Shown here one piece after another: positions 1-64,000 of a DNA stretch of 64,000 bases. How positions within the stretch are numbered: the first letter of the stretch is position 1; each line of letters opens with the position of its first letter. The notes under the pieces are model-generated. The model saw nothing but the letters and a program-made list of their open reading frames with translations. It made no database searches and was not told where the DNA came from. A program made the position numbers and the translations under genes. The DNA is from Opitutus terrae PB90-1 (GTDB lineage: Bacteria > Verrucomicrobiota > Verrucomicrobiia > Opitutales > Opitutaceae), in the NCBI RefSeq assembly GCF_000019965.1, contig NC_010571.1, positions 1 through 64,000 of the forward strand. Direction: 5' to 3'.

Positions 1-19
1 CCGCTTTTTTCGTCCGTCC

Positions 20-1423
20 ATGTCCTCTGTGTCCCTTTCGCCCAGCCTCTGGGAGACCGTAAAATGCGACTTCAAGGAACTGTTTCCTGAAGACGTTTTC
101 CAGATGTGGTTCGAGCCGATGGTGTGCCTCGAAGCCACCGAGGATTCGATGGTCTTGGGCGTGCCCAACGATTTCGCGGCGATCTGGATTCACGACAACT
201 ATCTCGACCTGATCACGCAGCGGCTGCGGCTGACGGCGGGCCGGCTGGTGAATGTTACGCTCAAGAAAAGCGACGCGGCCCAGGCGCCCGCGCCGGCTTT
301 CGCCAACCATCGCGCGACCACCGCCGCGCTCGAGCCCGCGCATCGCGGCCGCACCGCGACGCCGCGCCGTAACGGACGCTACGACGACCGGAGCGTCGCC
401 GCGGCCACGCTGAACCCGCGCAACACGTTCGAAACGTTCGTCGTCGGTTCGAACAACCAGATGGCGCACGCCGCCGCGCTCGCCGTCGCGCAGGCCCCGG
501 CGCAGGCCTACAATCCCCTCTTCATTTATGGCGACACCGGGCTGGGCAAAACTCACCTGATGCACGCCATTGGCCACGCGATCCTGCGTAACAACCCCGA
601 CGCGCGCGTGGCCTACCTTTCGACGGAGAAGTTCACCAACGAGTTCATCCAGGCACTGCAGGAGAACAGCCTCACGAAGTTCCGCCAGCGCTACCGCCAC
701 GTCGACGTGTTGCTGATCGACGACGTGCAGTTTCTCGCCGGCAAGGAGCGGATCCAGGAGGAATTCTTCCACACCTTCAACGACCTGTTCGAGTCCGGCA
801 AACAGGTGGTGCTCTCCAGCGACCGCCGCGCGAGCGAGATTCAGAAGCTCGAGTCGCGGCTCGTGTCGCGCTTCGAATGGGGCCTGCCCGCCGATATCCA
901 GGCGCCCGATTTCGAGACGCGCCTCGCGATCCTGCGCAGCAAGGCGGCGTGCATGAAGTTCGACCTTCCGGCGCCGATCCTGAACTTCATCGCCCAGAAT
1001 ATCTCGAAAAACATCCGCCGGCTCGAGGGCGCGCTGATCAAGGTCGCCAGCTACTCTGCGCTCACCAGCAAACCGCTCGACCTGGCCACGACCGAGATGC
1101 TGCTGCAGGACGTGCTCATGGAACAGGCGCAGAACGTCCTCACGATCGAGACGATTCAGAAACGCGTGGCCGATCACTATCAGATCCGGCACAGCGACAT
1201 GACCAGCAAGCGCCGGCCCAACAACATCGCCATCCCGCGCCAGATCGCGATGTATCTGACGCGCACGCTGACGAAGCACTCTCTCCAGGAGATCGGCGAG
1301 GCCTTCGGCGGACGCGATCACGGCACCGTGATTCACGCCTGCAAGGCCGTGGACAACATGATGGAGCAGGACTCCACCACGCGCGGCAGCATCGACTTCC
1401 TGAAAGCGCAGCTGTCGAAGTAG
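20..1423 (+). CDS. dnaA: Chromosomal replication initiator protein DnaA
   Basis: Binds DnaA boxes at the origin and opens the duplex for helicase loading. The 467-residue length is normal for the family. A domain I segment (about 1-85) is followed by a Pro/Ala/Arg-rich linker (about 86-130), then an AAA+ core with Walker A GDTGLGKT near residue 171 and Walker B LLIDD near 231. Domain IV carries the DnaA signature GGRDHGTVIHA near residue 430. The ATG at 20 opens the first domain directly. Only 19 bases lie upstream, so promoter and autoregulatory boxes are outside the window, and I see no cluster of TTATCCACA-like boxes downstream at 1424-1617. Identification is secure. Confidence 0.98.
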   Translation: MSSVSLSPSLWETVKCDFKELFPEDVFQMWFEPMVCLEATEDSMVLGVPNDFAAIWIHDNYLDLITQRLRLTAGRLVNVTLKKSDAAQAPAPAFANHRATTAALEPAHRGRTATPRRNGRYDDRSVAAATLNPRNTFETFVVGSNNQMAHAAALAVAQAPAQAYNPLFIYGDTGLGKTHLMHAIGHAILRNNPDARVAYLSTEKFTNEFIQALQENSLTKFRQRYRHVDVLLIDDVQFLAGKERIQEEFFHTFNDLFESGKQVVLSSDRRASEIQKLESRLVSRFEWGLPADIQAPDFETRLAILRSKAACMKFDLPAPILNFIAQNISKNIRRLEGALIKVASYSALTSKPLDLATTEMLLQDVLMEQAQNVLTIETIQKRVADHYQIRHSDMTSKRRPNNIAIPRQIAMYLTRTLTKHSLQEIGEAFGGRDHGTVIHACKAVDNMMEQDSTTRGSIDFLKAQLSK

Positions 1424-1481
1424 CGCGCTGCGCGCGCAGTCCAGAGCCGAGAGTGCAGAGGCTGGAGCCGGCATCGGCTTC

Positions 1482-1505
1482 CGTGGCACGGGCGCCTCGC
1501 CCGTG
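1482..1505. repeat. GC-rich palindromic repeat, family D
   Basis: Short hairpin built on CGTGGCACGGGC and an inverted GCCCGTG arm. The same unit recurs near 11852, 20852, 22345 and 28021-28114. It lies between dnaA and the next gene, beside purine/CTC-rich 'gagagtgcagag' and 'ctctgggctctcagctc' tracts that recur elsewhere in the window. Confidence 0.7.
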
Positions 1506-1617
1506 ATCCGATTTGGATCGTAAGCAGGCTCGCCCGCGGCTCGCGCGAATTGCCACTCTGGCATTTCCGCATTCTTGCTCTAGACTCTGGGCTCTCAGCT
1601 CTTAGCCTTTGCCTTCC

Positions 1618-2259
1618 ATGTCCCTGACTCCCGAGCAGCAACAAGCCCTCGCCTCCTGGGTCGCCGCTGGCGACAATCTCTCGACGATTCAGAAAAAACT
1701 CAGTGACGAGTTCAAAATCTCACTGACCTACCGCGACGTTCGGTTCCTCGTCGACGATCTCGATCTCGCGCTAAAAGATCCCGCGCCGAAAGTGGATGCT
1801 TCGGACGTCACCAAGCCGCAGGCCTCAGCTCCTGGAGCCGCGACAGTCCCCCCCGACAGGTCGGGGCCCCCGTCTCGGCCCGCCGGCGAAAAAAAAGGCT
1901 TCTTCGACAAGGCCAAGGAAAAGCTCGGTCTGGCCAAGGATGAACCCGGCGCGGCCGGCGAAGCTGCCGAGCCACCGCCGGGACAGGATGAATTCGCCGA
2001 CGACGAGGCACTCGAAGACCTCCCGCCCGCCGGCGCGAGCAACGTCAGTGTCTCGGTCGACAAGGTCACGCTGATCCCCGGCGCGCTCGCCAGCGGCGAG
2101 GTGACGTTCAGCGACGGTGTGAAAGGCAAATGGATCGTCGACCAATATGGTCGGCCCGGATTGACCGAGCTCAGTCAGCCCGGCTATCGACCAAGCCAGG
2201 CTGAAGCGCAGGCGTTCATGCAGGAACTCGCCCGCACGCTGCAGCGTCGCGGTTACTGA
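1618..2259 (+). CDS. Conserved hypothetical protein with repeat-derived linker
   Basis: Function not recognised. The ATG at 1618 gives 213 residues; a TTG three codons earlier is less likely. The N-terminal third looks like a helical helix-turn-helix-style segment (LTPEQQQALASW, then FKISLTYRDVRFLVDDL). The middle is Pro/Ala/Lys-rich and acidic. The C-terminal part (NVSVSVDKVTLIPGALASGE, VDQYGRPGL) looks like a small beta domain followed by a terminal helix. The linker peptide GAATVPPDRSGPPSRPAGE coincides with a palindromic repeat at 1832-1880 and resembles two repeat-derived peptides in HrpA. It has no signal peptide, so it is probably cytoplasmic. Confidence 0.75.
   Translation: MSLTPEQQQALASWVAAGDNLSTIQKKLSDEFKISLTYRDVRFLVDDLDLALKDPAPKVDASDVTKPQASAPGAATVPPDRSGPPSRPAGEKKGFFDKAKEKLGLAKDEPGAAGEAAEPPPGQDEFADDEALEDLPPAGASNVSVSVDKVTLIPGALASGEVTFSDGVKGKWIVDQYGRPGLTELSQPGYRPSQAEAQAFMQELARTLQRRGY
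1832..1880. repeat. In-frame palindromic repeat, family C, inside a gene
   Basis: TGGAGCCGCGAC begins the unit and a GTCTCGGCC arm closes it, with a second nested hairpin (CCCCGAC/GTCGGGG) inside. It lies within the unknown gene and is read through without a stop, giving a peptide containing GAAT and PPSRPA. Family C copies at 11298-11327 and 12698-12728 in hrpA are read in the same frame. Confidence 0.7.
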
Positions 2260-2290
2260 ACACGGCAGGGCATCCGTATCGCCCCTGGCT

Positions 2291-2376
2291 GTAGGGCCGG
2301 CGCTCGCCGCCGGCCGGGTCTTCCGCTCGACGCTTGCCGCCGGATGCTCCCGGCCGCCGGTGAACGGCGGCCCTAC
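2291..2376. repeat. Inverted pair of family A palindromic repeats
   Basis: GTAGGGCCGGCGCTCGCCG (2291 onward) and its inverted relative ending CGGCGGCCCTAC (to 2376) face each other between two convergent genes. Each unit is itself a hairpin, so the pair could fold as a large cruciform or act as a bidirectional terminator. No T-run follows on either strand. Confidence 0.7.
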
Positions 2377-2398
2377 TCGGGGCACGAACGCGTGGCCC

Positions 2399-4396
2399 TC
2401 ACTTCACGCCCGGCCCGAGATTTTTTTCGAGAAACTCCACCACCGCGGTCATCATCTGCAACCGCGCTTTCGCCGTGGACAGTCCATGCCCCTGCCCCGC
2501 AAGAAAAATACTCTGCGGCGGCCGCCCCGCTTTCTCGAGCGCCTTGATCATCAGCCGCGCCTGCTCGGGCGGCACCGTCCGATCCTCCTTGCCTTGGATG
2601 ATCAGTACCGGCGCAACGATCTGATCGGCGAAGTTCACCGGCGAAATCGACGCCAGGAACGCGCGATCCTCGTCCGGATCGCCAATCTCGCGCCGCCAGT
2701 GTCGGTTCGCCGCCTTCGCCGCGGGGTCCGATTTCCGGTCGTCGAAAATTTCCAGCCAGTCGGTCACGCCCGCCATCGAAATCCCGCAGCGATACAGCCC
2801 GCCGCTGTGCCCGAGCGCGAACAGCGCCGAGTATCCGCCGTAGCTGCTGCCGTAGATCGCGATCCGCTGCGGATCCGCCACCCCGGCGGCGATCGCCCAG
2901 CGGGTCGCATCCTCGATGTCGTCCTGGATCTTCCGGCCGATCTCGCGCCGCGCCTTGCGGAAAAGCTCTTCGCCATAGCCGGGTGAACCGCGATAGTTCA
3001 TCTGCAGCACCGCGTAGCCGCGGTTCGCCAGCAGCTGGATCTCCGGATCAAATCCCCAGAGGTCGCGCACCCACGGTCCGCCGTGCGGCATGACGACGAG
3101 CGGCAATCCCTTCGCCGCATGGCCGATCGGCACCGTCAGGAATCCGTGTATCACCAACCCGTCGCGCGCGGTGTACTTGATCGCCAGCATCGGCGCCATC
3201 TGGGCCGGCTTGATCCAGTTCATCCTCGGCCCAAGCGCCTTGAACATCTTCCGACTCCGATCGAGCAGGTAATAGGTTCCCGGATCCTGATCGGAAAATC
3301 CGCACCACAGCTGCCGGTTGCCGTCGCGGGACACGTCGACGAGCAGATTCACCGTGTTCGGCAGCGTCTTGTCGATCGCGGCTTGGTAGGTCGCAAACTC
3401 GCGGTCGAACCATTTCACCCGCGGCGCATCGCTGACAAATTTCATCCCAAGCAACGCGCTCTTGCTGCGCGAATAGATCGGGCCCGACAGCGACATGCCG
3501 TCGAACCGCGGCGTCCGGCTGGGCAGCAGGATGTCGTACTCCGGGTGTGACAGCAGCGGCTCGCCCAGCTGGCCGCTCGCGGGATCGAGCCGATATGCCG
3601 TCCACCGTTTCTCCGGCGTCAGCGCCGCCATCAGCACCGCGTTGTTCACCGGATCGAAGCCCACGGGCCACAGTTCGCCGTCGCGGTCCTCCAGCGGCAG
3701 GATCGTGCGCCACGGCGCTTTCTCGCTATCGCGATACATCGCGCCGGACTTGTCGTCTTCAGCGAGAATGCCAAGCCGGACCACCCCGTCCGCATCCACC
3801 CCCCAGCGGGAGACGTTGCCGGGATTCTTCACCTCCACGCTGTAGCTGCCGTCGCTGGCGCACATCTTGATCACATCGGGCCGGTCCGCGCGTCCCGGCC
3901 GGTTATGGTGTCGATCCAGCATCAAGACGTGGTGGTCCTTGTCCTCGAACCGATGAATCACTTCGTCCGCGTACAAGCGCATGCCTTCGTGCAGATACTC
4001 CGTCTCGTCCTCCGCCCCGCTGATCGCGCGCACCTGGCTGCCGTCGAGGTTCATCGCCGCGATGCCGTAGCGGAAACGATCCCACACGCTCGTATACACC
4101 AGCAGCCGCCGGTCGCCCACCCACTCGGCCGCATCGACGTCCTTGCGCGCGCCGCTCGCCAGCGCCGCTTCGCCGACGTCGATCCGGTAGATCTTGTCCG
4201 CGTCGATCTCCAGCACATGCAACTTCGTCCGTCCATTGTGCTCCCGCAGGAACGCGAGGTGTTTGCCATCCGGCGACAGCCGCGCGCGGGAGGTTTCGGG
4301 CTCCCGCGCGAAATGCTCGATCGGCAGCCGCTCGATGGCCAGCGCGGCGCCAGCCAGTACGCACAGACCGATCACGAGGCCAAACGGTGATCTCAT
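2399..4396 (-). CDS. Secreted S9-family (prolyl oligopeptidase-like) peptidase
   Basis: Serine peptidase or acyl-aminoacyl peptidase of family S9, expected to act in the periplasm. The 665-residue product starts with a signal peptide (MRSPFGLVIGLCVLAGAALA). A long beta-propeller-like region is followed by an alpha/beta-hydrolase domain with the nucleophile in GSSYGGYSALF (Ser near 513), Asp in GKEDRTVP (near 605) and His in GQGHGLS (near 637). The triad is complete and the length is usual. The gene is transcribed convergently with the unknown gene at 1618 and lies 170 bases downstream of ligA on the same strand, so it is probably a separate unit. Substrate specificity cannot be read from the sequence. 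Confidence 0.93.
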   Translation of the reverse strand: MRSPFGLVIGLCVLAGAALAIERLPIEHFAREPETSRARLSPDGKHLAFLREHNGRTKLHVLEIDADKIYRIDVGEAALASGARKDVDAAEWVGDRRLLVYTSVWDRFRYGIAAMNLDGSQVRAISGAEDETEYLHEGMRLYADEVIHRFEDKDHHVLMLDRHHNRPGRADRPDVIKMCASDGSYSVEVKNPGNVSRWGVDADGVVRLGILAEDDKSGAMYRDSEKAPWRTILPLEDRDGELWPVGFDPVNNAVLMAALTPEKRWTAYRLDPASGQLGEPLLSHPEYDILLPSRTPRFDGMSLSGPIYSRSKSALLGMKFVSDAPRVKWFDREFATYQAAIDKTLPNTVNLLVDVSRDGNRQLWCGFSDQDPGTYYLLDRSRKMFKALGPRMNWIKPAQMAPMLAIKYTARDGLVIHGFLTVPIGHAAKGLPLVVMPHGGPWVRDLWGFDPEIQLLANRGYAVLQMNYRGSPGYGEELFRKARREIGRKIQDDIEDATRWAIAAGVADPQRIAIYGSSYGGYSALFALGHSGGLYRCGISMAGVTDWLEIFDDRKSDPAAKAANRHWRREIGDPDEDRAFLASISPVNFADQIVAPVLIIQGKEDRTVPPEQARLMIKALEKAGRPPQSIFLAGQGHGLSTAKARLQMMTAVVEFLEKNLGPGVK

Positions 4397-4566
4397 GGGG
4401 TTGATGCGAGCGTGCCGTGCGTCCGACCTGACGCAAACCGTTTTCCCGGCGATCCGCAGAGGGCGCGGCGCCTGTGCTCCAAATGCCCCGCCATTCTAGG
4501 GACGCAATACCCCCGCCGCGCCCCACCGCCGATCCGCCCCGCGGTTCTCTCGCCGTCGCCGCAGAC

Positions 4567-6594
4567 CTAGCCGCCGCTCAGCAGCCGCAGAAACTCCGCC
4601 TCATCGATCACCGGCACGGCGAGCGCGCGCGCCTTTTCCAACTTCGATCCGGCCTCCTCGCCCGCGAGCACGTAGCTGGTTTTCTTGCTCACACCGCTGC
4701 TCACCTTCCCGCCGGCGGCCTCGATCTGCGCCGTCGCCTCGTCCCGCGTCAGCGTCGGCAGCGTGCCGGTCAGCACAAAGGTTTTTCCCGCGAGCGCGCT
4801 GCCCGAATTCGGCACCACCGGCTGCACCCCGACGCGCACCAGTTCGTCCACCACGGCACGATTCCGCGGCTCGGCGAAATACGCGAGGATCGCGAGCGCC
4901 ATCGTCTCGCCAATCCCGCCGATCACCGACGCCTTCTCGCGAATGAAATCCTCGTAGCGCGCGCTCGCCAGCCGCTCGAGTCCGCCAAACGTCCGCGCCA
5001 AATCCTTCGCCGCTGCGGCGCCGGCGTGCGGAATCCCGAGCCCATGGATGAACCGCCACAGCTCCGCGCGTTTGCTCGCCTCGATCGCCTCCAGCAGCTT
5101 GTCCGTGGATTTTTCCACGCTCTTCCCGAGCGTGAGCAGGTTCTCGCGTTTCAGCTGGTAGATGTCCGGCACGCTGTGCACCCAGCCTTTTTCCACCAGC
5201 ACGTCGACCATCGCCTCGCCCATGCCTTCGATGTCCACGCACGCTTTCGACGCGAAATGCTGCACGCGGCGCCGCACCTGCACCGGGCACGAAAAATTCG
5301 GACACCGCACCGCCACCTCGCCCTCGAGCTGTACCACCGCCGTGCCGCACTCGGGACATTTCTCCGGGAAAACATACGGCACGCACTCCGGCGCGCGCCG
5401 CGCCGGATTCACGCCGATCACCGCCGGGATGATTTCACCCGCCTTCTCGACGTACACGAAATCCCCGACGCGAATGTCCTTCCGCGCGATCTCGTCACGG
5501 TTGTGCAGCGTCGCGCGCGACACCGTCGTGCCCGCGAGTTGCACCGGATCGAGCTCCGCCACCGGCGTGAGCACGCCGGTCCGGCCCACCTGCACCGTGA
5601 TCGCGCGCAGCTGCGTCTCCGCCCGATCCGGCGCGAACTTGTAGGCCATCGCCCAGCGGGGCGATTTGCTCGTCGAGCCCGCGCGTCGCTGCAGCGGCAC
5701 CGCGTCGAGTTTCACCACCGCGCCATCCGTCGCGTAGGCGAAGGTGTCCCGCAACGCGTCGAGCTCCTGCACCGCCGCCCAGATTTCGTCGGCGCCGGTC
5801 GCCGTCCAAAACCTCTCCACCGTCGGCAATCCCCACGCCTTCACCCAGCCGTGAAACTGCGCCTGCGTCTCCGGCAGCGCGCTCGCCGGCTCCACATAAC
5901 CGCGGCCGTAAAGCACGACCTCGAGTTTGCGCTGCGCGACTTCGCGCGGATCGAGCTGCTTGATCGTACCCGCAGCAAGATTGCGTGGGTTCGCATAGAG
6001 TGGCTCGCCCGCTTCCTCGCGTTGACGATTGATCCGCAGAAACTCTTCGGTCGTCAGAAAAACCTCGCCTCGGATCTCGATCACCGCCGGCAGCGGCACG
6101 CCGTCCGCACGTTTCAGCTCGCGGGGGAGCGACTTGATCGTGAGCGCGTTCGTCGTGATGTCGTCGCCTTCGATGCCGTTGCCCCGCGTGACCGCGCGCA
6201 CGAGTTTTCCCTTCTCGTAGGTAATGCTCACGGCCAGTCCGTCGATCTTCGGCTCGATGACGAACTTCAGCCCGTCGCGCTCGAGCTCGCGCACCAGTCG
6301 GTCGTGAAACTCCCGGAGTTCGGTCTCCGAGTAAGTGTTGTCCAGGCTCATCATCCGCTCGCGGTGGCGGTAAACTTGAAACCCTTCCGTGCGATCGTCG
6401 CCGACCTGCTCCGTCGGCGACGCGCCGCGCGCAAACTGCGGCCATGCCGCCTCGAGCTCGGCGAGCTCGCGCTTCAACGCGTCGTATTCGAAGTCGCCGA
6501 TCTGCGGCTGCGCGCGGCGGTGGTAGAGTTCATCGTGTCGCGCGACCTGCGCGCGCAACTCGGCAATCCGCGATTGGGCCTCGACCGGGGTCAT
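4567..6594 (-). CDS. ligA: NAD-dependent DNA ligase LigA
   Basis: Seals nicks during replication and repair using NAD+. All expected modules of the 675-residue protein are present: an Ia/adenylation domain with the nucleotidyl-lysine motif KIDG (Lys116), an OB fold, a four-Cys zinc finger (CPECG...CPNFSCP, about 405-430), a helix-hairpin-helix region and a C-terminal BRCT domain (SALAGKTFVLTGTLPTLTRD). The start ATG overlaps the stop of the upstream vanZ-like gene as TAATG, which implies translational coupling. Confidence 0.97.
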   Translation of the reverse strand: MTPVEAQSRIAELRAQVARHDELYHRRAQPQIGDFEYDALKRELAELEAAWPQFARGASPTEQVGDDRTEGFQVYRHRERMMSLDNTYSETELREFHDRLVRELERDGLKFVIEPKIDGLAVSITYEKGKLVRAVTRGNGIEGDDITTNALTIKSLPRELKRADGVPLPAVIEIRGEVFLTTEEFLRINRQREEAGEPLYANPRNLAAGTIKQLDPREVAQRKLEVVLYGRGYVEPASALPETQAQFHGWVKAWGLPTVERFWTATGADEIWAAVQELDALRDTFAYATDGAVVKLDAVPLQRRAGSTSKSPRWAMAYKFAPDRAETQLRAITVQVGRTGVLTPVAELDPVQLAGTTVSRATLHNRDEIARKDIRVGDFVYVEKAGEIIPAVIGVNPARRAPECVPYVFPEKCPECGTAVVQLEGEVAVRCPNFSCPVQVRRRVQHFASKACVDIEGMGEAMVDVLVEKGWVHSVPDIYQLKRENLLTLGKSVEKSTDKLLEAIEASKRAELWRFIHGLGIPHAGAAAAKDLARTFGGLERLASARYEDFIREKASVIGGIGETMALAILAYFAEPRNRAVVDELVRVGVQPVVPNSGSALAGKTFVLTGTLPTLTRDEATAQIEAAGGKVSSGVSKKTSYVLAGEEAGSKLEKARALAVPVIDEAEFLRLLSGG

Positions 6595-7019
6595 TACACC
6601 GAGCTTGGCGCATTCGCCCCGGGGTTTTCAACCCGCGCTTTGCGGCCCAACGGCGTTTCCAGTTGCGCGCGATACCGCGGCCAGCACGCATACAGCATCA
6701 CCGCCAGCGCCGCGCCCGCGGTGTCCGCCATCCAGTCGGCGAGCTCGACCGAACGTCCCGGCGTGAAGCTCTGGTGCCACTCGTCCGCCATCCCATAGAG
6801 CGACACGACCAGCAGCGCGAGCCACGCCGCGCGCCGGCCCTCGCCCAACCGCACGACTAGCGTGGCCAGCAGCCCGAACACGAGGAAATGCGCCGCCTTG
6901 TCGAACTGGAACAGTCCGGGCGTCGCGATTTTCGAACGGCCGGACGCCACGGAGATCGCAACCGTCAGCAGGAGCGGCCAGAACCAGGAGCGGTTGGATT
7001 TCGAGCCAAGGGAACGCAC
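6594..7019 (-). CDS. VanZ-like membrane protein
   Basis: Small integral membrane protein of 141 residues with about four predicted membrane segments (FWPLLLTVAISVA, HFLVFGLLATLVV, AWLALLVVSLYGM, AGAALAVMLYACW). The conserved VanZ features are visible: FDKAAHFLVFG, and YGMADEWHQSFTPGRSVELADWM with DEWHQ and a D near the last helix. The start is probably the GTG at 7019, since no ATG is nearby. Its stop is coupled to ligA through TAATG. VanZ relatives outside glycopeptide resistance have no settled function, so I call only the family. Confidence 0.87.
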   Translation of the reverse strand: MRSLGSKSNRSWFWPLLLTVAISVASGRSKIATPGLFQFDKAAHFLVFGLLATLVVRLGEGRRAAWLALLVVSLYGMADEWHQSFTPGRSVELADWMADTAGAALAVMLYACWPRYRAQLETPLGRKARVENPGANAPSSV

Positions 7020-7110
7020 GCGCAGCCAAGACAGCTTACCCGCTGATCATCGCAAACCGAAATCGAGAGATTCTCGCGGCCGCGGTAATCGCTTGAACAG
7101 ATCGTTTGTC

Positions 7111-7135
7111 TGGGAGCGCGGCCGCCCTCGGCCGC
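7111..7135. repeat. GC-rich palindromic repeat, family E
   Basis: Hairpin TGGGAGCGCGGCCG with an inverted CGGCCGC arm. Related units occur near 14676-14701 and, inverted, near 30948-30973. It lies in the intergenic space between the vanZ-like gene and tRNA-Pro. Confidence 0.65.
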
Positions 7136-7190
7136 TTGAACGGTCGGCGCTCGCGAATCCGTCAAATGCCGCCTAAAACGGCGGCCAAAA

Positions 7191-7267
<77 letters not shown>

Positions 7268-7392
7268 AACTAAGGGAGGGTCACAAAGCGCCAGCACCCG
7301 CCCCGAGGCAAGAGTTTTCTCCCATTCAGAACCACCGAGGGGAGTGGCATGGGCGTCCGGTCTGAAGCTTCGATCCCCAACGATGTGATTTG

Positions 7393-7474
7393 AACCACAG
7401 ATGAATACAGATGGACACAGATCCAACCTTCGGCCTGGTCTGGGATTCGTGTCCATTTGTGTTCATCTGTGGTT
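7393..7474. repeat. Long imperfect inverted repeat of the 'accacagatgaacacag' type
   Basis: The left arm (7393-7424, AACCACAGATGAATACAG onward) and right arm (7443-7474, ending TTCATCTGTGGTT) are near-perfect inverted copies around an 18-base loop. Related sequence appears at 15171-15255 and 16041-16068. Such units are scattered in Verrucomicrobiota-type genomes by recollection. I see no gene in 7268-7524. Confidence 0.75.
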
Positions 7475-7524
7475 GTCCAGGATCGCACCGCCCTGCGACC
7501 CCAGCACCACCGGCCTAAAAGCGT

Positions 7525-9024
7525 TCACTTCACCCAGCTCGGATCCTGGATGACGAACTGCCAGCGGCCGCGATACTGGCCCAGCTCGGCGTAGAACCGG
7601 ATCGGCTGCCCCGCCGCATGGTTCGCGCGCAGCTCATTGCGCAGCGCCTCGTTGAAACTCCACACGTCGTACGTGTCGCCCAAAAACTCCACCGCCAGCC
7701 GAATGCCCGGCGCAACCACTCCCTCGACGCGAATGATCTTCCCGCGAAATTCCTTGCTGCGCAGCTTCGCGCCTGCCGGCAGCGACTCCGCCCGCACCGC
7801 GATTTTTTCCACGTCCACCGCCGAGTAGTCGATCTTGCGGACCGTTTCGGCCTGCGTCGGCTCCTCGGACGCGCCGCGCAGCGCGAGATAGCGATCAGGC
7901 CGCTCGTCACTCACCGTCGTGAACCGCGCGAACACCGGAAAATGATCGGAGAAACCGCTCCCCGCCGGTCCTTCACCGCTCCAGCGGATCGGCGTGCCCT
8001 TCTCGTCTGCGTTGAGTCCATCAAACTTCGCGACGCCGAAGGAATTGTCGACATACTGCACGCCGCGGTAGTCATAGAGCCCGCGCGTGATGAGCATCTG
8101 GATCAGCGTGCCCCACTCGCCCTGAAACGTGTCGCTGCCGCGCTGCTCCGCCGGCAGCTCGAACCACAGATTGTACAGATCGCGCTGCTGGCCCCGGATC
8201 GCGAGTTCGTTACCCTGCGAGCCGAGCACGTCGTTCATCCCGGTGACGGTCATCTGCGGATAGCGGCGCTTCTGGTTGTACTGCGAATTGAAATCGCCGC
8301 CGATCACGATGTCCGCCTGCGGATCCTGCCGGAGAATTTCGTCGAGTCGCTGTCGCAGCGTTCGCGCGTTGGCGGCACGCGTCGGCTCCGTGGCGGCGTC
8401 GCCCGCGCCGGATTTCCAATGGTTGTTGAACAGGTAGAGCGTCGCGCCATCGATCTCCACCAGCACCTCGAGAATCGCCCGCGCATCCACGGTGGGATGC
8501 GAGCGCACCGCCTTCACCGGAAACCGCGTCAAGGTCACGCATTTCTGGCTCAGGGGTCGGTCGCCTCCGCTGCGGACGTTTTCCGCGACGATCACGTGAT
8601 AGCCCGTCAGCCCGCGATCAGCGAGCGCCTTGGCGAGCAGCGCCTCGGCCGGCAGATCCGCGATCTCCTGATCAAATCCGCGGCCGAGCATGTCCTCGAT
8701 CTTCCGGTCCGCATAGCGGCGCAACATCGCCTCGTAGTCCAGCGCGGCGGCGGCCGGCGTCTCATCGACCTCGATTTCCTGCAGCATCACCACGTCCGGC
8801 CCGCGACCGTCGTCAAACCGCGCCAGCACGGACGCGACGGCTTGCACCTTCGTGAGCACGTGCGCCGGCGTGTAGCGAGGCGCCTGGTATTCCTCGAACC
8901 GCGCCTGCCCATCGGCGTCGACGAGATTCTCCACGTTGTAGACGACGACCGTGAACGGCCGCGCCGCCGCCGTGAGCGCGAGCGCAGAAAAAAATGCGAT
9001 GGATCCAAGCTTCCGGATTTGCAT
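7525..9024 (-). CDS. Secreted endonuclease/exonuclease/phosphatase-family protein
   Basis: Predicted exported metal-dependent phosphohydrolase, probably nuclease-like. The ATG at 9024 starts a 499-residue product with a signal peptide (MQIRKLGSIAFFSALALTAA); a GTG seven codons upstream is less likely. EEP-superfamily motifs occur in order: VVYNVENLVD, VVMLQEIEVDE, NNHWKSG, IVIGGDFNS and GFSDHFPVF, which supply the catalytic Asn, Glu, His and Asp residues. After about residue 370, a 120-residue tail (FRGKIIRVEGVVAPGIRL) looks like an OB-type domain, a common partner of extracellular nucleases. Substrate (DNA, RNA or lipid headgroup) is not determinable here. Confidence 0.88.
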   Translation of the reverse strand: MQIRKLGSIAFFSALALTAAARPFTVVVYNVENLVDADGQARFEEYQAPRYTPAHVLTKVQAVASVLARFDDGRGPDVVMLQEIEVDETPAAAALDYEAMLRRYADRKIEDMLGRGFDQEIADLPAEALLAKALADRGLTGYHVIVAENVRSGGDRPLSQKCVTLTRFPVKAVRSHPTVDARAILEVLVEIDGATLYLFNNHWKSGAGDAATEPTRAANARTLRQRLDEILRQDPQADIVIGGDFNSQYNQKRRYPQMTVTGMNDVLGSQGNELAIRGQQRDLYNLWFELPAEQRGSDTFQGEWGTLIQMLITRGLYDYRGVQYVDNSFGVAKFDGLNADEKGTPIRWSGEGPAGSGFSDHFPVFARFTTVSDERPDRYLALRGASEEPTQAETVRKIDYSAVDVEKIAVRAESLPAGAKLRSKEFRGKIIRVEGVVAPGIRLAVEFLGDTYDVWSFNEALRNELRANHAAGQPIRFYAELGQYRGRWQFVIQDPSWVK

Positions 9025-9053
9025 GAGAATCAGATCACCGCCCACAGGCAGAG

Positions 9054-9163
9054 GTAGGGCGCGGATTCCGCTCCGCGCCGTACATATCCCAAGACGTCGC
9101 GCTGTAGGGCGGGATATCCTGAATCCCGCCGCTTTCGGCCCTGGCGGATCGGGAGATCCCGCC
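9054..9163. repeat. Cluster of three palindromic repeats, families A/B
   Basis: Three hairpins lie in tandem: GTAGGGCGCGGATTCCG (9054-9083), GTAGGGCGGGATATCCTG (9104-9130), and the inverted GGCGGATCGGGAGATCCCGCC (9142-9163, adjacent bases included). They fill most of the 196-base gap between the EEP gene and the membrane protein upstream of it. Confidence 0.7.
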
Positions 9164-9220
9164 GCACATTCAGAAAACGGCCGATCACCGCGAGTGTCGC
9201 GACGCCACGGCGGTTGCAGT

Positions 9221-9727
9221 TCATTCCTCTTCCTCCAACGCCGCGACCACGGCCTGACGCCGCCGCCAATAGTAGAGCGTCATCCCGCCCTGCAGCAGCG
9301 TGGTGCCCACCGCGAGCGCGACATACATCGGCGTATACACCAGGGTGGCGAACTGCTCCTCCGTGATTCCCTGCGCGGCCAAACCACCGGGCGCGCCGAT
9401 CTTGATCGCATCGCGCAACGGCTCGAGATCACGAATCGTCAGCTGCACCATGCAGTAGCTGATGAGCACGAACCAGAGATACGGCTGGCTCGCGATCACC
9501 CATTTCATTCCGCGCGAGGCTCCGGCCCGCAACAGCGACACCCCATGCAGCTCGATCGCGCCCGCCGCAGCGACGAGCATGCCGATGCCGGTATTCGGCA
9601 CGTCGCGCATGGACGCCGCCGCCAGCGCCAGCAGCCCGGCCACCGCCAGCACGCTCAGGCCATCCAGGTAGGCCACGCGCAACACCCGGTGATACGTTTC
9701 TTCGGGCAGCAGCGGCGGAAGTTTCAT
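9221..9727 (-). CDS. Hypothetical membrane protein with four transmembrane segments
   Basis: A 168-residue protein of unrecognised family, starting at an ATG. Hydrophobic stretches at VAYLDGLSVLAVAGLLALAA, GIGMLVAAAGAIELHGVSLL, YLWFVLISYCMVQLTI and FATLVYTPMYVALAVGTTLL predict four membrane helices with a basic-then-acidic cytoplasmic tail (YYWRRRQAV...LEEEE). It is transcribed divergently from hrpA, 144 bases away. Nothing indicates a catalytic role. Confidence 0.75.
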   Translation of the reverse strand: MKLPPLLPEETYHRVLRVAYLDGLSVLAVAGLLALAAASMRDVPNTGIGMLVAAAGAIELHGVSLLRAGASRGMKWVIASQPYLWFVLISYCMVQLTIRDLEPLRDAIKIGAPGGLAAQGITEEQFATLVYTPMYVALAVGTTLLQGGMTLYYWRRRQAVVAALEEEE

Positions 9728-9871
9728 CGGGCATTCAGCGACCGCTGGGCCCCTCCGTAACGACGCCGGCTGGCTGCACCCTGGCGCCGCTCCTGCACCG
9801 GGCGCGGCAAGTCCACGCGGCGGCCATCCGGCTTGGTGCCGCAGTTCGCCGAAACCACATAATTCTGTTGG

Positions 9872-12800
9872 ATGTCACGCACAGAGCCGTTCTGGATTCT
9901 TCCCTTCCGCCGGAATGACAAACTAAATCTCGTGTCCGCCCGTCCCGCCAAACCGTTTCCTTTTCGCCTCGAGTTCCCGCCCGAGCTGCCGATCAGCGCG
10001 CGCGCGGAGGAGATCACCGCGGCGATCCAGGCGAACGCCGTCGTGATTCTCGCCGGCGAAACCGGCTCCGGCAAAACGACGCAGATTCCCAAGATGTGCC
10101 TCGCCGCCGGCCGCGGCACGCACGGCCGGATCGCCTGCACGCAGCCGCGCCGCGTGGCCGCGCTCTCCGTCTCGCGCCGCGTGGCCGAGGAGATGAACGT
10201 GACCTGGGGCCGCGAAGTCGGCTGCAAGATCCGCTTCAGCGACGAAACCACGCGCGATACCGTCGTGAAGTTTCTCACCGACGGCATGCTCCTCGCCGAG
10301 GTCCAGGGCGATCCGCTGCTGCGCGACTACGACACCATCATCATCGACGAGGCGCATGAGCGCTCACTCAACATCGACTTCCTGCTCGGGCACCTCCGCA
10401 CGCTGCGCTACAAGCGCCCAGAACTGAAGATCGTCATCACCTCCGCGACAATCGACACCGAGGCGTTCAGCAAGGCGTTTGACGACGCTCCGATCATTCA
10501 GGTGGAGGGCCGCATGTTTCCGGTCGAAGTCATCTACGCGCCGCTCGACGAACTCGGCTCCGACTACGACGAGAACGATGAAAACACCGAGAAATCCGAC
10601 GCCTCTGCCGTCGCCTCGGCGAAGGCGGAGGCACTGCATTACATCGACGGCACGGTCGAGGCCGTGGAACGCATCATTGGCGAGAGCAGCAGCGGCGACA
10701 TTCTCGTGTTTCTGCCGAGCGAGCGCGACATCCGCGAGGTCCGCGAGCTGCTGGAGGGGCGCTCCCTCGGTCGCAGCGAACTGGTGCCGCTCTTCGGCCG
10801 GCTCTCCAACGCCGAGCAGCAGCGTGTCTTCGCGCCGACGCAGCATCGGAAAATCATTCTCGCGACCAACATCGCGGAAACGTCGCTGACGATCCCCGGC
10901 ATCCATTTCGTCGTCGATACCGGTCTTGCCCGGATCAGCCGCTACGCCCCGCAAGCCCGCACGCGCCGGCTGCCGATCGAGCCGGTCTCGCAATCCAGCG
11001 CCGACCAGCGCAAAGGCCGCAGCGGCCGCGTCGCCCACGGCGTGTGCATTCGACTCTACTCCGAAAAGGATTACCTGGAGCGACCGCGCTTCACGCAGCC
11101 GGAAATCCAGCGCGCCAACCTCGCCGATGTCATTCTGCGGATGAAAGCCTTCGGGCTGGGTGACATCGAACGGTTCCCGTTCATCAACATGCCGGCGACG
11201 AAGTCGATTCGCGCCGGCTACGCGCTGCTCGAGGAACTCGGCGCGCTCGATTGTAGGGCGGGGTCTCCCGACCCGGCCGTTGGAGCCATGCTGCTTCGTG
11301 GAGCCGCGACGCCCCCGTCGCGGCCGGCTTCGACCGCGGCAACCATGCGCGACGAGGGCATCGCGCCTCCATTTCCCTCCGATCCCTCCGCTCCCGACTC
11401 TCAACTCTCAACTCTCAGCTCTCAACCTTCGCCCTACTCCCGACCCCTCACGCCCGTCGGCCGCGAGCTCGCGCGGCTGCCCGTCGACCCCACCGTCGGC
11501 CGGATGATTCTCCAGGCGCGCACCGAACGCGCGCTCCGCGAGGTGCTGGTGATTGCCTCCGGCCTGTCGGTGCAGGATCCGCGCGAGCGTCCGCTCGATA
11601 AACAGCAGCAGGCCGACACCGCGCACCGTCGGTTCCGTCATCCCGACTCCGACTTTCTCACGCTGCTCAACATCTGGGACGCGTACCACGACGAGTTCGA
11701 GCGCCTCTCGCAGGCGAAGCTGCGTCGTTTCTGCCGCGAGCATTTTCTCAGTTACACCCGGATGCGGGAGTGGCGCGACATCCACGCGCAGCTGCTCGAC
11801 GTGCTGGAGGAGCGTCGCGATTTCCAGCTGACGTCCGTGGCCGAGCTAGCCCGTGGCACGGGCGTCCCGCCCGTGAGTCCGAAACGAGGTTCCCCTCGGC
11901 ATCCGGCGTCTGCTTCTCCCGCTGGGGCGTCGCTTGCCGACGCCCGCAACCGCCGGCAAACAGCACCGCGCGTGAAGTCGGAAAGCCAGGCCGACGATCC
12001 GCTTGCTTTCGGCACGCCCGCTTACCGCGCGATTCATCGCAGCATCCTCGCCGGACTGCTCGGCAACGTCGCCACGCTCGACGAGGAAAACGGCAACTAC
12101 AAGGCGACGCACGATCGCCGCGTGAACCTTTTCCCCGGCTCGGTCCTCTTTCAGCGCGAGTCGCCCCGCAAAAAACCTCTCAACGCTCAACCCTCAACTC
12201 TCAACTCCAGCGCGGCGCGCGGTCGCGCGCCGCGCTGGATCATGGCCGCCGAGATCATGGAAACCTCGCGGCTCTACGCGCGCACCTGCGCCCGGCTCGA
12301 TCCCGCGTGGCTGCTCGAACTCGCCGGGCATCTCGTGCGCGTCACGCACAGTGAACCGTTCTGGAACCCGGACGCCGGCCGCGTCATGGTGAAGCAGCGC
12401 ACCCGGCTCTACGGCCTCGAAATCGACAGCCGCGCCGTCGGCTACGGTCGCATCAATCCCACGCATGCCACCGAGATTTTCATCCGTGAGGCGCTGGTGA
12501 ACGACACGCTCACGCGGCAGATCGATTTCCTGGAGCACAACCGACGAATTCGCGAAAACATCGAAGCGATCCTCACGCGTACCCGCGACACCGGTTATCT
12601 CAACCTCGACGAAGCCGCCTGCCGTTTTTACGCCTCGCGCCTGATTGATGTAGGGGCGCCGCCTGCCAACGCCCCTAGTTCCTCGGCCATCGCCGATGGG
12701 GCCGCGACGCCCTCGTCGCGGCCGGATGCTGCTCCCGATGGAGTCGCAACGCCGCGCCCGTCCGAAGTCGAAAATCAGAAATCGAAAATCGAAAATTCGA

Positions 12801-14572
12801 TCTCCTCGGTGGGCGACTTGCTTGCGCTCCTGCGCGAACGCCGCGCCATGGAACCGCGTTTCCTGTTCATGCAGCCCGAGGATCTGCGCGATCCCGACAC
12901 GCTCGAGCACGATCCCGAAGCTTTTCCCGAAACGCTCCCGCTCGAGAATCGCGCGCTGCCGCTCAACTACGCCTACAAACCCGGCCAGGCGGAAGATGGC
13001 GTCACGCTCGAGCTCAACGTCCGCGAAGCCGAGGCGCTCACGCCCGCCGCGCTCGATTGGGCCGTGCCCGGCTACCTCGAGCCCAAGGTCGAACACTACC
13101 TGCGCGCATTGCCGAAGGAGCTCCGCCGCGGCTTCGTGCCGCTGGCGGAAACCGCGCGCGCCCTCGTCGCACAACTGGCCGAACGCGACCGGCTCACCGG
13201 CCGCCGCGAGACCTTGACCGAAGCGCTCGCGTTTCTGATCTCCGAACGCTTCCGCGTCGCCATCGATTCGGCGCTCTGGGCCGACAAACCACCGCCCGAT
13301 CACCTGCGCGTGCGCGTACGCGTGCTCGACGACGAAGAGCGCGAGCTTTGTGCCAGCCGCAACCTCGACGAGATCCAAGCTGCGTTGCACACCCAGAAAC
13401 GTGAGGCCAGCGCCGCCGTTGCGCACGCCGAGCCCGTCGCCTGGCGCCAGGCGCGTGCCCGTTGGGAAAAGCCGCCGCAAACCGAATGGACCTTCGGCGA
13501 GATTCCCGCGCGCGTGCTGGTCACCGAACAAGCCGGCGTGCCGGTGTTCGCCTTCCCCGCGCTGCAACCGGAAACTGGAGACAAGCACGCGGTAGGGCCG
13601 GCGCTTGCCGCCGGCCGTTATCGCGGCGTCGCCTTGCGGCTCTTCAAGACACCAGAAGAAGCCGGCGCGGCGATGCTTCACGGACTCTCGACGCTGCTTG
13701 AGCTGCAGCTCAGCCGCGATCTCGGCTGGCTCGAGCGCGATCTCCGCGCGCTGCGCCCGCTCGGACCGCTGGCGGCAACGCTGACGCCGCTCGAGTCGCT
13801 GCAAGCCGACGCTTTCGCCATGCTCCGCCGCTGGTTGATCGACCCGGAACGCTGTAGGGCGGGATCTCCTGATTCCGCCGCAGCCAAGGCTTCGGACGAA
13901 CGGCGGGGTGCCGAGCCCCCGCCCTATAACAAACCCGCGTTCGCCGCCGCCGTCGCGCGGGCCAAGTCCGATCTGCAGGGTCTGATCCCGCGCCTCAGCG
14001 ATCTGCTCCGCGAGATCCTCACGCTGCGCCAATCGCTGCTGGTTCATCCCACGCCCTACCCGAAGCTCGATCAGGATCTCGCCGCGCTGCTCCCGCCAGA
14101 TTTCCCGCGGCACACGCCCTATTCTCAGCTCGCCCATTTTCCCCGCTATCTGAAGGCCATGACGCTGCGCGCCGATCGCTGGCGGAAAAATCCCGCCAAG
14201 GACGCCGAGCGCGCCGCGCAGCTCGCGCCTTATGTGGCCGCGCTCGTGAAGCTCTCGCGAGCCCGCACCACTCCTGCAGCCGCGACGCCCTCGTCGGGGT
14301 CCGCGGACGTAAATCGCCTCGAATCCTTCCGTTGGCTCATCGAAGAATTCCGGGTGAGTCTCTTCGCGCAGGAACTCGGCACGGCTGAGCCGGTTTCGGC
14401 CGTCAAACTCGACCGCGCACTGGCCGAGCTTACCGGTCAACCGCCAGCTCGCCGCGATGAACCGCCCCGTGGCGCCGATACGCCTGCGATCCGTCCGATG
14501 ACCGTCGCCACCGACAAGAAACTCCCACCGATCAAGACTCTGGGCGCGCTCGACCGGCTGTTCACCAAATAG
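9872..14572 (+). CDS. hrpA: ATP-dependent RNA helicase HrpA, enlarged by repeat insertions
   Basis: DEAH-box helicase of the bacterial HrpA type. It carries Walker A GETGSGKT (near 63), DEAH (near 159), SATID, and motif VI QRKGRSGR, followed by the helicase-associated and DUF3418-type C-terminal regions. At 1566 residues it is about 250 longer than the E. coli protein. The excess is in low-complexity segments that match intergenic palindromic repeats: near residues 461-523, 660-705, 762-785, 927-980, 1240-1250, 1328-1352 and 1467-1480. All keep the frame open. The ATG at 9872 adds 20 repeat-like codons; a GTG at 9932 is an alternative start. Role in ribosome rescue or RNA processing is known for the family, not shown here. 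Confidence 0.95.
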   Translation: MSRTEPFWILPFRRNDKLNLVSARPAKPFPFRLEFPPELPISARAEEITAAIQANAVVILAGETGSGKTTQIPKMCLAAGRGTHGRIACTQPRRVAALSVSRRVAEEMNVTWGREVGCKIRFSDETTRDTVVKFLTDGMLLAEVQGDPLLRDYDTIIIDEAHERSLNIDFLLGHLRTLRYKRPELKIVITSATIDTEAFSKAFDDAPIIQVEGRMFPVEVIYAPLDELGSDYDENDENTEKSDASAVASAKAEALHYIDGTVEAVERIIGESSSGDILVFLPSERDIREVRELLEGRSLGRSELVPLFGRLSNAEQQRVFAPTQHRKIILATNIAETSLTIPGIHFVVDTGLARISRYAPQARTRRLPIEPVSQSSADQRKGRSGRVAHGVCIRLYSEKDYLERPRFTQPEIQRANLADVILRMKAFGLGDIERFPFINMPATKSIRAGYALLEELGALDCRAGSPDPAVGAMLLRGAATPPSRPASTAATMRDEGIAPPFPSDPSAPDSQLSTLSSQPSPYSRPLTPVGRELARLPVDPTVGRMILQARTERALREVLVIASGLSVQDPRERPLDKQQQADTAHRRFRHPDSDFLTLLNIWDAYHDEFERLSQAKLRRFCREHFLSYTRMREWRDIHAQLLDVLEERRDFQLTSVAELARGTGVPPVSPKRGSPRHPASASPAGASLADARNRRQTAPRVKSESQADDPLAFGTPAYRAIHRSILAGLLGNVATLDEENGNYKATHDRRVNLFPGSVLFQRESPRKKPLNAQPSTLNSSAARGRAPRWIMAAEIMETSRLYARTCARLDPAWLLELAGHLVRVTHSEPFWNPDAGRVMVKQRTRLYGLEIDSRAVGYGRINPTHATEIFIREALVNDTLTRQIDFLEHNRRIRENIEAILTRTRDTGYLNLDEAACRFYASRLIDVGAPPANAPSSSAIADGAATPSSRPDAAPDGVATPRPSEVENQKSKIENSISSVGDLLALLRERRAMEPRFLFMQPEDLRDPDTLEHDPEAFPETLPLENRALPLNYAYKPGQAEDGVTLELNVREAEALTPAALDWAVPGYLEPKVEHYLRALPKELRRGFVPLAETARALVAQLAERDRLTGRRETLTEALAFLISERFRVAIDSALWADKPPPDHLRVRVRVLDDEERELCASRNLDEIQAALHTQKREASAAVAHAEPVAWRQARARWEKPPQTEWTFGEIPARVLVTEQAGVPVFAFPALQPETGDKHAVGPALAAGRYRGVALRLFKTPEEAGAAMLHGLSTLLELQLSRDLGWLERDLRALRPLGPLAATLTPLESLQADAFAMLRRWLIDPERCRAGSPDSAAAKASDERRGAEPPPYNKPAFAAAVARAKSDLQGLIPRLSDLLREILTLRQSLLVHPTPYPKLDQDLAALLPPDFPRHTPYSQLAHFPRYLKAMTLRADRWRKNPAKDAERAAQLAPYVAALVKLSRARTTPAAATPSSGSADVNRLESFRWLIEEFRVSLFAQELGTAEPVSAVKLDRALAELTGQPPARRDEPPRGADTPAIRPMTVATDKKLPPIKTLGALDRLFTK
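11253..11327. repeat. In-frame family B and C repeats in hrpA (insertion 1)
   Basis: GTAGGGCGGGGTCTCCCGAC (11253-11278) is followed by a family C unit GTGGAGCCGCGACGCC...CGTCGCGGCC (11298-11327). They are translated as CRAGSPDPAV and GAATPPSRPAS. A CTC/CAA-rich 'tctcaactctcaactctc' tract follows at 11398-11430. The insertion splits LEELGAL from LTPVGRELARLP, which are expected to be nearly adjacent in HrpA. Confidence 0.8.
11852..11877. repeat. In-frame family D repeat in hrpA (insertion 2)
   Basis: CGTGGCACGGGCGTCCCG plus its inverted arm is translated as RGTGVPPVS. It begins a low-complexity segment that runs to about 11990 and separates FQLTSVAEL from DPLAFGTPAYRAIHRS, which normally belong to one helicase-associated region. 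Confidence 0.75.
12650..12801. repeat. Composite repeat insertion in hrpA (insertion 4)
   Basis: Three kinds of repeat lie side by side: a family A-like GTAGGGGCGCCGCC...CGCCCCTAG hairpin (12650-12678), a family C unit (12698-12728, translated GAATPSSRPDA) and an A-rich 'aaaatcagaaatcgaaaatc' tract (12768-12801, translated ENQKSKIENS). The reading frame stays open across all of them. Confidence 0.78.
13592..13620. repeat. In-frame family A repeat in hrpA (insertion 5)
   Basis: GTAGGGCCGGCGCTTGCCG with inverted arm CGGCCG, closely matching the intergenic copy at 2291. It is translated as VGPALAAGRY between PALQPETGDK and RGVALRLF. Confidence 0.75.
13854..13926. repeat. Inverted pair of family B repeats in hrpA (insertion 6)
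   Basis: GTAGGGCGGGATCTCCTG (13854 onward) and an inverted partner ending CCCCGCCCTA (to 13926) flank a short spacer. The first copy is read as CRAGSPDSAA, the same frame as the copy at 11253. The pair separates WLIDPER from KPAFAAAVARAKSDLQ. Confidence 0.78.
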
Positions 14573-14675
14573 CATTGCCGGCGATTCGCCACGTTCGAGG
14601 CCACGACGCCTCTCCGAGCGTCCGCGCGCCTCGAGCTCTGACGATCAGCACCCACGGCAGCCAGATTTCGCTCGC

Positions 14676-14701
14676 GCGGGAGCGTGGCCGTCCCCGGCCG
14701 C
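14676..14701. repeat. GC-rich palindromic repeat, family E
   Basis: GCGGGAGCGTGGCCGTCCC with a CGGCCGC arm, a relative of the copy at 7111-7135. It sits in the 144-base gap between the convergent hrpA and TPM genes, where I see nothing else. Confidence 0.65.
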
Positions 14702-14716
14702 ATCAGCCTGGGATCG

Positions 14717-15151
14717 TCACGCCTCTTCCACCGTATTTGGCAGTTCGTCGCGATCATCAGGCTGGCGCGGAAAGTTCTCCGCGAGCACCGCCGCCGCTTT
14801 CTCGATGCCAAGCACCAGCCCATCGGTGAATTCACCCTGCTTGAACCTCAGCTCCATCGCGGCCGCCGTAAGCTTCCAGAAAGACTCGCCGCATTTCTCG
14901 TGAATCGCCGTGTCGCCAATCACCGCAAACGCCCGCGAAGCCGGCGCGAGATAGATCAAGACGCCATTTCTTTCGATTGTGGCGGTCATGCCGAGTCGCT
15001 CGAAGTGCGCCTTCGCCGCCACCACCGGATCGGCGACTTTATCCTTCGCCACCACGACCCGAATCTCGCCGGAGGTGCGCTGCTCCGCCGCGGCGATCGC
15101 CGCCACCACCGTCGCGTGATCGATCTTCGGACTGCTGGAAAACACACTCAT
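14717..15151 (-). CDS. TPM-domain protein (second TPM gene of the operon)
   Basis: A 144-residue protein made of a TPM fold domain (IAAAEQRTSGEIRVVVAKDK, then RNGVLIYLAPASRAFAVIGD). It lacks a signal peptide and a glycine-rich tail, so it is probably cytoplasmic or peripheral. It is the last gene of a minus-strand lemA-TPM-TPM set, a common arrangement in which the two TPM proteins accompany LemA. The biochemical role is not established for the family. A repeat at 15171-15255 separates it from the upstream gene. Confidence 0.85.
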   Translation of the reverse strand: MSVFSSSPKIDHATVVAAIAAAEQRTSGEIRVVVAKDKVADPVVAAKAHFERLGMTATIERNGVLIYLAPASRAFAVIGDTAIHEKCGESFWKLTAAAMELRFKQGEFTDGLVLGIEKAAAVLAENFPRQPDDRDELPNTVEEA

Positions 15152-15170
15152 GACCGCCCTCCCCCTTGGA

Positions 15171-15255
15171 CCGCACGGACGCCACGGATCGACGCTAATC
15201 GCTTCAACGTCTTCCTCGATCGGTCATCCGTGTTCATCGGTGCAATCCGTGGTTG
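15171..15255. repeat. Inverted repeat of the 'atccgtgttcatcggtg' type
   Basis: A left arm with GCACGGACGCCACGGAT and a right arm with ATCCGTGTTCATCGG and AATCCGTGGTTG form a loose inverted pair between the two TPM genes. It is the same family as 7393-7474 and 16041-16068. Confidence 0.6.
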
Positions 15256-15266
15256 AAAGTCCGCTC

Positions 15267-16067
15267 TCACCACCGTCCTCCCGCGCCGCCCCCGCCAAAG
15301 CTTCCACCGCCGCCGGAGAATGTCCCGCCGCCACCGCCCCAACGTCCGCCCCCGCCTCCGCCCCAGCCGCCCCCAAATCCGCCCGGCCGCCCGAGCCAGA
15401 TCGAACGCCGACCGCGCCGGCCGTAGATCGTGCCCCGCCGCGCTGCCCGAAAAGAGAACACCAGCATCACCAGCACGAACAAGATCATCCACCGACCTGC
15501 GCCCGGGCTGCGCCTCCGATTCTCGCCGCTTTCGCGCACCGTCCGGCCTGTCCCCGCATATTCGCCTTTCGCCGCCGCGATCATCGCGCGCGCCCCGGCG
15601 GCGAGTCCGGCCGTGTAATCGCCCGCGCGAAACTGCGGAGTGATCTCGTCCTCGATGATCCGCTTGCACAACGCATCCGGCAGCGCGCCTTCCAGCCCGT
15701 AGCCCACCTGAATGTAGAGTGCGCGATCCTGCGTGAACACGAACAACACCGCCCCGTTGTCACGCTGCGCCTGTCCGGCCCGCCACGCCTGCGCGACGCG
15801 GACCGTGTAGTCCTCGATCGACGAATCGCTCTGCATCTTCGGATAAACCGCCACGAGGATCTGGTTCGAGGTCTCGCGCTCGAACTGCGTCAGCTCCGCG
15901 TTCAGCTGCTGCGCCGCTGCCGGTGCGACTACGCCGGCGTAATCGTTGAAGTGGTTCTGCGGCGCCGGCGGGATCGTCTCCGCCGCCCGCACGCCGATCG
16001 CCAGCGCCAGCAACGGAAGCAGCCAGCGGACCCGGCCAAACAACCACGGATGAACCCCGATGAACAC
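15267..16067 (-). CDS. Exported TPM-domain protein with glycine-rich tail (YgcG-like)
   Basis: A 266-residue membrane-anchored protein. I place the start at the GTG at 16067 because AGGAAGG lies nine bases upstream; this start gives a signal sequence ending LLPLLALAIGVRAA. The TPM domain follows (FNDYAGVVAPAAAQQLNAEL, LFVFTQDRALYIQVGYGLEG), then one membrane helix (GRWMILFVLVMLVFSF) and a tail made almost only of Gly, Trp, Arg and Ser. It lies downstream of lemA on the same strand. The first codons overlap an interspersed repeat (16041-16068). The function is unassigned; envelope roles are often suggested for this family. Confidence 0.87.
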   Translation of the reverse strand: MFIGVHPWLFGRVRWLLPLLALAIGVRAAETIPPAPQNHFNDYAGVVAPAAAQQLNAELTQFERETSNQILVAVYPKMQSDSSIEDYTVRVAQAWRAGQAQRDNGAVLFVFTQDRALYIQVGYGLEGALPDALCKRIIEDEITPQFRAGDYTAGLAAGARAMIAAAKGEYAGTGRTVRESGENRRRSPGAGRWMILFVLVMLVFSFRAARRGTIYGRRGRRSIWLGRPGGFGGGWGGGGGGRWGGGGGTFSGGGGSFGGGGAGGRW

Positions 16068-16068
16068 G
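16041..16068. repeat. Repeat unit forming the 5' end of a gene
   Basis: CAACCACGGATGAACCCCG followed by ATGAACACGG matches the 'accacggatgaacacgg' repeat type. On the minus strand it encodes the first residues (VFIGVHPWL) of the YgcG-like protein. Confidence 0.65.
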
Positions 16069-16172
16069 GCTCTGATCCTTCCTGATTCAGCCCACGCGCC
16101 AGGCAGAGCGGACGCTGCCGTCACGCGCTGATTTTTTTCGCTCCGTCTTCATCGTTGGTTCGTCGCGGCGGC

Positions 16173-16811
16173 TCACGATTTCTTTGGCTCCGCCTTCGAT
16201 TCGAAGTCGAACTCGACCTTCGGCGCCGCCTCCGCGCCCGGCGTCGCCGTGAAATACGGTCGCGGCGTGTGCCCGAACATTCCCGCGAACAGCACTGCCG
16301 GAAATCGTTTGATCGCGGTGTTGTAGGTCTGCACCGCTTCGTTGAACCGGCCGCGCTCCACCGCAATCCGGTTCTCGGTGCCCTCGAGCTGCGCTTGCAG
16401 ATCGCGAAACGCCGTCGTGGCCCGCAGCTCCGGGTACCGTTCCGCCACCACGAGCAGCCGCGACAGCGCCGTGCCGAGCTGCCCCTGCGCCTGCTCGAAC
16501 TGCGCCAGCTGTTGCGGATCCGTCGGCGCCGTGCCTGCCGGCAACTGCACGCGACCGACGGACGCGCGCGCGTTCGTCACCTCGTTCAACGTGGTGCGCT
16601 CGAAGTTCGCCGCACCCTGCACGGTGTTGACCAGATTCGGCACGAGATCCGCGCGCCGCTGATAGACATTCTGCACCTGCGCCCAGGCGGCGTCGGTTGC
16701 CTGCTGCAGCGTCACCAGCCGGTTGAAGATCCCGCTCAACGTGAGCCCGATCACGATCGCCAGCGCCACAACGATCCCGAGCCCGATCAGCGCGATTTTT
16801 CCGAAGCTCAT
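16173..16811 (-). CDS. lemA: LemA family protein
   Basis: A 212-residue LemA-family protein: an N-terminal membrane helix (ALIGLGIVVALAIVIGLTL) followed by the helical LemA domain with the typical WAQVQNVYQRRADLVPNLV and YNTAIKRFP motifs. The ATG at 16811 gives the usual short N-terminus; extending upstream adds 24 unlikely residues. It heads the lemA-TPM-TPM operon on the minus strand. LemA proteins are widespread membrane proteins without a proven biochemical role. Confidence 0.93.
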   Translation of the reverse strand: MSFGKIALIGLGIVVALAIVIGLTLSGIFNRLVTLQQATDAAWAQVQNVYQRRADLVPNLVNTVQGAANFERTTLNEVTNARASVGRVQLPAGTAPTDPQQLAQFEQAQGQLGTALSRLLVVAERYPELRATTAFRDLQAQLEGTENRIAVERGRFNEAVQTYNTAIKRFPAVLFAGMFGHTPRPYFTATPGAEAAPKVEFDFESKAEPKKS

Positions 16812-17132
16812 GATGGCGACCAAATCCCGAACCCCCAATCCTGCAAGTGCCGCCGCGTCTTCGCCCTGTCGCCCAGCACGCACGTACCGGCCATCGATGC
16901 CCTGCCGCCCCCGACCAAATCGGTGTTACAGGTGTAACACGGATTGGTCGCGCCTCGGCGCGCGGCGCGGGACGGCCGCCGGAACCGAGTTCCACGGTCG
17001 CTCGAGGTGAAACGCAGTCGATAGAGCGACCCCGGACCTTTGATCCCCATCAATCTCTCGCCGCAAAATTCCGAATTCCAGTTGCGAGCCCGGACGCAGC
17101 GCACGATAGTCCCGCCTAACCCCCGCCTTTCC

Positions 17133-17576
17133 ATGAATACCCCCATCTCGGCTTTGCTGGATCGCAAAGGATCGGTCGTCTTTTCCGTGCCCTCGAACGT
17201 CACCGTATGCGACGCGGTGAACGAGATGAACCGTCATCGGATCGGCTCGATCGTCGTCCTCGAGAACAGCAGCCCCATCGGGATCTTCACGGAGCGTGAC
17301 GTGTTGCGCCGCGTCGTCGGCGAAGGCGTCGACCCCAAGCGCACGCCGGTCAACCAGGTGATGACCGCACGACCGATCACCATCACGCCCGAGACCACCA
17401 TCGAGCAAACGATGACGCTCTTCGCCGAGAAAAACTGCCGGCACCTGCCCGTGCTGGTCAACGGCAAGCTCGTCGGGCTGATCTCCATTGGCGATATCTC
17501 GCGCTGGATGGCCGACACGACCCGCGCCGAAGCCGAGCATCTGAAAAACTACATCGCCGGCGGCTACGGCGCGTAG
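17133..17576 (+). CDS. Paired CBS-domain protein
   Basis: A 147-residue protein consisting of two CBS domains (VSFSVPSNVTVCDAV-type start, GSIVVLENSSPIGIFTERDV, then VMTARPITITPETTI, LPVLVNGKLVGLISIGDISR). Such pairs form a Bateman module that senses adenine nucleotides or other ligands. The ATG at 17133 is preferred over an upstream in-frame codon at 17040. It is divergent from lemA and stands alone, so its partner is unknown. Confidence 0.9.
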   Translation: MNTPISALLDRKGSVVFSVPSNVTVCDAVNEMNRHRIGSIVVLENSSPIGIFTERDVLRRVVGEGVDPKRTPVNQVMTARPITITPETTIEQTMTLFAEKNCRHLPVLVNGKLVGLISIGDISRWMADTTRAEAEHLKNYIAGGYGA

Positions 17577-17888
17577 ATACGCCCCGCGCCTCGTCCACGC
17601 AGCCACGCCCGTGCCGACATGAATCGTGGCCGGTGGAAGGCGCCGTCCCCGGCGGTGTGATCAACCTAGTGCGACCAAGCCGGTCGATGACGGCGGACTC
17701 CGGCGCGACCAAGTCCTCCAGTTCGGTAGCCTCCGTGTAGCTGCGCTTGGCAAGGCGCGGCCTCCGCACGGGCCCTGCAGCTGCGTCGGCGACGACGAAT
17801 CGCTGGGCGCCACCCGGCCTTTTGCCGGCTCGGTCGATGCGCGGCATGTCGTTTGACCGAAATGCCGTCGCTCCTACGTTGCGCGCCC
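17577..17888. other. Gene-free stretch
   Basis: No supported gene. A 9-base direct repeat (GCGACCAAG) occurs twice about 35 bases apart (from 17665 and 17706), and a GGCCTTTTGCCGG hairpin lies near 17816. I see no clear promoter or terminator. Confidence 0.5.
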
Positions 17889-18710
17889 ATGAAACCACAC
17901 CGCCCTCTCCTTCTCCTGCCGCTCCTCTCCGCGGTGGCGTCAGCCGCGATCGTCACCCAACCCGTCGCCTATGAACACCAAGGCGTAAAACTCGAAGGCG
18001 TGCTCGTGTCCGACGACGCACGTACCACCGTTGGCAAAACCCCCGCCGTGCTGATCGTCCCGGAATGGTGGGGCGTGAACGACTATGTGAAGCGCCGCGC
18101 GCAGCAGATCGCGGAGCTCGGCTACGTGGCGTTCGTCGCCGACATGTACGGCGCCGGAGTTTCCACCACCGACCCGAAGCGCGCTTCGGAGCTCGCCTCG
18201 CCATTCTACGGCAAGCCGCTGATGGCCGAGCGCGCGCGGGCCGGGCTCGATCAGCTGCTCAGCCAACCGGCGGTCGACCGCAGTCGCGTGGTCGCGATTG
18301 GCTATTGTTTCGGCGGCAGCACGGTGCAGGCGCTCGCCTACTCCGGAGCGCCGCTCACCGGCATCGTGAGCTTCCATGGCGGCTTGATCCCCGCCTCGCC
18401 CGAAGCCGCCGCGAAAAATCAGGCGAAGTTCCTGATCTGCCACGGCGCGATCGATCCCTTCGTCAAGAAGGAGGAACTCGACGCCTTCCTGAAAAGCCTC
18501 GAGGACGGGCGCATCGATTATCAGTTCATCAGCTATGCGCACGCGGTGCACGCGTTCACCAATCCTGACGCGGACCAGGCCGCCACCGCCGGGCTGAAGG
18601 GCGTCGGCTACAATGCCGCGGCCGATCGCCGTTCGTGGACGCACATGAAGGCGTTCTTCGACGAACTCTTCTCCCCACCGCACGCGGCACATTCTGCCGC
18701 AACCAAGTGA
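17889..18710 (+). CDS. Exported dienelactone hydrolase family protein
   Basis: An alpha/beta-hydrolase of 273 residues with a signal peptide (MKPHRPLLLLPLLSAVASAA). The nucleophile is Cys140 in IGYCFGGST, the hallmark of dienelactone hydrolases, with Asp189 (HGAIDPF) and His221 (AHAVHAFTNPDA) completing the triad. The real substrate in this group is usually unknown; a secreted or periplasmic carboxylesterase is likely. The ATG at 17889 directly precedes the signal peptide. Confidence 0.92.
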   Translation: MKPHRPLLLLPLLSAVASAAIVTQPVAYEHQGVKLEGVLVSDDARTTVGKTPAVLIVPEWWGVNDYVKRRAQQIAELGYVAFVADMYGAGVSTTDPKRASELASPFYGKPLMAERARAGLDQLLSQPAVDRSRVVAIGYCFGGSTVQALAYSGAPLTGIVSFHGGLIPASPEAAAKNQAKFLICHGAIDPFVKKEELDAFLKSLEDGRIDYQFISYAHAVHAFTNPDADQAATAGLKGVGYNAAADRRSWTHMKAFFDELFSPPHAAHSAATK

Positions 18711-18814
18711 TCATTTCGCAAGGGTAAGTGGGGCCCGTCGCCGCCAAGCGCTGGGCGGCGCGCGTCGCCGGACGCGCGGCTTGCGTCGCCGGGTCGTTTC
18801 ACCTTTCTCGAAGC

Positions 18815-19231
18815 ATGGACCTCGCCTCGGCGCGTCAGCAGATTCAAAGCAGCCTCGCTCGCATGGACGCTCTTTACCGGCGTCCGGTGTTCGATGAATG
18901 GGCGATCCTTTCGGCCGCGCCGAAACCGGGGATCCTCGCTTACACCGGGCCGCGCGGCGAAAGCTTCCGGCGCGAACTGCCGGGCGACGCCGAACCGCTG
19001 CGCGCGATGATCGCGGGACGCGATCTGGCCGAGGGCGATTTCGAGTTCGCGACCGAATCGAGCGGCACCCGCTTTGACGCATGCCTGAAGCTCGGTCCGG
19101 CGAGTTACCTTGTCTGCAATCACACGGCCCGCGACATGGGGCAGATCCGCCAGGATGCGAAATGGCTGAAAGCGCAGGCCGAATTCTTCGCACTCAGCGA
19201 GAAGTTCCGCGCCGACCCCCTGACGTTCTGA
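18815..19231 (+). CDS. Hypothetical protein
   Basis: A 138-residue soluble protein of unrecognised family. The ATG at 18815 is chosen because the upstream 29 codons are low-complexity. It contains a helical start (LASARQQIQSSLARMDALY), a central beta-like part (FDEWAILSAAPKPGILAYTG) and a C-terminal DMGQIRQDAKWLKAQAEFFA helix. It lies 105 bases after the dienelactone hydrolase, so it could be co-transcribed. Nothing points to a function. Confidence 0.7.
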   Translation: MDLASARQQIQSSLARMDALYRRPVFDEWAILSAAPKPGILAYTGPRGESFRRELPGDAEPLRAMIAGRDLAEGDFEFATESSGTRFDACLKLGPASYLVCNHTARDMGQIRQDAKWLKAQAEFFALSEKFRADPLTF

Positions 19232-19265
19232 GCGATTTCTCTTCCCGCGAACATCGCGAACCCAT

Positions 19266-19284
19266 TTTCACGTAATACGTGAAA
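19266..19284. promoter_or_regulatory. Palindrome copy 1 (TTTCACGTA-A-TACGTGAAA)
   Basis: Perfect 9-base inverted half-sites around one central A, in a gene-free stretch. It is the first of three copies; copies 2 and 3 have 11-base arms. This could be an operator for a dimeric repressor or part of a mobile element; no such protein is adjacent. Confidence 0.6.
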
Positions 19285-19388
19285 TTGGCTCGGGCGCGCT
19301 CGGCGCCGGCGACCGTGCGTTGGGCTCACTTCACGTTCAGGGTGACCTTACGCGGCACCGCTCCCGCGCTGCCCCGGAATGCCGCAGA

Positions 19389-19411
19389 AATTTCACGTAT
19401 TACGTGAAATT
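19389..19411. promoter_or_regulatory. Palindrome copy 2 (half-site AATTTCACGTA)
   Basis: Perfect 11-base half-sites AATTTCACGTA separated by one T. Its centre is 125 bases after copy 1. It is much more A+T-rich than the surroundings. Confidence 0.65.
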
Positions 19412-19547
19412 CCGGTTTTCGTGCCGTGTGAAGTTTTGTTCATCACCGCGCAAAGCAGATGCCGCGACGCCCCCGCTCTGCGCCGATGCTACCCCCGGCG
19501 CTCGGACTCAGCTTCCCGTTTCCCTTCGATCGCGGACGCGCCGCAGC

Positions 19548-19570
19548 AATTTCACGTATTACGTGAAATT
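19548..19570. promoter_or_regulatory. Palindrome copy 3 (half-site AATTTCACGTA)
   Basis: Identical over all 23 bases to copy 2, with its centre 159 bases later. It lies about 95 bases from the 3' end of the CaCA-like gene. The rest of the gene-free stretch 19232-19664 holds no supported gene. Confidence 0.65.
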
Positions 19571-19664
19571 AGCCTGGTCGCGGACTAGCCGGGCGGGCTC
19601 GCGCCATCGGATTGGATTCACGAAAGACGAGCCGAGGGGGAGCAGTGAGCAGGTCCAGCGGTGC

Positions 19665-20657
19665 TCAGGCCGCCCCCAGCCCCTGCGCCACGAACACCGC
19701 ATAACCAGCCAGCAGCGGCCAACCGAGCCAGCGCGGGAGTCCGCCGGAAACCATCAGGCAGATCCCATGCACGATGGCGGCGGCCGCGAGAATCACCAAC
19801 CCCGTGGCGAAAAACCTCGGCACCGCGAACGGCTGCACAAGCGCGATCAATCCGACGCAGAGCGGAATGCAGATGTGCCCGTCGCCAATCTGCGACGCGA
19901 ACGCGATGTCGGCCCGCCGCCGGGCCGCGTAGTAGAAGGCGATGAGCGCGTTCGGCAGCACCATCAGCCAGCCGCTCAGCCAACCGAGGTGTTGCGCACT
20001 CACCCAGCCGGCGGGTCGGGCCGAGAGCCACGCCACCAGCCATTCGATGCTGACGTAAAGCGCATACGCGCCGATCAGCACGAGGCCCAGGTCCACGTAA
20101 AAGGCCGCGCCGAACGACCGTCGCTGCCGGACGTTTTGCCGCAGCACGTCGAACACCTGGAAACATTGCCAGAACAGGAACACGCCGATCAGCACCAGTC
20201 CGTCGCTGCGCGAAATCCGGCCGTCCTCACCCAGCGCCCACGTGACGCCGGTGAAAAACAGCACCGCGCCGAGCGAGAGCAACAGCGAAAGCCGGTTGAG
20301 CTGCTCAGTCGTGTCCGTCGTTTTTTTGCGCGTCGCTCCACCGCGCAGGCTCAAGCCCCACGCGAGTGTCGGCAGCGCGAGCACCAGCGTGAGGTTCGTC
20401 ACGTTGTTCACGAGACTGTTGGTCAGCACCTCTTGCGCGGGACCGCCGCGCGCGGCGATGATCGCCACGAAGATCAAGTTCCCCAGCCCCGAGCAATACG
20501 GCATCACCAGCGTCCCGAGCGCGGTGCCCTCGAGCCCGTGACTAAGCAGCGCCTCAAGCCGCCAGATCATCAACAGCGACGCGGCCAGGAACAGCGCGAG
20601 ATAAGTCCAGACACTCGTGAGGTCCAGCGCCTCGATCAGCTCCATCAGCGGACTCAC
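19665..20657 (-). CDS. CaCA-type sodium/calcium exchanger-like membrane protein
   Basis: A 330-residue polytopic protein with about ten hydrophobic segments. Two repeats resembling the exchanger alpha repeats are visible: GLEGTALGTLVMPYCSGLGN with NSLVNNVTNLTLVLALPTL in the first half, and MVLPNALIAFYYAARRRADI with ASQIGDGHICIPLCVGL in the second. The usual acidic residues are only partly present, so the ion is uncertain. The GTG at 20657 overlaps the stop of the ABC ATPase gene (GTGA), though an ATG at 20645 is possible. Translational coupling to an ABC ATPase is unusual for this family. Confidence 0.8.
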   Translation of the reverse strand: MSPLMELIEALDLTSVWTYLALFLAASLLMIWRLEALLSHGLEGTALGTLVMPYCSGLGNLIFVAIIAARGGPAQEVLTNSLVNNVTNLTLVLALPTLAWGLSLRGGATRKKTTDTTEQLNRLSLLLSLGAVLFFTGVTWALGEDGRISRSDGLVLIGVFLFWQCFQVFDVLRQNVRQRRSFGAAFYVDLGLVLIGAYALYVSIEWLVAWLSARPAGWVSAQHLGWLSGWLMVLPNALIAFYYAARRRADIAFASQIGDGHICIPLCVGLIALVQPFAVPRFFATGLVILAAAAIVHGICLMVSGGLPRWLGWPLLAGYAVFVAQGLGAA

Positions 20658-21481
20658 CGGAAAGAAAGCGCCATCCGCCCGCCGCGCGTGGCCAGCCGCA
20701 GCGGCGCGCCGAACGCGGTGGACAGATTACGCGACGTTAGCACGGCGTCGCGCGGGCCCGCCGCCACGACCTCGCCGCGCCGCAGCAAGAGCGCATGCGT
20801 GAATGCCGGCGTGATTTCCTCGACATGGTGCGTGACCAAGACCAGCGCGGGCGTGGCCCGGGCGTGCCGCCCGTGAAGACGCCCGTTCCGCACGCGCGGC
20901 GCCGTTTGTCGCCGGGCCAATCGATCGACCAGCTCGAGAAAACTCTGGCGCGCGACCGGATCCAGCCCCGCGCACGGCTCGTCGAAAATCAGCAGCCGCG
21001 GTTTCGCCATCAGCGCCCGTGCGATCAGCACGCGCTGTCGCTCGCCCTGCGAAAGATACAGCCACTCGCGCTCGGCCACACGCTCGGCGCCGACCACCCG
21101 CAACCAGCGTCGCGCCGCGGTGCGCTCCGCCGCCGTCACCCGCGCCCACAAATCCAACTGCGCGAACTTCCCGCTGATCACGGTCTCGAGCGCGACCTCC
21201 GCCGGCGGAATCGCCGCGGCGAACGCGCTCGTGACCACGCCGATGTGCAGTCGCAGCGTCCGCCAGTCGGTCGCCCCGTAGCTCCGGCCCAGCACGGAAA
21301 ACTCGCCCGCGGTCGGCGCGAGAAAACCCGTGAGCGATTTCAGCAACGAGGTCTTGCCCGAACCGTTCGCGCCGAGAATCACCCAATTTTCGCCCGGCGC
21401 CACGCGCCAGTTGATCTCCCGCAGGATCACCGTGTCGCCGCGTTCCACCCGCAGCCGGCGGATGTCCAGCACGGGCGTCAT
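20654..21481 (-). CDS. ABC transporter ATP-binding protein with repeat insertion
   Basis: A 275-residue single-domain ATPase: Walker A GANGSGKTS, signature LSQGERQRVLIARAL, Walker B LLIFDEPCAGLD and H-loop LVTHHVEE. The overall form resembles ModF/metal-type cytoplasmic ATPases. Between Walker B and the H-loop, RNGRLHGRHARATPA is an extra segment encoded by a palindromic repeat (20852-20881). No permease or binding protein lies beside it; the coupled downstream gene encodes a CaCA-like membrane protein instead. The transported substrate is unknown. Confidence 0.9.
   Translation of the reverse strand: MTPVLDIRRLRVERGDTVILREINWRVAPGENWVILGANGSGKTSLLKSLTGFLAPTAGEFSVLGRSYGATDWRTLRLHIGVVTSAFAAAIPPAEVALETVISGKFAQLDLWARVTAAERTAARRWLRVVGAERVAEREWLYLSQGERQRVLIARALMAKPRLLIFDEPCAGLDPVARQSFLELVDRLARRQTAPRVRNGRLHGRHARATPALVLVTHHVEEITPAFTHALLLRRGEVVAAGPRDAVLTSRNLSTAFGAPLRLATRGGRMALSFR
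20852..20881. repeat. In-frame family D repeat in the ABC ATPase gene
   Basis: CGTGGCCCGGGCGTGCCG with its inverted arm, a relative of the copy at 11852. It is read through on the minus strand as part of the peptide GRLHGRHARAT, in the segment preceding the H-loop. Confidence 0.75.
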
Positions 21482-21761
21482 GCGCCCCAGGCGCAGTGCC
21501 TGTCAAAGGTCCGGCATCGCGGTGAAAAATTCATGCGGCAACGGCCCCTGATCTCAGCGGTTTCGGTGCGCGCGACAAGCCCCGACTCGGCCGCACTCGC
21601 CACTCGGCCCGACCGGTCGGTCGTCATACCACCTCGGCGCGCGCGCGTGCGACACAACGGCGACTGCTGCAGGAGATTAGTCGCAGCGCTAACCGATCGT
21701 AGAACGCAATAGGCCCGTGTGGCCCGGCCCAGTGCGGTGTTGAAGCGTCTGTCGCTCTCCC

Positions 21762-22343
21762 ATGAACACCTCTTTGCCTCGTCGCGAATTTCTCCGCGTC
21801 GCCGCCGGCGCCGCGTTGCTCGGGTCCTCCTGCCGCTTGCTCGCCCAAACGCCCACGCCGACCGCCGCCACCGCGCCCGAGTCCGAAGAGGTCGCCCGGC
21901 TCAAGCGCCAGCTCGAAGCGCAGCGCGCCGGCTCGATCCGGCTGCTCATCGAGCTCTACGACAAGCACGGCGCGCCGCTCCTCGACACGATCGCGGCGTT
22001 CACCGCAGCGGAGTGGCAGGCGCGGCTCGAGCAGAGACCGTTCTCCGGCCCACGCGACCTGCAGGCGGTCAAAACCGGTTTGTGGTCCACGCTGCCGCCC
22101 AGCTTCAAATTTGAGACGCTCGAGGACACCCCGCAGCGGCTGCGTTTCCGGGTGACGGAGTGTCCCGTAGCGGCCGAGATGAAGCAGCGGCAGGTGCCGC
22201 CTGCGCTCGGCTACGCGCTCAACTGCGCCTCCGATTCCGGCGTCGCCGCGGGGGTGAACCCGCAGATCAAGTTCTCCCGGACGAAGACGCTGATGCAGGG
22301 CGACGAGTGTTGCGATCACTGCTACGAGTTCGCTGCCACCTGA
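21762..22343 (+). CDS. Tat-exported protein, L-2-amino-thiazoline-4-carboxylic acid hydrolase-like
   Basis: A 193-residue protein with a twin-arginine signal (PRREFLRVAAGAALLGSS). After a short coiled segment, the C-terminal part has the cysteine pattern of the ATC hydrolase family: TECPVAAEMK, YALNCASDSGVAAG, NPQIKFSRTKTLMQGDECCD. In that family these residues belong to the active-site region of a ring-opening hydrolase used in cysteine formation from DL-ATC; many members have other unknown roles. It is divergent from the ABC ATPase gene, with 280 bases between that show no further gene. Confidence 0.62.
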   Translation: MNTSLPRREFLRVAAGAALLGSSCRLLAQTPTPTAATAPESEEVARLKRQLEAQRAGSIRLLIELYDKHGAPLLDTIAAFTAAEWQARLEQRPFSGPRDLQAVKTGLWSTLPPSFKFETLEDTPQRLRFRVTECPVAAEMKQRQVPPALGYALNCASDSGVAAGVNPQIKFSRTKTLMQGDECCDHCYEFAAT

Positions 22344-22671
22344 GCGCGGCGCGGGCGTCCCGCCCGTGAGAGCGCCGCTCGCGCGCCGTAGCAGCACGCA
22401 GGTCATGCGCGCGGTTCACGGACACGATGCGCGTGGCCCGACGCGTTCTCCGCCGCCACCACGCGTTCACGATTTTTTGGAGTTCACGCGGGGTCCACAA
22501 CGCTCTATGCTCGGGCCGCGCCACACGTCCGCAACGCGCGGCGCGAACGTTCACCCATGAACCCCTGACCTCCTTCCGTCGCGCCGCCTTCGCGCGCGCG
22601 GCGGGATCGCATCTCCCCTGTCGGGCACATTCGCCGCGGATGGCCGGCTCCGCTGCTCGCGCGGCCGTCCC
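22344..22671. other. Gene-free stretch with one palindromic repeat
   Basis: A family D unit (GCGCGGGCGTCCCGCCCGTGAG) occupies 22345-22370. The remainder to 22671 is GC-rich with no supported gene, RNA or terminator. Confidence 0.55.
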
Positions 22672-23202
22672 ATGAGCGAGCTGGCTTTACACATCGAACG
22701 GCTCCCGCGGATGCACGTCGCCACGGTGCGCGCCGTCAGCGCCACGCCGGAAAAGGATGCGTGGCAAAAACTCCGTGCATGGGCCGAACCGCGCGGGCTG
22801 CTGCGACAGCCCAAGCTCCATCCGGTTTTCGGTTTCAACAATCCCGGACCCGCGCCAGGCCATTCCGCCTACGGCTACGAGTTTTGGATTCGCGTCGATC
22901 CGCATTCGCACCCGGCCGGCGACGTCGAGCTAAAGGAGTTCCCCGGCGGGCTTTATGCCGTAACGACTTGCCGGCTGGTCAGCGATCCGGCAGGGCCGCT
23001 TGGTGAGGTCTGGCGGCGGCTGTGGGATCAGGTGCAGGCCGGCCCCTACCGCTGGCGCCGCACCCACGAACTCGAGCACCCGCACGATCCGCTCGCGACC
23101 GACGCCGTCATGGTGCTCGACCTCTATTTGCCGATCGAGCCCTGCGAAACCCCGCCCGAACCGCCGCCTTCGGATCCCCAAGGTGACCCGGACGCGGCAT
23201 AA
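22672..23202 (+). CDS. GyrI-like / effector-binding domain protein
   Basis: A 176-residue protein matching the stand-alone effector-binding fold related to the C-terminal part of AraC-type regulators and GyrI. It starts with the typical LHIERLPRMHVATVRAVS strand and contains AYGYEFWIRVDPHSHPAGDV, FPGGLYAVTTCRL and TDAVMVLDLYLPIEPC. The tail is Pro- and acid-rich. No DNA-binding domain is present, so it probably binds a small molecule or partner protein. The ATG at 22672 fits the domain start. Confidence 0.75.
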   Translation: MSELALHIERLPRMHVATVRAVSATPEKDAWQKLRAWAEPRGLLRQPKLHPVFGFNNPGPAPGHSAYGYEFWIRVDPHSHPAGDVELKEFPGGLYAVTTCRLVSDPAGPLGEVWRRLWDQVQAGPYRWRRTHELEHPHDPLATDAVMVLDLYLPIEPCETPPEPPPSDPQGDPDAA

Positions 23203-23234
23203 GCCCAGCCGGGTTCGTGCCGATATTCTCCTGC

Positions 23235-23906
23235 ATGCCTACCCCGCGATCCCTGTGCACGATTACTCTGCTCACGGCCGTCGCCTTGACTTCCCCTGTC
23301 GGCTCGGCCGCGGCTCCGATCGAGCCTGACCTGAAAGGACTGCCCACTGGCACCGGCTGGCGGTTTTTCAACCGCACCGCCGTGATGCTCGATGAACCCG
23401 GTCGCACCGCCATTCGTCTGACCGGCGGCGCCGGACTGGGCCTCGCGATCCTCGACGGGTTCAGCTTCCAGGAAGGAACCATCGAATTCGACGTGCGCGG
23501 CAAAGCTCCGCCCACCGAAAGCTATGTCGGTCTCGCTCTGTTCGGCATCGACGAAACCACCTTTGACGCGGTCTATTTCAAGCCGTTCAATTTCATCAGC
23601 GATGACGAGGTGCGGCGCAGCCGCGCCGTGCAATACGTCGCGATGCCGACTTACAACTGGGCGCAGCTGCGCAAGCGCTACCCCGGCATGCACGAACGGC
23701 CGGTGATGCCCGTGCCGGATCCCGCCGGCTGGTTTCACGTCACGATCGTGGTCGGCGCCGGCCGGATTCGCGCCTTCGTCGAGAACAGCTCCGAACCGTG
23801 CCTGGATATCAAAAAGCTGAGCACGCAGGACCGGGGTTGGATCGCGTTCTGGGTCAGCAATGGATCGGAAGGCGACTTCGCGAATCTGAAGATAACCGTG
23901 CCCTGA
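23235..23906 (+). CDS. Exported concanavalin-A-like (LamG/DUF1080-type) protein
   Basis: A 223-residue protein with a signal peptide (MPTPRSLCTITLLTAVALTS) followed by a jelly-roll-like domain: FSFQEGTIEFDVRGKAPPTE, SYVGLALFGIDE, AVYFKPFNF, WFHVTIVVGAGRIRAFVENS and RGWIAFWVSNGSEGDFANLK. This looks like the glycan-binding or DUF1080-type fold seen in planctomycete and verrucomicrobial secreted proteins. No catalytic residues are recognisable. It lies 32 bases after the effector-binding gene, so the two may be co-transcribed. Confidence 0.72.
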   Translation: MPTPRSLCTITLLTAVALTSPVGSAAAPIEPDLKGLPTGTGWRFFNRTAVMLDEPGRTAIRLTGGAGLGLAILDGFSFQEGTIEFDVRGKAPPTESYVGLALFGIDETTFDAVYFKPFNFISDDEVRRSRAVQYVAMPTYNWAQLRKRYPGMHERPVMPVPDPAGWFHVTIVVGAGRIRAFVENSSEPCLDIKKLSTQDRGWIAFWVSNGSEGDFANLKITVP

Positions 23907-24091
23907 CCGGTCGACCGCCGTCGGTGCGGTTCACGTGCCTCGATGGCGGCGGCGCTGCGCGTATCGCGGCGTGGGCTGCACGCTCCCGCGCACCGTCATC
24001 GGGTCGTGCGTCGCTTCGTGCGCCGCTGCAACTTTCCGCGTGCTCACGGGTGCTGTAGGCCTCGCGTCGCATTCCGCGGCGTGGCCTCACC

Positions 24092-26677
24092 ATGCCCTCG
24101 TTCCTCCAAGACCTACGTTTCTCGCTGCGGCTGCTCGCCCGCACCCCGGCCTTCACCGTCGCCGCGATCGCCGTGCTCGCGCTCGGGATCGGCGCCAACA
24201 CCGCCATCTTCAGCCTCGTCCACCAGCTGATCTGGAGCCCGCGGCCGTTCGCCGAGCCGGACCAGATCGTCCAGCTGTATTCTCAGGACAAAAAGAATCC
24301 GCAGAATTTCCGGCTGTTCTCCTACCCGACCTATCGCGACCTCGCGGCACAGAACGAGGTGTTCACCGACGTGCTCGCGCACAATCTCGCCATGGTCGGC
24401 ATCGGCGAGGGCGCCGGCGCGCGGCGCAGTTTCGCCGCGCTCGTTAGCTCGAACTACTTCTCCGTCCTCGGCGTGGCGCTGCCGCAGGGGCGGGCGTTCA
24501 CGCCGGAGGAGGAACGACCGTCGAGCAACATTCCGGTGGTGATCGCGAGCCATCTTTACTGGAAGCACACGGGCTTCGATCCCGCGCTTGTCGGCAAGAC
24601 CATCCGGGTGAACGAACGGTTGTTCACCGTCGTGGGCATTACGCCCGAGCACTTCTCCGGCACGATGATGCTCCTCGGCGCCGAGCTGTATTTCCCGCTC
24701 GGCATGTATGACTCGCTCGCGGGCGATTTCATGAAGGGCCATTCGGACCGGACGCTCGAGCGACGCGATGCGAACCAACTCTTCCTGCTCGGCCGGCTGA
24801 AGCCGGGACTGACGGTCGCCACCGCCCAGGCGTCGCTGCAGATGCTCGCGACGAGCCTGGAGCAAAGTTATCCGGCCGAGCAGAAGGACCAAACGCTGCT
24901 GGTCGGAGCCCTGCCGCGCAACAGCACCAGCGTGGCACCGCAGCGCGAAAACCAGCTCACGGTGATCGGAATGTTGCTGGTCGGCATGGCCGGCATCGTG
25001 CTCCTGATCGCGTGTCTCAACCTCGCCAATCTGCTGCTCGCGCGTGGCCACGCCCGGCGGAAGGAATTCGCGATCCGACTCGCGCTCGGCGGCGGCCGGC
25101 GGCGGCTCGTGCGCCAGTTGCTCACGGAAGGCCTGGTGCTTGCGCTGCTCGGTGGCGCGGCCGGGCTGGTGCTCGCGATCTGGGGCAACGGGCTGCTGCT
25201 CAACTCCGTCGCGAGCAAGATGCCGCTGGCGCTGTTCTTCGAGGATAGTGTTCAACCGGCAGTGCTCGCAGCGACGCTGGGGTTCTGCGCGCTGGCGGTA
25301 TTCGGGTTCGCGCTCGGCCCGGCGTTGCGGCTGACGCGCACCACCACGATCGATGATCTCAAGGAACAGGCCGGCGAGGATCCGGCGACGCATCGCCGCC
25401 GACTGCGCTGGCTGCCGCGGCATCCGCTGGTGGTGGCGCAGCTCGCGCTCTCGCTTGGGCTGCTGTGCACCGCCGCGCTTTTTGTCCGCGGCGCACTCAA
25501 GGCAGGCAGCATCGAAACCGGTTTCAAGGCGGACGAGACGCTGCTCGTCGAGGTCGACGCGGCGCTCGGCGGCTACGACCAGACGCGGGCGCTGCAGGCT
25601 TACCGCGCCGTGAATGAGCGGCTCGCCGCGCTGCCCGGCGTGCAGGCTGCGAGCATCGGCACCGTCGTACCGTTCGGGATGATCAGCCTGGGCAAAGATG
25701 TCCGTCGCGCCGGGCTTCGACCGGAACCTGGCGCGCATCCGGCCACCGCCGCTGAAGGCCGGAGTTACTCCGCCAACTGGACCAGCGTCGGCGCCGGCTA
25801 TTTTTCCGCGATGGGACTGCCGCTGCTGCGCGGCCGCAGCTTCAGCGCAACGGAAACGGACGCGCCGGGCGCACCCCTGGTCGCCGTCATCGACGAAAAC
25901 CTCGCGCGACAACTTTATCCGGACGGCGAGGCACTGGGACAGCGGATCGAATTCGGTCGCGGCGACATCGAACCACCTTCCGCCTCGGAGCAGCCGGCGG
26001 GCGATGCGCGCACCCCGAAGACGATGGAGATCGTCGGCATCGTGCCGGCGACGCGCTGGGATTTGTTCGACGCCGCCGAGGCCGGCGCCGTCTACGTGCC
26101 GTTTGCGCAAGGATTCCAGAGCAATGCGTTTTTCCACGTGCGCGCAGCCACTGCCTCGCCGGAGGCACGCCTTGCGCTGGTCGATGCGATTCGCCGCGAA
26201 ATCCGCGCCGCCGCTCCCGCGGTGCCATCGTTCACCGCGCGAACCTTCCGCCAGCATCTCGAGGCCAGTCTGCAGCTGTGGGTCGTCCGCACCGGCGCAA
26301 CGCTGTTCGGTCTGTTCGGCGCGCTCGCGCTCGTACTCGCCGCCGTGGGCATCTACGGCGTGAAGAGCTACGCGGTGACGCGGCGCACGCGCGAGATCGG
26401 CATTCGCGTCGCGCTCGGCGCCGCGCCGGCGACCGTACGCTGGATGATTCTGCGCGAGGGGCTTGTCACCACGCTGGCGGGTCTCGCGTGCGGGTTGCTG
26501 CTCGCGCTGGCGCTGGGCGCGGCGTGCGCCGGGATCCTTTATCAGGTCAGCGCGGTGGATCCGTTCGCGTTCACCTTCGCGCCGCTGGTGCTGGCTCTCG
26601 CCGCGTTGCTCGCTTGCTGGCTGCCGGCCCGGCGCGCCACGCGCGTCAGCCCGATGACCGCGCTGCGGACGGAATGA
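24092..26677 (+). CDS. ADOP-family ABC permease (duplicated FtsX/MacB_PCD)
   Basis: An 861-residue permease of the acidobacterial duplicated orphan permease type: typical N-terminus (FLQDLRFSLRLLARTPAFTV, ALGIGANTAIFSLV), a periplasmic MacB core, an FtsX block (ARRKEFAIRLALGGGRRRLV), a second periplasmic core, and a final FtsX block (ARRATRVSPMTALRTE). About eight membrane segments are expected. The cognate ATPase is not adjacent; a LolD-like ATPase lies about 1.9 kb downstream at 28575, with a minus-strand gene between. Substrate unknown, possibly an exported peptide or lipid. Confidence 0.92.
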   Translation: MPSFLQDLRFSLRLLARTPAFTVAAIAVLALGIGANTAIFSLVHQLIWSPRPFAEPDQIVQLYSQDKKNPQNFRLFSYPTYRDLAAQNEVFTDVLAHNLAMVGIGEGAGARRSFAALVSSNYFSVLGVALPQGRAFTPEEERPSSNIPVVIASHLYWKHTGFDPALVGKTIRVNERLFTVVGITPEHFSGTMMLLGAELYFPLGMYDSLAGDFMKGHSDRTLERRDANQLFLLGRLKPGLTVATAQASLQMLATSLEQSYPAEQKDQTLLVGALPRNSTSVAPQRENQLTVIGMLLVGMAGIVLLIACLNLANLLLARGHARRKEFAIRLALGGGRRRLVRQLLTEGLVLALLGGAAGLVLAIWGNGLLLNSVASKMPLALFFEDSVQPAVLAATLGFCALAVFGFALGPALRLTRTTTIDDLKEQAGEDPATHRRRLRWLPRHPLVVAQLALSLGLLCTAALFVRGALKAGSIETGFKADETLLVEVDAALGGYDQTRALQAYRAVNERLAALPGVQAASIGTVVPFGMISLGKDVRRAGLRPEPGAHPATAAEGRSYSANWTSVGAGYFSAMGLPLLRGRSFSATETDAPGAPLVAVIDENLARQLYPDGEALGQRIEFGRGDIEPPSASEQPAGDARTPKTMEIVGIVPATRWDLFDAAEAGAVYVPFAQGFQSNAFFHVRAATASPEARLALVDAIRREIRAAAPAVPSFTARTFRQHLEASLQLWVVRTGATLFGLFGALALVLAAVGIYGVKSYAVTRRTREIGIRVALGAAPATVRWMILREGLVTTLAGLACGLLLALALGAACAGILYQVSAVDPFAFTFAPLVLALAALLACWLPARRATRVSPMTALRTE

Positions 26678-26689
26678 AGCGATGGCGAA

Positions 26690-26815
26690 CCTCCAACAGC
26701 GAACTCTGAACGTCGAACTTCGAACGCTCGAACGCGGTTCCCTCGGTCACGGCCCGATCTCCTATGTTGAACGTCCGATGTTCGACGTTCGATGTTCAGC
26801 GTTCGGTATTCCGTC
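26690..26815. repeat. Simple-sequence-like 'gaacgtcgaac' repeat cluster
   Basis: A tract of alternating GAAC/TCGAAC words (aactctgaacgtcgaacttc, then ttgaacgtccgatgttcgac) fills the gap between two convergent genes, with a partial inverted relationship between its halves. It resembles the CTC/AA-rich tracts inside hrpA at 11398 and 12177. Confidence 0.6.
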
Positions 26816-26816
26816 C

Positions 26817-27917
26817 TCACCCCAGCTTCACATACGGCTCGATCGGCCGGAAGCCTCCAGCGGTGCAGGCGACGTCGCGCTCGGCCGGATCGGCAAAAAG
26901 ATAAACGGCATAGCCGCCAAACCCGCCGCCGCAGTATTTCGCCGCGAGCGGTCGCGGGGTGCGGCCAGGCGCCTCGATGCCGGGGAGCGGTTGCATGCCT
27001 TCGGCGCGCTGGACCGCATACGACTGCCGCACAGCTTCCGCCAGCAGCGCAAGGTCGCCGCGCCACACCGCCTCGCGAGCGACGACGCTGGCGCGCGCGA
27101 TCGCCTCGTAGTCGCGGCGATTGTTGGCCAGATCCGGCGTCGCGTGTGGCCGACCGGTCCAATACAGCGCCATCCGGCCGCGCAGAAACGCACCCTCAAG
27201 CTTGATCTCGAGGCTCGGCCGCGGGCCGCTGCGCCAGACGCACAGCCCCGTCTCCGCCACGATTGCCGGATCCTGCCAGCCCACTCCGAGGCCCAGTTCC
27301 GACGCGATGCCATCCTGGCCGTTCAGCATCGCCCACGCGCCGCTTCCGCCCAGCCCGGCATTGCGCTCGTAGGGCCAGTCGCGCAACGACACCAGCGGCG
27401 AGATCGCGCAGTTCACGACGTAAGCGCCGTCTCGCGCATACCGCGGCACGTCCAGCCAGCCGCCGGCGAAATCCACGCGCAGCGGCGCCGCTTCGGGTGC
27501 GCGGATGAAGCGCACGATCTGCGTCGTCGAGACCGGCGAGAACTGCGGCGGCGTCTTCGGCAGCACCACGTAGCGCGCACCCACCTCGGCGCAGAGCGAC
27601 TTTTTCAACGGCGTGTATTTGTCGTCTTCCGTGACCGCCAGAATCTCCGGGCGCAGCTGCAGGAAGTCGTCTTTGAAATCCAGTCCCTCCTCCATCCCGC
27701 GTCCAACCACGACGGCGTCGACCATTTTGAGGCCCTCGAGCAGCGCACGCTTGTGGTCGTCCGGCAGCGAGCTGCGGCGCTGCTTGTGCCGCCACAGCAC
27801 CTCCGAGGAGGCGAACGAAACAGTCAGGTGATCGCCCAGCGCCCGGGCCTCGCGGAAGAACTGCAGGTGGCCGGCGTGCAGGATGTCGTAGCAGCCGGAA
27901 ACGAAGACGTGAATCAT
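26817..27917 (-). CDS. Fusion of a cytidylyltransferase domain and a GHMP kinase domain
   Basis: A 366-residue bifunctional candidate for nucleotide-sugar synthesis. Residues 1-140 form a cytidylyltransferase-type domain (FVSGCYDILHAGHLQFF with the HxGH motif at 14-17). Residues 145-366 form a GHMP kinase domain: PLRVDFAGGWLDVPRYA at the start, phosphate loop GLGGSGAWA (188-196) and the C-terminal KYCGGGFGGYAVYLF. GHMP relatives such as HddA phosphorylate heptose phosphates, and HldE combines a kinase with a similar transferase, although its kinase is of the ribokinase type. This fusion may be a functional counterpart; the sugar is unknown. ATG at 27917. Confidence 0.85.
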   Translation of the reverse strand: MIHVFVSGCYDILHAGHLQFFREARALGDHLTVSFASSEVLWRHKQRRSSLPDDHKRALLEGLKMVDAVVVGRGMEEGLDFKDDFLQLRPEILAVTEDDKYTPLKKSLCAEVGARYVVLPKTPPQFSPVSTTQIVRFIRAPEAAPLRVDFAGGWLDVPRYARDGAYVVNCAISPLVSLRDWPYERNAGLGGSGAWAMLNGQDGIASELGLGVGWQDPAIVAETGLCVWRSGPRPSLEIKLEGAFLRGRMALYWTGRPHATPDLANNRRDYEAIARASVVAREAVWRGDLALLAEAVRQSYAVQRAEGMQPLPGIEAPGRTPRPLAAKYCGGGFGGYAVYLFADPAERDVACTAGGFRPIEPYVKLG

Positions 27918-28020
27918 GGAGGCACCGCAACGAGGCCGCGCCGGGCTGGTTACGTCAATCCGTCTTATGCCGCGGCAACTCCGGCGGCACGATCAGCTTT
28001 GGGAAGACGCGAGGTGCTGC

Positions 28021-28114
28021 GGTGGCACGGGCATCCTTGCCCGTGTCGTGGCATGGGCGTCTCGCCCATGTTGGCGGCGCGGAGCGCCGTCCACGGGCAA
28101 GATGCCCGTGGCAC
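28021..28114. repeat. Family D palindromic repeats, two direct and one inverted
   Basis: GTGGCACGGGCATCCTTGCC, then GTGGCATGGGCGTCTCGCC, then the inverted CACGGGCAAGATGCCCGTGG (28092-28114). The gene-free stretch 27918-28308 also holds the 22-base palindrome-like GCTTTCCCAATTTTGGGAAG near 28143-28162 and no supported gene. Confidence 0.7.
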
Positions 28115-28308
28115 GTTCCCGCCCGCGCCAGCCCCGAGCCCGCTTTCCCAATTTTGGGAAGGCTTGATTCCACATCCGGACGAAGACCCTGTTGTCCGAC
28201 CGTTCATCCAAATTTCTTCCCTCTGATCCTCCGGCGTTTACATTGCTCCGAGACCCATGGCACAGCCGGTGCTAAAACCAACCGGTCCGACCTGACCTCC
28301 TCCTCACC

Positions 28309-28554
28309 ATGAAGCTCCAGTTGCTCTATGTGTTCGTGCTCGCAGCTCCGCTGCTGGTGCACCTGCTTTCCCGCGAGACGAAGGTCACGCGCGTCGACAC
28401 CGAGCCGGCCGCAGCGACTGCGGAAGCGCAGCCGACGCCCTCACGCCCCGCAGCCGCCAAGCCCGCCACGGCGCCGGCGGCGCAGCCCGTCGCGAAACCG
28501 GCGCCCGCCACGAAAACGCAGATTCCCGCCGCCCACGCTTTCACGTTCATGTAA
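28309..28554 (+). CDS. Small hypothetical exported or membrane-anchored protein
   Basis: An 81-residue protein with a hydrophobic N-terminus (MKLQLLYVFVLAAPLLVHLL) and an Ala/Pro/Thr-rich low-complexity remainder. It looks like an N-terminally anchored protein with an extended linker. It ends 20 bases before the LolD-like ATPase, so co-transcription is likely. The family is not recognised. Confidence 0.6.
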   Translation: MKLQLLYVFVLAAPLLVHLLSRETKVTRVDTEPAAATAEAQPTPSRPAAAKPATAPAAQPVAKPAPATKTQIPAAHAFTFM

Positions 28555-28574
28555 CCGGCCGCCCAGCTCCACCG

Positions 28575-29240
28575 ATGATCTCTCTTCGCAACGTCAATCG
28601 CGTCTATCCCCTCAAAGGCGGCCCGTTCTACGCCCTTCGCGACATCAACCTCGATATTCAGGAAGGCGATTTCCTTTCCATCATGGGCCCGTCGGGTTCG
28701 GGCAAGTCGACGCTGCTCCACATCCTCGGACTTCACGACAGCGCTTGGGACGGCGAGTATTACCTGCTCGGCGAACCCGTCCACAAGCTGGACAAGAAAA
28801 AGCGCTTTGACCTGCAGAAGAAACACATCGGGTTCGTGTTTCAGAGCTACCATCTCCTCGACGATCTCACCGTCTACGAAAACCTCGAGATCCCGCTGTC
28901 CTATCGCGACACGCCGAAGAAGGACCGCGACAGCATCGTCTGCGATGCGCTCGATCGCTTCCACATCGTCGGCAAGAAAGACCTGTATCCGAACCAGCTT
29001 TCCGGCGGACAACAGCAGCTCGTCGGCGTCGCCCGCGCGCTGGTCGCCAAGCCGGCGCTGATCCTCGCCGACGAGCCGACGGGCAATCTCCACTCCGACC
29101 AGGGCCGCGAAATCATGCAGCTGTTCAAGAAGCTCAACCAGGAGAACGGCGTCACCATCGTCCAGGTCACGCATTCGGTGGAAAACGCTTCCTACGGCAG
29201 CCGGGTCGTGCGGCTCGCCGACGGCATGATCGTGAAGTGA
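28575..29240 (+). CDS. LolD/MacB-type ABC transporter ATP-binding protein
   Basis: A 221-residue ATPase of the lipoprotein-release/MacB class: Walker [17 protein letters not shown]-loop [13 protein letters not shown], signature [15 protein letters not shown], Walker [12 protein letters not shown] and H-loop VTHS. These ATPases drive mechanotransmission across FtsX-like permeases. No permease is adjacent, but a small gene precedes it and a TolC-like gene follows 107 bases later. The ADOP permease at 24092 is a possible partner by class only. Confidence 0.93.
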
Positions 29241-29347
29241 CGCCACCGCCGCTCGCCTCCTCCACCTCCTTTGAATGACCGGGGATCCGGCGCCACGACG
29301 GCAGCCGCGATCCCGCCAGACCTTTTGCCTCCAACTCCTCCGTTCCA

Positions 29348-30808
29348 ATGACGTTTCGCCTCCGGCTCCTCCTGCCTCTTCTTGCTGTGCTGCTCGCCGC
29401 GACCGGTGCTCGCGCCGAGATCAAGCTCACGCTCGATGAGGCCATCCGGCTCGCGCTGGAGAAAAATCCACAGATCAAGGTGGACGCCTACGATCGCCCG
29501 ATCGCGCGCGCCGATTGGTTGGCCGAGCTTGGCCGCTTCGATCCGGCGCTGACCTTCCGCCGCAGCTATTCCGAGAGCAACACGCCGTCCTACGGACCCG
29601 CGACGTTGAGCGATCTTTACCAGAGCGACGAATACAGCCTCGGACTTGAAGGCACCACGCCCTGGGGCCTGAGCTACCGGATCGGCGGCACGGCCAGCAA
29701 CGAGCGCCGCGCAATCGATCCCGACGCGTTCGCCACGTTCGGCGGCATTCAGGTCACGCAGCCCTTGCTCCGCGGCTTCGGTTTTGGCGCGAATCTTCGC
29801 GGCGTGCGGATCGCGCGCGCCAACCGCGGGATCGCCGATTGGACGTTCCGCCAGAGCGCCATCGACACCGTCACCGCGGTGATCGGAGCCTACAGCGACG
29901 TGTCGTATGCGCAGAACCTCCTGCGGATCACCCGCCGCTCACGCGAATTGTCCTCCGGGCTGGTCGCGGAAAACGAGCGTCGGTTCAAGGTCGGCAGCAT
30001 GTCGGAGAACGACGTCGTCCAGGCTCGGGCCCGCAGCGCCGCGCGCGACCAGGCGATCCTTTACGCCGAGCAGGCCGTGCGCGACAGCGTGAACCGGCTC
30101 CGCCAGCTGATCGGCGAGACCGAGTTTCCCATCGAGCCGGAGAACATCGTCGTCGAGCCGCCGGAGATCGTCGACGAACCCACCATCTCGCTGCAGGAGG
30201 ACCTGAAGATCGCGTTCGAAAAGCGGCCCGACTATCAGGCGGCGCGGCTCGGGGTGGACATTTACCGCGTCAATCACGTCTACGCGCGCAACCAGTTGCT
30301 GCCGCAGCTGGATTTCGTGGGCAGCTACGGTTACCGCGGATTGGATACCGACTTTGGTGTCAGCCGTCGGATGGTGCGCGATCGGGAAAATCGCGCCTAC
30401 TCGGCCGGCGTCGTGGTCAGCGTGCCGCTCACGTTCACCGAAGGCCGCGGGCGATTGCGCTCGGCCCGGCTGAAGCTGCGGCAGAGCGAAGCCGATCTCG
30501 ATCGGCTCGAACAGGACATCGCCGTCTCGGTCGCCAGCGCGGCCGGCCAGATCGACACGGCGCGCCGTCGCGTCGCCGCCAATCGCGCCGCGTACGAGCT
30601 CGCGAAGCAGGCGCTCGACGACGAGCTGAAGAAGCTCCGCGCCGGCACCAGCAGCACGTTCTTCGTGCTCAATATCCAGGAGCAACTCGCCGCGGTGGAG
30701 AGCAATCTCTACCAGTCGCTCGCCGATCAGCGCCGGGCACACGCGAACTACGATCGCGCGATTGGCCGCACGCTCGACGTGCACCACGTCACGCTCGCGA
30801 AGGAATAA
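29348..30808 (+). CDS. TolC-family outer-membrane efflux protein
   Basis: A 486-residue protein with a signal peptide (FRLRLLLPLLAVLLAATGARA) and two outer-membrane-efflux repeats. It begins with the typical IKLTLDEAIRLALEKNPQIK, and the second half has the long helical pattern of the TolC barrel (SARLKLRQSEADLDRLEQDI, ELAKQALDDELKKLRAGTSS). It would form the outer-membrane duct for an ABC or RND exporter. Downstream lies a repeat-filled 327-base region. No periplasmic adaptor gene is nearby. Confidence 0.9.
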   Translation: MTFRLRLLLPLLAVLLAATGARAEIKLTLDEAIRLALEKNPQIKVDAYDRPIARADWLAELGRFDPALTFRRSYSESNTPSYGPATLSDLYQSDEYSLGLEGTTPWGLSYRIGGTASNERRAIDPDAFATFGGIQVTQPLLRGFGFGANLRGVRIARANRGIADWTFRQSAIDTVTAVIGAYSDVSYAQNLLRITRRSRELSSGLVAENERRFKVGSMSENDVVQARARSAARDQAILYAEQAVRDSVNRLRQLIGETEFPIEPENIVVEPPEIVDEPTISLQEDLKIAFEKRPDYQAARLGVDIYRVNHVYARNQLLPQLDFVGSYGYRGLDTDFGVSRRMVRDRENRAYSAGVVVSVPLTFTEGRGRLRSARLKLRQSEADLDRLEQDIAVSVASAAGQIDTARRRVAANRAAYELAKQALDDELKKLRAGTSSTFFVLNIQEQLAAVESNLYQSLADQRRAHANYDRAIGRTLDVHHVTLAKE

Positions 30809-30841
30809 CTCACCGGCACTCTCGCGGAGGACGGCGAAAAA

Positions 30842-30973
30842 GGTGCAGCGCGTTGCCCTCAACGCGCTTTGTGGCGGAAGCGGTTGGGCCTGCGCCGAAC
30901 GTGCTGAGGCTCCGCGCCGCCGGGGCGCGGTCTTGCTGCGCCCCACTGCGGCCGAGGACGGCCGCGCTCTCAC
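30842..30973. repeat. Family F and inverted family E palindromic repeats
   Basis: GGTGCAGCGCGTTGCCCTC with an AACGCGCTTT arm (30842-30872) is a family F unit, related to 60429. GCGGCCGAGGACGGCCGCG (from 30948) is an inverted family E unit. The 327-base gap 30809-31135 contains these repeats and no supported gene. Confidence 0.6.
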
Positions 30974-31135
30974 GCAAGCGTGCTCGGCGGCCACCCCCCG
31001 GATCGTCGGTGCGACGCCGTCGCATCAGGAATCAATCGGTATACCTTGCCACCGACCGGACTGAACGCGTTCGCCGCTTGAGCCGATCGCGAAACCGTCC
31101 AGCATCCGATCCCGCGACGAACCCGCCCTACCCCG

Positions 31136-32140
31136 ATGCGCCGTTTCCCCTTCATCCGTGTGATCGCGTGCGCGATCCTGTTGACCAGTTGGCTCAGCCC
31201 CGTCTTCGCCGCTCCGCCAGCGGGCGCGAAGTTGCCGATCCCGGTCGTATTCCACACCGATATCGGCACCGACATTGACGACACCTGGGCCCTCGCCCAG
31301 CTGCTGCGCTCGCCCGAGCTCGACTTGAAGCTCGTGCTCGTCGACACGAACGACACGCGTTATCGCGCGAAAGTCGCCGCGCGGTTGCTCGAGATCGCCG
31401 GTCGCACGGACGTGCCGATCGGCCTCGGCGTGGCGAGCCCCATGCGCGAGCAGGAGCAGAACCAGCTGCCATGGGTGCGTGACTACGATCTCACGGCCTA
31501 TCGCGGCCGCGTACTCGACGACGGCGTGGGCGCACTGATCGAGCTCGTGATGAACTCGCCGGAGCCGGTGAGCGTTGTCTCGGTGGGCGCGGTGCCGGCA
31601 CTCGCTCGCGCCATTGAGCGTGAGCCGAAACTTGCGTCGCGCGCGCGGTTCGTCGGCATGCACGGCAGCGTCGACATCGGCTACGGCGGCGGCCCCGTGG
31701 TGGCCGAGGCCAACGTGAAGGTGGATCCGGCGGCGCTGCGGGCCGTGCTCGCGGCCCCGTGGCAGGACGTGCTGCTGACGCCGCTCGACACGTGCGGCAA
31801 CGTCGATCTCGACGGCGCCAACTACCACGCGGTCTGGTGCGCCACCGCGGATCCCCTCCTCCGCGCCGTGATCGAAGGCTACTGCGTGTTCGCGCCGCGC
31901 GTGACGTGGATGAAGTGCGACTTCTTCACCCAGCGGTCGACCACGCTCTTCGACTGCGTGGCGGTGTACCTCGCCTACTCCGAGGATTTGGTCGAAACCG
32001 AAACCGTGCGGATCAAGGTCACGGACGACGGCTTCACCGTACGCGATCCGGCCGGCCCGAGCGCGCGCGTCGCGCTGCGTTGGAAGGACCACGCCGGGTT
32101 CGAGTCACATCTCGCCCACCGGCTGTTGCAGCAACGGTGA
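31136..32140 (+). CDS. Exported inosine-uridine-preferring nucleoside hydrolase-like protein
   Basis: A 334-residue protein with a signal peptide (FIRVIACAILLTSWLSPVFA). The calcium-binding signature is FHTDIGTDIDDTWAL (Asp42, Asp46, Asp48, Asp49), longer than the common DTDPGIDD by two residues but like other bacterial members. EANVKVDPAALRAVL and GMHGSVDIGYGG match further parts of the fold. Expected reaction is hydrolysis of ribonucleosides to base and ribose, here outside the cytoplasm, consistent with nutrient scavenging. Start ATG at 31136. Confidence 0.9.
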   Translation: MRRFPFIRVIACAILLTSWLSPVFAAPPAGAKLPIPVVFHTDIGTDIDDTWALAQLLRSPELDLKLVLVDTNDTRYRAKVAARLLEIAGRTDVPIGLGVASPMREQEQNQLPWVRDYDLTAYRGRVLDDGVGALIELVMNSPEPVSVVSVGAVPALARAIEREPKLASRARFVGMHGSVDIGYGGGPVVAEANVKVDPAALRAVLAAPWQDVLLTPLDTCGNVDLDGANYHAVWCATADPLLRAVIEGYCVFAPRVTWMKCDFFTQRSTTLFDCVAVYLAYSEDLVETETVRIKVTDDGFTVRDPAGPSARVALRWKDHAGFESHLAHRLLQQR

Positions 32141-32149
32141 ACCCAACAG

Positions 32150-32312
32150 CCACCTCAACGAGGTGGCCTACATCACGCCGTCCATCAGCTGGTCGTTGTT
32201 GTAGGCCAGGCCGGTGGCCTGGCGGGGATGCCCCCTGCCATCTCGGACGCGCTCAGATGGGAGCATTCGCTGGTCGCGAGGCATTTTGGAGCCGCGGCGC
32301 CCTCGCCGCGGC
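32150..32312. repeat. Mixed palindromic repeats between genes
   Basis: A CCACCTCAACGAGGTGGCC hairpin (from 32152), a GTAGGCCAGGCCGGTGGCC hairpin (near 32200) and a family C unit TGGAGCCGCGGCGCCC (32287-32312) lie in the gap before tRNA-Leu. Confidence 0.6.
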
Positions 32313-32412
32313 AGATCCGATCGCGCCCTCAGCCGGCTGAGTCGCACGGGCGCATCATTCGGAATTTTCCGTTTACATCGCGAAGGCCGCTCGTAGGTTG
32401 GCCGCTCCTGTC

Positions 32413-32497
32413 GCCCGGGTGGCGGAATTGGCAGACGCAGTAGACTCAAAATCTACCGCCGCAAGGCTTGCGGGTTCGACCCCCGCCCCGGGCACCA
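32413..32497 (+). tRNA. tRNA-Leu(CAA)
   Basis: An 85-base type II tRNA. Acceptor GCCCGGG pairs with CCCGGGC, the D-arm reads GGCGGAATTGGCAGACGC, and the anticodon stem GTAGA/TCTAC encloses CTCAAAA (anticodon CAA). A long variable arm (CGCCGCAAGGCTTGCG region) and GGTTCGAC T-loop follow. Discriminator A and CCA are encoded. It is immediately followed by a repeat tail starting at 32498. Confidence 0.96.
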
Positions 32498-32725
32498 TCC
32501 TTCGCTCCTACGGAGCTACGGATGGCAGGCCATCCGTCCGACAGCGATGGCTTTTCGTGGCCGACTAACCGTCCGAGAGCGAAGGATGCCCTCCGTAGGC
32601 TCGGCGGAGGAGGGCCGCACGAGCGACCTGTGGAATAGCGCGCGAAAAAGGCGCGCAAGTCCTAAACGAACCGAGCGCATCATGATCCAGCTTTTGCGCT
32701 TTTTGCGCGTCTTTGCGGCTATAAC
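32498..32725. repeat. Repeat tail after tRNA-Leu
   Basis: Contains ATCCTTCGCTCCTACGGAGC, inverted GAGCGAAGGAT (about 32578), GGATGGCAGGCCATCC, and at 32691-32722 a TTTTGCGCTTTTTGCGCGTC tract with an inverted GAAAAAGGCGCGCAAG partner near 32644. The 'ttgcgctctttgcgg' and 'ggatggcaggccatcc' words belong to widely scattered repeat types by recollection. No gene is supported here. Confidence 0.6.
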
Positions 32726-32741
32726 TTTCCGTGCTCCGGGC

Positions 32742-34388
32742 TCACCGCTGCTGGCGAATCGCCTCGACGTTCGCTGGGGTCACCGGCGTCCCACGGTTGC
32801 CGAAGACCTCGCGCACATACGAAAGCAGATCCGCCACCTGCTGGTTGCCCAGTACCGCGAAGGACGGCATCACGTTGCCATATTTCGGCCGGTCCGGCGG
32901 CAGCACTTCCGCCGGCCCGTGCAGCACGACCGCGATCAGCTGCTCGGGATTGCCACTGACCACCTTGCTGCCGGCCAGTGGCGGCTGCTGCGCCCCCGCG
33001 CCCGAGCCATCAGGCATGTGACAGGACGCGCACAGCTGTTCGTAGAGCTGCCGGCCCCCCGCGTTCGCCGACGCCGGCGCCGGTTTCACCGCGCCCGCCG
33101 CGACCGTGGCCGCCGGTGCAGCCGTCCCCGCCTGCTCGCCAACATACATGATCCGCCAGATCCGACCGCGATCAGTCTCGCTGATGTAGAGTGAACCGTC
33201 CGGTCCAACCGCCACGCCGCCCATCCGGAACCGCTGCGGGCCCGCGTTGGCTGCAAACACTTCATACGATCCCAGCGGCGCACCTTTCGCGTCGAACGGC
33301 ACGAAGCAAACGTTGAACCCGTCCTGCGGCAGCGGCGCGCGATTCCACGAGCCGTGAAACGCCACGAACGCCCCGCCGCGATAGCGCTCGGGAAACTGCG
33401 TGCCGGTGTAGAACTGCATCTGCAGCGGCGCCCAGTGCGCCGGAAACGCGATCAGCGGCTCGTCGTATTTTCCCACCTCCGCGCGCTTGCGCCCGTCGCC
33501 GCCGAACTCCGGATTGATCATCCGCGCCTTCTTGTAGGGGTCCCAATACGTGAATGGCCAGCCGAGGTTCACGCCTTCCTTCAACCGGTGCATCTCCTCG
33601 GCCACGCGCTCCGCGTTGTCGAGTGTGTCGTAGTAATCCGGCGCCACCGTGTTCAGTCCGTCGCGGCCCATCATGACCATGAAAAACTCCTTGGCCACCG
33701 GCTGCCACGCGATCGCCAGCGAATGCCGGTGGCCGGTCGAGAAATGAAATCCGTCGGACTGCTTCTGGTTCTGTTTCTCCGGATCGAACCGCCAGAATCC
33801 GCCGTGCGTCTTCAGATATTCAGTTGGATCCTTGCCCTTTGCACCGAGCTGCCGGTCGCCATCGCTGTAGACGTTGTGCGGCGAACCCGTTTCGACCAGC
33901 AGCCGGCCCTGGCTGTCGAACGCGAAGGCCTTCGACGTATGCGAGAATTCGTTCGGCAGTCCGCTCACGATCAGCTGCGGCTCGCCTGTCGGCACGAGTT
34001 GTCCGGGCTCAAGTTTGTAGCGATAGACTGCGCTGTCGGTCGAGTGGTAGAGCCAACCGTCGTGCACCGCGATGCCCGTGCCTCCGCCGGAGCCGAACTC
34101 CTGCTTCTGCTCGAAGCGTCCGTCGCCGTCGGCATCGCGCAGCGCGAGGATGCCGCCGCGCGAGGTCTTCGCATAGACGGCGCCTTCCGGCGTCACCGCC
34201 AGGAACCGCAGCGCATCGCCAGCGTTGCCGGTGCCGCGGCCGGCCATGAGATCATCCGCGACGATCAACCCACGAAAGCCGGACGGGAGCGTGAGTCCGC
34301 CGTTGTCGGCGTCGGGATTGGGCATGCTGGCGGCGTGCGCCGCGACCGAAAGAAGGGAGAGCGCGAGTCCGTAACGAAAATGTTGCAT
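32742..34388 (-). CDS. Sorbosone dehydrogenase-like protein with C-terminal cytochrome c domain
   Basis: A 548-residue exported quinoprotein-like dehydrogenase. The signal peptide is MQHFRYGLALSLLSVAAHAA. A six-bladed propeller region of the PQQ glucose/sorbosone dehydrogenase type includes LTLPSGFRGLIVADDLMAG, NLGWPFTYWDPYKKARM and FHGSWNRAPLPQDGF. A class I cytochrome c domain follows, with heme motif CASCH near residue 450 and a likely distal Met in NVMPSF. It probably oxidises a sugar or aldose and passes electrons through the attached heme to the respiratory chain. ATG at 34388; divergent from the small gene at 34576. Confidence 0.9.
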   Translation of the reverse strand: MQHFRYGLALSLLSVAAHAASMPNPDADNGGLTLPSGFRGLIVADDLMAGRGTGNAGDALRFLAVTPEGAVYAKTSRGGILALRDADGDGRFEQKQEFGSGGGTGIAVHDGWLYHSTDSAVYRYKLEPGQLVPTGEPQLIVSGLPNEFSHTSKAFAFDSQGRLLVETGSPHNVYSDGDRQLGAKGKDPTEYLKTHGGFWRFDPEKQNQKQSDGFHFSTGHRHSLAIAWQPVAKEFFMVMMGRDGLNTVAPDYYDTLDNAERVAEEMHRLKEGVNLGWPFTYWDPYKKARMINPEFGGDGRKRAEVGKYDEPLIAFPAHWAPLQMQFYTGTQFPERYRGGAFVAFHGSWNRAPLPQDGFNVCFVPFDAKGAPLGSYEVFAANAGPQRFRMGGVAVGPDGSLYISETDRGRIWRIMYVGEQAGTAAPAATVAAGAVKPAPASANAGGRQLYEQLCASCHMPDGSGAGAQQPPLAGSKVVSGNPEQLIAVVLHGPAEVLPPDRPKYGNVMPSFAVLGNQQVADLLSYVREVFGNRGTPVTPANVEAIRQQR

Positions 34389-34575
34389 AGGGAAATTGCG
34401 AAGGGGCGGACGCACCATGAGCGGCTGCGTCGGTTTCGCAAACTGGCGCAGCCTCGGCGGAAAAGATGCAGCGTCGCCGCGTCATACGGCCCGGCGCGCA
34501 GCGGCACGGGCAGGCCCGCGGGCGCGAACCGCGGCCGGACCATTGCGGATCGTACCGCGCCGTTTAGGCTGAAGC

Positions 34576-34893
34576 ATGGAACCGCTTACCGTCACCCGTC
34601 GCGCCGGCCGGATCGTACTCGAAATCGACGAGAACCGTTTTCTCGCCGACGCGCTCAGCAATCCGGAGAACCACCTTTCGCTCGCTGACCGGCAGGCGTT
34701 TTTTGATTTCGTGGCGAAGCACCTTTTCACGCTCACGCACGATGTGGACGAAAACGGCGCGCACCCGAGCTGGTGGCTGCGGCTCTCGCAGGCGCTGGCC
34801 AACGCCGCCGCGTCCGCACGTCAGGGCATCAATCGCGCCGAGGCGGTCGCGCCCACCTGCGGTTGCGATCCCGAAGAACACGACGGCGGGTGA
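34576..34893 (+). CDS. Hypothetical protein
   Basis: A 105-residue protein with no recognised domain. It contains a beta-rich start (MEPLTVTRRAGRIVLEIDEN), a helical middle (LSLADRQAFFDFVAKHLFTL) and a Cys pair near the end (VAPTCGCDPEEH). No signal peptide. It is flanked by a divergent dehydrogenase gene and by repeats. The codon-like composition supports a real gene, but the function is unknown. Confidence 0.65.
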   Translation: MEPLTVTRRAGRIVLEIDENRFLADALSNPENHLSLADRQAFFDFVAKHLFTLTHDVDENGAHPSWWLRLSQALANAAASARQGINRAEAVAPTCGCDPEEHDGG

Positions 34894-34905
34894 AACGCCA
34901 ACTCC

Positions 34906-35032
34906 GTAGGGCCGCCGTTCACCGGCGGCCGTGGAGCCGCGACGTTCTCGTCGCGGCCCAAGACGCTCTCGTGACCGCCGTCCATGTGGCCGGGCTCGTC
35001 GAGCCCGGCACCGCGGTCAGCGACCGCGGTTA
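34906..35032. repeat. Tandem family A, C and related palindromes
   Basis: GTAGGGCCGCCGTTCACCGG (34906-34930) abuts GTGGAGCCGCGACGTTCTCG (34931-34959), followed by GTGGCCGGGCTCGTCGAGCC and CCGCGGTCAGCGACCGCGG (34986-35032). The exact abutment of A and C units suggests targeting or composite mobility. Confidence 0.7.
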
Positions 35033-35050
35033 CATCCCAACCCAGGGAGC

Positions 35051-36568
35051 CTACCTCTTTTCCGCCGTGCCCACGAGCTGCGGCAGCTTCCGCTCGCCGA
35101 ACGCGACATTGTTCTCCGCGTCCATGAACACCTGATCGCCGGCAAAACGACAGCGGTAGGTCGTGATGAGCGGCGTGCGATAGCGCACGATCTGCGTCGT
35201 GTAGGTGTCGTCGGCCGTCCACGCGCCGCTGGCCGCGACGAGCTCCGAGCCCGGCTGATTGCCCCCGTCACCCATCACGCCCTTGTTCCAGCGGCCATGA
35301 GCGACGACTAACTGCCGCTCTTCGCCACCGGCCCAGACCGTCACCGGCTGGGTGCCATCAGCGCCCGCCGGCTCAAATTGGATCGCCTCGATGCCCGCGC
35401 CGTTTGCCGGAAACACGAATCGGCGTCCCGCGATGCTTGCCGCGAGCGGCGAGCTCGCCGCGCCCTTCGTCGTCGCAATCGAAAGATGCGCCAGCCGCTC
35501 CTTCAAGCTCTGCTCGGCCGCCGCGTCCGCAGGCAGCGCGGAGTCTTTCAGCCCGGGTACGATGTGGTCCCAGACGAGATTCATGACGAGCCCCATGTCG
35601 CGCGTGCCGCTGGTGATGGCGACGACCGCGTCGTATTGAGGCATGACGATGCAGAACTGCCCGAACGCGCCGTCGCCGCGGTAGAATCCGTGGCGGCACC
35701 GCCAGAACTGATAGCCGTAGCCCTGATCCCAGTCGCCGTCGGGATTGCTGCCGTTGGACATCTGCCGTGCGGTCGCCTCCGCGATCCACGCTTCGGGAAT
35801 CAGCTGTTTGCCGTTCCATTTTCCTTTCTGCAGGTAGAGCTGGCCGAACTTGGCGATGTCCTCGGTGTGGAGGTTAAGCCCGAATCCGCCCATCGATATG
35901 CCGCCTACCGCGGTCGCTTCCCACACCGGGTTTTCAATCCCAAGCGGCTCGAACAGCCGCGGCTTTAGATACTCGAGCACCGACTGGCCGGTCACCTTTT
36001 GCACGATCGCCGACTGCATGAACGTGGCCGGCGTGTTGTAGACGAAGAACGTGCCCGGCTTGTGCGCCACCGGCAGGGAGAGGAACCGCTTCACCAGGTT
36101 TTCCTGCGCGTAAAACGGGAAGTCGCTGATGTCCTCGTTGTGGTGCCCCGTCGACATCGTGAGGAGGTCGCGCAGCCGCATCGCCTTGAGGTTTTCACTC
36201 GGCGCGGCCGGTGCGTCTTCGGGGAAGAACTTCAGCACCGGATCGGTGACGCTCAACTTGCCCTCGGCCACCGCGAGTCCGACCGCAGTGGAGGTGAAGC
36301 TCTTGCTCAGCGAATACAGCACGTGCGGCTCGTTGGCGGCGTAGGGCGTCCACCAGCCTTCGGCGACGACCTTGCCGTGACGCACCAGCATGAAGCTGTG
36401 AATGGTGTCGACCTTCGCGTCCGCCTCCTCGACGAACTTCGCCACCGCGGCGGCGGAGACGCCTTCGGCGGCGGGGGTGCTGCGGGGCAGTGACGTGGTG
36501 GCCGCCAGGGCCGCGCCGGTGAGCGCAGCAACCGGGAACAACGAGATCAGGATCCGGATAAGTTTCAT
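35051..36568 (-). CDS. Exported serine hydrolase of the beta-lactamase/class C fold
   Basis: A 505-residue protein starting at the ATG at 36568 with a signal peptide (LIRILISLFPVAALTGAAL). The penicillin-binding fold motifs are SxxK at Ser86-Lys89 (YSLSKSF) and a conserved YNT (Tyr177). A second domain of about 130 residues follows the hydrolase domain. This group includes esterases and D-aminopeptidases, so substrate is uncertain. The coding strand has eight C directly before the ATG, which is where a ribosome site would normally sit. It is divergent from the glycosidase gene, 230 bases away. Confidence 0.9.
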   Translation of the reverse strand: MKLIRILISLFPVAALTGAALAATTSLPRSTPAAEGVSAAAVAKFVEEADAKVDTIHSFMLVRHGKVVAEGWWTPYAANEPHVLYSLSKSFTSTAVGLAVAEGKLSVTDPVLKFFPEDAPAAPSENLKAMRLRDLLTMSTGHHNEDISDFPFYAQENLVKRFLSLPVAHKPGTFFVYNTPATFMQSAIVQKVTGQSVLEYLKPRLFEPLGIENPVWEATAVGGISMGGFGLNLHTEDIAKFGQLYLQKGKWNGKQLIPEAWIAEATARQMSNGSNPDGDWDQGYGYQFWRCRHGFYRGDGAFGQFCIVMPQYDAVVAITSGTRDMGLVMNLVWDHIVPGLKDSALPADAAAEQSLKERLAHLSIATTKGAASSPLAASIAGRRFVFPANGAGIEAIQFEPAGADGTQPVTVWAGGEERQLVVAHGRWNKGVMGDGGNQPGSELVAASGAWTADDTYTTQIVRYRTPLITTYRCRFAGDQVFMDAENNVAFGERKLPQLVGTAEKR

Positions 36569-36797
36569 GGGGGGGGTGGGGAAAAAGTGAAACCGTCGGT
36601 GAAGCTGCGCTGACCGCAGGCCGCTGACAACGAGCGAAATCGCGTCGGCGCCGCAGACTGACGCATGGCTTGGGAAAGGGTTGCTCCGCGTCCGCGACCG
36701 GCAGCGCGCGATTTTCGCACGCCTTGCATGATTCCGATTGGATCGGCCACCTAGAATCGCTGAACTCAAAGCCTCCTTTGGGACCATCCCGCCTATC

Positions 36798-39425
36798 ATG
36801 ACCTTCTTTCTCCCCTTCCGCCGGCAATTGGCCGGCGCCGGTGCGGCCCTGCTGCTTGCCGCGTCGCTCCGTGCCGCCGACCCCGTGCCCGCTGGCTGGT
36901 TTGCCTGGCCCATGGTCGAGCCGGCCGCAGGGACGGCGCTCGACGTCAGCTGGCTCAACTCCGCCCGCGGCCCGCAACTCGGCCGAATCGCCGTGCGCGA
37001 CGGCAAATTCGTCGACGCGAGCGGCCAGCCGCTCCGGTTCTGGGGCGCCAATCTTTCCGCTAACGAATGCTTCCCGCGCACGCCCGAAGAGGCGCAGTTG
37101 ATCGCGCGGCGGCTCGCCAAGGGCGGCGTGAACATCGCGCGGCTGCACCACCTCGACAATCCGTGGGGCGTCGGCTCGGGCGGCAGCTTGTGGCCGAAGC
37201 GTAATGCCGCACATCGCGAGCTCGATCCGACGCAGCTCGACAAGCTGCACCGGCTGATCGCCGAACTGCGCACGCAGGGCATCTACTCGAACCTGAACAT
37301 GAAGGTGTCGAAGACGCTCGTGCCGGCGGACGGATTCGCCGCGACCGTGAGCCAGCTGCCGTCGTTTCAGAAACGCGCGGACATTTACGATCGGAAGATG
37401 ATCGAGCTGCAGAAGGATTACGCGCGCCGGTTGCTGACGACGAAGAATCCTTACACCGGCCTCGCGCCCGCTGAGGATCCGGCGGTCGCCGTCGTCGAGC
37501 TGAACAATGAAAACTCGCTGCTCGGGTTTTGGACGCGCGATCTCGGCCGCGGGCTCGACAAGTTTCCCGAGCCGTTCCGCCGCGATCTCGAAGTGCAGTG
37601 GAATGCCTGGCTCGCGCAACACTACGCCGACGACAACGCCCTGCGCTCCGCTTGGAAGCCGGCGACGGCAGAGGGTGCCGGCTCACTCGTGACCAGCGCG
37701 TCGACCTGGCAGTTGAAGCCCACGTCCGGCGCGACGGCGGAATTCAGCGCCGCGCCCGCCAGCGACGAACTCGTCGTCAAGGTGAACGCCACGACTGGCA
37801 TCGCGCATCACGTGCAGGTTTCTACCTACGCGCTGCCGATCGCGGACGGCGCGGTTTACACGGTTGTGTTCGAGGCCAAGGCTGATCGTCCGCGCGAGTT
37901 CGGCGTCGGGGTCAGCGTGGACAACAACGCGGAGCCGCAGCAACCCTGGCGCAGCCTCGGGCTGCACGAGACGGTCGAGCTCGGCAAGGACTGGCGACAC
38001 TTCAGCCTGACCTTTCCCGCGCACTCGGTCGGTCGCTCGCGCGGTCAGCTCACTCTCAGTGCCGGCCAATCGACCGGCACCGTGACGCTGCGCGGCTTGC
38101 GACTGCTGCGCGATGCGCCCGGCGCGGGATTGGTCGCAGGGCAATCGCCCGCGCAGCAAAACGTCCCGATCCCGACGAGCTACAGCGCCCGGCAGTGGGC
38201 GGACTGGATCGCATTCCTCGCCGACACCGAGCGCGCCTTCGCCGAGGAGATGCGGACCTTCTTGAAAGAGGAGCTGCACGTGCAGGCGCCGATCGTCTGC
38301 TCGCAGATCGACTACGGCGGGCTCACCGGCTTGAACCGCGAACGCGCGATGGATTTCGCCGACGCCCATGCCTACTGGCAGCATCCCGAGTTCATCGGGG
38401 GCGACTGGGATCCGGTGAACTGGGTGATCAAAAACAGCCCGCAGCTCGCGGAGTTCGGCGAGCGGGCCTTCGGCGAGCTGGGCACGCTCGCGCTCGTGCG
38501 CGTGGCCGGAAAGCCTTTCACCGTGAGCGAATACGATCATCCCGCACCAAGCGAGTTCGTCAGCGAGATGTATCCGACGGTGGCGACCTTCGCGGCCCGA
38601 CAGGACTGGGACATCGTTTATCCGTTCTGCATCGGCGGCTACGGCCGTACGAATCCGAAGGGCCGGCTCGGCGATTTCTTCGACCAGCAGGATCATCCGG
38701 CCAAATGGGGCCAGGCAGCTTTCGCGACGGTGACGTTCCGCCGCGGACTCGTGGCGCCCGCGCCGCAGGCGGCGGAGTTGCAACTCGGCTCACCGCTCTG
38801 GGCCGAGCAGCCGCATGCCGACGTGCTCTGGCGCGAATTGATTCCCGATTCGCTCGATTTCCTGAACGTCCGTTACGCGGTGAACGACCAGCCCGGAGCG
38901 GACGGCTCCCGCGCGCGGCTGGTGTGCCGCGGCGAACGGGAGTCCGTGGCGCCCGTGCGACTGGAGATGGCTGCGCAGGGCCGCGTCTACGTCGTCGACA
39001 CGCCCCAGGCCGCCGCTGCGGTCGGATTCGTCGGCGGCGCCACGATCTCCACTGATGCGCTGCAAGTGGAGTGCCCGCGGTTCGGTCGCGATTTCGCCAG
39101 CATCACCGCCGTGTCCCTCGATGGCCGGCCGCTGCGCGATTCTGCGCGTGCGGTCGTCACGCTGGTGGCGCGCGCGCACAATCAAGGCATGGAGTGGAAC
39201 AAGGCGCACAACTCCGTCGGCAAGAACTGGGGCAAGGGGCCTATGCTCGCCGAGCGCGTGCCCGCGCGGATCACACTGCGCGGCAACACCGCTCGCACGG
39301 TCCATGCACTCAAGCCCGACGGCTCGCGCGGTCCGGTGGTGCCTACGGAAATCGTCGACGGCACCCTCACCTTCCGCGTCGCCCCCGAGCACGCCACGCT
39401 CCACTACGAAATCACCGCCCGCTGA
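36798..39425 (+). CDS. Exported glycoside hydrolase (clan A-like) with embedded carbohydrate-binding module
   Basis: An 875-residue protein with signal peptide (FFLPFRRQLAGAGAALLLAA). Catalytic features of a (beta/alpha)8 retaining glycosidase are LRFWGANLSANECFPRTPEE near the start, acid/base Glu238 in ELNNENSL and a likely nucleophile Glu578 in VSEYDHP. Between them (about 295-440) lies a CBM4/9-like beta sandwich (IADGAVYTVVFEAKADRP, GKDWRHFSLTFPAHSVG). A long C-terminal beta region follows. The family number is not certain; GH5-like or a related mannosidase/cellulase group is possible. The GH26 gene follows 32 bases later, so a mannan or glucomannan role is plausible. Confidence 0.85.
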   Translation: MTFFLPFRRQLAGAGAALLLAASLRAADPVPAGWFAWPMVEPAAGTALDVSWLNSARGPQLGRIAVRDGKFVDASGQPLRFWGANLSANECFPRTPEEAQLIARRLAKGGVNIARLHHLDNPWGVGSGGSLWPKRNAAHRELDPTQLDKLHRLIAELRTQGIYSNLNMKVSKTLVPADGFAATVSQLPSFQKRADIYDRKMIELQKDYARRLLTTKNPYTGLAPAEDPAVAVVELNNENSLLGFWTRDLGRGLDKFPEPFRRDLEVQWNAWLAQHYADDNALRSAWKPATAEGAGSLVTSASTWQLKPTSGATAEFSAAPASDELVVKVNATTGIAHHVQVSTYALPIADGAVYTVVFEAKADRPREFGVGVSVDNNAEPQQPWRSLGLHETVELGKDWRHFSLTFPAHSVGRSRGQLTLSAGQSTGTVTLRGLRLLRDAPGAGLVAGQSPAQQNVPIPTSYSARQWADWIAFLADTERAFAEEMRTFLKEELHVQAPIVCSQIDYGGLTGLNRERAMDFADAHAYWQHPEFIGGDWDPVNWVIKNSPQLAEFGERAFGELGTLALVRVAGKPFTVSEYDHPAPSEFVSEMYPTVATFAARQDWDIVYPFCIGGYGRTNPKGRLGDFFDQQDHPAKWGQAAFATVTFRRGLVAPAPQAAELQLGSPLWAEQPHADVLWRELIPDSLDFLNVRYAVNDQPGADGSRARLVCRGERESVAPVRLEMAAQGRVYVVDTPQAAAAVGFVGGATISTDALQVECPRFGRDFASITAVSLDGRPLRDSARAVVTLVARAHNQGMEWNKAHNSVGKNWGKGPMLAERVPARITLRGNTARTVHALKPDGSRGPVVPTEIVDGTLTFRVAPEHATLHYEITAR

Positions 39426-39457
39426 CGCAGCGATCCCTCGGCCCGTTCCACGTTTTT

Positions 39458-41563
39458 ATGAATCGCACAACCCGCCAGCTCTGCTTCCCCGGCGTGGCGG
39501 TGGCCGTGCTTTTCGCTCTGCTCGCACTGCGCGCGCACGCCACCTTGGATGCGCCCGTCTCGCCCAATGCCCTGCCGGGCGTCGCCGCCGAGCTGCAGTT
39601 TTTTAAGAATATCCAGGGCCGCTACATCGTCGGTGGGCAGCAGGAGATCGCCTGGAGCGAACCGCGCGCAGAGGAGGATGTGAACTACATCGTCCAGCAC
39701 ACCGGCCGGACGCCCGGACTGCGGGGCTTCGATTTTCTCCAATACACCTACAGCTCCTCCGTGCGTGCGAACCAGCACTCCACCGAGCGCGCGATCGCGT
39801 GGGCCCGGGCCGGCGGGCTTGTGACCTACTGCTGCCACATGTTCATGGATATCGGCTCCACGAACGGCACGCCGCAGTTCTACACGCCCGGCTCGAACGG
39901 CAATCCCACCGGCACGAACTTCGACATCCGCCAAGCCGTCGTCGCCGGCACGCCAGAGAACACCGAATACCTCGCAAAGCTCGATCTCATCGCGGCGGAG
40001 TTGAGAAAGCTCCGTGACGCGGGCGTGGTCGTGATTTGGCGGCCGTTCCACGAGGCGGGCGGCACGTGGTTCTGGTGGAGCCGCTACGGCGCCGCGCCGT
40101 TCAAGGCCGCCTGGCAGATCATGTTCGAGCGCTTCACGCAGATCCACGGGCTCACGAATCTGATCTGGTGCTTCAATCCGACCGACGCCTCGACCGTCAT
40201 GGCCGGCTGGTATCCCGGCGATGCCATGGTCGACATGATCAGCCTCGACGTCTATCCGCCGCCGGGCACGCACCCGACTTACTCATCCGACTACAAGGCG
40301 ATGCGCGATTTCCGCGTGGGCCGAAAAGTCGTCGTGATGAGTGAAAACGGTTCGATCCCCGATATCGATGCGATGTTCGCGGAAGGTGGCAGTTGGGGTT
40401 ATTTCTGCACGTGGAACGGGTTTGAGAATGATCTCTCCCGGAACTCCCTCGCATTTCTCGATACCGTCTTCAACCACGCGCGCGTGCTCACGCGCGACGA
40501 GTTGCCGAGCCAGTATTGGTTCTACTCGCCGGACGTGGTGATCGACACGCCCAGCCAGTCCGTCACCGCCGGCGCGAACGCGACGTTCACCGCGACCGGA
40601 CCCGCAGGTGCGCCGCTCCGCTGGCAGTGCAACGGCGTAGAGGTGCCCGGCGCGGGCAGCGCAACACTCACGCTGACGAATATGCAGCCAGCGAACACCG
40701 GGCTCTATGTCGCGTTGAGCAGCAGCGGAGCTGGCGAGCGCCGGAGCGCCGCGGCGCTTGTGGGTCTCTCCACGACGGCCAAGGTAGTGGGCGGCGGTGT
40801 GGAGCGGTGGCCCAACATCATTCACCAAAACGGCAACGTCTTCGACCAGGTGCAACTGACCGGTGCGGCGGAGGCGATCACCGCGGATTCCGCGCTCGGC
40901 CAGATCACGCGCACGTCGTTCCTCGACGTTGATGGGGACATCGTGCAGGTGGAGTTCAGCGGACCAGGCACGCTCTCGCTGGTGCTTGATGAAGCCACGG
41001 CGCCCGCACCGGCGGCAAACTACAACCAGCCCGACATCCAGTATGTGCAGGGTCACGCTGGGATCGTCATCACCGGTGCCACGGCAGACACCAACGTGTC
41101 GGTATTCACCGTCGGGCGCGCGACAGCGGTGAATCAGACGCTGTTCAAGGACGAGGTGAACTATGATGGCGTGGCCGACGTCGCGTTCATCGCGATCGCC
41201 AGCAGCGACGGCCGGTTTGGGGACGTGCGGGCGGCGAACGCGACGTTTTTCACGTTGCGCGGCTACACCGGGCTGTATGCTCCGGGCGTGGTGTTTGGTG
41301 GGCCCGTTTATCTCGGCAACGTGAGCGCCTACGGCTCGGCGCAATCTGTGATCCTGCTCGGTGGCGTGCAGGGGGCAAGCCGGATCACCGGCGGCGACCT
41401 TTACCAGGAAAACGGCGCGGTCGTGCAGGTGAGCGGGCTGACGCAGTTGAAATTCACCGGCGGCAGTGATTCGCACGGCAATGCCATCTCCGCCAAGCCC
41501 AACGCCGCCGTGCTCAAGCAGAACGACCTCGACGTCACCGCGCAAATCGTGGTGAACCCGTAA
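39458..41563 (+). CDS. GH26 endo-beta-1,4-mannanase with Ig-like and C-terminal accessory module
   Basis: A 701-residue exported enzyme. The signal-like start is followed by a GH26 catalytic domain (about 40-365) with acid/base Glu199 in IWRPFHEAGGTWFWW and nucleophile Glu296 in VVVMSENGSIPD, the family signature. Residues of about 366-450 form an Ig-like domain (QSVTAGANATFTATGPAGAP, TNMQPANTGLYVA). The last 245 residues form an unknown module shared with the next gene. The enzyme would cleave mannan outside the cell. It is probably co-transcribed with the glycosidase upstream. Confidence 0.93.
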   Translation: MNRTTRQLCFPGVAVAVLFALLALRAHATLDAPVSPNALPGVAAELQFFKNIQGRYIVGGQQEIAWSEPRAEEDVNYIVQHTGRTPGLRGFDFLQYTYSSSVRANQHSTERAIAWARAGGLVTYCCHMFMDIGSTNGTPQFYTPGSNGNPTGTNFDIRQAVVAGTPENTEYLAKLDLIAAELRKLRDAGVVVIWRPFHEAGGTWFWWSRYGAAPFKAAWQIMFERFTQIHGLTNLIWCFNPTDASTVMAGWYPGDAMVDMISLDVYPPPGTHPTYSSDYKAMRDFRVGRKVVVMSENGSIPDIDAMFAEGGSWGYFCTWNGFENDLSRNSLAFLDTVFNHARVLTRDELPSQYWFYSPDVVIDTPSQSVTAGANATFTATGPAGAPLRWQCNGVEVPGAGSATLTLTNMQPANTGLYVALSSSGAGERRSAAALVGLSTTAKVVGGGVERWPNIIHQNGNVFDQVQLTGAAEAITADSALGQITRTSFLDVDGDIVQVEFSGPGTLSLVLDEATAPAPAANYNQPDIQYVQGHAGIVITGATADTNVSVFTVGRATAVNQTLFKDEVNYDGVADVAFIAIASSDGRFGDVRAANATFFTLRGYTGLYAPGVVFGGPVYLGNVSAYGSAQSVILLGGVQGASRITGGDLYQENGAVVQVSGLTQLKFTGGSDSHGNAISAKPNAAVLKQNDLDVTAQIVVNP

Positions 41564-41691
41564 GCAGGGTCATCACGGGCCTTTGGTGAAATACGCGCCA
41601 GCCCGCTCGTTGGAGTCAGTGACACGACTTTAACACGCATCTCACGAAATTCACCTTGTCGGGGTCGCTTCGACTCCGCGAAGGTGATGGG

Positions 41692-43743
41692 ATGTCACGG
41701 GCAAAGTTCTTCCTTTCTCTTTTTGCATTCATCACTGGAGCGGTGGCGATGCTCGCGCAGAGCACCGTGCCGGCGCTGAAATCGGGCGTCACCTTTTCCG
41801 CCCGCACGTTGGTCGCTGGCGAAGCGCCCATTTCCCTTCACCTTTCCGACTACTTCGAGGTACCGGGCGTCACCGGCACGGTCGTGCAGTTCGACACCAT
41901 TCGCGGCAAATTCAATGCCGAGTTGTTGTCAGCTGACGCCCCGAAAACCGTCACGAATTTCCTCAACTACACGCTGCGCGGCGCTTACACCAACAGTCTC
42001 GTGCACCGCTCGGTGCCGGGATTTGTGATCCAAGGAGGTGGCTATTGGCTGAACAGCTCCACCATCACGCCGATTACCACCGATCCGGCGGTTCAAAACG
42101 AGTTCAAGCTATCAAACGTTCGCGGAACACTCGCGATGGCGAAAACCGCGCAGGGCCCGGATACGGCCACCTCGCAATGGTTCATCAATCTCGCCGACAA
42201 CCACGCGGCGCTTGATTCCACCAACGGTGGCTACACGGTCTTCGGCCGCGTGCTGGGCACCGGCATGACGATCGCGGACTCGATTGCCGCCATTCCCGTT
42301 TACGATGCGAGCAGCCAACTCGGCAGCGCTTTCAAGGAGATGCCGCTCACCGGCTCGACCTTGGTGACAGCCAATCTCGTGATGGTCCACAGCGTACGGG
42401 CCGTGCCTGTCTATCCCAACCTGGCAGACGCAGGCGCCGTGCTCACGTTCTCCGCGCTCAGCGCCAATACCGGCGTCGTCACCGCGGAGGTGGTGGGGTC
42501 CACGCTCACCCTGCGGCCGGTGGCTGCGGGCAGCACGACCGTGACGGTGGCCGCCACGGATACCAACGGCAACCAAGCGCCGGGCCAAACCAGCTTTGCG
42601 GTGACCGTCACGACCACGCCCGTGTTCACCACGCAACCCGCCGCTCGTTCAATCGACGCGGGCGCTTCCGCGACCCTCACGGTCGCCGCCACGGCGGGCG
42701 CGACGCTGCAATGGTATCGCAACGGGCGCGCGCTTTCCGGTGCTACAACAGAAGGCGTTTCCATCACGTCCATGGAACCCCGATGGGCTGGGCTTTACAC
42801 GGTCGTCGCTCGGTCGGGCAATGCCGCGGCTCGCACGACTCCAGCGATTGTTGGACTCCTGCTCAACGAGGGTAAAGTTTTCGGCACCGCCGAGGAGGTG
42901 GGCTCCAACATTCCCCATCCGAACGGCAACATTTTCGATCAGGTGCTGCTGCAAAAGTCCGCGACGACAGGAGCTTCGGCCGCATCGATCCGAGCTGACT
43001 ACGCGCAGAACCAAATCACCCGGACTTCCTTCATCGGACTAAACGACGACATCGTGCAGGTCGAGTATAGCGGGCCTGGCACGCTCTCGATCCTGATGGA
43101 TTCAGTCTCTGGGCCTGCTACGCCGACCAAATACAATCAGCCGGACACACAATATGTTCGGGGCCACGCGAGTATCGTGATCACCGGAGCGAATGAAAAC
43201 TCACACGTCTCGGTCTTCACCGTCGGCAAGCTGACCGCTTATGACCCCACCGGAGCCTTCGACATTAGCAAACCGATCAGCTCGACCAACAATCCTGCCA
43301 ACAACGGTAACCCAATCTTTAAATCCGGTGAGAGCTACGATGGCATGGCGATCATCGCACGGATCTCGATCCGTAGTACGGATGGCAAATTCGGCAGCAT
43401 CCGGACGGCCGACACGCTGTTCTATGATGACGCAGGCTACGTCGGCATTTACGCACCAGGAGTCACGGTCGTTGATCGGGTTGTCATTGGCGACATCAAC
43501 GCAGACGGGGGAGCAACGCCCGCGATCATCCTGGGGGGCTCGCCTGCGGAGCTAACCTTGGTGACCGGCGGCGACCTTCACCAGAACAACGGTCAACCGA
43601 TCCAGATCAGTGGGATCACGAAATTGAAATTCCAAGCGGGCACGGACTCCCATGGCAATACCCTGCCTGCCCAGAAAAACCAGGGCATCCTCCACCAGAA
43701 CGGCGTGAACGTCACCGCGCAGATCGCGGTGAACCCACAGTAA
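41692..43743 (+). CDS. Exported cyclophilin-type peptidyl-prolyl isomerase with Ig-like and shared C-terminal module
   Basis: A 683-residue protein whose signal peptide (AKFFLSLFAFITGAVAMLAQ) starts at the ATG at 41692. Residues of about 65-240 form a cyclophilin domain with YTNSLVHRSVPGFVIQGGGY (catalytic Arg106) and SQWFINLADN. A cadherin/Ig-like region and an Ig-like domain (GASATLTVAATAGATLQWYR) follow, then a 270-residue module homologous to the mannanase C-terminus. It would isomerise prolyl bonds of exported proteins. The gene is 128 bases after the mannanase and ends before a strong hairpin terminator. A cyclophilin with this accessory array is unusual. Confidence 0.88.
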   Translation: MSRAKFFLSLFAFITGAVAMLAQSTVPALKSGVTFSARTLVAGEAPISLHLSDYFEVPGVTGTVVQFDTIRGKFNAELLSADAPKTVTNFLNYTLRGAYTNSLVHRSVPGFVIQGGGYWLNSSTITPITTDPAVQNEFKLSNVRGTLAMAKTAQGPDTATSQWFINLADNHAALDSTNGGYTVFGRVLGTGMTIADSIAAIPVYDASSQLGSAFKEMPLTGSTLVTANLVMVHSVRAVPVYPNLADAGAVLTFSALSANTGVVTAEVVGSTLTLRPVAAGSTTVTVAATDTNGNQAPGQTSFAVTVTTTPVFTTQPAARSIDAGASATLTVAATAGATLQWYRNGRALSGATTEGVSITSMEPRWAGLYTVVARSGNAAARTTPAIVGLLLNEGKVFGTAEEVGSNIPHPNGNIFDQVLLQKSATTGASAASIRADYAQNQITRTSFIGLNDDIVQVEYSGPGTLSILMDSVSGPATPTKYNQPDTQYVRGHASIVITGANENSHVSVFTVGKLTAYDPTGAFDISKPISSTNNPANNGNPIFKSGESYDGMAIIARISIRSTDGKFGSIRTADTLFYDDAGYVGIYAPGVTVVDRVVIGDINADGGATPAIILGGSPAELTLVTGGDLHQNNGQPIQISGITKLKFQAGTDSHGNTLPAQKNQGILHQNGVNVTAQIAVNPQ

Positions 43744-43772
43744 GAGCGCGCCCCTCGCGCTTGGGCAACAGA

Positions 43773-43802
43773 GAGCCCGCGCCACGAACTTGGCGCGGGC
43801 TC
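43773..43802. terminator. Hairpin terminator after the cyclophilin gene
   Basis: A perfect 12-bp stem (GAGCCCGCGCCA with TGGCGCGGGCTC) around a 6-base loop (CGAACT), immediately after the gene at 43743. A weak T-rich tail (ccttgtc) follows, so it may act mainly by structure. It also lies 78 bases past the end of the convergent pfpI gene. Confidence 0.7.
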
Positions 43803-43879
43803 CTTGTCAGTTGGCGTCCAACCCTGCCGCCAACCGAGAAGTTTTCCTGAACACGGTTATCGCGCGAAGCGCGCCGAAC

Positions 43880-44472
43880 TCAGCGATGAGCAGAAAGCGG
43901 CGTGTCGACTGAACGTCGCTGGCCTTCGTGCCGGCCTTCGCAGAATTCCTCGACCATCTTCTCGTTGAATTGCGGGATGTCGGCCGGCCGGCGGCTCGTC
44001 ACGAGCCCCTGATCGGTCACCACCGGTTCATCCACCCAGTCCGCTCCGGCATTCCGCAGATCCGTTTTGAGCGAGGGATACGAGGTCAGGCGTCGTCCGC
44101 GCACACGTCCGCCTCGATCAGCAGCTGCGGACCGTGGCAGATCGCCGCGACGGGTTTTCCCGCCTGGAAAAAATGTTCCACGAACCGCACCGCGTCCGGT
44201 TCCATCCGGAGATGGTCCGGATTCATCACGCCGCCGGGCAGGAGCAACGCATCGAACTCCTCGGCGTTTGCCCGTTGCAGCGTCTGGTCGACGTTGAACG
44301 TGTCGCCGAAGTCGTCCTCGTTCCACGCGCGCACCGTGTCTTTCTTCGGTGAAATCAGCGTGGTCGACGCACCCGCATCCTCGAGCGCGGCACGCGGCTG
44401 CTCCAGCTCGCTTTGTTCGAATCCGTCCGTGACGAGGATCGCCACGCGTTTGTTGGCCAGGGTCTGTTTCAT
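43880..44472 (-). pseudogene. PfpI/DJ-1 family protein, frameshifted
   Basis: The start ATG at 44472 (ribosome site AAAGGA) opens a normal DJ-1/PfpI protein: VAILVTDGFEQSELEQPRAA, FDALLLPGGVMNPDHLRM and AAICHGPQLLIEADV with the nucleophile Cys. Frame 1 stops at 44086. Family-typical sequence resumes in another frame after the break (RGRRLTSYPSLKTDLRNAGA, FNEKMVEEF). The break is near 44101-44106, where GTG TG CGC most simply reflects loss of one G from GTGGTG. Restored, it would be 197 residues, a normal length. It is coupled to DUF72 through TGATG. It is either a recent pseudogene or a sequencing error. Confidence 0.85.
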
Positions 44473-45494
44473 CAGGTCCTTTCGTTGAGGGTTATCATTG
44501 ACCGTTGAGAGGTGGGCCGACGGGTCCGGCGCGCCGCGACGCGCGGTGAGCGCCAGGCGGCCCAAGTGGTGCGAACGGCTTCGACGCGGCCCGTGCCCGG
44601 CAGCGGGCCGGCCGGCGCGGGCGGCCCGAGGCCCAACTCGTGCGCAAGTGTCATCGCATCGAACGGCGCGTGCGTCTTCACATCGTTGTCGAAATAGACG
44701 AACACGTCGCGTCCCGCCGGCCGCCGGGCGGCGGACGCACCGACCCGCGGCAGATCCGAGATGTCTTTCCCCGCACTCCAGGCCCGGATCCGCGCCGCCC
44801 AGGTCTGCAGCGCCTCCTGGGTGTAACCACTCGCGTACAGCTCGGTGTCGCCGTGCAGGCGCACGTAAACAAAATCCGCCGTGACATCGCCCAACCGCGG
44901 CCATTTGCCGGCCGTATCCGCCACGACCAGCCCGATGTCGTGCCGCCGGAGCAGTGTGATGAACTCATCCGTCATGAACGAATCGTGGCGCACCTCCAAT
45001 GCGTGGCGCAGCGGTTGATCGCGCTCGACCCGCAGCCAGGCGCGCGCCTTGAGCCGATGGTCATGATGCCGGCCCAGCAGCGCGGCTTCGCGTTGGGTCC
45101 GCGGCAGCACGTCGAAAAACCGCGCCAGTCGCTCGGGATTGAAACGCATCCGCGGCGGCAGCTGCCACAGCAACGGACCGAGCTTCGGCCCCAACCGGAG
45201 CACCCCGGAAGCGAAAAAATTGCCCAACGGCGCAACCACGTCGTTGAGCTGTTTCATGTGCGTCACGAACCGTGGCCCCTTGATCGCGAAGACGAAATCG
45301 TCCGGCGTCTCGGCTCGCCAGGCCGCGAAGCTCGAGGGCCGTTGCATGGAATAAAACGTCCCGTTGATCTCGATCGTGCGCACCTGCGCCGCCGCATACG
45401 CCAGCTCGCGCCCGCGGCTCAGCCCGGCAGGGAAGAACGTGCCCCGCCACGGAGCATAGGTCCAACCGGAGATCCCGATGCGCGTGTCCGCCAT
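44472..45494 (-). CDS. DUF72 family protein
   Basis: A 340-residue protein of the DUF72 family, with the typical start RIGISGWTYAPWRGTFFP, then FVFAIKGPRFVTHMKQL, GPLLWQLPPRMRFNPERLA and VVADTAGKWPR / FVYVRLHG. The fold is a TIM barrel of unknown activity. It has a longer, Arg-rich C-terminal tail than most members. Its stop overlaps the start of the pfpI gene (TGATG), so the two are translationally coupled. The start ATG at 45494 is directly before the domain. Confidence 0.9.
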   Translation of the reverse strand: MADTRIGISGWTYAPWRGTFFPAGLSRGRELAYAAAQVRTIEINGTFYSMQRPSSFAAWRAETPDDFVFAIKGPRFVTHMKQLNDVVAPLGNFFASGVLRLGPKLGPLLWQLPPRMRFNPERLARFFDVLPRTQREAALLGRHHDHRLKARAWLRVERDQPLRHALEVRHDSFMTDEFITLLRRHDIGLVVADTAGKWPRLGDVTADFVYVRLHGDTELYASGYTQEALQTWAARIRAWSAGKDISDLPRVGASAARRPAGRDVFVYFDNDVKTHAPFDAMTLAHELGLGPPAPAGPLPGTGRVEAVRTTWAAWRSPRVAARRTRRPTSQRSMITLNERT

Positions 45495-45700
45495 CGGTCA
45501 AGCTAGCGCGATCTCTCAGGCGCGGCCATGGGGCCGAAGGGCGGACGGACGCCCGGGAGGATTCCCGAGTTTGAGCCGGTCCGTCGGCGAGAAACGCCCC
45601 CGGAGAATACCGCAACGACACAAAAACGGCTTCCGCCCGTGAACGTCGGTCGCTTTCACCGGTCCAGCAGCCCCTGGCCGCGCCGCGCGGCCGGGGCACC

Positions 45701-45877
45701 ATGGGTTTCGACAAAGATGATACGCGTCGCGTCGTAAATGTCTCCAAACGCACCACGAAGGTGAACCTGGGGATGGTACTCGCCGTGTTGCTGTTTTTCG
45801 CCGCGGCCGGCGTCGTCGTCTGGGCGTTTTGGGAGGAGCCCGCGCGCGCTGTCGAAACCGGCCCGGGCGCGGAATAG
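45701..45877 (+). CDS. Small single-pass membrane protein, 58 residues
   Basis: ATG at 45701 to TAG at 45877. A basic and polar N-terminus (MGFDKDDTRRVVNVSKRTTK) precedes one hydrophobic segment (VLAVLLFFAAAGVVVWAFW) and an acidic tail (EEPARAVETGPGAE). No ribosome site is obvious: the upstream bases are GC-rich (CCGGGGCACC). The predicted topology is N-in. It lies at the edge of the stress-type gene island and is of unknown family. Evidence is limited to the open frame and the clear membrane-segment pattern. Confidence 0.6.
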   Translation: MGFDKDDTRRVVNVSKRTTKVNLGMVLAVLLFFAAAGVVVWAFWEEPARAVETGPGAE

Positions 45878-46059
45878 CCGTGACCTGGCCTCATCGGCGT
45901 ACGCCAAGGTGGCCGCGCGTTTAGGGGAAAACGGGAGCCGTCCGGCGGAACTCGCCACCGATTCGCCACACCATCCACGCGACAACCGGCGGGTGCCGAC
46001 GCGCTGTCCCCGGCGCCGATCGCCGCTCGCCGTCTTTCAACCCTCAATCTGAACTGATC

Positions 46060-46587
46060 ATGTCCAAAACCACTACGCTCCAGGAACTGCTGATCGACGA
46101 ACTCAAGGACCTTTACAACGCCGAGACGCAGCTGACGAAGGCGCTGCCGAAGATGGCCAAGGCGGCGAACGACGAGAATCTCAAGGCCGGCTTCGAGGAA
46201 CACCTCGACCAGACGCACGAACACATCGCGCGGCTCGACCGGGCCATGGAACTGCTCGAAGCCTCGCCAAAGGGCAAAACCTGCAAAGCCATGAAAGGCC
46301 TCATCGCCGAGGGCGAAGAGAAGATCAAGGAGGACGCTTCACCCGCGGTGAAGGATGCCGCCCTGATCGGCGCCGCCCAGAAGGTCGAGCATTACGAGAT
46401 CGCCGGCTACGGCACGGTGCGAACCTTCGCCGAACTGCTCGGCGAGGACGAGATCGTGTCGCTCCTGCAGGAAACGCTCGACGAAGAAGCGGAGACCGAC
46501 CGGAAGCTCACCGCTCTCGCCTCTTCGCTGAACCTCAAGGCCGAGACCGAAGGCGAAGAAGAGGACGAGGAAGAAGACGAGGAATAG
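46060..46587 (+). CDS. DUF892/YciF-type ferritin-like protein
   Basis: A 175-residue protein of the DUF892 (YciE/YciF) family: LQELLIDELKDLYNAETQLT, KALPKMAKAANDENLKAGFE, and ALIGAAQKVEHYEIAGYGTV, where conserved Glu and His residues are candidates for a di-metal site in a four-helix ferritin-like bundle. The C-terminus is a strongly acidic tail (EGEEEDEEEDEE). Family members are stress-induced. A strong hairpin terminator follows. The ATG at 46060 directly starts the domain. Confidence 0.92.
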   Translation: MSKTTTLQELLIDELKDLYNAETQLTKALPKMAKAANDENLKAGFEEHLDQTHEHIARLDRAMELLEASPKGKTCKAMKGLIAEGEEKIKEDASPAVKDAALIGAAQKVEHYEIAGYGTVRTFAELLGEDEIVSLLQETLDEEAETDRKLTALASSLNLKAETEGEEEDEEEDEE

Positions 46588-46611
46588 TCCTTCGCCCACG
46601 TCACGCTCACG

Positions 46612-46645
46612 ACGCGGCCTGCCTGACGGCGGCCGCGTTTTTTTT
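46612..46645 (+). terminator. Rho-independent terminator after the DUF892 gene
   Basis: Stem ACGCGGCC (46612-46619) pairs with GGCCGCGT (46631-46638) across an 11-base loop, followed by eight T. It lies 24 bases after the stop codon. Confidence 0.85.
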
Positions 46646-46772
46646 GCGCCGCGGTTCAACCTGAGACCGCCGCGTCGTGATCTCAGCGCGTGCGTTCTCC
46701 GGTTTTCCCATGCGACCCATCGCAATCAGCCCGATGGATTCCGCAGAGCCGCGCCGCTATAGTCAGCGAGTC

Positions 46773-47093
46773 ATGAACGACGCGAGTTCTTCTTCTCTTT
46801 CCGCCACCTCTCAGTCCCAAATCTCCCACGACGAGATTTCCCGCCACGCCCAGGAGCTGTGGGAAAAATATGGCCGACCCTCCGGCCGCGATGAGGCGAT
46901 CTGGCTCGAGGCCGAACGTAATCTGCGCGACCAGCGCGCGACCACGCCTGCGCCCGCGTTCGCCGGCGAGGCGACGCCGGCCTCCACCGCGCCCGCCACT
47001 CCGCCGCCCTCGCCCGGCGCCCGCGCGGGCCGCGCCGGCGGTGCGACCGCCACTCCCCGGATGCCGGGAGGGCGGGCCCGCTCCAAAGGTTAA
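46773..47093 (+). CDS. DUF2934-domain protein
   Basis: A 106-residue protein beginning at ATG 46773. The DUF2934 motif ISRHAQELWEKYGRPSGRDE is followed by AIWLEAERNLR. A Ser-rich start and an Ala/Pro/Gly/Arg-rich basic tail (PRMPGGRARSKG) look unstructured. The family is common in stress-associated clusters of soil bacteria but has no defined role. An upstream in-frame codon at 46677 is less likely because its codons lack family similarity. Confidence 0.8.
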   Translation: MNDASSSSLSATSQSQISHDEISRHAQELWEKYGRPSGRDEAIWLEAERNLRDQRATTPAPAFAGEATPASTAPATPPPSPGARAGRAGGATATPRMPGGRARSKG

Positions 47094-47185
47094 CCGAGGC
47101 CCGGACGACTGCCTGATGTCACGATACGGGTTTCCCCGATAGGCTCCGTGGGTGACAAGCCCCGGGAGCTTGCCACGTTAGCCGC

Positions 47186-50100
47186 GTGGCATCCGGCTTT
47201 GCGATACTTCTGCCCCCGCAGGAACGTCCGCCTCTGGTGCGCTGGGGCATTCCCCTCCTCGCGATGGGCGCGGCGGTGTATTGCCGCACGACGACCGTTT
47301 TCGGCCTCCAGTATGATGCTCCGTTCGCGCTGCTCCTGCCGGTCACGTTTGTGAGCGCGTGGTTCGGGGGCGCGCGGGCGGGCCTACTCGCCACCGTGGG
47401 CGGCGCCCTGGTCGGCGTCTACGCCGGCTCGTCCACGACCGGCCTGGACTCTGCCATCGTCTCCCGCCTGTTGCTGTTCGTGGCCAACGGCGGGATCATC
47501 ACCGGCCTGTGCGTCGCGCTGCATTCGGCGCTGCGACGGTCGCGCGTCGCCCGCGACGAAGCCGCGCGCAATTTCGAAATCATGGCGAACAACGCGCCGG
47601 TGCTGATCTGGTCCACGGGCGCGGACGGTTGCTGCGCGTTCGTGAACCGCAATTGGGTCACGTTCACCGGCCGCGCGAGTGAACCGCATGGCCGGCGCCC
47701 CGGCCAATTGCACCCCGCCGACGCGGCGCGTTATCACGCCGTTTCGACCGAGGCGATGGCCGCCCGCAAGCCCTTCCGCATCGAATACCGGCTGCGCCGC
47801 GCCGACGACACCTACCGCTGGTTACACGAGTACGCCGTGCCCCGCTTCGACCAGGACGGCGAGTTCGAAGGCTACATCGGCTCCTGCAACGACGTCACCG
47901 ATTCGCGCCACGAGCGCGAGGAACTCGCCTTCATCGCGCGGCTGCAGGCGGCGCTCACCGAATCGCTCGATCTCGACAAGTGCGCCGACGTGCTCGGGCA
48001 GGCGTTCGTCCCGCGGATCGCGGACTGGTGTTCCATTCATCTCGTCAACGACGCGGGGAAGCTCGAACTCGTGCGGCTGCAGCGCAACGACCGCGTTCCC
48101 GCCGGCGGCGTGCCGCGGCCCGCCGCGGCCCCGGACAGCCTGGAGCAGCGCGTCGTGCGCGAAGGTGCACTCGTGCAGCTCACCGGCCCGGACGAAGCGC
48201 TGCTCCGCACGCTCGCGGCCGACGAAGCCCAGCTCGAGCGACTGCGCGCCACGCCGGACATCACCTACGCCGGCGTACCGCTGCGTGCGCGCGGGGCGAT
48301 CATCGGCGTGCTGGCGCTCGCCACGCTCGCCTCGGGGCGGCGGCTCGGCGCCGAGGAATGCGAACTCGTGCGCAAGATCGCCGGGATCGCCGGCCTCGCC
48401 CTCGACAATGCCCGGCTCTATCGCAGCGCCTGTCAGGCCGCCGCCGCCGAGGCCCAGGCGTTGCGCGAAGTGGAGCGCAGTGAGCAGCGATTCCGGTTCA
48501 TCTGGGAGGCCAATGTGTTTGGCATCGGCACGGTCGCTCGCTCCGGGCAGATCCTGACCGCCAACGGCACGCTGGCCCAACTCCTCGGTTACACGCAGGA
48601 CGACGTCGCGGCCGGCCGCGCCAGCATGAACGAGCGCACCGCCCCCGGCTGGCACTTCGTCGACATGCACACTGGCGAGGAACTGGTCCGCACCGGCCGT
48701 TGCGCTCCCTACGAAAAGGAATACGTCCGGCCCGATGGCGCGCGCGTGCAGGCACTCGTCTGTGGCATGGTCCTGCCGCAAACCGACGAGTCGCTCGTGT
48801 TCGTGCTCGACCTCACCGCGCAGAAGCACGCCGAGCGCGCCCTCGACCGCCAAAGCCTGCTGCTCAAGACCATCATCGATGCGATGCCCGCGATGGTCGG
48901 CTATCTCGGACTCGACGAACGCTTCCAGCTGCACAACGAGAAATATGCGAAATGGCTCGGGGTGGACGGTTTCGCCATCCAGGGACGGACGATGCGCGAG
49001 CTCGTCGGCGACGAGGCCTACCCGCGCATCGCGCCTTACCTCCGCGCCGCGTTCCGCGGCCGGAACATGCGGCACGAAACCACCCTGCGCACTGGCGACC
49101 GGGAGCGTCACCTCATCGCAAGCTACCGGCCCGACCGCGACGCCGACGGGCGCGTGTGCGGAGTGGTGATCCACGCGTACGACATCACGGAGCGAAAGGA
49201 GACCGAGCAGGCGCTCGCCGAGGCTCTCACCCGCTATCGCTTCCTCGCTGACGCCATGCCGCAGATGGTGTGGACGGCGCTGCCGGACGGACAACCCGAC
49301 TACGTCAACCGCCGCTGGCTGGAAACGACCGGCATGACCGAGGCGGCGTCGCTCGCGCGCGACGGCTGGCTCGAGGCGGTACATTTCGAGGATCGCGCGA
49401 TCACGCGCGAACTCTGGCATCGCGCAGTCGCGCAGTGTGTCCCGTTCGAGCACGAGTGCCGGCTGCGCTGCGGCAAAAATCCCACCTGGCGCTGGCATCT
49501 CGTGCGCGCGCTGCCCCGCCGCGACGATCACCTGGCCGTCGTCCAGTGGGTCGGCAGCGCCACCGACATGGACGAGCAGCGCCGGGCCTATGCCGAACTC
49601 GACGAAGCCCGCGCGCGCCTCAAGTCCCACGCCGAGGAACTCGAGGCACGCGTCCGGATGCGCACGGCGACACTGCGGGAAGCGAACGCCGAACTCGAGG
49701 CGTTCACCTATTCTGTCTCCCACGACTTGCGCACGCCACTGCAGTTCGTCCGCGGTTTCGCGGAGGCGATCCGCACCGATGCCGGCGCCACGCTTTCGGC
49801 CGAAAACCGCGACTACCTCCAGCGCATCATCCGCGCGGCGACGCGGATGGATACGATCATCCAGGACCTTCTTTCCTACAGTCGGCTCGCCCGCACGGAT
49901 CTGCAACTGGCGGAACTGCCGCTCGACGACGTGATCTCCGACGTGCTCGCCAACCAGCACGCGATGATTCGCCAAACGTCGGCGCGGGTGTCCGTCGACA
50001 GCCCCTTGCCCACCGTGCGCGCGGATCGCACCGGCCTCTTTCAGGCGATCTCCAATTTGGTTTCCAACGCGCTGAAATTCACCCGCGCCGGGCAGCCGCC

Positions 50101-50395
50101 AGTCGTGCGCATCCGCGCCGAGGTGTCGGAGCGTGGCGTGCGGCTCTGGGTCGAGGACGAAGGCATCGGCATCGACCCGCGGCATCACGAACGAATCTTT
50201 GGGCTTTTCGAACGGTTGCACAGCCCCGGCGAATACCCGGGCACCGGCATCGGGTTGTCGCTCGTACGCAAAGCGGTCAGCCGCATGGGCGGCAGCTGCG
50301 GGCTCGAGTCGGTCCCGGACGCCGGCAGTCGCTTCTGGATTGAATTCCCCGCGGTGAACGCCGTGTTGCCCGCTGTCGCGCATGCTACCGCTTGA
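47186..50395 (+). CDS. Membrane-anchored multi-PAS/GAF sensor histidine kinase
   Basis: A 1069-residue sensor kinase. The N-terminus has several membrane segments (DUF4118-like: LLLPVTFVSAWFGGARAGLL). PAS domains begin near 127, 430, 555 and 675 (MANNAPVLIWSTGADG, NVFGIGTVARSGQ, IDAMPAMVGYLG, ADAMPQMVWTALPDG), with a GAF domain near 240-400. A coiled linker leads to HisKA with phospho-acceptor His846 in SVSHDLRTPLQF and an HATPase domain with GIGIDPRHHERIFGLF. The GTG at 47186 is a likely start; an internal ATG at codon 27 is possible. Its stop overlaps the next gene, a response regulator, by 14 bases. Confidence 0.92.
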   Translation: MASGFAILLPPQERPPLVRWGIPLLAMGAAVYCRTTTVFGLQYDAPFALLLPVTFVSAWFGGARAGLLATVGGALVGVYAGSSTTGLDSAIVSRLLLFVANGGIITGLCVALHSALRRSRVARDEAARNFEIMANNAPVLIWSTGADGCCAFVNRNWVTFTGRASEPHGRRPGQLHPADAARYHAVSTEAMAARKPFRIEYRLRRADDTYRWLHEYAVPRFDQDGEFEGYIGSCNDVTDSRHEREELAFIARLQAALTESLDLDKCADVLGQAFVPRIADWCSIHLVNDAGKLELVRLQRNDRVPAGGVPRPAAAPDSLEQRVVREGALVQLTGPDEALLRTLAADEAQLERLRATPDITYAGVPLRARGAIIGVLALATLASGRRLGAEECELVRKIAGIAGLALDNARLYRSACQAAAAEAQALREVERSEQRFRFIWEANVFGIGTVARSGQILTANGTLAQLLGYTQDDVAAGRASMNERTAPGWHFVDMHTGEELVRTGRCAPYEKEYVRPDGARVQALVCGMVLPQTDESLVFVLDLTAQKHAERALDRQSLLLKTIIDAMPAMVGYLGLDERFQLHNEKYAKWLGVDGFAIQGRTMRELVGDEAYPRIAPYLRAAFRGRNMRHETTLRTGDRERHLIASYRPDRDADGRVCGVVIHAYDITERKETEQALAEALTRYRFLADAMPQMVWTALPDGQPDYVNRRWLETTGMTEAASLARDGWLEAVHFEDRAITRELWHRAVAQCVPFEHECRLRCGKNPTWRWHLVRALPRRDDHLAVVQWVGSATDMDEQRRAYAELDEARARLKSHAEELEARVRMRTATLREANAELEAFTYSVSHDLRTPLQFVRGFAEAIRTDAGATLSAENRDYLQRIIRAATRMDTIIQDLLSYSRLARTDLQLAELPLDDVISDVLANQHAMIRQTSARVSVDSPLPTVRADRTGLFQAISNLVSNALKFTRAGQPPVVRIRAEVSERGVRLWVEDEGIGIDPRHHERIFGLFERLHSPGEYPGTGIGLSLVRKAVSRMGGSCGLESVPDAGSRFWIEFPAVNAVLPAVAHATA

Positions 50396-50831
50396 TCCCA
50401 TTCTCCTGGTCGAAGATGAGCCCGACGCCGTCACGCTGCTGCAGCATGCGTTCGCGCGCGCCGGCATCAGTCATCCTGTGCATACCGTCCATGACGGCGA
50501 CCAGGCGATCGCCTACCTCGACGGCCGCAGCGCCTTTGCGGACCGCTCCGCGTATCCCCTTCCTTCCGTCGTACTCCTCGACCTGAAGCTGCCGCGTTGC
50601 TCGGGGCTCGAGGTGCTGGCCTGGATTCGTGGCGATCCGCGTTTCGCCACGCTCCCGGTCGTCGTGCTCACGTCGTCAAAAGAACGCAGCGACCTGCGTC
50701 GTGCTTACGCCGCGGGCGCCAACTCGTATCTGGTGAAGCCCTCCTCGCTCACCCAGCTCGTCGAACTCGCCTCCGCGTTCCGCGCGTTCTGGCTTGAGCA
50801 CAACGAGGCGCCGCCACGCCACGCGGCTTGA
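50382..50831 (+). CDS. Single-domain response regulator (Rcp1-like)
   Basis: A 149-residue receiver-only protein: acidic pocket (VEDEPDAVTLLQHA), phospho-acceptor Asp67 in VVLLDLKLPRCSGLEVL, conserved Thr in VVLTSSKER, and Lys in YLVKPSS. The extended loop before the Asp and the overall pattern match Rcp1-type partners of multi-PAS kinases. The overlap with the kinase gene supports a cognate pair. Output is probably through protein-protein interaction or phosphotransfer. Confidence 0.93.
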   Translation: MLPLDPILLVEDEPDAVTLLQHAFARAGISHPVHTVHDGDQAIAYLDGRSAFADRSAYPLPSVVLLDLKLPRCSGLEVLAWIRGDPRFATLPVVVLTSSKERSDLRRAYAAGANSYLVKPSSLTQLVELASAFRAFWLEHNEAPPRHAA

Positions 50832-50923
50832 TCGGGAATCTTGCCAAGGGTCGGCGTCCGACGCCGCACTGCGGGGCGAACCCGTGGCACCGATCGCCCG
50901 GTGCCGAGGACTGTGGGAGTGTC

Positions 50924-51526
50924 ATGAAAACTTACCAAACCCCTATACGGCACGCGCTTTGTGCCGCTTCGTTGCTCGCCTTCACCGCCGCCACTCCGGT
51001 GTTCGCGGCCGATACGAGCCGAGCCAGCTCGGCCGACAAGACCACTCCCACCGCCTCTGCCTCCGCCACCGCCGGCGAGCGCAGCATGAGCGGCTCACTG
51101 CAGCTGTCGCGCGGCGATCGCCGGTTCGTCGACAAGCTGGCCAAACTCGGCATGGAAGAGGTCGCGCTCTCCAAGCTCGCGACCACGCAGGCGGCGCGTC
51201 CCGACATCCGCAACTTTGCGCAGGAGCTCGTCGCCGCCCACGAGAAGGTGAACGCAGAGCTGTCGAAGCTGGCCTCCAGCAAGGGCCTGATGCTCCCGAC
51301 CGACGAAACGAATCTCGCCAAGTGGTCGAAGAAATCCGCCAAGGATTTCGACGAGGACTATCTGGAGAAGATGATCGATGCGCACGAGGACTCCATCGAC
51401 CTGCTGAGCTCGCATGCCGAAAAGTCGGACGACGCCGAGCTGGCCTCGTTCGCCCGCATGCATTTGCCGGCGATGCAGGAACACCTGCAGACGGCGAAGA
51501 ATCTGAAGCACAAGTCGGTCAAGTAA
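50924..51526 (+). CDS. Exported DUF4142 protein
   Basis: A 200-residue protein with a signal peptide (IRHALCAASLLAFTAATPVFA) and a DUF4142 ferritin-like helical domain: FVDKLAKLGMEEVALSKLAT, RNFAQELVAAHEKVNAELSK, YLEKMIDAHEDSIDLLSSHA, FARMHLPAMQEHLQTAKNLK. The repeated Glu/His positions resemble a helical bundle. It is probably periplasmic. The ATG at 50924 precedes the signal peptide. A perfect terminator follows 38 bases later. Its placement beside kinases and the DUF892 gene fits a stress role. Confidence 0.9.
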   Translation: MKTYQTPIRHALCAASLLAFTAATPVFAADTSRASSADKTTPTASASATAGERSMSGSLQLSRGDRRFVDKLAKLGMEEVALSKLATTQAARPDIRNFAQELVAAHEKVNAELSKLASSKGLMLPTDETNLAKWSKKSAKDFDEDYLEKMIDAHEDSIDLLSSHAEKSDDAELASFARMHLPAMQEHLQTAKNLKHKSVK

Positions 51527-51563
51527 TCACCGATGCACCGGCGGTGCGCCGTCTGATTCACGA

Positions 51564-51593
51564 GCGGACGTGCGAGCACGTCCGCTTTTTTTT
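51564..51593. terminator. Rho-independent terminator between convergent genes
   Basis: Stem GCGGACGTG (51564-51572) pairs with CACGTCCGC (51577-51585) around CGAG, followed by eight T (51586-51593). On the plus strand it follows the DUF4142 gene. On the minus strand the same stem could help end the sigma-54 regulator gene, though it lacks a U-run there. Confidence 0.92.
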
Positions 51594-51604
51594 GCCGGCC
51601 GCCG

Positions 51605-52942
51605 TCAGCCGACGAACGCCTCGACGTTCGTCGGATCGAAGTTCTCGAAGCGTTTCCGCCAGCGGTAGAGCGTCGACTTGTCGATGCCCAGGATGCGCGC
51701 CGCCTGTTCGTAGCTCTCGGCGCGGGCGGTCACCTGCCGGATGTGCGCCTCGATCAGCGCTTCGAGCGTGACGAATTCGCCGACTTGCGGTGAGCCGGGT
51801 TCGGTGCGGCCGAGGAGTTCCGGGAAATCCGTCGCGTCGAGCCACTCGCGGTCGCACAGAATCGCCGCGCGCTCGACGAGGTTGCGCAACTCGCGCAGGT
51901 TTCCCGGCCAGCTGTGGGCCACGAGCGCCTCCCGCGCCGCCAGCGTCAGCCGTCGGCGCGGCCCGCCGGCCGACTGGCTCAGCGTCTCGAGAAAATGCTC
52001 GGCCAACGGCACGATGTCCTCGGGCCGGCCCCGCAGCGACGGCATCTCGATGGTGATTACGTTGAGCCTATAGTAGAGGTCCTCACGGAAGGCGCCCGCT
52101 GCCACGCGTTGCCGCAGGTCGCGATTGGTGGCGGCGATCACGCGGATGTCCGCGCGACGCGTCTGGGCTTCGCCGAGGCGCTCGTAGCAGCGCTCCTGCA
52201 GCAGCCGCAACAGCTTCGCCTGGATCTCTGGCGGCAACTCGCCGACTTCGTCGAGAAAAAGCGTTCCTCCCTCGGCCGCTGCGACCTTGCCCACGGCATC
52301 GCTGACGGCGCCGGTGAAAGCCCCGCGCACGTGGCCGAACAACTCGCTCTCGAGCAATTGCGGCTGCAGGCACGGGCAGTTCACGTTGATGAAGGGCCCA
52401 TTCGCGCGCGTGCTGTGCTCATGGACGGCGCGCGCGAGCATGGATTTGCCGGTGCCGTTCTCGCCCAGCAGCAGCACCGACGCGGACGTCGGCGCGACGC
52501 GCCAGGCCATCGCGAGCACCTGCTCCATCGCCGCGCTCTGCGTGATGAACCGCGTGTCGCCCGCGGGCTCGGCGGCGGATGCCGCGGGTTTGGCGGCGCG
52601 GGCGACCCGCTGCAGCAGTGCGCGCCCCTCGTCGATGTTGATCGGTTTGAAAACGGTCTCCGTCGCGCCGGCGGTGCGCGCCTGGGCAGCCGCCGATGGA
52701 TTGGTCACGATGGCCACCACCGGCAGCTCCGGATCGCGTTCGTGCAGCTCGCGCAACAGCTCGGCGGCACCGTCGGTGCGCAGGTCCCAGTCGAGGAGCA
52801 CGACCTGCCATTCGCGCAGCGCTGGCAGCCGCGCGAGCTCCGCGCGGCGGGTGAGCTGGCACGTTTCATCCCCGCGGCGGTGCAGCCCAAGGCTAACCAA
52901 CCGGCGGTTCTGGGATTCGGAACCGATAAGCACCAACTTCAT
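51605..52942 (-). CDS. Sigma-54-dependent response regulator with atypical receiver
   Basis: A 445-residue NtrC-type activator. The receiver-like N-terminal domain (MKLVLIGSESQNRRLVSLGL) has Asp51/Asp53 in VVLLDWDLRTDG and a conserved Lys in VFKPINID, but the usual acidic pair after the first strand is replaced by GSES. The AAA+ core has Walker A GENGTGKS, the sigma-54 contact GAFTGA and Walker B GGTLFLDEVGELPP. The C-terminal Fis-like helix-turn-helix is AARILGIDKSTLYRWRKRFE. It should act on RpoN promoters. An SDR gene starts just upstream on the same strand. The ATG is at 52942. Confidence 0.92.
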   Translation of the reverse strand: MKLVLIGSESQNRRLVSLGLHRRGDETCQLTRRAELARLPALREWQVVLLDWDLRTDGAAELLRELHERDPELPVVAIVTNPSAAAQARTAGATETVFKPINIDEGRALLQRVARAAKPAASAAEPAGDTRFITQSAAMEQVLAMAWRVAPTSASVLLLGENGTGKSMLARAVHEHSTRANGPFINVNCPCLQPQLLESELFGHVRGAFTGAVSDAVGKVAAAEGGTLFLDEVGELPPEIQAKLLRLLQERCYERLGEAQTRRADIRVIAATNRDLRQRVAAGAFREDLYYRLNVITIEMPSLRGRPEDIVPLAEHFLETLSQSAGGPRRRLTLAAREALVAHSWPGNLRELRNLVERAAILCDREWLDATDFPELLGRTEPGSPQVGEFVTLEALIEAHIRQVTARAESYEQAARILGIDKSTLYRWRKRFENFDPTNVEAFVG

Positions 52943-52953
52943 ACGCGGAGCGG

Positions 52954-53802
52954 TTAGCCGTTGATGATCTCACCCCCGTTGGGATGCAGCACCTGGCCGG
53001 TGATGTAGGACGCCTCCTCCGAGGCGAGAAAGACGTAGCACGGTGCGACCTCTTCCGGTTCGCCCGCCCGCTTCATCGGCACGTCGCTGCCGAACGAAGC
53101 GACCTTTTCCTTCGAGAACGTCGCCGGGATCAGCGGAGTCCAGATCGGGCCCGGCGCCACCGCGTTGACCCGGATCCCCTTTTCCACGAGCGCCAGCGCC
53201 AGCGACCGGGTGAACGCCACGATCGCGCCCTTGGTGGCGCTGTAGTCGAGCAGATGGGAACTGCCGCGGTAAGCCGTCACCGACGTGGTGTTGATGACCG
53301 TCGCGCCCTTCTTCAGGTACGGCAAGGCCGCCCGCGTGAGGTAGAAATGCGCAAAGATGTTGGTGCGAAACGTCCGCTCCAGCTGCGCGTCGGTGATGTC
53401 GGCCAGCGAGGCCTGCGGGTGCTGCTCCGCCGCGTTGTTCACCACCACGTCGATGCCTTCGTATTTCGCGAGCGTGGCGGTCACGAATTTCTCGCACTCG
53501 CGCGAGTCGCCGACATCGCCCGGCAGCAGCAGACAGCTCCGCCCCAGCGTCTCCACCCGCGTGCGCGTCTCGATCGCATCCGTGTGTTCGTTCAGATAAT
53601 TCAACGCAATGTTTGCCCCTTCCCGCGCGAACGCGATCGCCACGGCGCGCCCGATGCCGCTGTCGCCCCCGGTGATCAAAGCCACCTTGCCCAGCAGCCG
53701 GCCAGCCGGTTTCAAGTGGTTGCCTTCGCTGACCGGCCGCGGCGTCATGGCAGACTCGATACCTGGCTGTTGCGGCTGGGTTTGCGGCGGGCGAAGCGTC
53801 AT
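52954..53802 (-). CDS. Short-chain dehydrogenase/reductase (YghA-like)
   Basis: A 282-residue SDR. The ATG at 53802 starts MTLRPPQTQPQQPGIESAM, typical of the longer N-terminus of YghA-like members. The cofactor motif is ITGGDSGIGRAVAIAFAREG, and the catalytic Ser-Tyr-Lys is seen in SVTAYRGSSHLLDYSATKGA. A further motif is NAVAPGPIWTPLIP. The likely cofactor is NADP(H); the substrate is unknown. It lies 11 bases upstream of the sigma-54 regulator on the same strand, so they may share a transcript. Confidence 0.93.
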   Translation of the reverse strand: MTLRPPQTQPQQPGIESAMTPRPVSEGNHLKPAGRLLGKVALITGGDSGIGRAVAIAFAREGANIALNYLNEHTDAIETRTRVETLGRSCLLLPGDVGDSRECEKFVTATLAKYEGIDVVVNNAAEQHPQASLADITDAQLERTFRTNIFAHFYLTRAALPYLKKGATVINTTSVTAYRGSSHLLDYSATKGAIVAFTRSLALALVEKGIRVNAVAPGPIWTPLIPATFSKEKVASFGSDVPMKRAGEPEEVAPCYVFLASEEASYITGQVLHPNGGEIING

Positions 53803-54099
53803 GTGGCAGGCCACATTATGCCGGTCGGGCCGCCGCTCGAAATCAGGGGTCGGTCCGAAGCCCAGCCCGGGAGATCCCTGATCCACCGCGCCCTCCGTGA
53901 CGCGCGCCCGGTGCACGCGGTGGCCGGATCGCAGCGGCTGGCGGGGTGGGTCGCCAGGGGTGAGCTACTGGGATCCGGCCACCGGAACAACCGGGGGCGT
54001 TATAGCCGACATCTCAGCCGGGAAACATCGGGGCGTACTCCGATCGTCCAGCCGGCAAAATGCCGAGTCGTCCCGCGCGCTCGTTCCTGTCGTGCGCCG

Positions 54100-54804
54100 T
54101 CAGACCAGACCTTCGCTCTTCACCCACTGAATGGCGTGGCGGACGAGTTCGGTGCCGCTCTCCAGCCGCAGCTTCAGCTTCAGGTGCTCGCGATAGGAAT
54201 CGATCGTCTTCACGCTAAGGTTGAGCTTCGAGGCGATCTGACGTGTGCCATAGCCGTTGCCGATCAGCTGAAACACCTCCATCTCGCGATCGCTCAGCGT
54301 GTCGATCGAGAAGACGACCTCCTCCTTCCGGTTGTTCACCAGCCGGTGCAGCATCTTCTCCTTCATCTTGTCGCTGAGATAAAGTTCGCCGGAAAGGACG
54401 CGGCGGATCGCCGTGAGGATCTTCGCACTGGCCTCGTGCTTCATGATGTAGCCCTTGGCGCCGGCGCGGAGCGCGCGCTCGGCGAACAGGCTCTCGTCAT
54501 GCATGCTCATGATCAGCACCGGCATCTCCGGCCGGAGCGCCTTCAGGTGTTTCATCAACTCGATCCCGCTCGTCGTCTTGAGCGTGATGTCCACCAAAGC
54601 CACATCGGGGGAAAGCTTCTGGATCAGGTCGATCGCAACGGGCGCGCTATCGGCCTCGCCGCACACCATCAGATCGCGCTCCTGATTGATCAAAACCGCC
54701 ACGCCTTGGCGCGTGATGGGGTGATCGTCGACCAGGAAGACGCGACTCTTCGTCGGAGTGCTGCTCGCCGCCGGCGAGTTTTCGGGGTCGGGATTGGTTT
54801 TCAT
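54100..54804 (-). CDS. NarL/FixJ-type response regulator with LuxR-like HTH
   Basis: A 234-residue regulator. The receiver has the acidic pair in FLVDDHPITRQG, phospho-acceptor Asp72 in VALVDITLKTTSG, and Lys in KGYIMKHEA. The C-terminal LuxR-type helix-turn-helix is LSDREMEVFQLIGNGYGTRQ, IASKLNLSVKTIDSYREHLK. Its start overlaps the stop of the histidine kinase gene by four bases (ATGA), a typical cognate pair. It would bind target promoters as a dimer after phosphorylation. Confidence 0.95.
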   Translation of the reverse strand: MKTNPDPENSPAASSTPTKSRVFLVDDHPITRQGVAVLINQERDLMVCGEADSAPVAIDLIQKLSPDVALVDITLKTTSGIELMKHLKALRPEMPVLIMSMHDESLFAERALRAGAKGYIMKHEASAKILTAIRRVLSGELYLSDKMKEKMLHRLVNNRKEEVVFSIDTLSDREMEVFQLIGNGYGTRQIASKLNLSVKTIDSYREHLKLKLRLESGTELVRHAIQWVKSEGLV

Positions 54805-56534
54805 TTCGCAGATGCACTCGTAAACAGAACGCTCACTTGTGTTCCCCGTTCGGGGCTAGATTCCGCCGAAAATGTGCCACCGATCATGTTCGCCCGATAG
54901 CTCATCAGTCGTAACCCGGATCCCGTTGCGGCCCGGGCGGCGTTCAGATCGAAGCCCCGACCGTCGTCCTTGATCGTGAGGCAATACTGGCCGGCCTTCG
55001 GCGCGAGATGGACGAGAATGTGCTTGGCGCCACCGTGACGGGCGGCGTTGTGAATCGCTTCCTGCGTGATGCGGTACAGATGGATCGCGGCCAGGTGCTC
55101 GCATTGCGGCGGGGCACCCTCGGCGCGGAAACGGCATTCGCTGCCGTGCAGCAGCTGCGCCTGATAGGTGAGGTCTTCGAGCGCGCTCGTGAGGCTGTTT
55201 TTCTCCAACTGCACGGGACACAACCCGCGGGCGAGCGCCCGGCTCTGCGCCACCGATTCGCTGGCCAGCCGCGCGATCAAATCCGCGTTCTCCGCCTCCG
55301 CCGGCGTGGTTTTTTTCAACCGGTCGCGCAGCGCGGCCGCGAGGCACGCCATGCCCGTCAGCTGCTGGCCCAACCCGTCGTGCAGATCCGCGCCGATGCG
55401 CTGCTGCTCCGCGTCGCTGATCGTGAGCAGGCGCTGCTCCAACCAGCGCCGCTCGGTGACGTCGCGCCCGAAGAAGGCCGCTCCGCCCGCGCGATCGCTG
55501 TCCGCCGTCACGAAAAATTCCACCTGCCACTCCTGCGCGCCGACTTTGCCGGTCAGCGAGAAGTTCGCCGATTCGCCCTGCAGTGCCTGCGCGATCGCCA
55601 TCGCGCTCGGGGGATATTGCGCCGCGAACACGCGGCCCAGCAAATTCTCGGGCGCCAGGCCCGTCCGGTCCAATCCGCTGCCCTGCGCCTCGACCACGCG
55701 CCCGGACGCATCGAGCCGGCCCGCGATCGCGGGCAGGCTGCGCATGATGCTGCTCAACAGGCTGGTCGTGCGCCGCAGCTCGTTTTCCATCCGCACGCGC
55801 TCGCTGATGTCGATCGCGGCGAAGCCCTGCAGACGCTGGCCCTCGGCATTCACCATCGCAAAGGAGTTCACCAGCCAGTGGCGGTCGCCCTGCGAGTACG
55901 GGAGCGCCTCGACGAACGACGACGGCCCCACCCGCTCGAGCAGCCCGCCGTCCTTGAAATAGCGCGCGAACAGTTCGTTTTGAAAAAGGAGCTGGCCCTG
56001 CTGGTCCCGAATCCCCACCGCGCACGGCACGCTGCGCATGAACAGCTCGAGCTGCTGCTGGCTTTGACGCAACGCGGTCGTCATCGCCGCGTGCCGCATC
56101 GCGTAGCGAATGGTACGCTCGAGCTCGGTGCCCGTCAGCCCGGTCTTGCACAAATAGTCCGCCGCGCCCGCCTGCGACGCTTCCTGGTCGACCTCGGCGC
56201 TGTCGTGTCCCGTCAGCAAAATGATCGGAATCGTGCAGCCCGTCTCGTGCGCCTCCCGCAACAAATCGAGTCCGGTGCCGCCGCCCAAGCGGTAGTCGAA
56301 CAAGCCGACGTCGAATCCGCCCTGCCGCAGCATCGCCTGCCCCGCCGCGTAACTCGACGCCCAGCTCAGGTGATAGTTGGCGGTGCCGCTGCGCCCGAGC
56401 AGAAACGCCAGATAGCGAAAATCGTCCTCGTGGTCTTCGACCACCAGCACGTGAATGGTTGTAGGGTTCGCCGCGGTGGACATGCGGTTGTTCGTCGGAG
56501 GGGACTGGACGGAAGGAGGCGTGGAAACAGTCAT
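54801..56534 (-). CDS. Hybrid sensor kinase: receiver, PAS, HisKA_3 and HATPase
   Basis: A 577-residue protein from the ATG at 56534 (an ATG at 56483 is also possible). A receiver domain comes first (VLVVEDHEDDFRYLAFLLGR, GLFDYRLGGGTGLDLL), then two PAS-like regions (MRSVPCAVGIRDQQGQLL, IMRSLPAIAGRLDASGRV), then HisKA_3 with the phospho-acceptor His in GADLHDGLGQQLTG, and an HATPase domain with IKDDGRGFDLNAARAATGSG. The NarL-type kinase core matches the LuxR-type regulator encoded next. A receiver at the N-terminus suggests it accepts phosphate from another kinase. It has no membrane segment. Confidence 0.92.
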   Translation of the reverse strand: MTVSTPPSVQSPPTNNRMSTAANPTTIHVLVVEDHEDDFRYLAFLLGRSGTANYHLSWASSYAAGQAMLRQGGFDVGLFDYRLGGGTGLDLLREAHETGCTIPIILLTGHDSAEVDQEASQAGAADYLCKTGLTGTELERTIRYAMRHAAMTTALRQSQQQLELFMRSVPCAVGIRDQQGQLLFQNELFARYFKDGGLLERVGPSSFVEALPYSQGDRHWLVNSFAMVNAEGQRLQGFAAIDISERVRMENELRRTTSLLSSIMRSLPAIAGRLDASGRVVEAQGSGLDRTGLAPENLLGRVFAAQYPPSAMAIAQALQGESANFSLTGKVGAQEWQVEFFVTADSDRAGGAAFFGRDVTERRWLEQRLLTISDAEQQRIGADLHDGLGQQLTGMACLAAALRDRLKKTTPAEAENADLIARLASESVAQSRALARGLCPVQLEKNSLTSALEDLTYQAQLLHGSECRFRAEGAPPQCEHLAAIHLYRITQEAIHNAARHGGAKHILVHLAPKAGQYCLTIKDDGRGFDLNAARAATGSGLRLMSYRANMIGGTFSAESSPERGTQVSVLFTSASAK

Positions 56535-56890
56535 AAGGCGCGCATCGTGATTGGCGGAGCGGCTAATGGCGGCGCAGCGAAGCGCTATCGTGGAATCCCG
56601 AAAGCACCGCCCCGGACACGCCACCAGTTCTGTTCACCAAATCCACCGGAACCATCATCTGTTGAAATACCCGATGCGGTTTCCCGCCGGTGGCAATGGC
56701 GGGATGCCAGAATGCGGGAATCCCCGAGGCCTGCGTCAGTGAAGGAAACGGTGCGCAAGTGACGCACAGACCCCCTCGCCTCTCACTTGTTCGCAGGTTT
56801 TCTGCAACGCCCGGCGTGCGCGCGCCGCTGGAGGCGGCAACGCGATTCGGAGCGGCTGCGCGCAGGTCGACTTGCCTGGCCCAACCGCGA
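56535..56890. other. Gene-free stretch
   Basis: No supported gene or RNA. It holds the promoter side of the sensor kinase and the 3' side of the minus-strand ku gene, with a GGAATCCC/GGGAATCC-like palindromic region near 56590-56733. I see no convincing terminator. Confidence 0.5.
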
Positions 56891-57727
56891 CTATGCCGCC
56901 TTGCGCGATTTACCGCGCTTGGCCGTCTTGGCCGGCTTCTTTTTCGCGCCTGCTCCCGTCTGGTTGAGGCTCTCCTGCAGGACCGCCGCCAAGTCGATCA
57001 CATTCGTGGCGCGACGCGGCTTCGGCGCCGCCCCGCTGGTCTTTCCGCCTGACTCGATCTTCTCTTTGATCATCGCCATCAACGCCGAGGTATAGTCGTC
57101 GGTGTAGCGCTCAGGCTGCCAAGTCTCGGTCATTTGCTCGACCAGCGCTTTGGCCATGTCGAGTTCGCGACGTTTCGCGCCCCCTTTCGCCACAGGGATA
57201 TCCAGTTCGCCGACATCCACGAGTTCCTGCGCGAAATGCATGATCTCGAGCACCAGCGCCTGCCCCTGCGCCTTCACGGCGGCGAGGTGCTGCCGCGTCC
57301 GAATCACGACCTTCGCGATGCCTGCTTTCTTGGTTTCCGTGAGCACGTCGTGCAGCAGCGTGTAGGCTGGCGCGCCGCCCTTGTCCGGCACCAGGTAGTA
57401 GGGCTTGTGAAAATACATCGGGTTCACCTCGTCCAGCTGCACGAAATCCATGATGTCCACCGTCTGCGTGGCCTCGACGTCGACGCGCTTGAAGTCGTCC
57501 TCCTTCAAAACCACGAACTTCCCCTTCTCATATTCGTAGCCCTTGACGATTTGCTCCCACGGCACTTCGCGACCGTCCGCCTGCGCCACCCGCTTGTAGT
57601 TCACCGGGCTGAGATCGCTCGATCGCAGCAGCCGGAACTTCAGTTCTTCGCTCCGCGTCGCCGGATAAAGCGCCACGGGGATGTTGACCAAACCAAAGCT
57701 GATCGAGCCTTTCCAAAGAGACCTCAT
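56891..57727 (-). CDS. ku: DNA end-binding protein Ku
   Basis: A 278-residue bacterial Ku homodimer subunit for non-homologous end joining. It starts with RSLWKGSISFGLVNIPVALY, the family signature, and contains YEYEKGKFVVLKEDDF, DIMDFVQLDEVNPMYFHKPY and FAQELVDVGELDIPV. The C-terminal tail is Lys/Arg/Ala-rich (AKKKPAKTAKRGKSRKAA), typical of DNA-interacting extensions. The ATG at 57727 fits the family start. LigD, the usual partner, is not in the window. Confidence 0.96.
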   Translation of the reverse strand: MRSLWKGSISFGLVNIPVALYPATRSEELKFRLLRSSDLSPVNYKRVAQADGREVPWEQIVKGYEYEKGKFVVLKEDDFKRVDVEATQTVDIMDFVQLDEVNPMYFHKPYYLVPDKGGAPAYTLLHDVLTETKKAGIAKVVIRTRQHLAAVKAQGQALVLEIMHFAQELVDVGELDIPVAKGGAKRRELDMAKALVEQMTETWQPERYTDDYTSALMAMIKEKIESGGKTSGAAPKPRRATNVIDLAAVLQESLNQTGAGAKKKPAKTAKRGKSRKAA

Positions 57728-57982
57728 CCCGCAACCTAGCCGGGCTTCCGCCTCTCGCCAGCGGCGGCGGCCCTGATTCGACCCCACGCGATTTCCCGTA
57801 GCACTTTCGCTCGGGCTTTGGCCCCATGAAGCGAGCCGCGGCGGACTGGATGGTGACGTCGCCGTGAGCGAGTAGATTGCGGACCAAAAGGAAGCTCGCC
57901 GTCCCGGCCCATCCGCCGCGTCACGGCGTACGCGAATTTCGCTCCCGGCACTCCGCCGGCGGCGCCCCACCGATCTCCCATC

Positions 57983-58383
57983 ATGAATCTCTCCAACGAT
58001 CCTACCACCGGCCGCATCCTTCTCCATGGCAAGGGCACGGGCGGCATCAGCCGCGCCGACATCGAGCGGCGGGCACGTGAGCTGGCCGACATCGACGGCC
58101 GCTCCGGCGCCGACATCACCGACGACGACCTCGCCCGCGCCAAAGCCGATCTGCTCGGCCTTCAGCGCCGCCGACCACGGTCGAGGAGGACGAACCCCAT
58201 CGCGATATTTCCCGCGATCCCAGCGAACCAGTCTCCGACAGTGGCCAGCAGACCCGCACGCTCGAAGGACCCGACGAGGAGAAGGCCGTGGAGCGGCTCG
58301 CCCTCGAGGGTGTCGACGAAGCCCAACACGATCAGATGATCGCCGCGCGTCGCCGCGAACGCCAACAGGATCAAAAGGGGTAG
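57983..58383 (+). pseudogene. Small conserved-looking gene broken by a frameshift
   Basis: The ATG at 57983 opens LSNDPTTGRILLHGKGTGGI, SRADIERRARELADIDGRSG and ITDDDLARAKADLLGL. After about 58165 the original frame becomes Arg/Pro-rich, while the next frame reads TTVEEDEPHRDISRDPSEPV, EEKAVERLALEGVDEAQHDQ and a stop at 58381-58383. The composition (acidic, charged) matches the first half only in that frame. The break at 58166-58176 is best explained by loss of one base in the CGCCGCC run. Restored length would be 133 residues. The family is not recognised; it is divergent from ku. Confidence 0.7.
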
Positions 58384-58554
58384 GCGTGGGCTGCACCGCT
58401 TCGTTGCTACCGGCGGTACGAATCAGCGCCGGCCTGTCATAATTGAACCCGTCAGCTTTTTTTTGAACGCTCCGGCACCTCGTGCGTCTTTCCCGGTGTG
58501 TGTTAGGTGTTACGTTCTTTTTAGTGTAGTTCATAGTTTGTAGTTAAAGTCGGC

Positions 58555-58592
58555 AAGGGCGCTGGTTTTTCACCAGCGCCCTTTCTGTTTTC
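58555..58592 (+). terminator. Rho-independent terminator upstream of rsmE
   Basis: A 12-bp stem (AAGGGCGCTGGT with ACCAGCGCCCTT) around a TTTTC loop, followed by a T-rich tail (TCTGTTTT). It lies 63 bases before rsmE, downstream of an A+T-rich stretch (about 58500-58550). The only co-directional gene upstream is the frameshifted one at 57983, so it may end that gene or a small RNA. Confidence 0.8.
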
Positions 58593-58655
58593 CCGCTGTC
58601 TGGGTCGGCCCGTGCGGATGCTTGTCAGCGCCCAGCCGGGCCGTTTCACTGCAGT

Positions 58656-59411
58656 ATGCCTGATTTTCGCGTTTTCTGCCTCCCGGCGACCGCCGAACCC
58701 TCCGAAATCACGCTTTCGGCCGACGAATCGCACCACCTGGTCGCGGTCAACCGCGCCAAACGCGGCGACACCGTCGTGGCGTTCGACGGCCGCGGCGTGG
58801 AGTGGATTTGCGAGCTGGTCGACGACCGCAAGAACGCCGCGCTCCTGAAGGTGCGTTTCCGCCAGAAAGCGCGGCCGCTCGCCTACGAAATCACCTTGGG
58901 ACAGGCGCTGCCCAAAGGCGCGTCGATGGACGCCATCGTCCGCAAGGCCACTGAGATCGGCGCCACGCGGATCGCGCCGCTCGAAAGCGAACGCACGCAG
59001 GTGCATCTCGATTCCGACCGTTCCGACCGCAAGATCGACAAATGGCAGACCGCCGCGCTCGAAGCCGCGAAGCAATGTGGCAATCCGTTCCTCCCCGAAA
59101 TCACGGCCGTCCAGAATGCCTCAACCTTCATGGAATCTGCCCGCGGTTATGACTTGAAACTCATCGCCAGCCTGCAGCCGGCCGCCAAGTCGCTAAAAAC
59201 CGTCCTCGCGGCCTTTCAGGCCACACACGGCCGGACCCCGAAAAAGGTACTGTGGCTGGTCGGACCCGAAGGTGATTTCACGCCCGCGGAGATGAGTCTT
59301 TCGAAAACCGCCGGCTTCGAGCCGATCACGCTCGGGCCGCTCGTCCTGCGCTGCGAGACCGCCGCGGTGTACGCGTTGAGTGTGTTGAGCTACGAACTGC
59401 AGAACGGCTGA
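58656..59411 (+). CDS. rsmE: 16S rRNA (uracil1498-N3)-methyltransferase RsmE
   Basis: A 251-residue SPOUT-class methyltransferase that modifies U1498 of 16S rRNA with S-adenosylmethionine. It has the N-terminal PUA-like domain (LSADESHHLVAVNRAKRGDT), then LGQALPKGASMDAIVRKATE, IGATRIAPLESERTQVHLDS and the trefoil-knot cofactor site with LVGPEGDFTPAEM and LGPLVLRCETAAVYAL. The length is typical. The ATG at 58656 fits the family start. The next gene starts 60 bases after its stop. Confidence 0.95.
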   Translation: MPDFRVFCLPATAEPSEITLSADESHHLVAVNRAKRGDTVVAFDGRGVEWICELVDDRKNAALLKVRFRQKARPLAYEITLGQALPKGASMDAIVRKATEIGATRIAPLESERTQVHLDSDRSDRKIDKWQTAALEAAKQCGNPFLPEITAVQNASTFMESARGYDLKLIASLQPAAKSLKTVLAAFQATHGRTPKKVLWLVGPEGDFTPAEMSLSKTAGFEPITLGPLVLRCETAAVYALSVLSYELQNG

Positions 59412-59470
59412 AAGATTTCCGCTTGAGCGCGGATCGGGCGCGGCCGATTGAAGGGGGAAACCCCTACTCT

Positions 59471-60415
59471 ATGACATCTCCCCTGATTCGCCGTTTTGCC
59501 GGGACGGTCGCGCTCGGCGTTTGCCTTGCGTCCACCGCGGCTGCAGCTCCCACGATTGGCGTTCTCCTCAAAGGTCGTTCTGATTTTTGGACCGCCGTCG
59601 AAAAAGGCGCCGTCGAGGCCGCCCAGAAGGAAGGCCTCGAAATCACCGTCAAGATGCCGCTGGCCGAAGCTGACATCGGCATCCAAGTGCAGCTCCTCAA
59701 TTCGATGGTCGCACAAGGCCTGCAAGCGATCGTCATTGCGCCCGACAGCAAGGACGCGCTCGCCGCTCCGGTCGCCGCCGCGATCGCAAAGGGAGTGAAG
59801 GTCGTCGTGCTCGACTCACCCATCGCCGGGCCAATGCCGGTTTTCGTGGCCACCAATCACGAGGACGCCGGTGCCGCCGCCGGCAAGTTGCTCACCACCT
59901 TCGTCTCCGAAGAGGACGAAGTCTGCATCCTCAAACATTCGCAGACCGGCGTCGCCACCACGCTGCGCGAGCGCAGCGCCTACAACGCCATCCATGACGT
60001 CTACCCGAAGATGGTCGTGCACCGCGACATCTACAGCGGCGCGGAAACCGGTTTCGAAGTCGAAAAAGCCAAGCTCGTGTTCAGCCAGCACCCCGACACC
60101 AAAGCGGTGCTTTGCTCAGGCACGCCCGGCACCATGGCGATGCTGAAGGTGATCGAATCGCAGCAGCTCGGCGGCAAGGTGAAGCTCGTCGGCTTCGGCT
60201 TTAATCTGAGTCCCACCATCGTGGCGGCGCTGCAAAACGACGTGATGCACGGCTGGATTGCACAGGTGCCCAAGGAAATCGGCGCCAAGGGCGTGACCAT
60301 GGCCGCGGCACTGCTCAAGGGCCAGACCGTCCCTGAGCAGGTTTACTGCGACTTCGTCGTCGTAACGAAAGCCAACCTCGGCGAGCCGCAGGTACAGGCG
60401 CTGTTGCAGGAGTAG
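59471..60415 (+). CDS. Periplasmic sugar-binding protein (RbsB/type I binding fold)
   Basis: A 314-residue binding protein with a signal peptide (SPLIRRFAGTVALGVCLAST). The mature part has the RbsB-like pattern: IGVLLKGRSDFWTAVEKGAV, LNSMVAQGLQAIVIAPDSKD, GVKVVVLDSPIAGPMPVFVA, TNHEDAGAAAGKLL and VLCSGTPGTMAMLKVI. It should deliver a sugar to an ABC permease or act as a chemoreceptor partner. No ABC permease or ATPase gene follows within the window, so it is an orphan here. ATG at 59471. Confidence 0.9.
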   Translation: MTSPLIRRFAGTVALGVCLASTAAAAPTIGVLLKGRSDFWTAVEKGAVEAAQKEGLEITVKMPLAEADIGIQVQLLNSMVAQGLQAIVIAPDSKDALAAPVAAAIAKGVKVVVLDSPIAGPMPVFVATNHEDAGAAAGKLLTTFVSEEDEVCILKHSQTGVATTLRERSAYNAIHDVYPKMVVHRDIYSGAETGFEVEKAKLVFSQHPDTKAVLCSGTPGTMAMLKVIESQQLGGKVKLVGFGFNLSPTIVAALQNDVMHGWIAQVPKEIGAKGVTMAAALLKGQTVPEQVYCDFVVVTKANLGEPQVQALLQE

Positions 60416-60428
60416 CTCGGATCGCCGA

Positions 60429-60604
60429 GGTGGAGCGCGTTGCCGCAACGCGCTTCCCCAATGGCTCTCCCCGGAGCCGAACGGTTTCGCCGTGCGGACC
60501 GCGTCGTCAGCGACGCGGCCGCGACGCGCACCGGCGCGCTGAGGGGCACGCGCGACGCTTATCGGCCGTTGTCTCCCTGGGGATGCGGCGCCCTCGTCGC
60601 ATCC
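60429..60604. repeat. Family F and family C-like palindromic repeats
   Basis: GGTGGAGCGCGTTGCCGC with AACGCGCTTCC (60429-60457) is a family F unit matching 30842. GGATGCGGCGCCCTCGTCGC with ATCC (60581-60604) is a family C-like hairpin. They fill the 214-base gap between two convergent genes, where I see no gene. Confidence 0.65.
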
Positions 60605-60629
60605 AAACGCTGGCGAGGCGCCTCTCTCC

Positions 60630-61631
60630 TTACCACACCAGCAGCCCGCCCGCGAACGTCAGCCCCGCTCCCACGCTGCAGAAGATAATCCGGTCGCCAT
60701 CGTTGAAGATACCTTCTTCCGCGGCCCAGCCCAGCGCCATCGAGACGCTCGCGGCGCTCGTGTTGCCGTATTTCGAAATCGTCATCACGAACTTCTCGTA
60801 GGGAATCCCCACGCGACGGCTCACGGCTTTCAGGATTCGCTCGTTGGCTTGGTGCGGCACGACCCACGCGATGTCGTCGGTCTTCAAGCCTTCCCGCGCG
60901 AGGGTTTGCTCGATCTGCTCGGCGAACCCGTGCACCGCGTGTTTGAACACCGCCGCGCCGTCCATCTGAAGGAAAAAGTGATTGAGGTCGCTGCGCTCGG
61001 CACAGGGGAAGGGCCGCCGCGCGCCGCCGCCCGGTCGCTGAATCGCCTCGAATTGATTCGCATCGCCGCCCAGCCCCATTCGGTGCAGCCGGTGACCGTT
61101 CGCTCCCGCCGTCAGGATCGCCGCCCCCGCGCCGTCACCGAACAGGAACGCGGTGTGATGATCCTGCGGATTGGTGATCCGCGAGAGCAGCTCGGCCGTT
61201 ACGACGATCAGATTGCGCGCCGTGCCCGACACGATGAACGATCGCCCTACTTCCAACGCGTAGAGCCAGCCGGAGCAGGCGGCGTTCAGATCAAACGCCA
61301 GCGCGTGCGGAATTCCCAGCCGCCGCGCCAGCGCACTGGCCATCGACGGCACGGGCTGGTCCGGAATCAACGTGGCCATGATCACGCCGTCGATCTGCGT
61401 CGCCTCGAGTCCCGCCTGCCGCAGTGCGTGCTGCACCGCGATCGCCGCAAGGTCGGTCGCACTCTCGTTTTCCGCCGCGTAACGCCGCTCCTTGATGCCC
61501 GTGAGCCGGACCATCTCCTCTTCCGTGCGATGCGGAAAGGCTTTGAGAATTTCGCTATTGGCCCGGATGCCCGCGGGCACGGCATAGCCGACGCCGGCGA
61601 TGCACACGGTCGAAGAACTGGCGGATGTCAT
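60630..61631 (-). CDS. 3-oxoacyl-ACP synthase III (FabH-like)
   Basis: A 333-residue KAS III-type enzyme with the full catalytic triad: Cys119 (FDLNAACSGWLYAL), His260 (VVPHQANERILKAV) and Asn290 (ISKYGNTSAASVSMAL). GDGAGAAILTAG and FVMTISKYGN match the family. It would condense an acyl-CoA or other starter unit with malonyl-ACP. The ATG at 61631 is preferred over a TTG eight codons upstream. It starts 20 bases after a lipoyl/PSBD protein on the same strand, an unusual partner. It could belong to fatty-acid initiation or a special product pathway. Confidence 0.92.
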   Translation of the reverse strand: MTSASSSTVCIAGVGYAVPAGIRANSEILKAFPHRTEEEMVRLTGIKERRYAAENESATDLAAIAVQHALRQAGLEATQIDGVIMATLIPDQPVPSMASALARRLGIPHALAFDLNAACSGWLYALEVGRSFIVSGTARNLIVVTAELLSRITNPQDHHTAFLFGDGAGAAILTAGANGHRLHRMGLGGDANQFEAIQRPGGGARRPFPCAERSDLNHFFLQMDGAAVFKHAVHGFAEQIEQTLAREGLKTDDIAWVVPHQANERILKAVSRRVGIPYEKFVMTISKYGNTSAASVSMALGWAAEEGIFNDGDRIIFCSVGAGLTFAGGLLVW

Positions 61632-61651
61632 CGTAGAAGGAAGCGGTGCGC

Positions 61652-62158
61652 TCAACCTTGGCGCTTCTTGAGATATGCGGTCACGTCGTCACCCGACACG
61701 CGGTTGCCTGGTCCCGTGGCTTCGATGTCCGTGACCTTCGCCGGATCCAACCCGGCCTCCTGGGCGAGCTTCGTCGCGCGCGGCGTCCACACCAGCGGTT
61801 TCGGCGGCGCCGCCGGCGCACTCGGCGCCGCGGCCGCCGGCGCACTCGGCGCCGCGGCCGCCGGCGCGATTCCGCCTGGCGATTTCGAGGCGAGGTGCCG
61901 TTGGCTCTCGTCAGACGTTTCGATCTGACAGAAAACCTGCCCCGATTGCAGCGTCTGCCCGACTTGCGCCACCACGTTGCGAATCACCCCTTCGCAGGGA
62001 CTCTCAAATTCGAAGGTCGATTTGTCACTCTCGAGGTCGCCGAGGCGTTGTCCGCGCGCGACGCGGTCGCCCGGTTTCACCGTGACCACGATCACGTTGA
62101 GCTCGCTCACAGTCGCGCCCATCGAGGGCACCGGCACGTCGATGATGAAAGTTTCCAT
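61652..62158 (-). CDS. Stand-alone lipoyl domain plus peripheral-subunit-binding domain protein
   Basis: A 168-residue mini-E2 protein. Residues 1-80 form a lipoyl domain (VPVPSMGATVSELNVIVVTV) with the lipoylated Lys46 in ESDKSTFE. A linker made of APSAPAAAAPSAPAA repeats follows. Residues of about 124-166 form a PSBD (TPRATKLAQEAGLDPAKVTD, GNRVSGDDVTAYL) that in 2-oxoacid dehydrogenases binds E1 or E3. The catalytic acyltransferase domain of E2 is absent and no truncated remnant is seen. It lies between kdsA and the KAS III gene, both on the same strand. Function is uncertain. Confidence 0.85.
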   Translation of the reverse strand: METFIIDVPVPSMGATVSELNVIVVTVKPGDRVARGQRLGDLESDKSTFEFESPCEGVIRNVVAQVGQTLQSGQVFCQIETSDESQRHLASKSPGGIAPAAAAPSAPAAAAPSAPAAPPKPLVWTPRATKLAQEAGLDPAKVTDIEATGPGNRVSGDDVTAYLKKRQG

Positions 62159-62270
62159 GACAATCGAGGGCTGGGAGTCTGCGGGGCGACGGGACTTGGT
62201 CAAGGGAGTGCTCAGTCTGCGTTTGCACGCTCCATCCGTCGCTCCACGCACCGGTGTGCCTGCACCGGAG

Positions 62271-63065
62271 CTATTCCCGCGCGGCCTTCCAGATCCGCAC
62301 GCAACGGGCGAGCAGCGCGGGCAAATCGGCCAGCGGGATCATGTTCGGACCGTCGCTGATCGCGTGCGCCGGGTCGGGATGCGTTTCCAAAAACAGTCCG
62401 TCCGCGCCCGCGGCCAACGCCGCCTGCGCGAGCGGCGGCACGAATTCGCGCTGGCCGCCGCTCTTGCCACCCGCCGCGCCGGGCAGCTGCACGCTGTGCG
62501 TCGCGTCAAACACCGTCGGGTAACCGTTCTGCCGCATGATCGCAAATGAACGCATGTCGACGACGAGGTTTTGATAACCGAACGTCGTGCCGCGCTCCGT
62601 CTGCCAGACCTCACGCGCCCCACCCTCGCGCAGCTTGCCGGTCACGAATTGCATCTCCTGCGGCGAAAGAAACTGCCCTTTCTTCACGTTGACCACCCGG
62701 CCCGTTGCCGCCGCCGCGAGCAACAGATCGGTCTGCCGGCAAAGAAACGCGGGGATCTGCAGCACGTCGCACACCGCCGCCACCTGCGGCACCTGCGGCC
62801 GCTCGTGCACGTCGGTAAGCACCGGGAATCCATACTCGCGCCGGATCAGCGCGAGCAACTCGAGCCCCGCCTCGAGTCCCGTGCCCCGGTCGCCTGCGAG
62901 CGAGGTGCGGTTCGCTTTGTCGAACGAGCCCTTGAACACCAGCGTCAGCTCCGGCTGCGCCCGCTGGATTTCCTGCAGTCGCTCGGCGACCGCGCGACAC
63001 ACGCGCTCGTTTTCCAACGAACACGGGCCGGCGATCACCAGCAGTTTTTTCGAATCGAAGAGCAT
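62271..63065 (-). CDS. kdsA: 3-deoxy-8-phosphooctulonate synthase KdsA
   Basis: A 264-residue class of PEP/arabinose-5-phosphate aldol synthase for Kdo, an LPS core sugar. It contains [87 protein letters not shown] and [20 protein letters not shown]. The Asn/Asp metal position varies in this family, so metal dependence is not judged. The ATG at 63065 fits the family start. It follows pyrG by 75 bases on the same strand, a common order. Confidence 0.96.
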
Positions 63066-63140
63066 GGACGCGTGCACGCAGCTTAGGCGGACCCACGCGG
63101 CGGCGCCGAGCCGAAATTGCACGGCGCGGCGCGCACCGGA

Positions 63141-64000
<860 letters not shown>

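Follow-up and report, generated by a model that had tools for sequence, protein, structure and literature searches.

A recurrent C-terminal module in exported proteins of Opitutus terrae as a candidate surface anchor in the Opitutaceae

Why do two adjacent genes for unrelated enzymes end in the same long module? The question arises in the first 64,000 nucleotides of the Opitutus terrae PB90-1 genome (the window), where both genes lie on the forward strand. The first (39458..41560, with the stop codon extending to 41563) encodes a 701-amino-acid protein with a GH26 catalytic domain at 39560..40501 (Pfam Glyco_hydro_26, E = 1.9e-54), and the second (41692..43740, stop codon to 43743) encodes a 683-amino-acid cyclophilin-type protein with a PPIase domain at 41884..42306 (Pfam Pro_isomerase, E = 1.6e-32). 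By a heuristic, each begins with a Sec-type signal peptide: MNRTTRQLCFPGVAVAVLFALLALRAHA in the GH26 protein (39458..39541), and the region encoded by 41692..41775 in the cyclophilin protein, where the cleavage point is approximate. The module is about 260-290 residues long and C-terminal in both proteins: copy 1 is at about 40781..41560 in the GH26 gene, and copy 2 is at about 42874..43740 in the cyclophilin gene.

The first-pass annotation of this window had described the two C-terminal regions as homologous, and BLASTP bears this out: the modules are 49% identical across 288 alignment columns (252 bits, E = 2e-88), with an extra insertion of about 25 residues in copy 2. The shared motifs that it listed are all present in both modules. 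As it had also claimed, an Ig-like domain precedes the module in both proteins, at 42619..42813 in the cyclophilin gene (Ig_3, E = 2e-5) and, more weakly, at 40529..40708 in the GH26 gene (Ig_3, E = 0.14), with both matches below Pfam's cut-off.

Is this a known family? We scanned 38 members of the module against Pfam-A and found no family for it; NCBIfam had no match for the two window modules; and a profile built from the 38 members found nothing below E = 0.5 among PDB sequences (the best hit, at E = 0.51, is what is expected by chance). These searches agree with the first-pass annotation, which had recognized no known family, and they did not place the module in a known carbohydrate-binding family or PPIase accessory family. 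Sporadic Pfam matches to MmlI, CLP1_P, and GldM_2nd were weak and were inconsistent between members. The AlphaFold model of the module (from 54 sequences, and including copy 1) is almost entirely beta and has a pLDDT of 96.5 and a pTM of 0.92. Foldseek had no match to this model at E ≤ 0.001 in the PDB or in BFVD (viral proteins). The best VIA rows have Z of 3-5 and are mainly beta-helix proteins, including pectate lyase (the best, with Z = 5.0), two-partner-secretion domains, and LpxD. These rows suggest that the module has a beta-solenoid-like build, and they are no proof of kinship. In neither Foldseek nor VIA did the module resemble an established fold that binds glycans or anchors an S-layer, and this counts against a role in anchoring.

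The O. terrae genome is a single contig of 5,957,605 bases, which is the published size for PB90-1 (PMC5303756), and it contains 40 copies of the module in 39 open reading frames. The module is far more common in the genome than the two copies that were visible in the window. Most copies (36 of 40) are C-terminal and end 0-7 residues before the stop codon. Of the other four, two are N-terminal and lie in one 3575-amino-acid protein with DUF5122 propellers; one is internal, preceded by GH62 and Ig domains and followed by another 529 amino acids; and one is at residues 57-295 of an 1103-amino-acid protein (discussed below). According to Pfam, the partners of the module include glycosidase-type domains (GH26, GH10, GH16, GH43, GH44, and GH62, along with CBM4_9), peptidases (S8, C10, M10, and S41), other hydrolases (beta-lactamase-like or serine hydrolases and a GDSL lipase), the cyclophilin, and non-enzyme domains (RCC1, NHL, and DUF5122 propellers, and Big/Ig arrays). 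Nearly all of the copies come after Ig domains, and usually one such domain is immediately ahead of the module. One carrier of 295 amino acids (L034) is a signal-like sequence plus the module and nothing else. By a strict heuristic, 29 of the 39 carriers have signal-peptide-like N-termini, as compared to 13 of 222 internal control segments, and apparently nearly all of the module-bearing proteins in O. terrae are exported.

The tree of modules rules out a local tandem duplication between the GH26 and cyclophilin neighbors. The GH26 protein's module is closest to the module of an RCC1-propeller protein (69% identity) and less close to that of its cyclophilin neighbor; modules have therefore been shuffled among unrelated partners.

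Within the family Opitutaceae, the module is present in 23 of 252 genomes and in 9 of 49 genera. In a sample of 388 genomes from the phylum, matches were found only in members of the Opitutaceae. A scan of GTDB contigs identified 112 relatives, and among the 79 of these that were listed, the titles were Opitutaceae, Opitutus, Opitutae, or just Verrucomicrobia or Verrucomicrobiia. In the genomes that we searched, the module was found only in this one family, and its distribution across the rpoB tree is patchy. The modules of the relatives are mostly C-terminal, but some are internal, as in Ig-module-CHRD-DUF1800 and module-DUF3500 proteins. The first-pass annotation had reasoned that finding the module C-terminally in many exported proteins of a single lineage would mark it as a sorting or attachment module, and the profile search found this pattern. 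A polytopic membrane protein from genome G023 ends in a degenerate copy, for which a role at the surface is harder to see; this copy counts against anchoring.

The 1103-amino-acid protein from O. terrae suggests a role for the module. Its gene lies outside the window, at about 5141758-5145066 on the minus strand of the O. terrae genome (G000). Its likely start is MAKRIKKNSKSARSLLKLEALEQRQLLAG, the module follows directly, and the strict heuristic finds no signal-peptide-like N-terminus. We verified the same layout, with a start of the form M(A/K)K...LExLEQRQLLA (or LETLESRQLLA) and the module as the N-terminal domain, for giant proteins from 11 genomes (G000, G007, G012, G023, G054, G056, G464, G597, G599, G600, and G602). 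The six giant proteins that we checked have no cysteines, pI values of 4.05-4.33, and 55-69% T/A/G/S/V/N. The giant protein from G464 (L215) matches the RTX family HemolysinCabind with 26.2 bits (Pfam's cut-off is 23); the others have weak RTX repeats or none. The O. terrae protein weakly matches "bluetail", a C-terminal domain of surface proteins, with a score just below the cut-off. These traits occur in RTX-type S-layer proteins, and the giant proteins may form a lattice. In the tree of modules, a branch with 99% support splits the N-terminal modules of these S-layer-like proteins from 51 carrier modules; a single clade for the N-terminal modules has just 57% support and is not established. 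In the literature that we searched, we found no description of the module or of an S-layer in Opitutus, and the second of these results counts against anchoring. LEPR-XLL is barely mentioned there.

In O. terrae, the gene for the giant protein is flanked on one side by genes for a Wzt O-antigen ABC ATPase, a LuxR regulator, a hybrid of M50 peptidase and HlyD, and a TolC-like OEP, and on the other side by genes for a glycosyltransferase and methyltransferases. The other module-bearing genomes that we examined again have M50-HlyD, OEP, and LuxR, together with a second HlyD, and most of them have Wzt. The giant-carrier gene mostly adjoins the TolC / M50-HlyD exporter and often the Wzt O-antigen exporter ATPase as well: Wzt is adjacent to it in four genomes (G000, G007, G597, and G464) and is near the exporter in five more (G023, G012, G056, G601, and G484). 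Glycosyl- and methyltransferase genes adjoin the giant-carrier gene in G000 and G023. In this way, the N-terminal motif LExLExRxLLA, so far an orphan, gains a concrete candidate export locus.

The exporter and the module also tend to occur together. Orthologs of M50-HlyD (E < 1e-100) occur in 18 of the 23 module-positive genomes versus 0 of the 229 module-negative genomes from the family (P = 2e-23, Fisher's exact test, ignoring the kinship of the genomes). Among independent contrasts on the rpoB tree, the exporter changed with the module in four of five cases and in the opposite direction in none (P = 0.125; five contrasts are too few for significance alone). G003, which is from the same genus as O. 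terrae, has neither the module nor the exporter. Five module-positive genomes without the exporter count against a role in anchoring; three of these are under 90% complete, but G332 and G478 are nearly complete (97% and 94%).

We propose that the module is probably a non-covalent anchor through which exported proteins stay attached to the outside of Opitutaceae cells. Of the roles raised by the first-pass annotation, surface anchoring gains indirect support from two findings: an S-layer-like protein that is encoded in an exporter / O-antigen locus has the module as its N-terminal domain, and the exporter co-occurs with the module. In our proposal, the module would be an autonomously folded, beta-rich anchoring domain. 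The giant S-layer-like protein, with the module first, would be exported, probably by the adjacent TolC / M50-HlyD system, and its module would fasten the coat to the cell, much as the RsaA N-terminal domain ties the Caulobacter S-layer to the O-antigen of LPS. Copies of the module would also have spread to dozens of Sec-exported proteins (hydrolases, propellers, and one cyclophilin); in these proteins, the C-terminal module follows an Ig spacer and would keep its carrier on the cell, as SLH does for Gram-positive exoenzymes. The ligand is most likely a surface glycan that is made by the O-antigen-type genes beside the giant-carrier gene; we favor a glycan because Wzt and other glycan genes are repeatedly nearby. 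The main alternative ligand for an anchor would be the coat protein itself.

SLH domains are repeated helical units of about 55 residues that are found in Gram-positive S-layer proteins and exoenzymes. As with SLH (PF00395), a predicted S-layer-like protein and many exported enzymes have one type of module in common, which can be at either terminus and is proposed to bind a surface polymer. Unlike SLH, our module is a single beta-rich domain of about 260 residues and its hosts are Gram-negative, and none of its 38 members matched PF00395 at E ≤ 1 in the Pfam-A scan. Like the N-terminal domain of RsaA, the module can be the N-terminal part of an acidic S-layer-type protein that lacks a Sec signal and is linked to O-antigen genes; we know of no sharing of the RsaA domain with dozens of enzymes. 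There were no PDB sequence matches below E = 0.5, and the RsaA domain is absent from the Foldseek and VIA rows. In RsaA, residues 1-250 bind the O-antigen, the C-terminal domain forms the lattice, and export is type I (PMC8828063). By sequence, the module appears to belong to neither group, and we use both as functional models only.

Alternatively, the module might dock to proteins: its partner would be the repetitive coat protein or another module, and an extracellular matrix or lattice would be built without recognition of any glycan. The coat protein and the other carriers share the module, which would permit module-module assembly, and the existence of L034, which has little besides the module, also fits. 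By itself, docking leaves the repeated proximity of Wzt and O-antigen genes unexplained, and we consider it unlikely.

Secretion sorting, which the first-pass annotation also raised, is disfavored and seems quite improbable to us. The module would then resemble the C-terminal domain of type 9 secretion (Por_Secre_tail, from Bacteroidota), which is also common to many Sec-exported proteins and is often behind Ig-like domains: an outer-membrane translocon would recognize it and export the protein, and the module might then be cut off or replaced by a lipid or sugar. The strictly C-terminal position of 36 of 40 copies in Sec-exported proteins, the restriction of the module to one lineage, and its co-occurrence with an exporter are consistent with this idea. 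However, a terminal sorting signal fits less well because there are internal copies (as in the CHRD-DUF1800, DUF3500, and GH62 proteins) and N-terminal copies (in the S-layer-like proteins and the 3575-amino-acid propeller protein). Also, the AlphaFold model suggests that the roughly 260 residues are a complete folded domain, as compared to about 80 residues for the type 9 domain; the carriers have Sec-type signal peptides; and the exporter is linked to the giant protein that starts with LExLEQRQLLA, not to the C-terminal carriers. We found no match to the type 9 domain (PF18962/TIGR04183) with Pfam among the 38 members or with NCBIfam for the two window modules. A model of SprA matched in 0 of 8 genomes, but control genomes were equally without a match. 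Another form of C-terminal sorting in Verrucomicrobia is PEP-CTERM / exosortase, and the O. terrae genome has four exosortase matches. PEP-CTERM proteins end in a short motif and a transmembrane helix; the module has no such ending and is instead a folded domain.

It is very unlikely that the module serves in carbohydrate binding and directs enzymes to the polysaccharides of plants. In favor of this role, many partners are plant-polysaccharide hydrolases, and VIA reports a weak structural likeness to beta-helix pectate lyases. Against it, many other partners (the cyclophilin, proteases, serine hydrolases, DUF1800, the RCC1, NHL, and DUF5122 propellers, and a membrane protein) are not carbohydrate-active, no carbohydrate-binding family in Pfam matched any of the 38 members, and S-layer-like proteins have the module as their first domain. 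A module that retains proteins at the cell would suit the cyclophilin, the proteases, and the coat protein, and one that binds the substrate would not.

A bolder form of the anchoring proposal, which we offer tentatively and with some doubt, is that a single new glycan-binding fold has two tasks in the Opitutaceae, to anchor an S-layer that depends on a dedicated M50-HlyD/TolC exporter and to display some 40 different enzymes, including a folding catalyst, on the cell surface, as an undescribed Gram-negative counterpart of SLH.

If the module is an anchor, then dozens of unannotated C-termini would gain testable names and functions, and the module could be used as a display tag for Gram-negative bacteria. 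A single, much-reused anchor would explain the cell-bound degradation of polysaccharides by soil Opitutaceae, and it would bear on how Verrucomicrobia keep many exported hydrolases close to the cell.

Among its module-bearing proteins, O. terrae encodes a protein of 295 amino acids with a signal-like sequence, one module, and nothing else (L034:3518-4402, which is G000:C1:415517-416401, reverse strand). This protein is possibly a free competitor, a cap, or an adaptor. The module probably coexists with PEP-CTERM-type sorting in O. terrae, as the same genome contains four exosortase matches (G000:C1:319116, 3256472, 4283563, and 5043783).

Other Opitutaceae have further carriers of the module. 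In DUF1800 proteins with CHRD (L112, L119, L127, and L134), it forms an insertion that separates the Ig domain from the CHRD domain. A polytopic membrane protein from genome G023 has a degenerate module at its C-terminus (L158:6770-9253, forward strand); Pfam gave no known family for this protein. Also, divergent modules are found on beta-lactamase-type serine hydrolases in G332 (L169:1-2496, reverse strand) and in G012 and G056 (L163 and L165). G332 bears the module and lacks the M50-HlyD exporter orthologue.

In G039, G023, G012, and G056, the exporter locus holds a second, smaller protein of 434-504 amino acids that starts with LExLExRTLLA (L177:9957-11294, L178:1993-3504, L179:14317-15618, and L180:15649-17043). 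One of these proteins matches Planc_extracel just below the cut-off.

Two module-negative Opitutaceae have paralogous clusters with HlyD and M50-HlyD type genes: G042 (L183:8777-18001), whose cluster includes OEP, and G049 (L184:6098-12110), whose cluster includes SecA. The G042 cluster adjoins the gene for a giant protein that starts with MDPRPQNRFELENLEPRILLSGD. The N-terminal LEPR-XLL / Planc_extracel motif may be an export signal for such systems.
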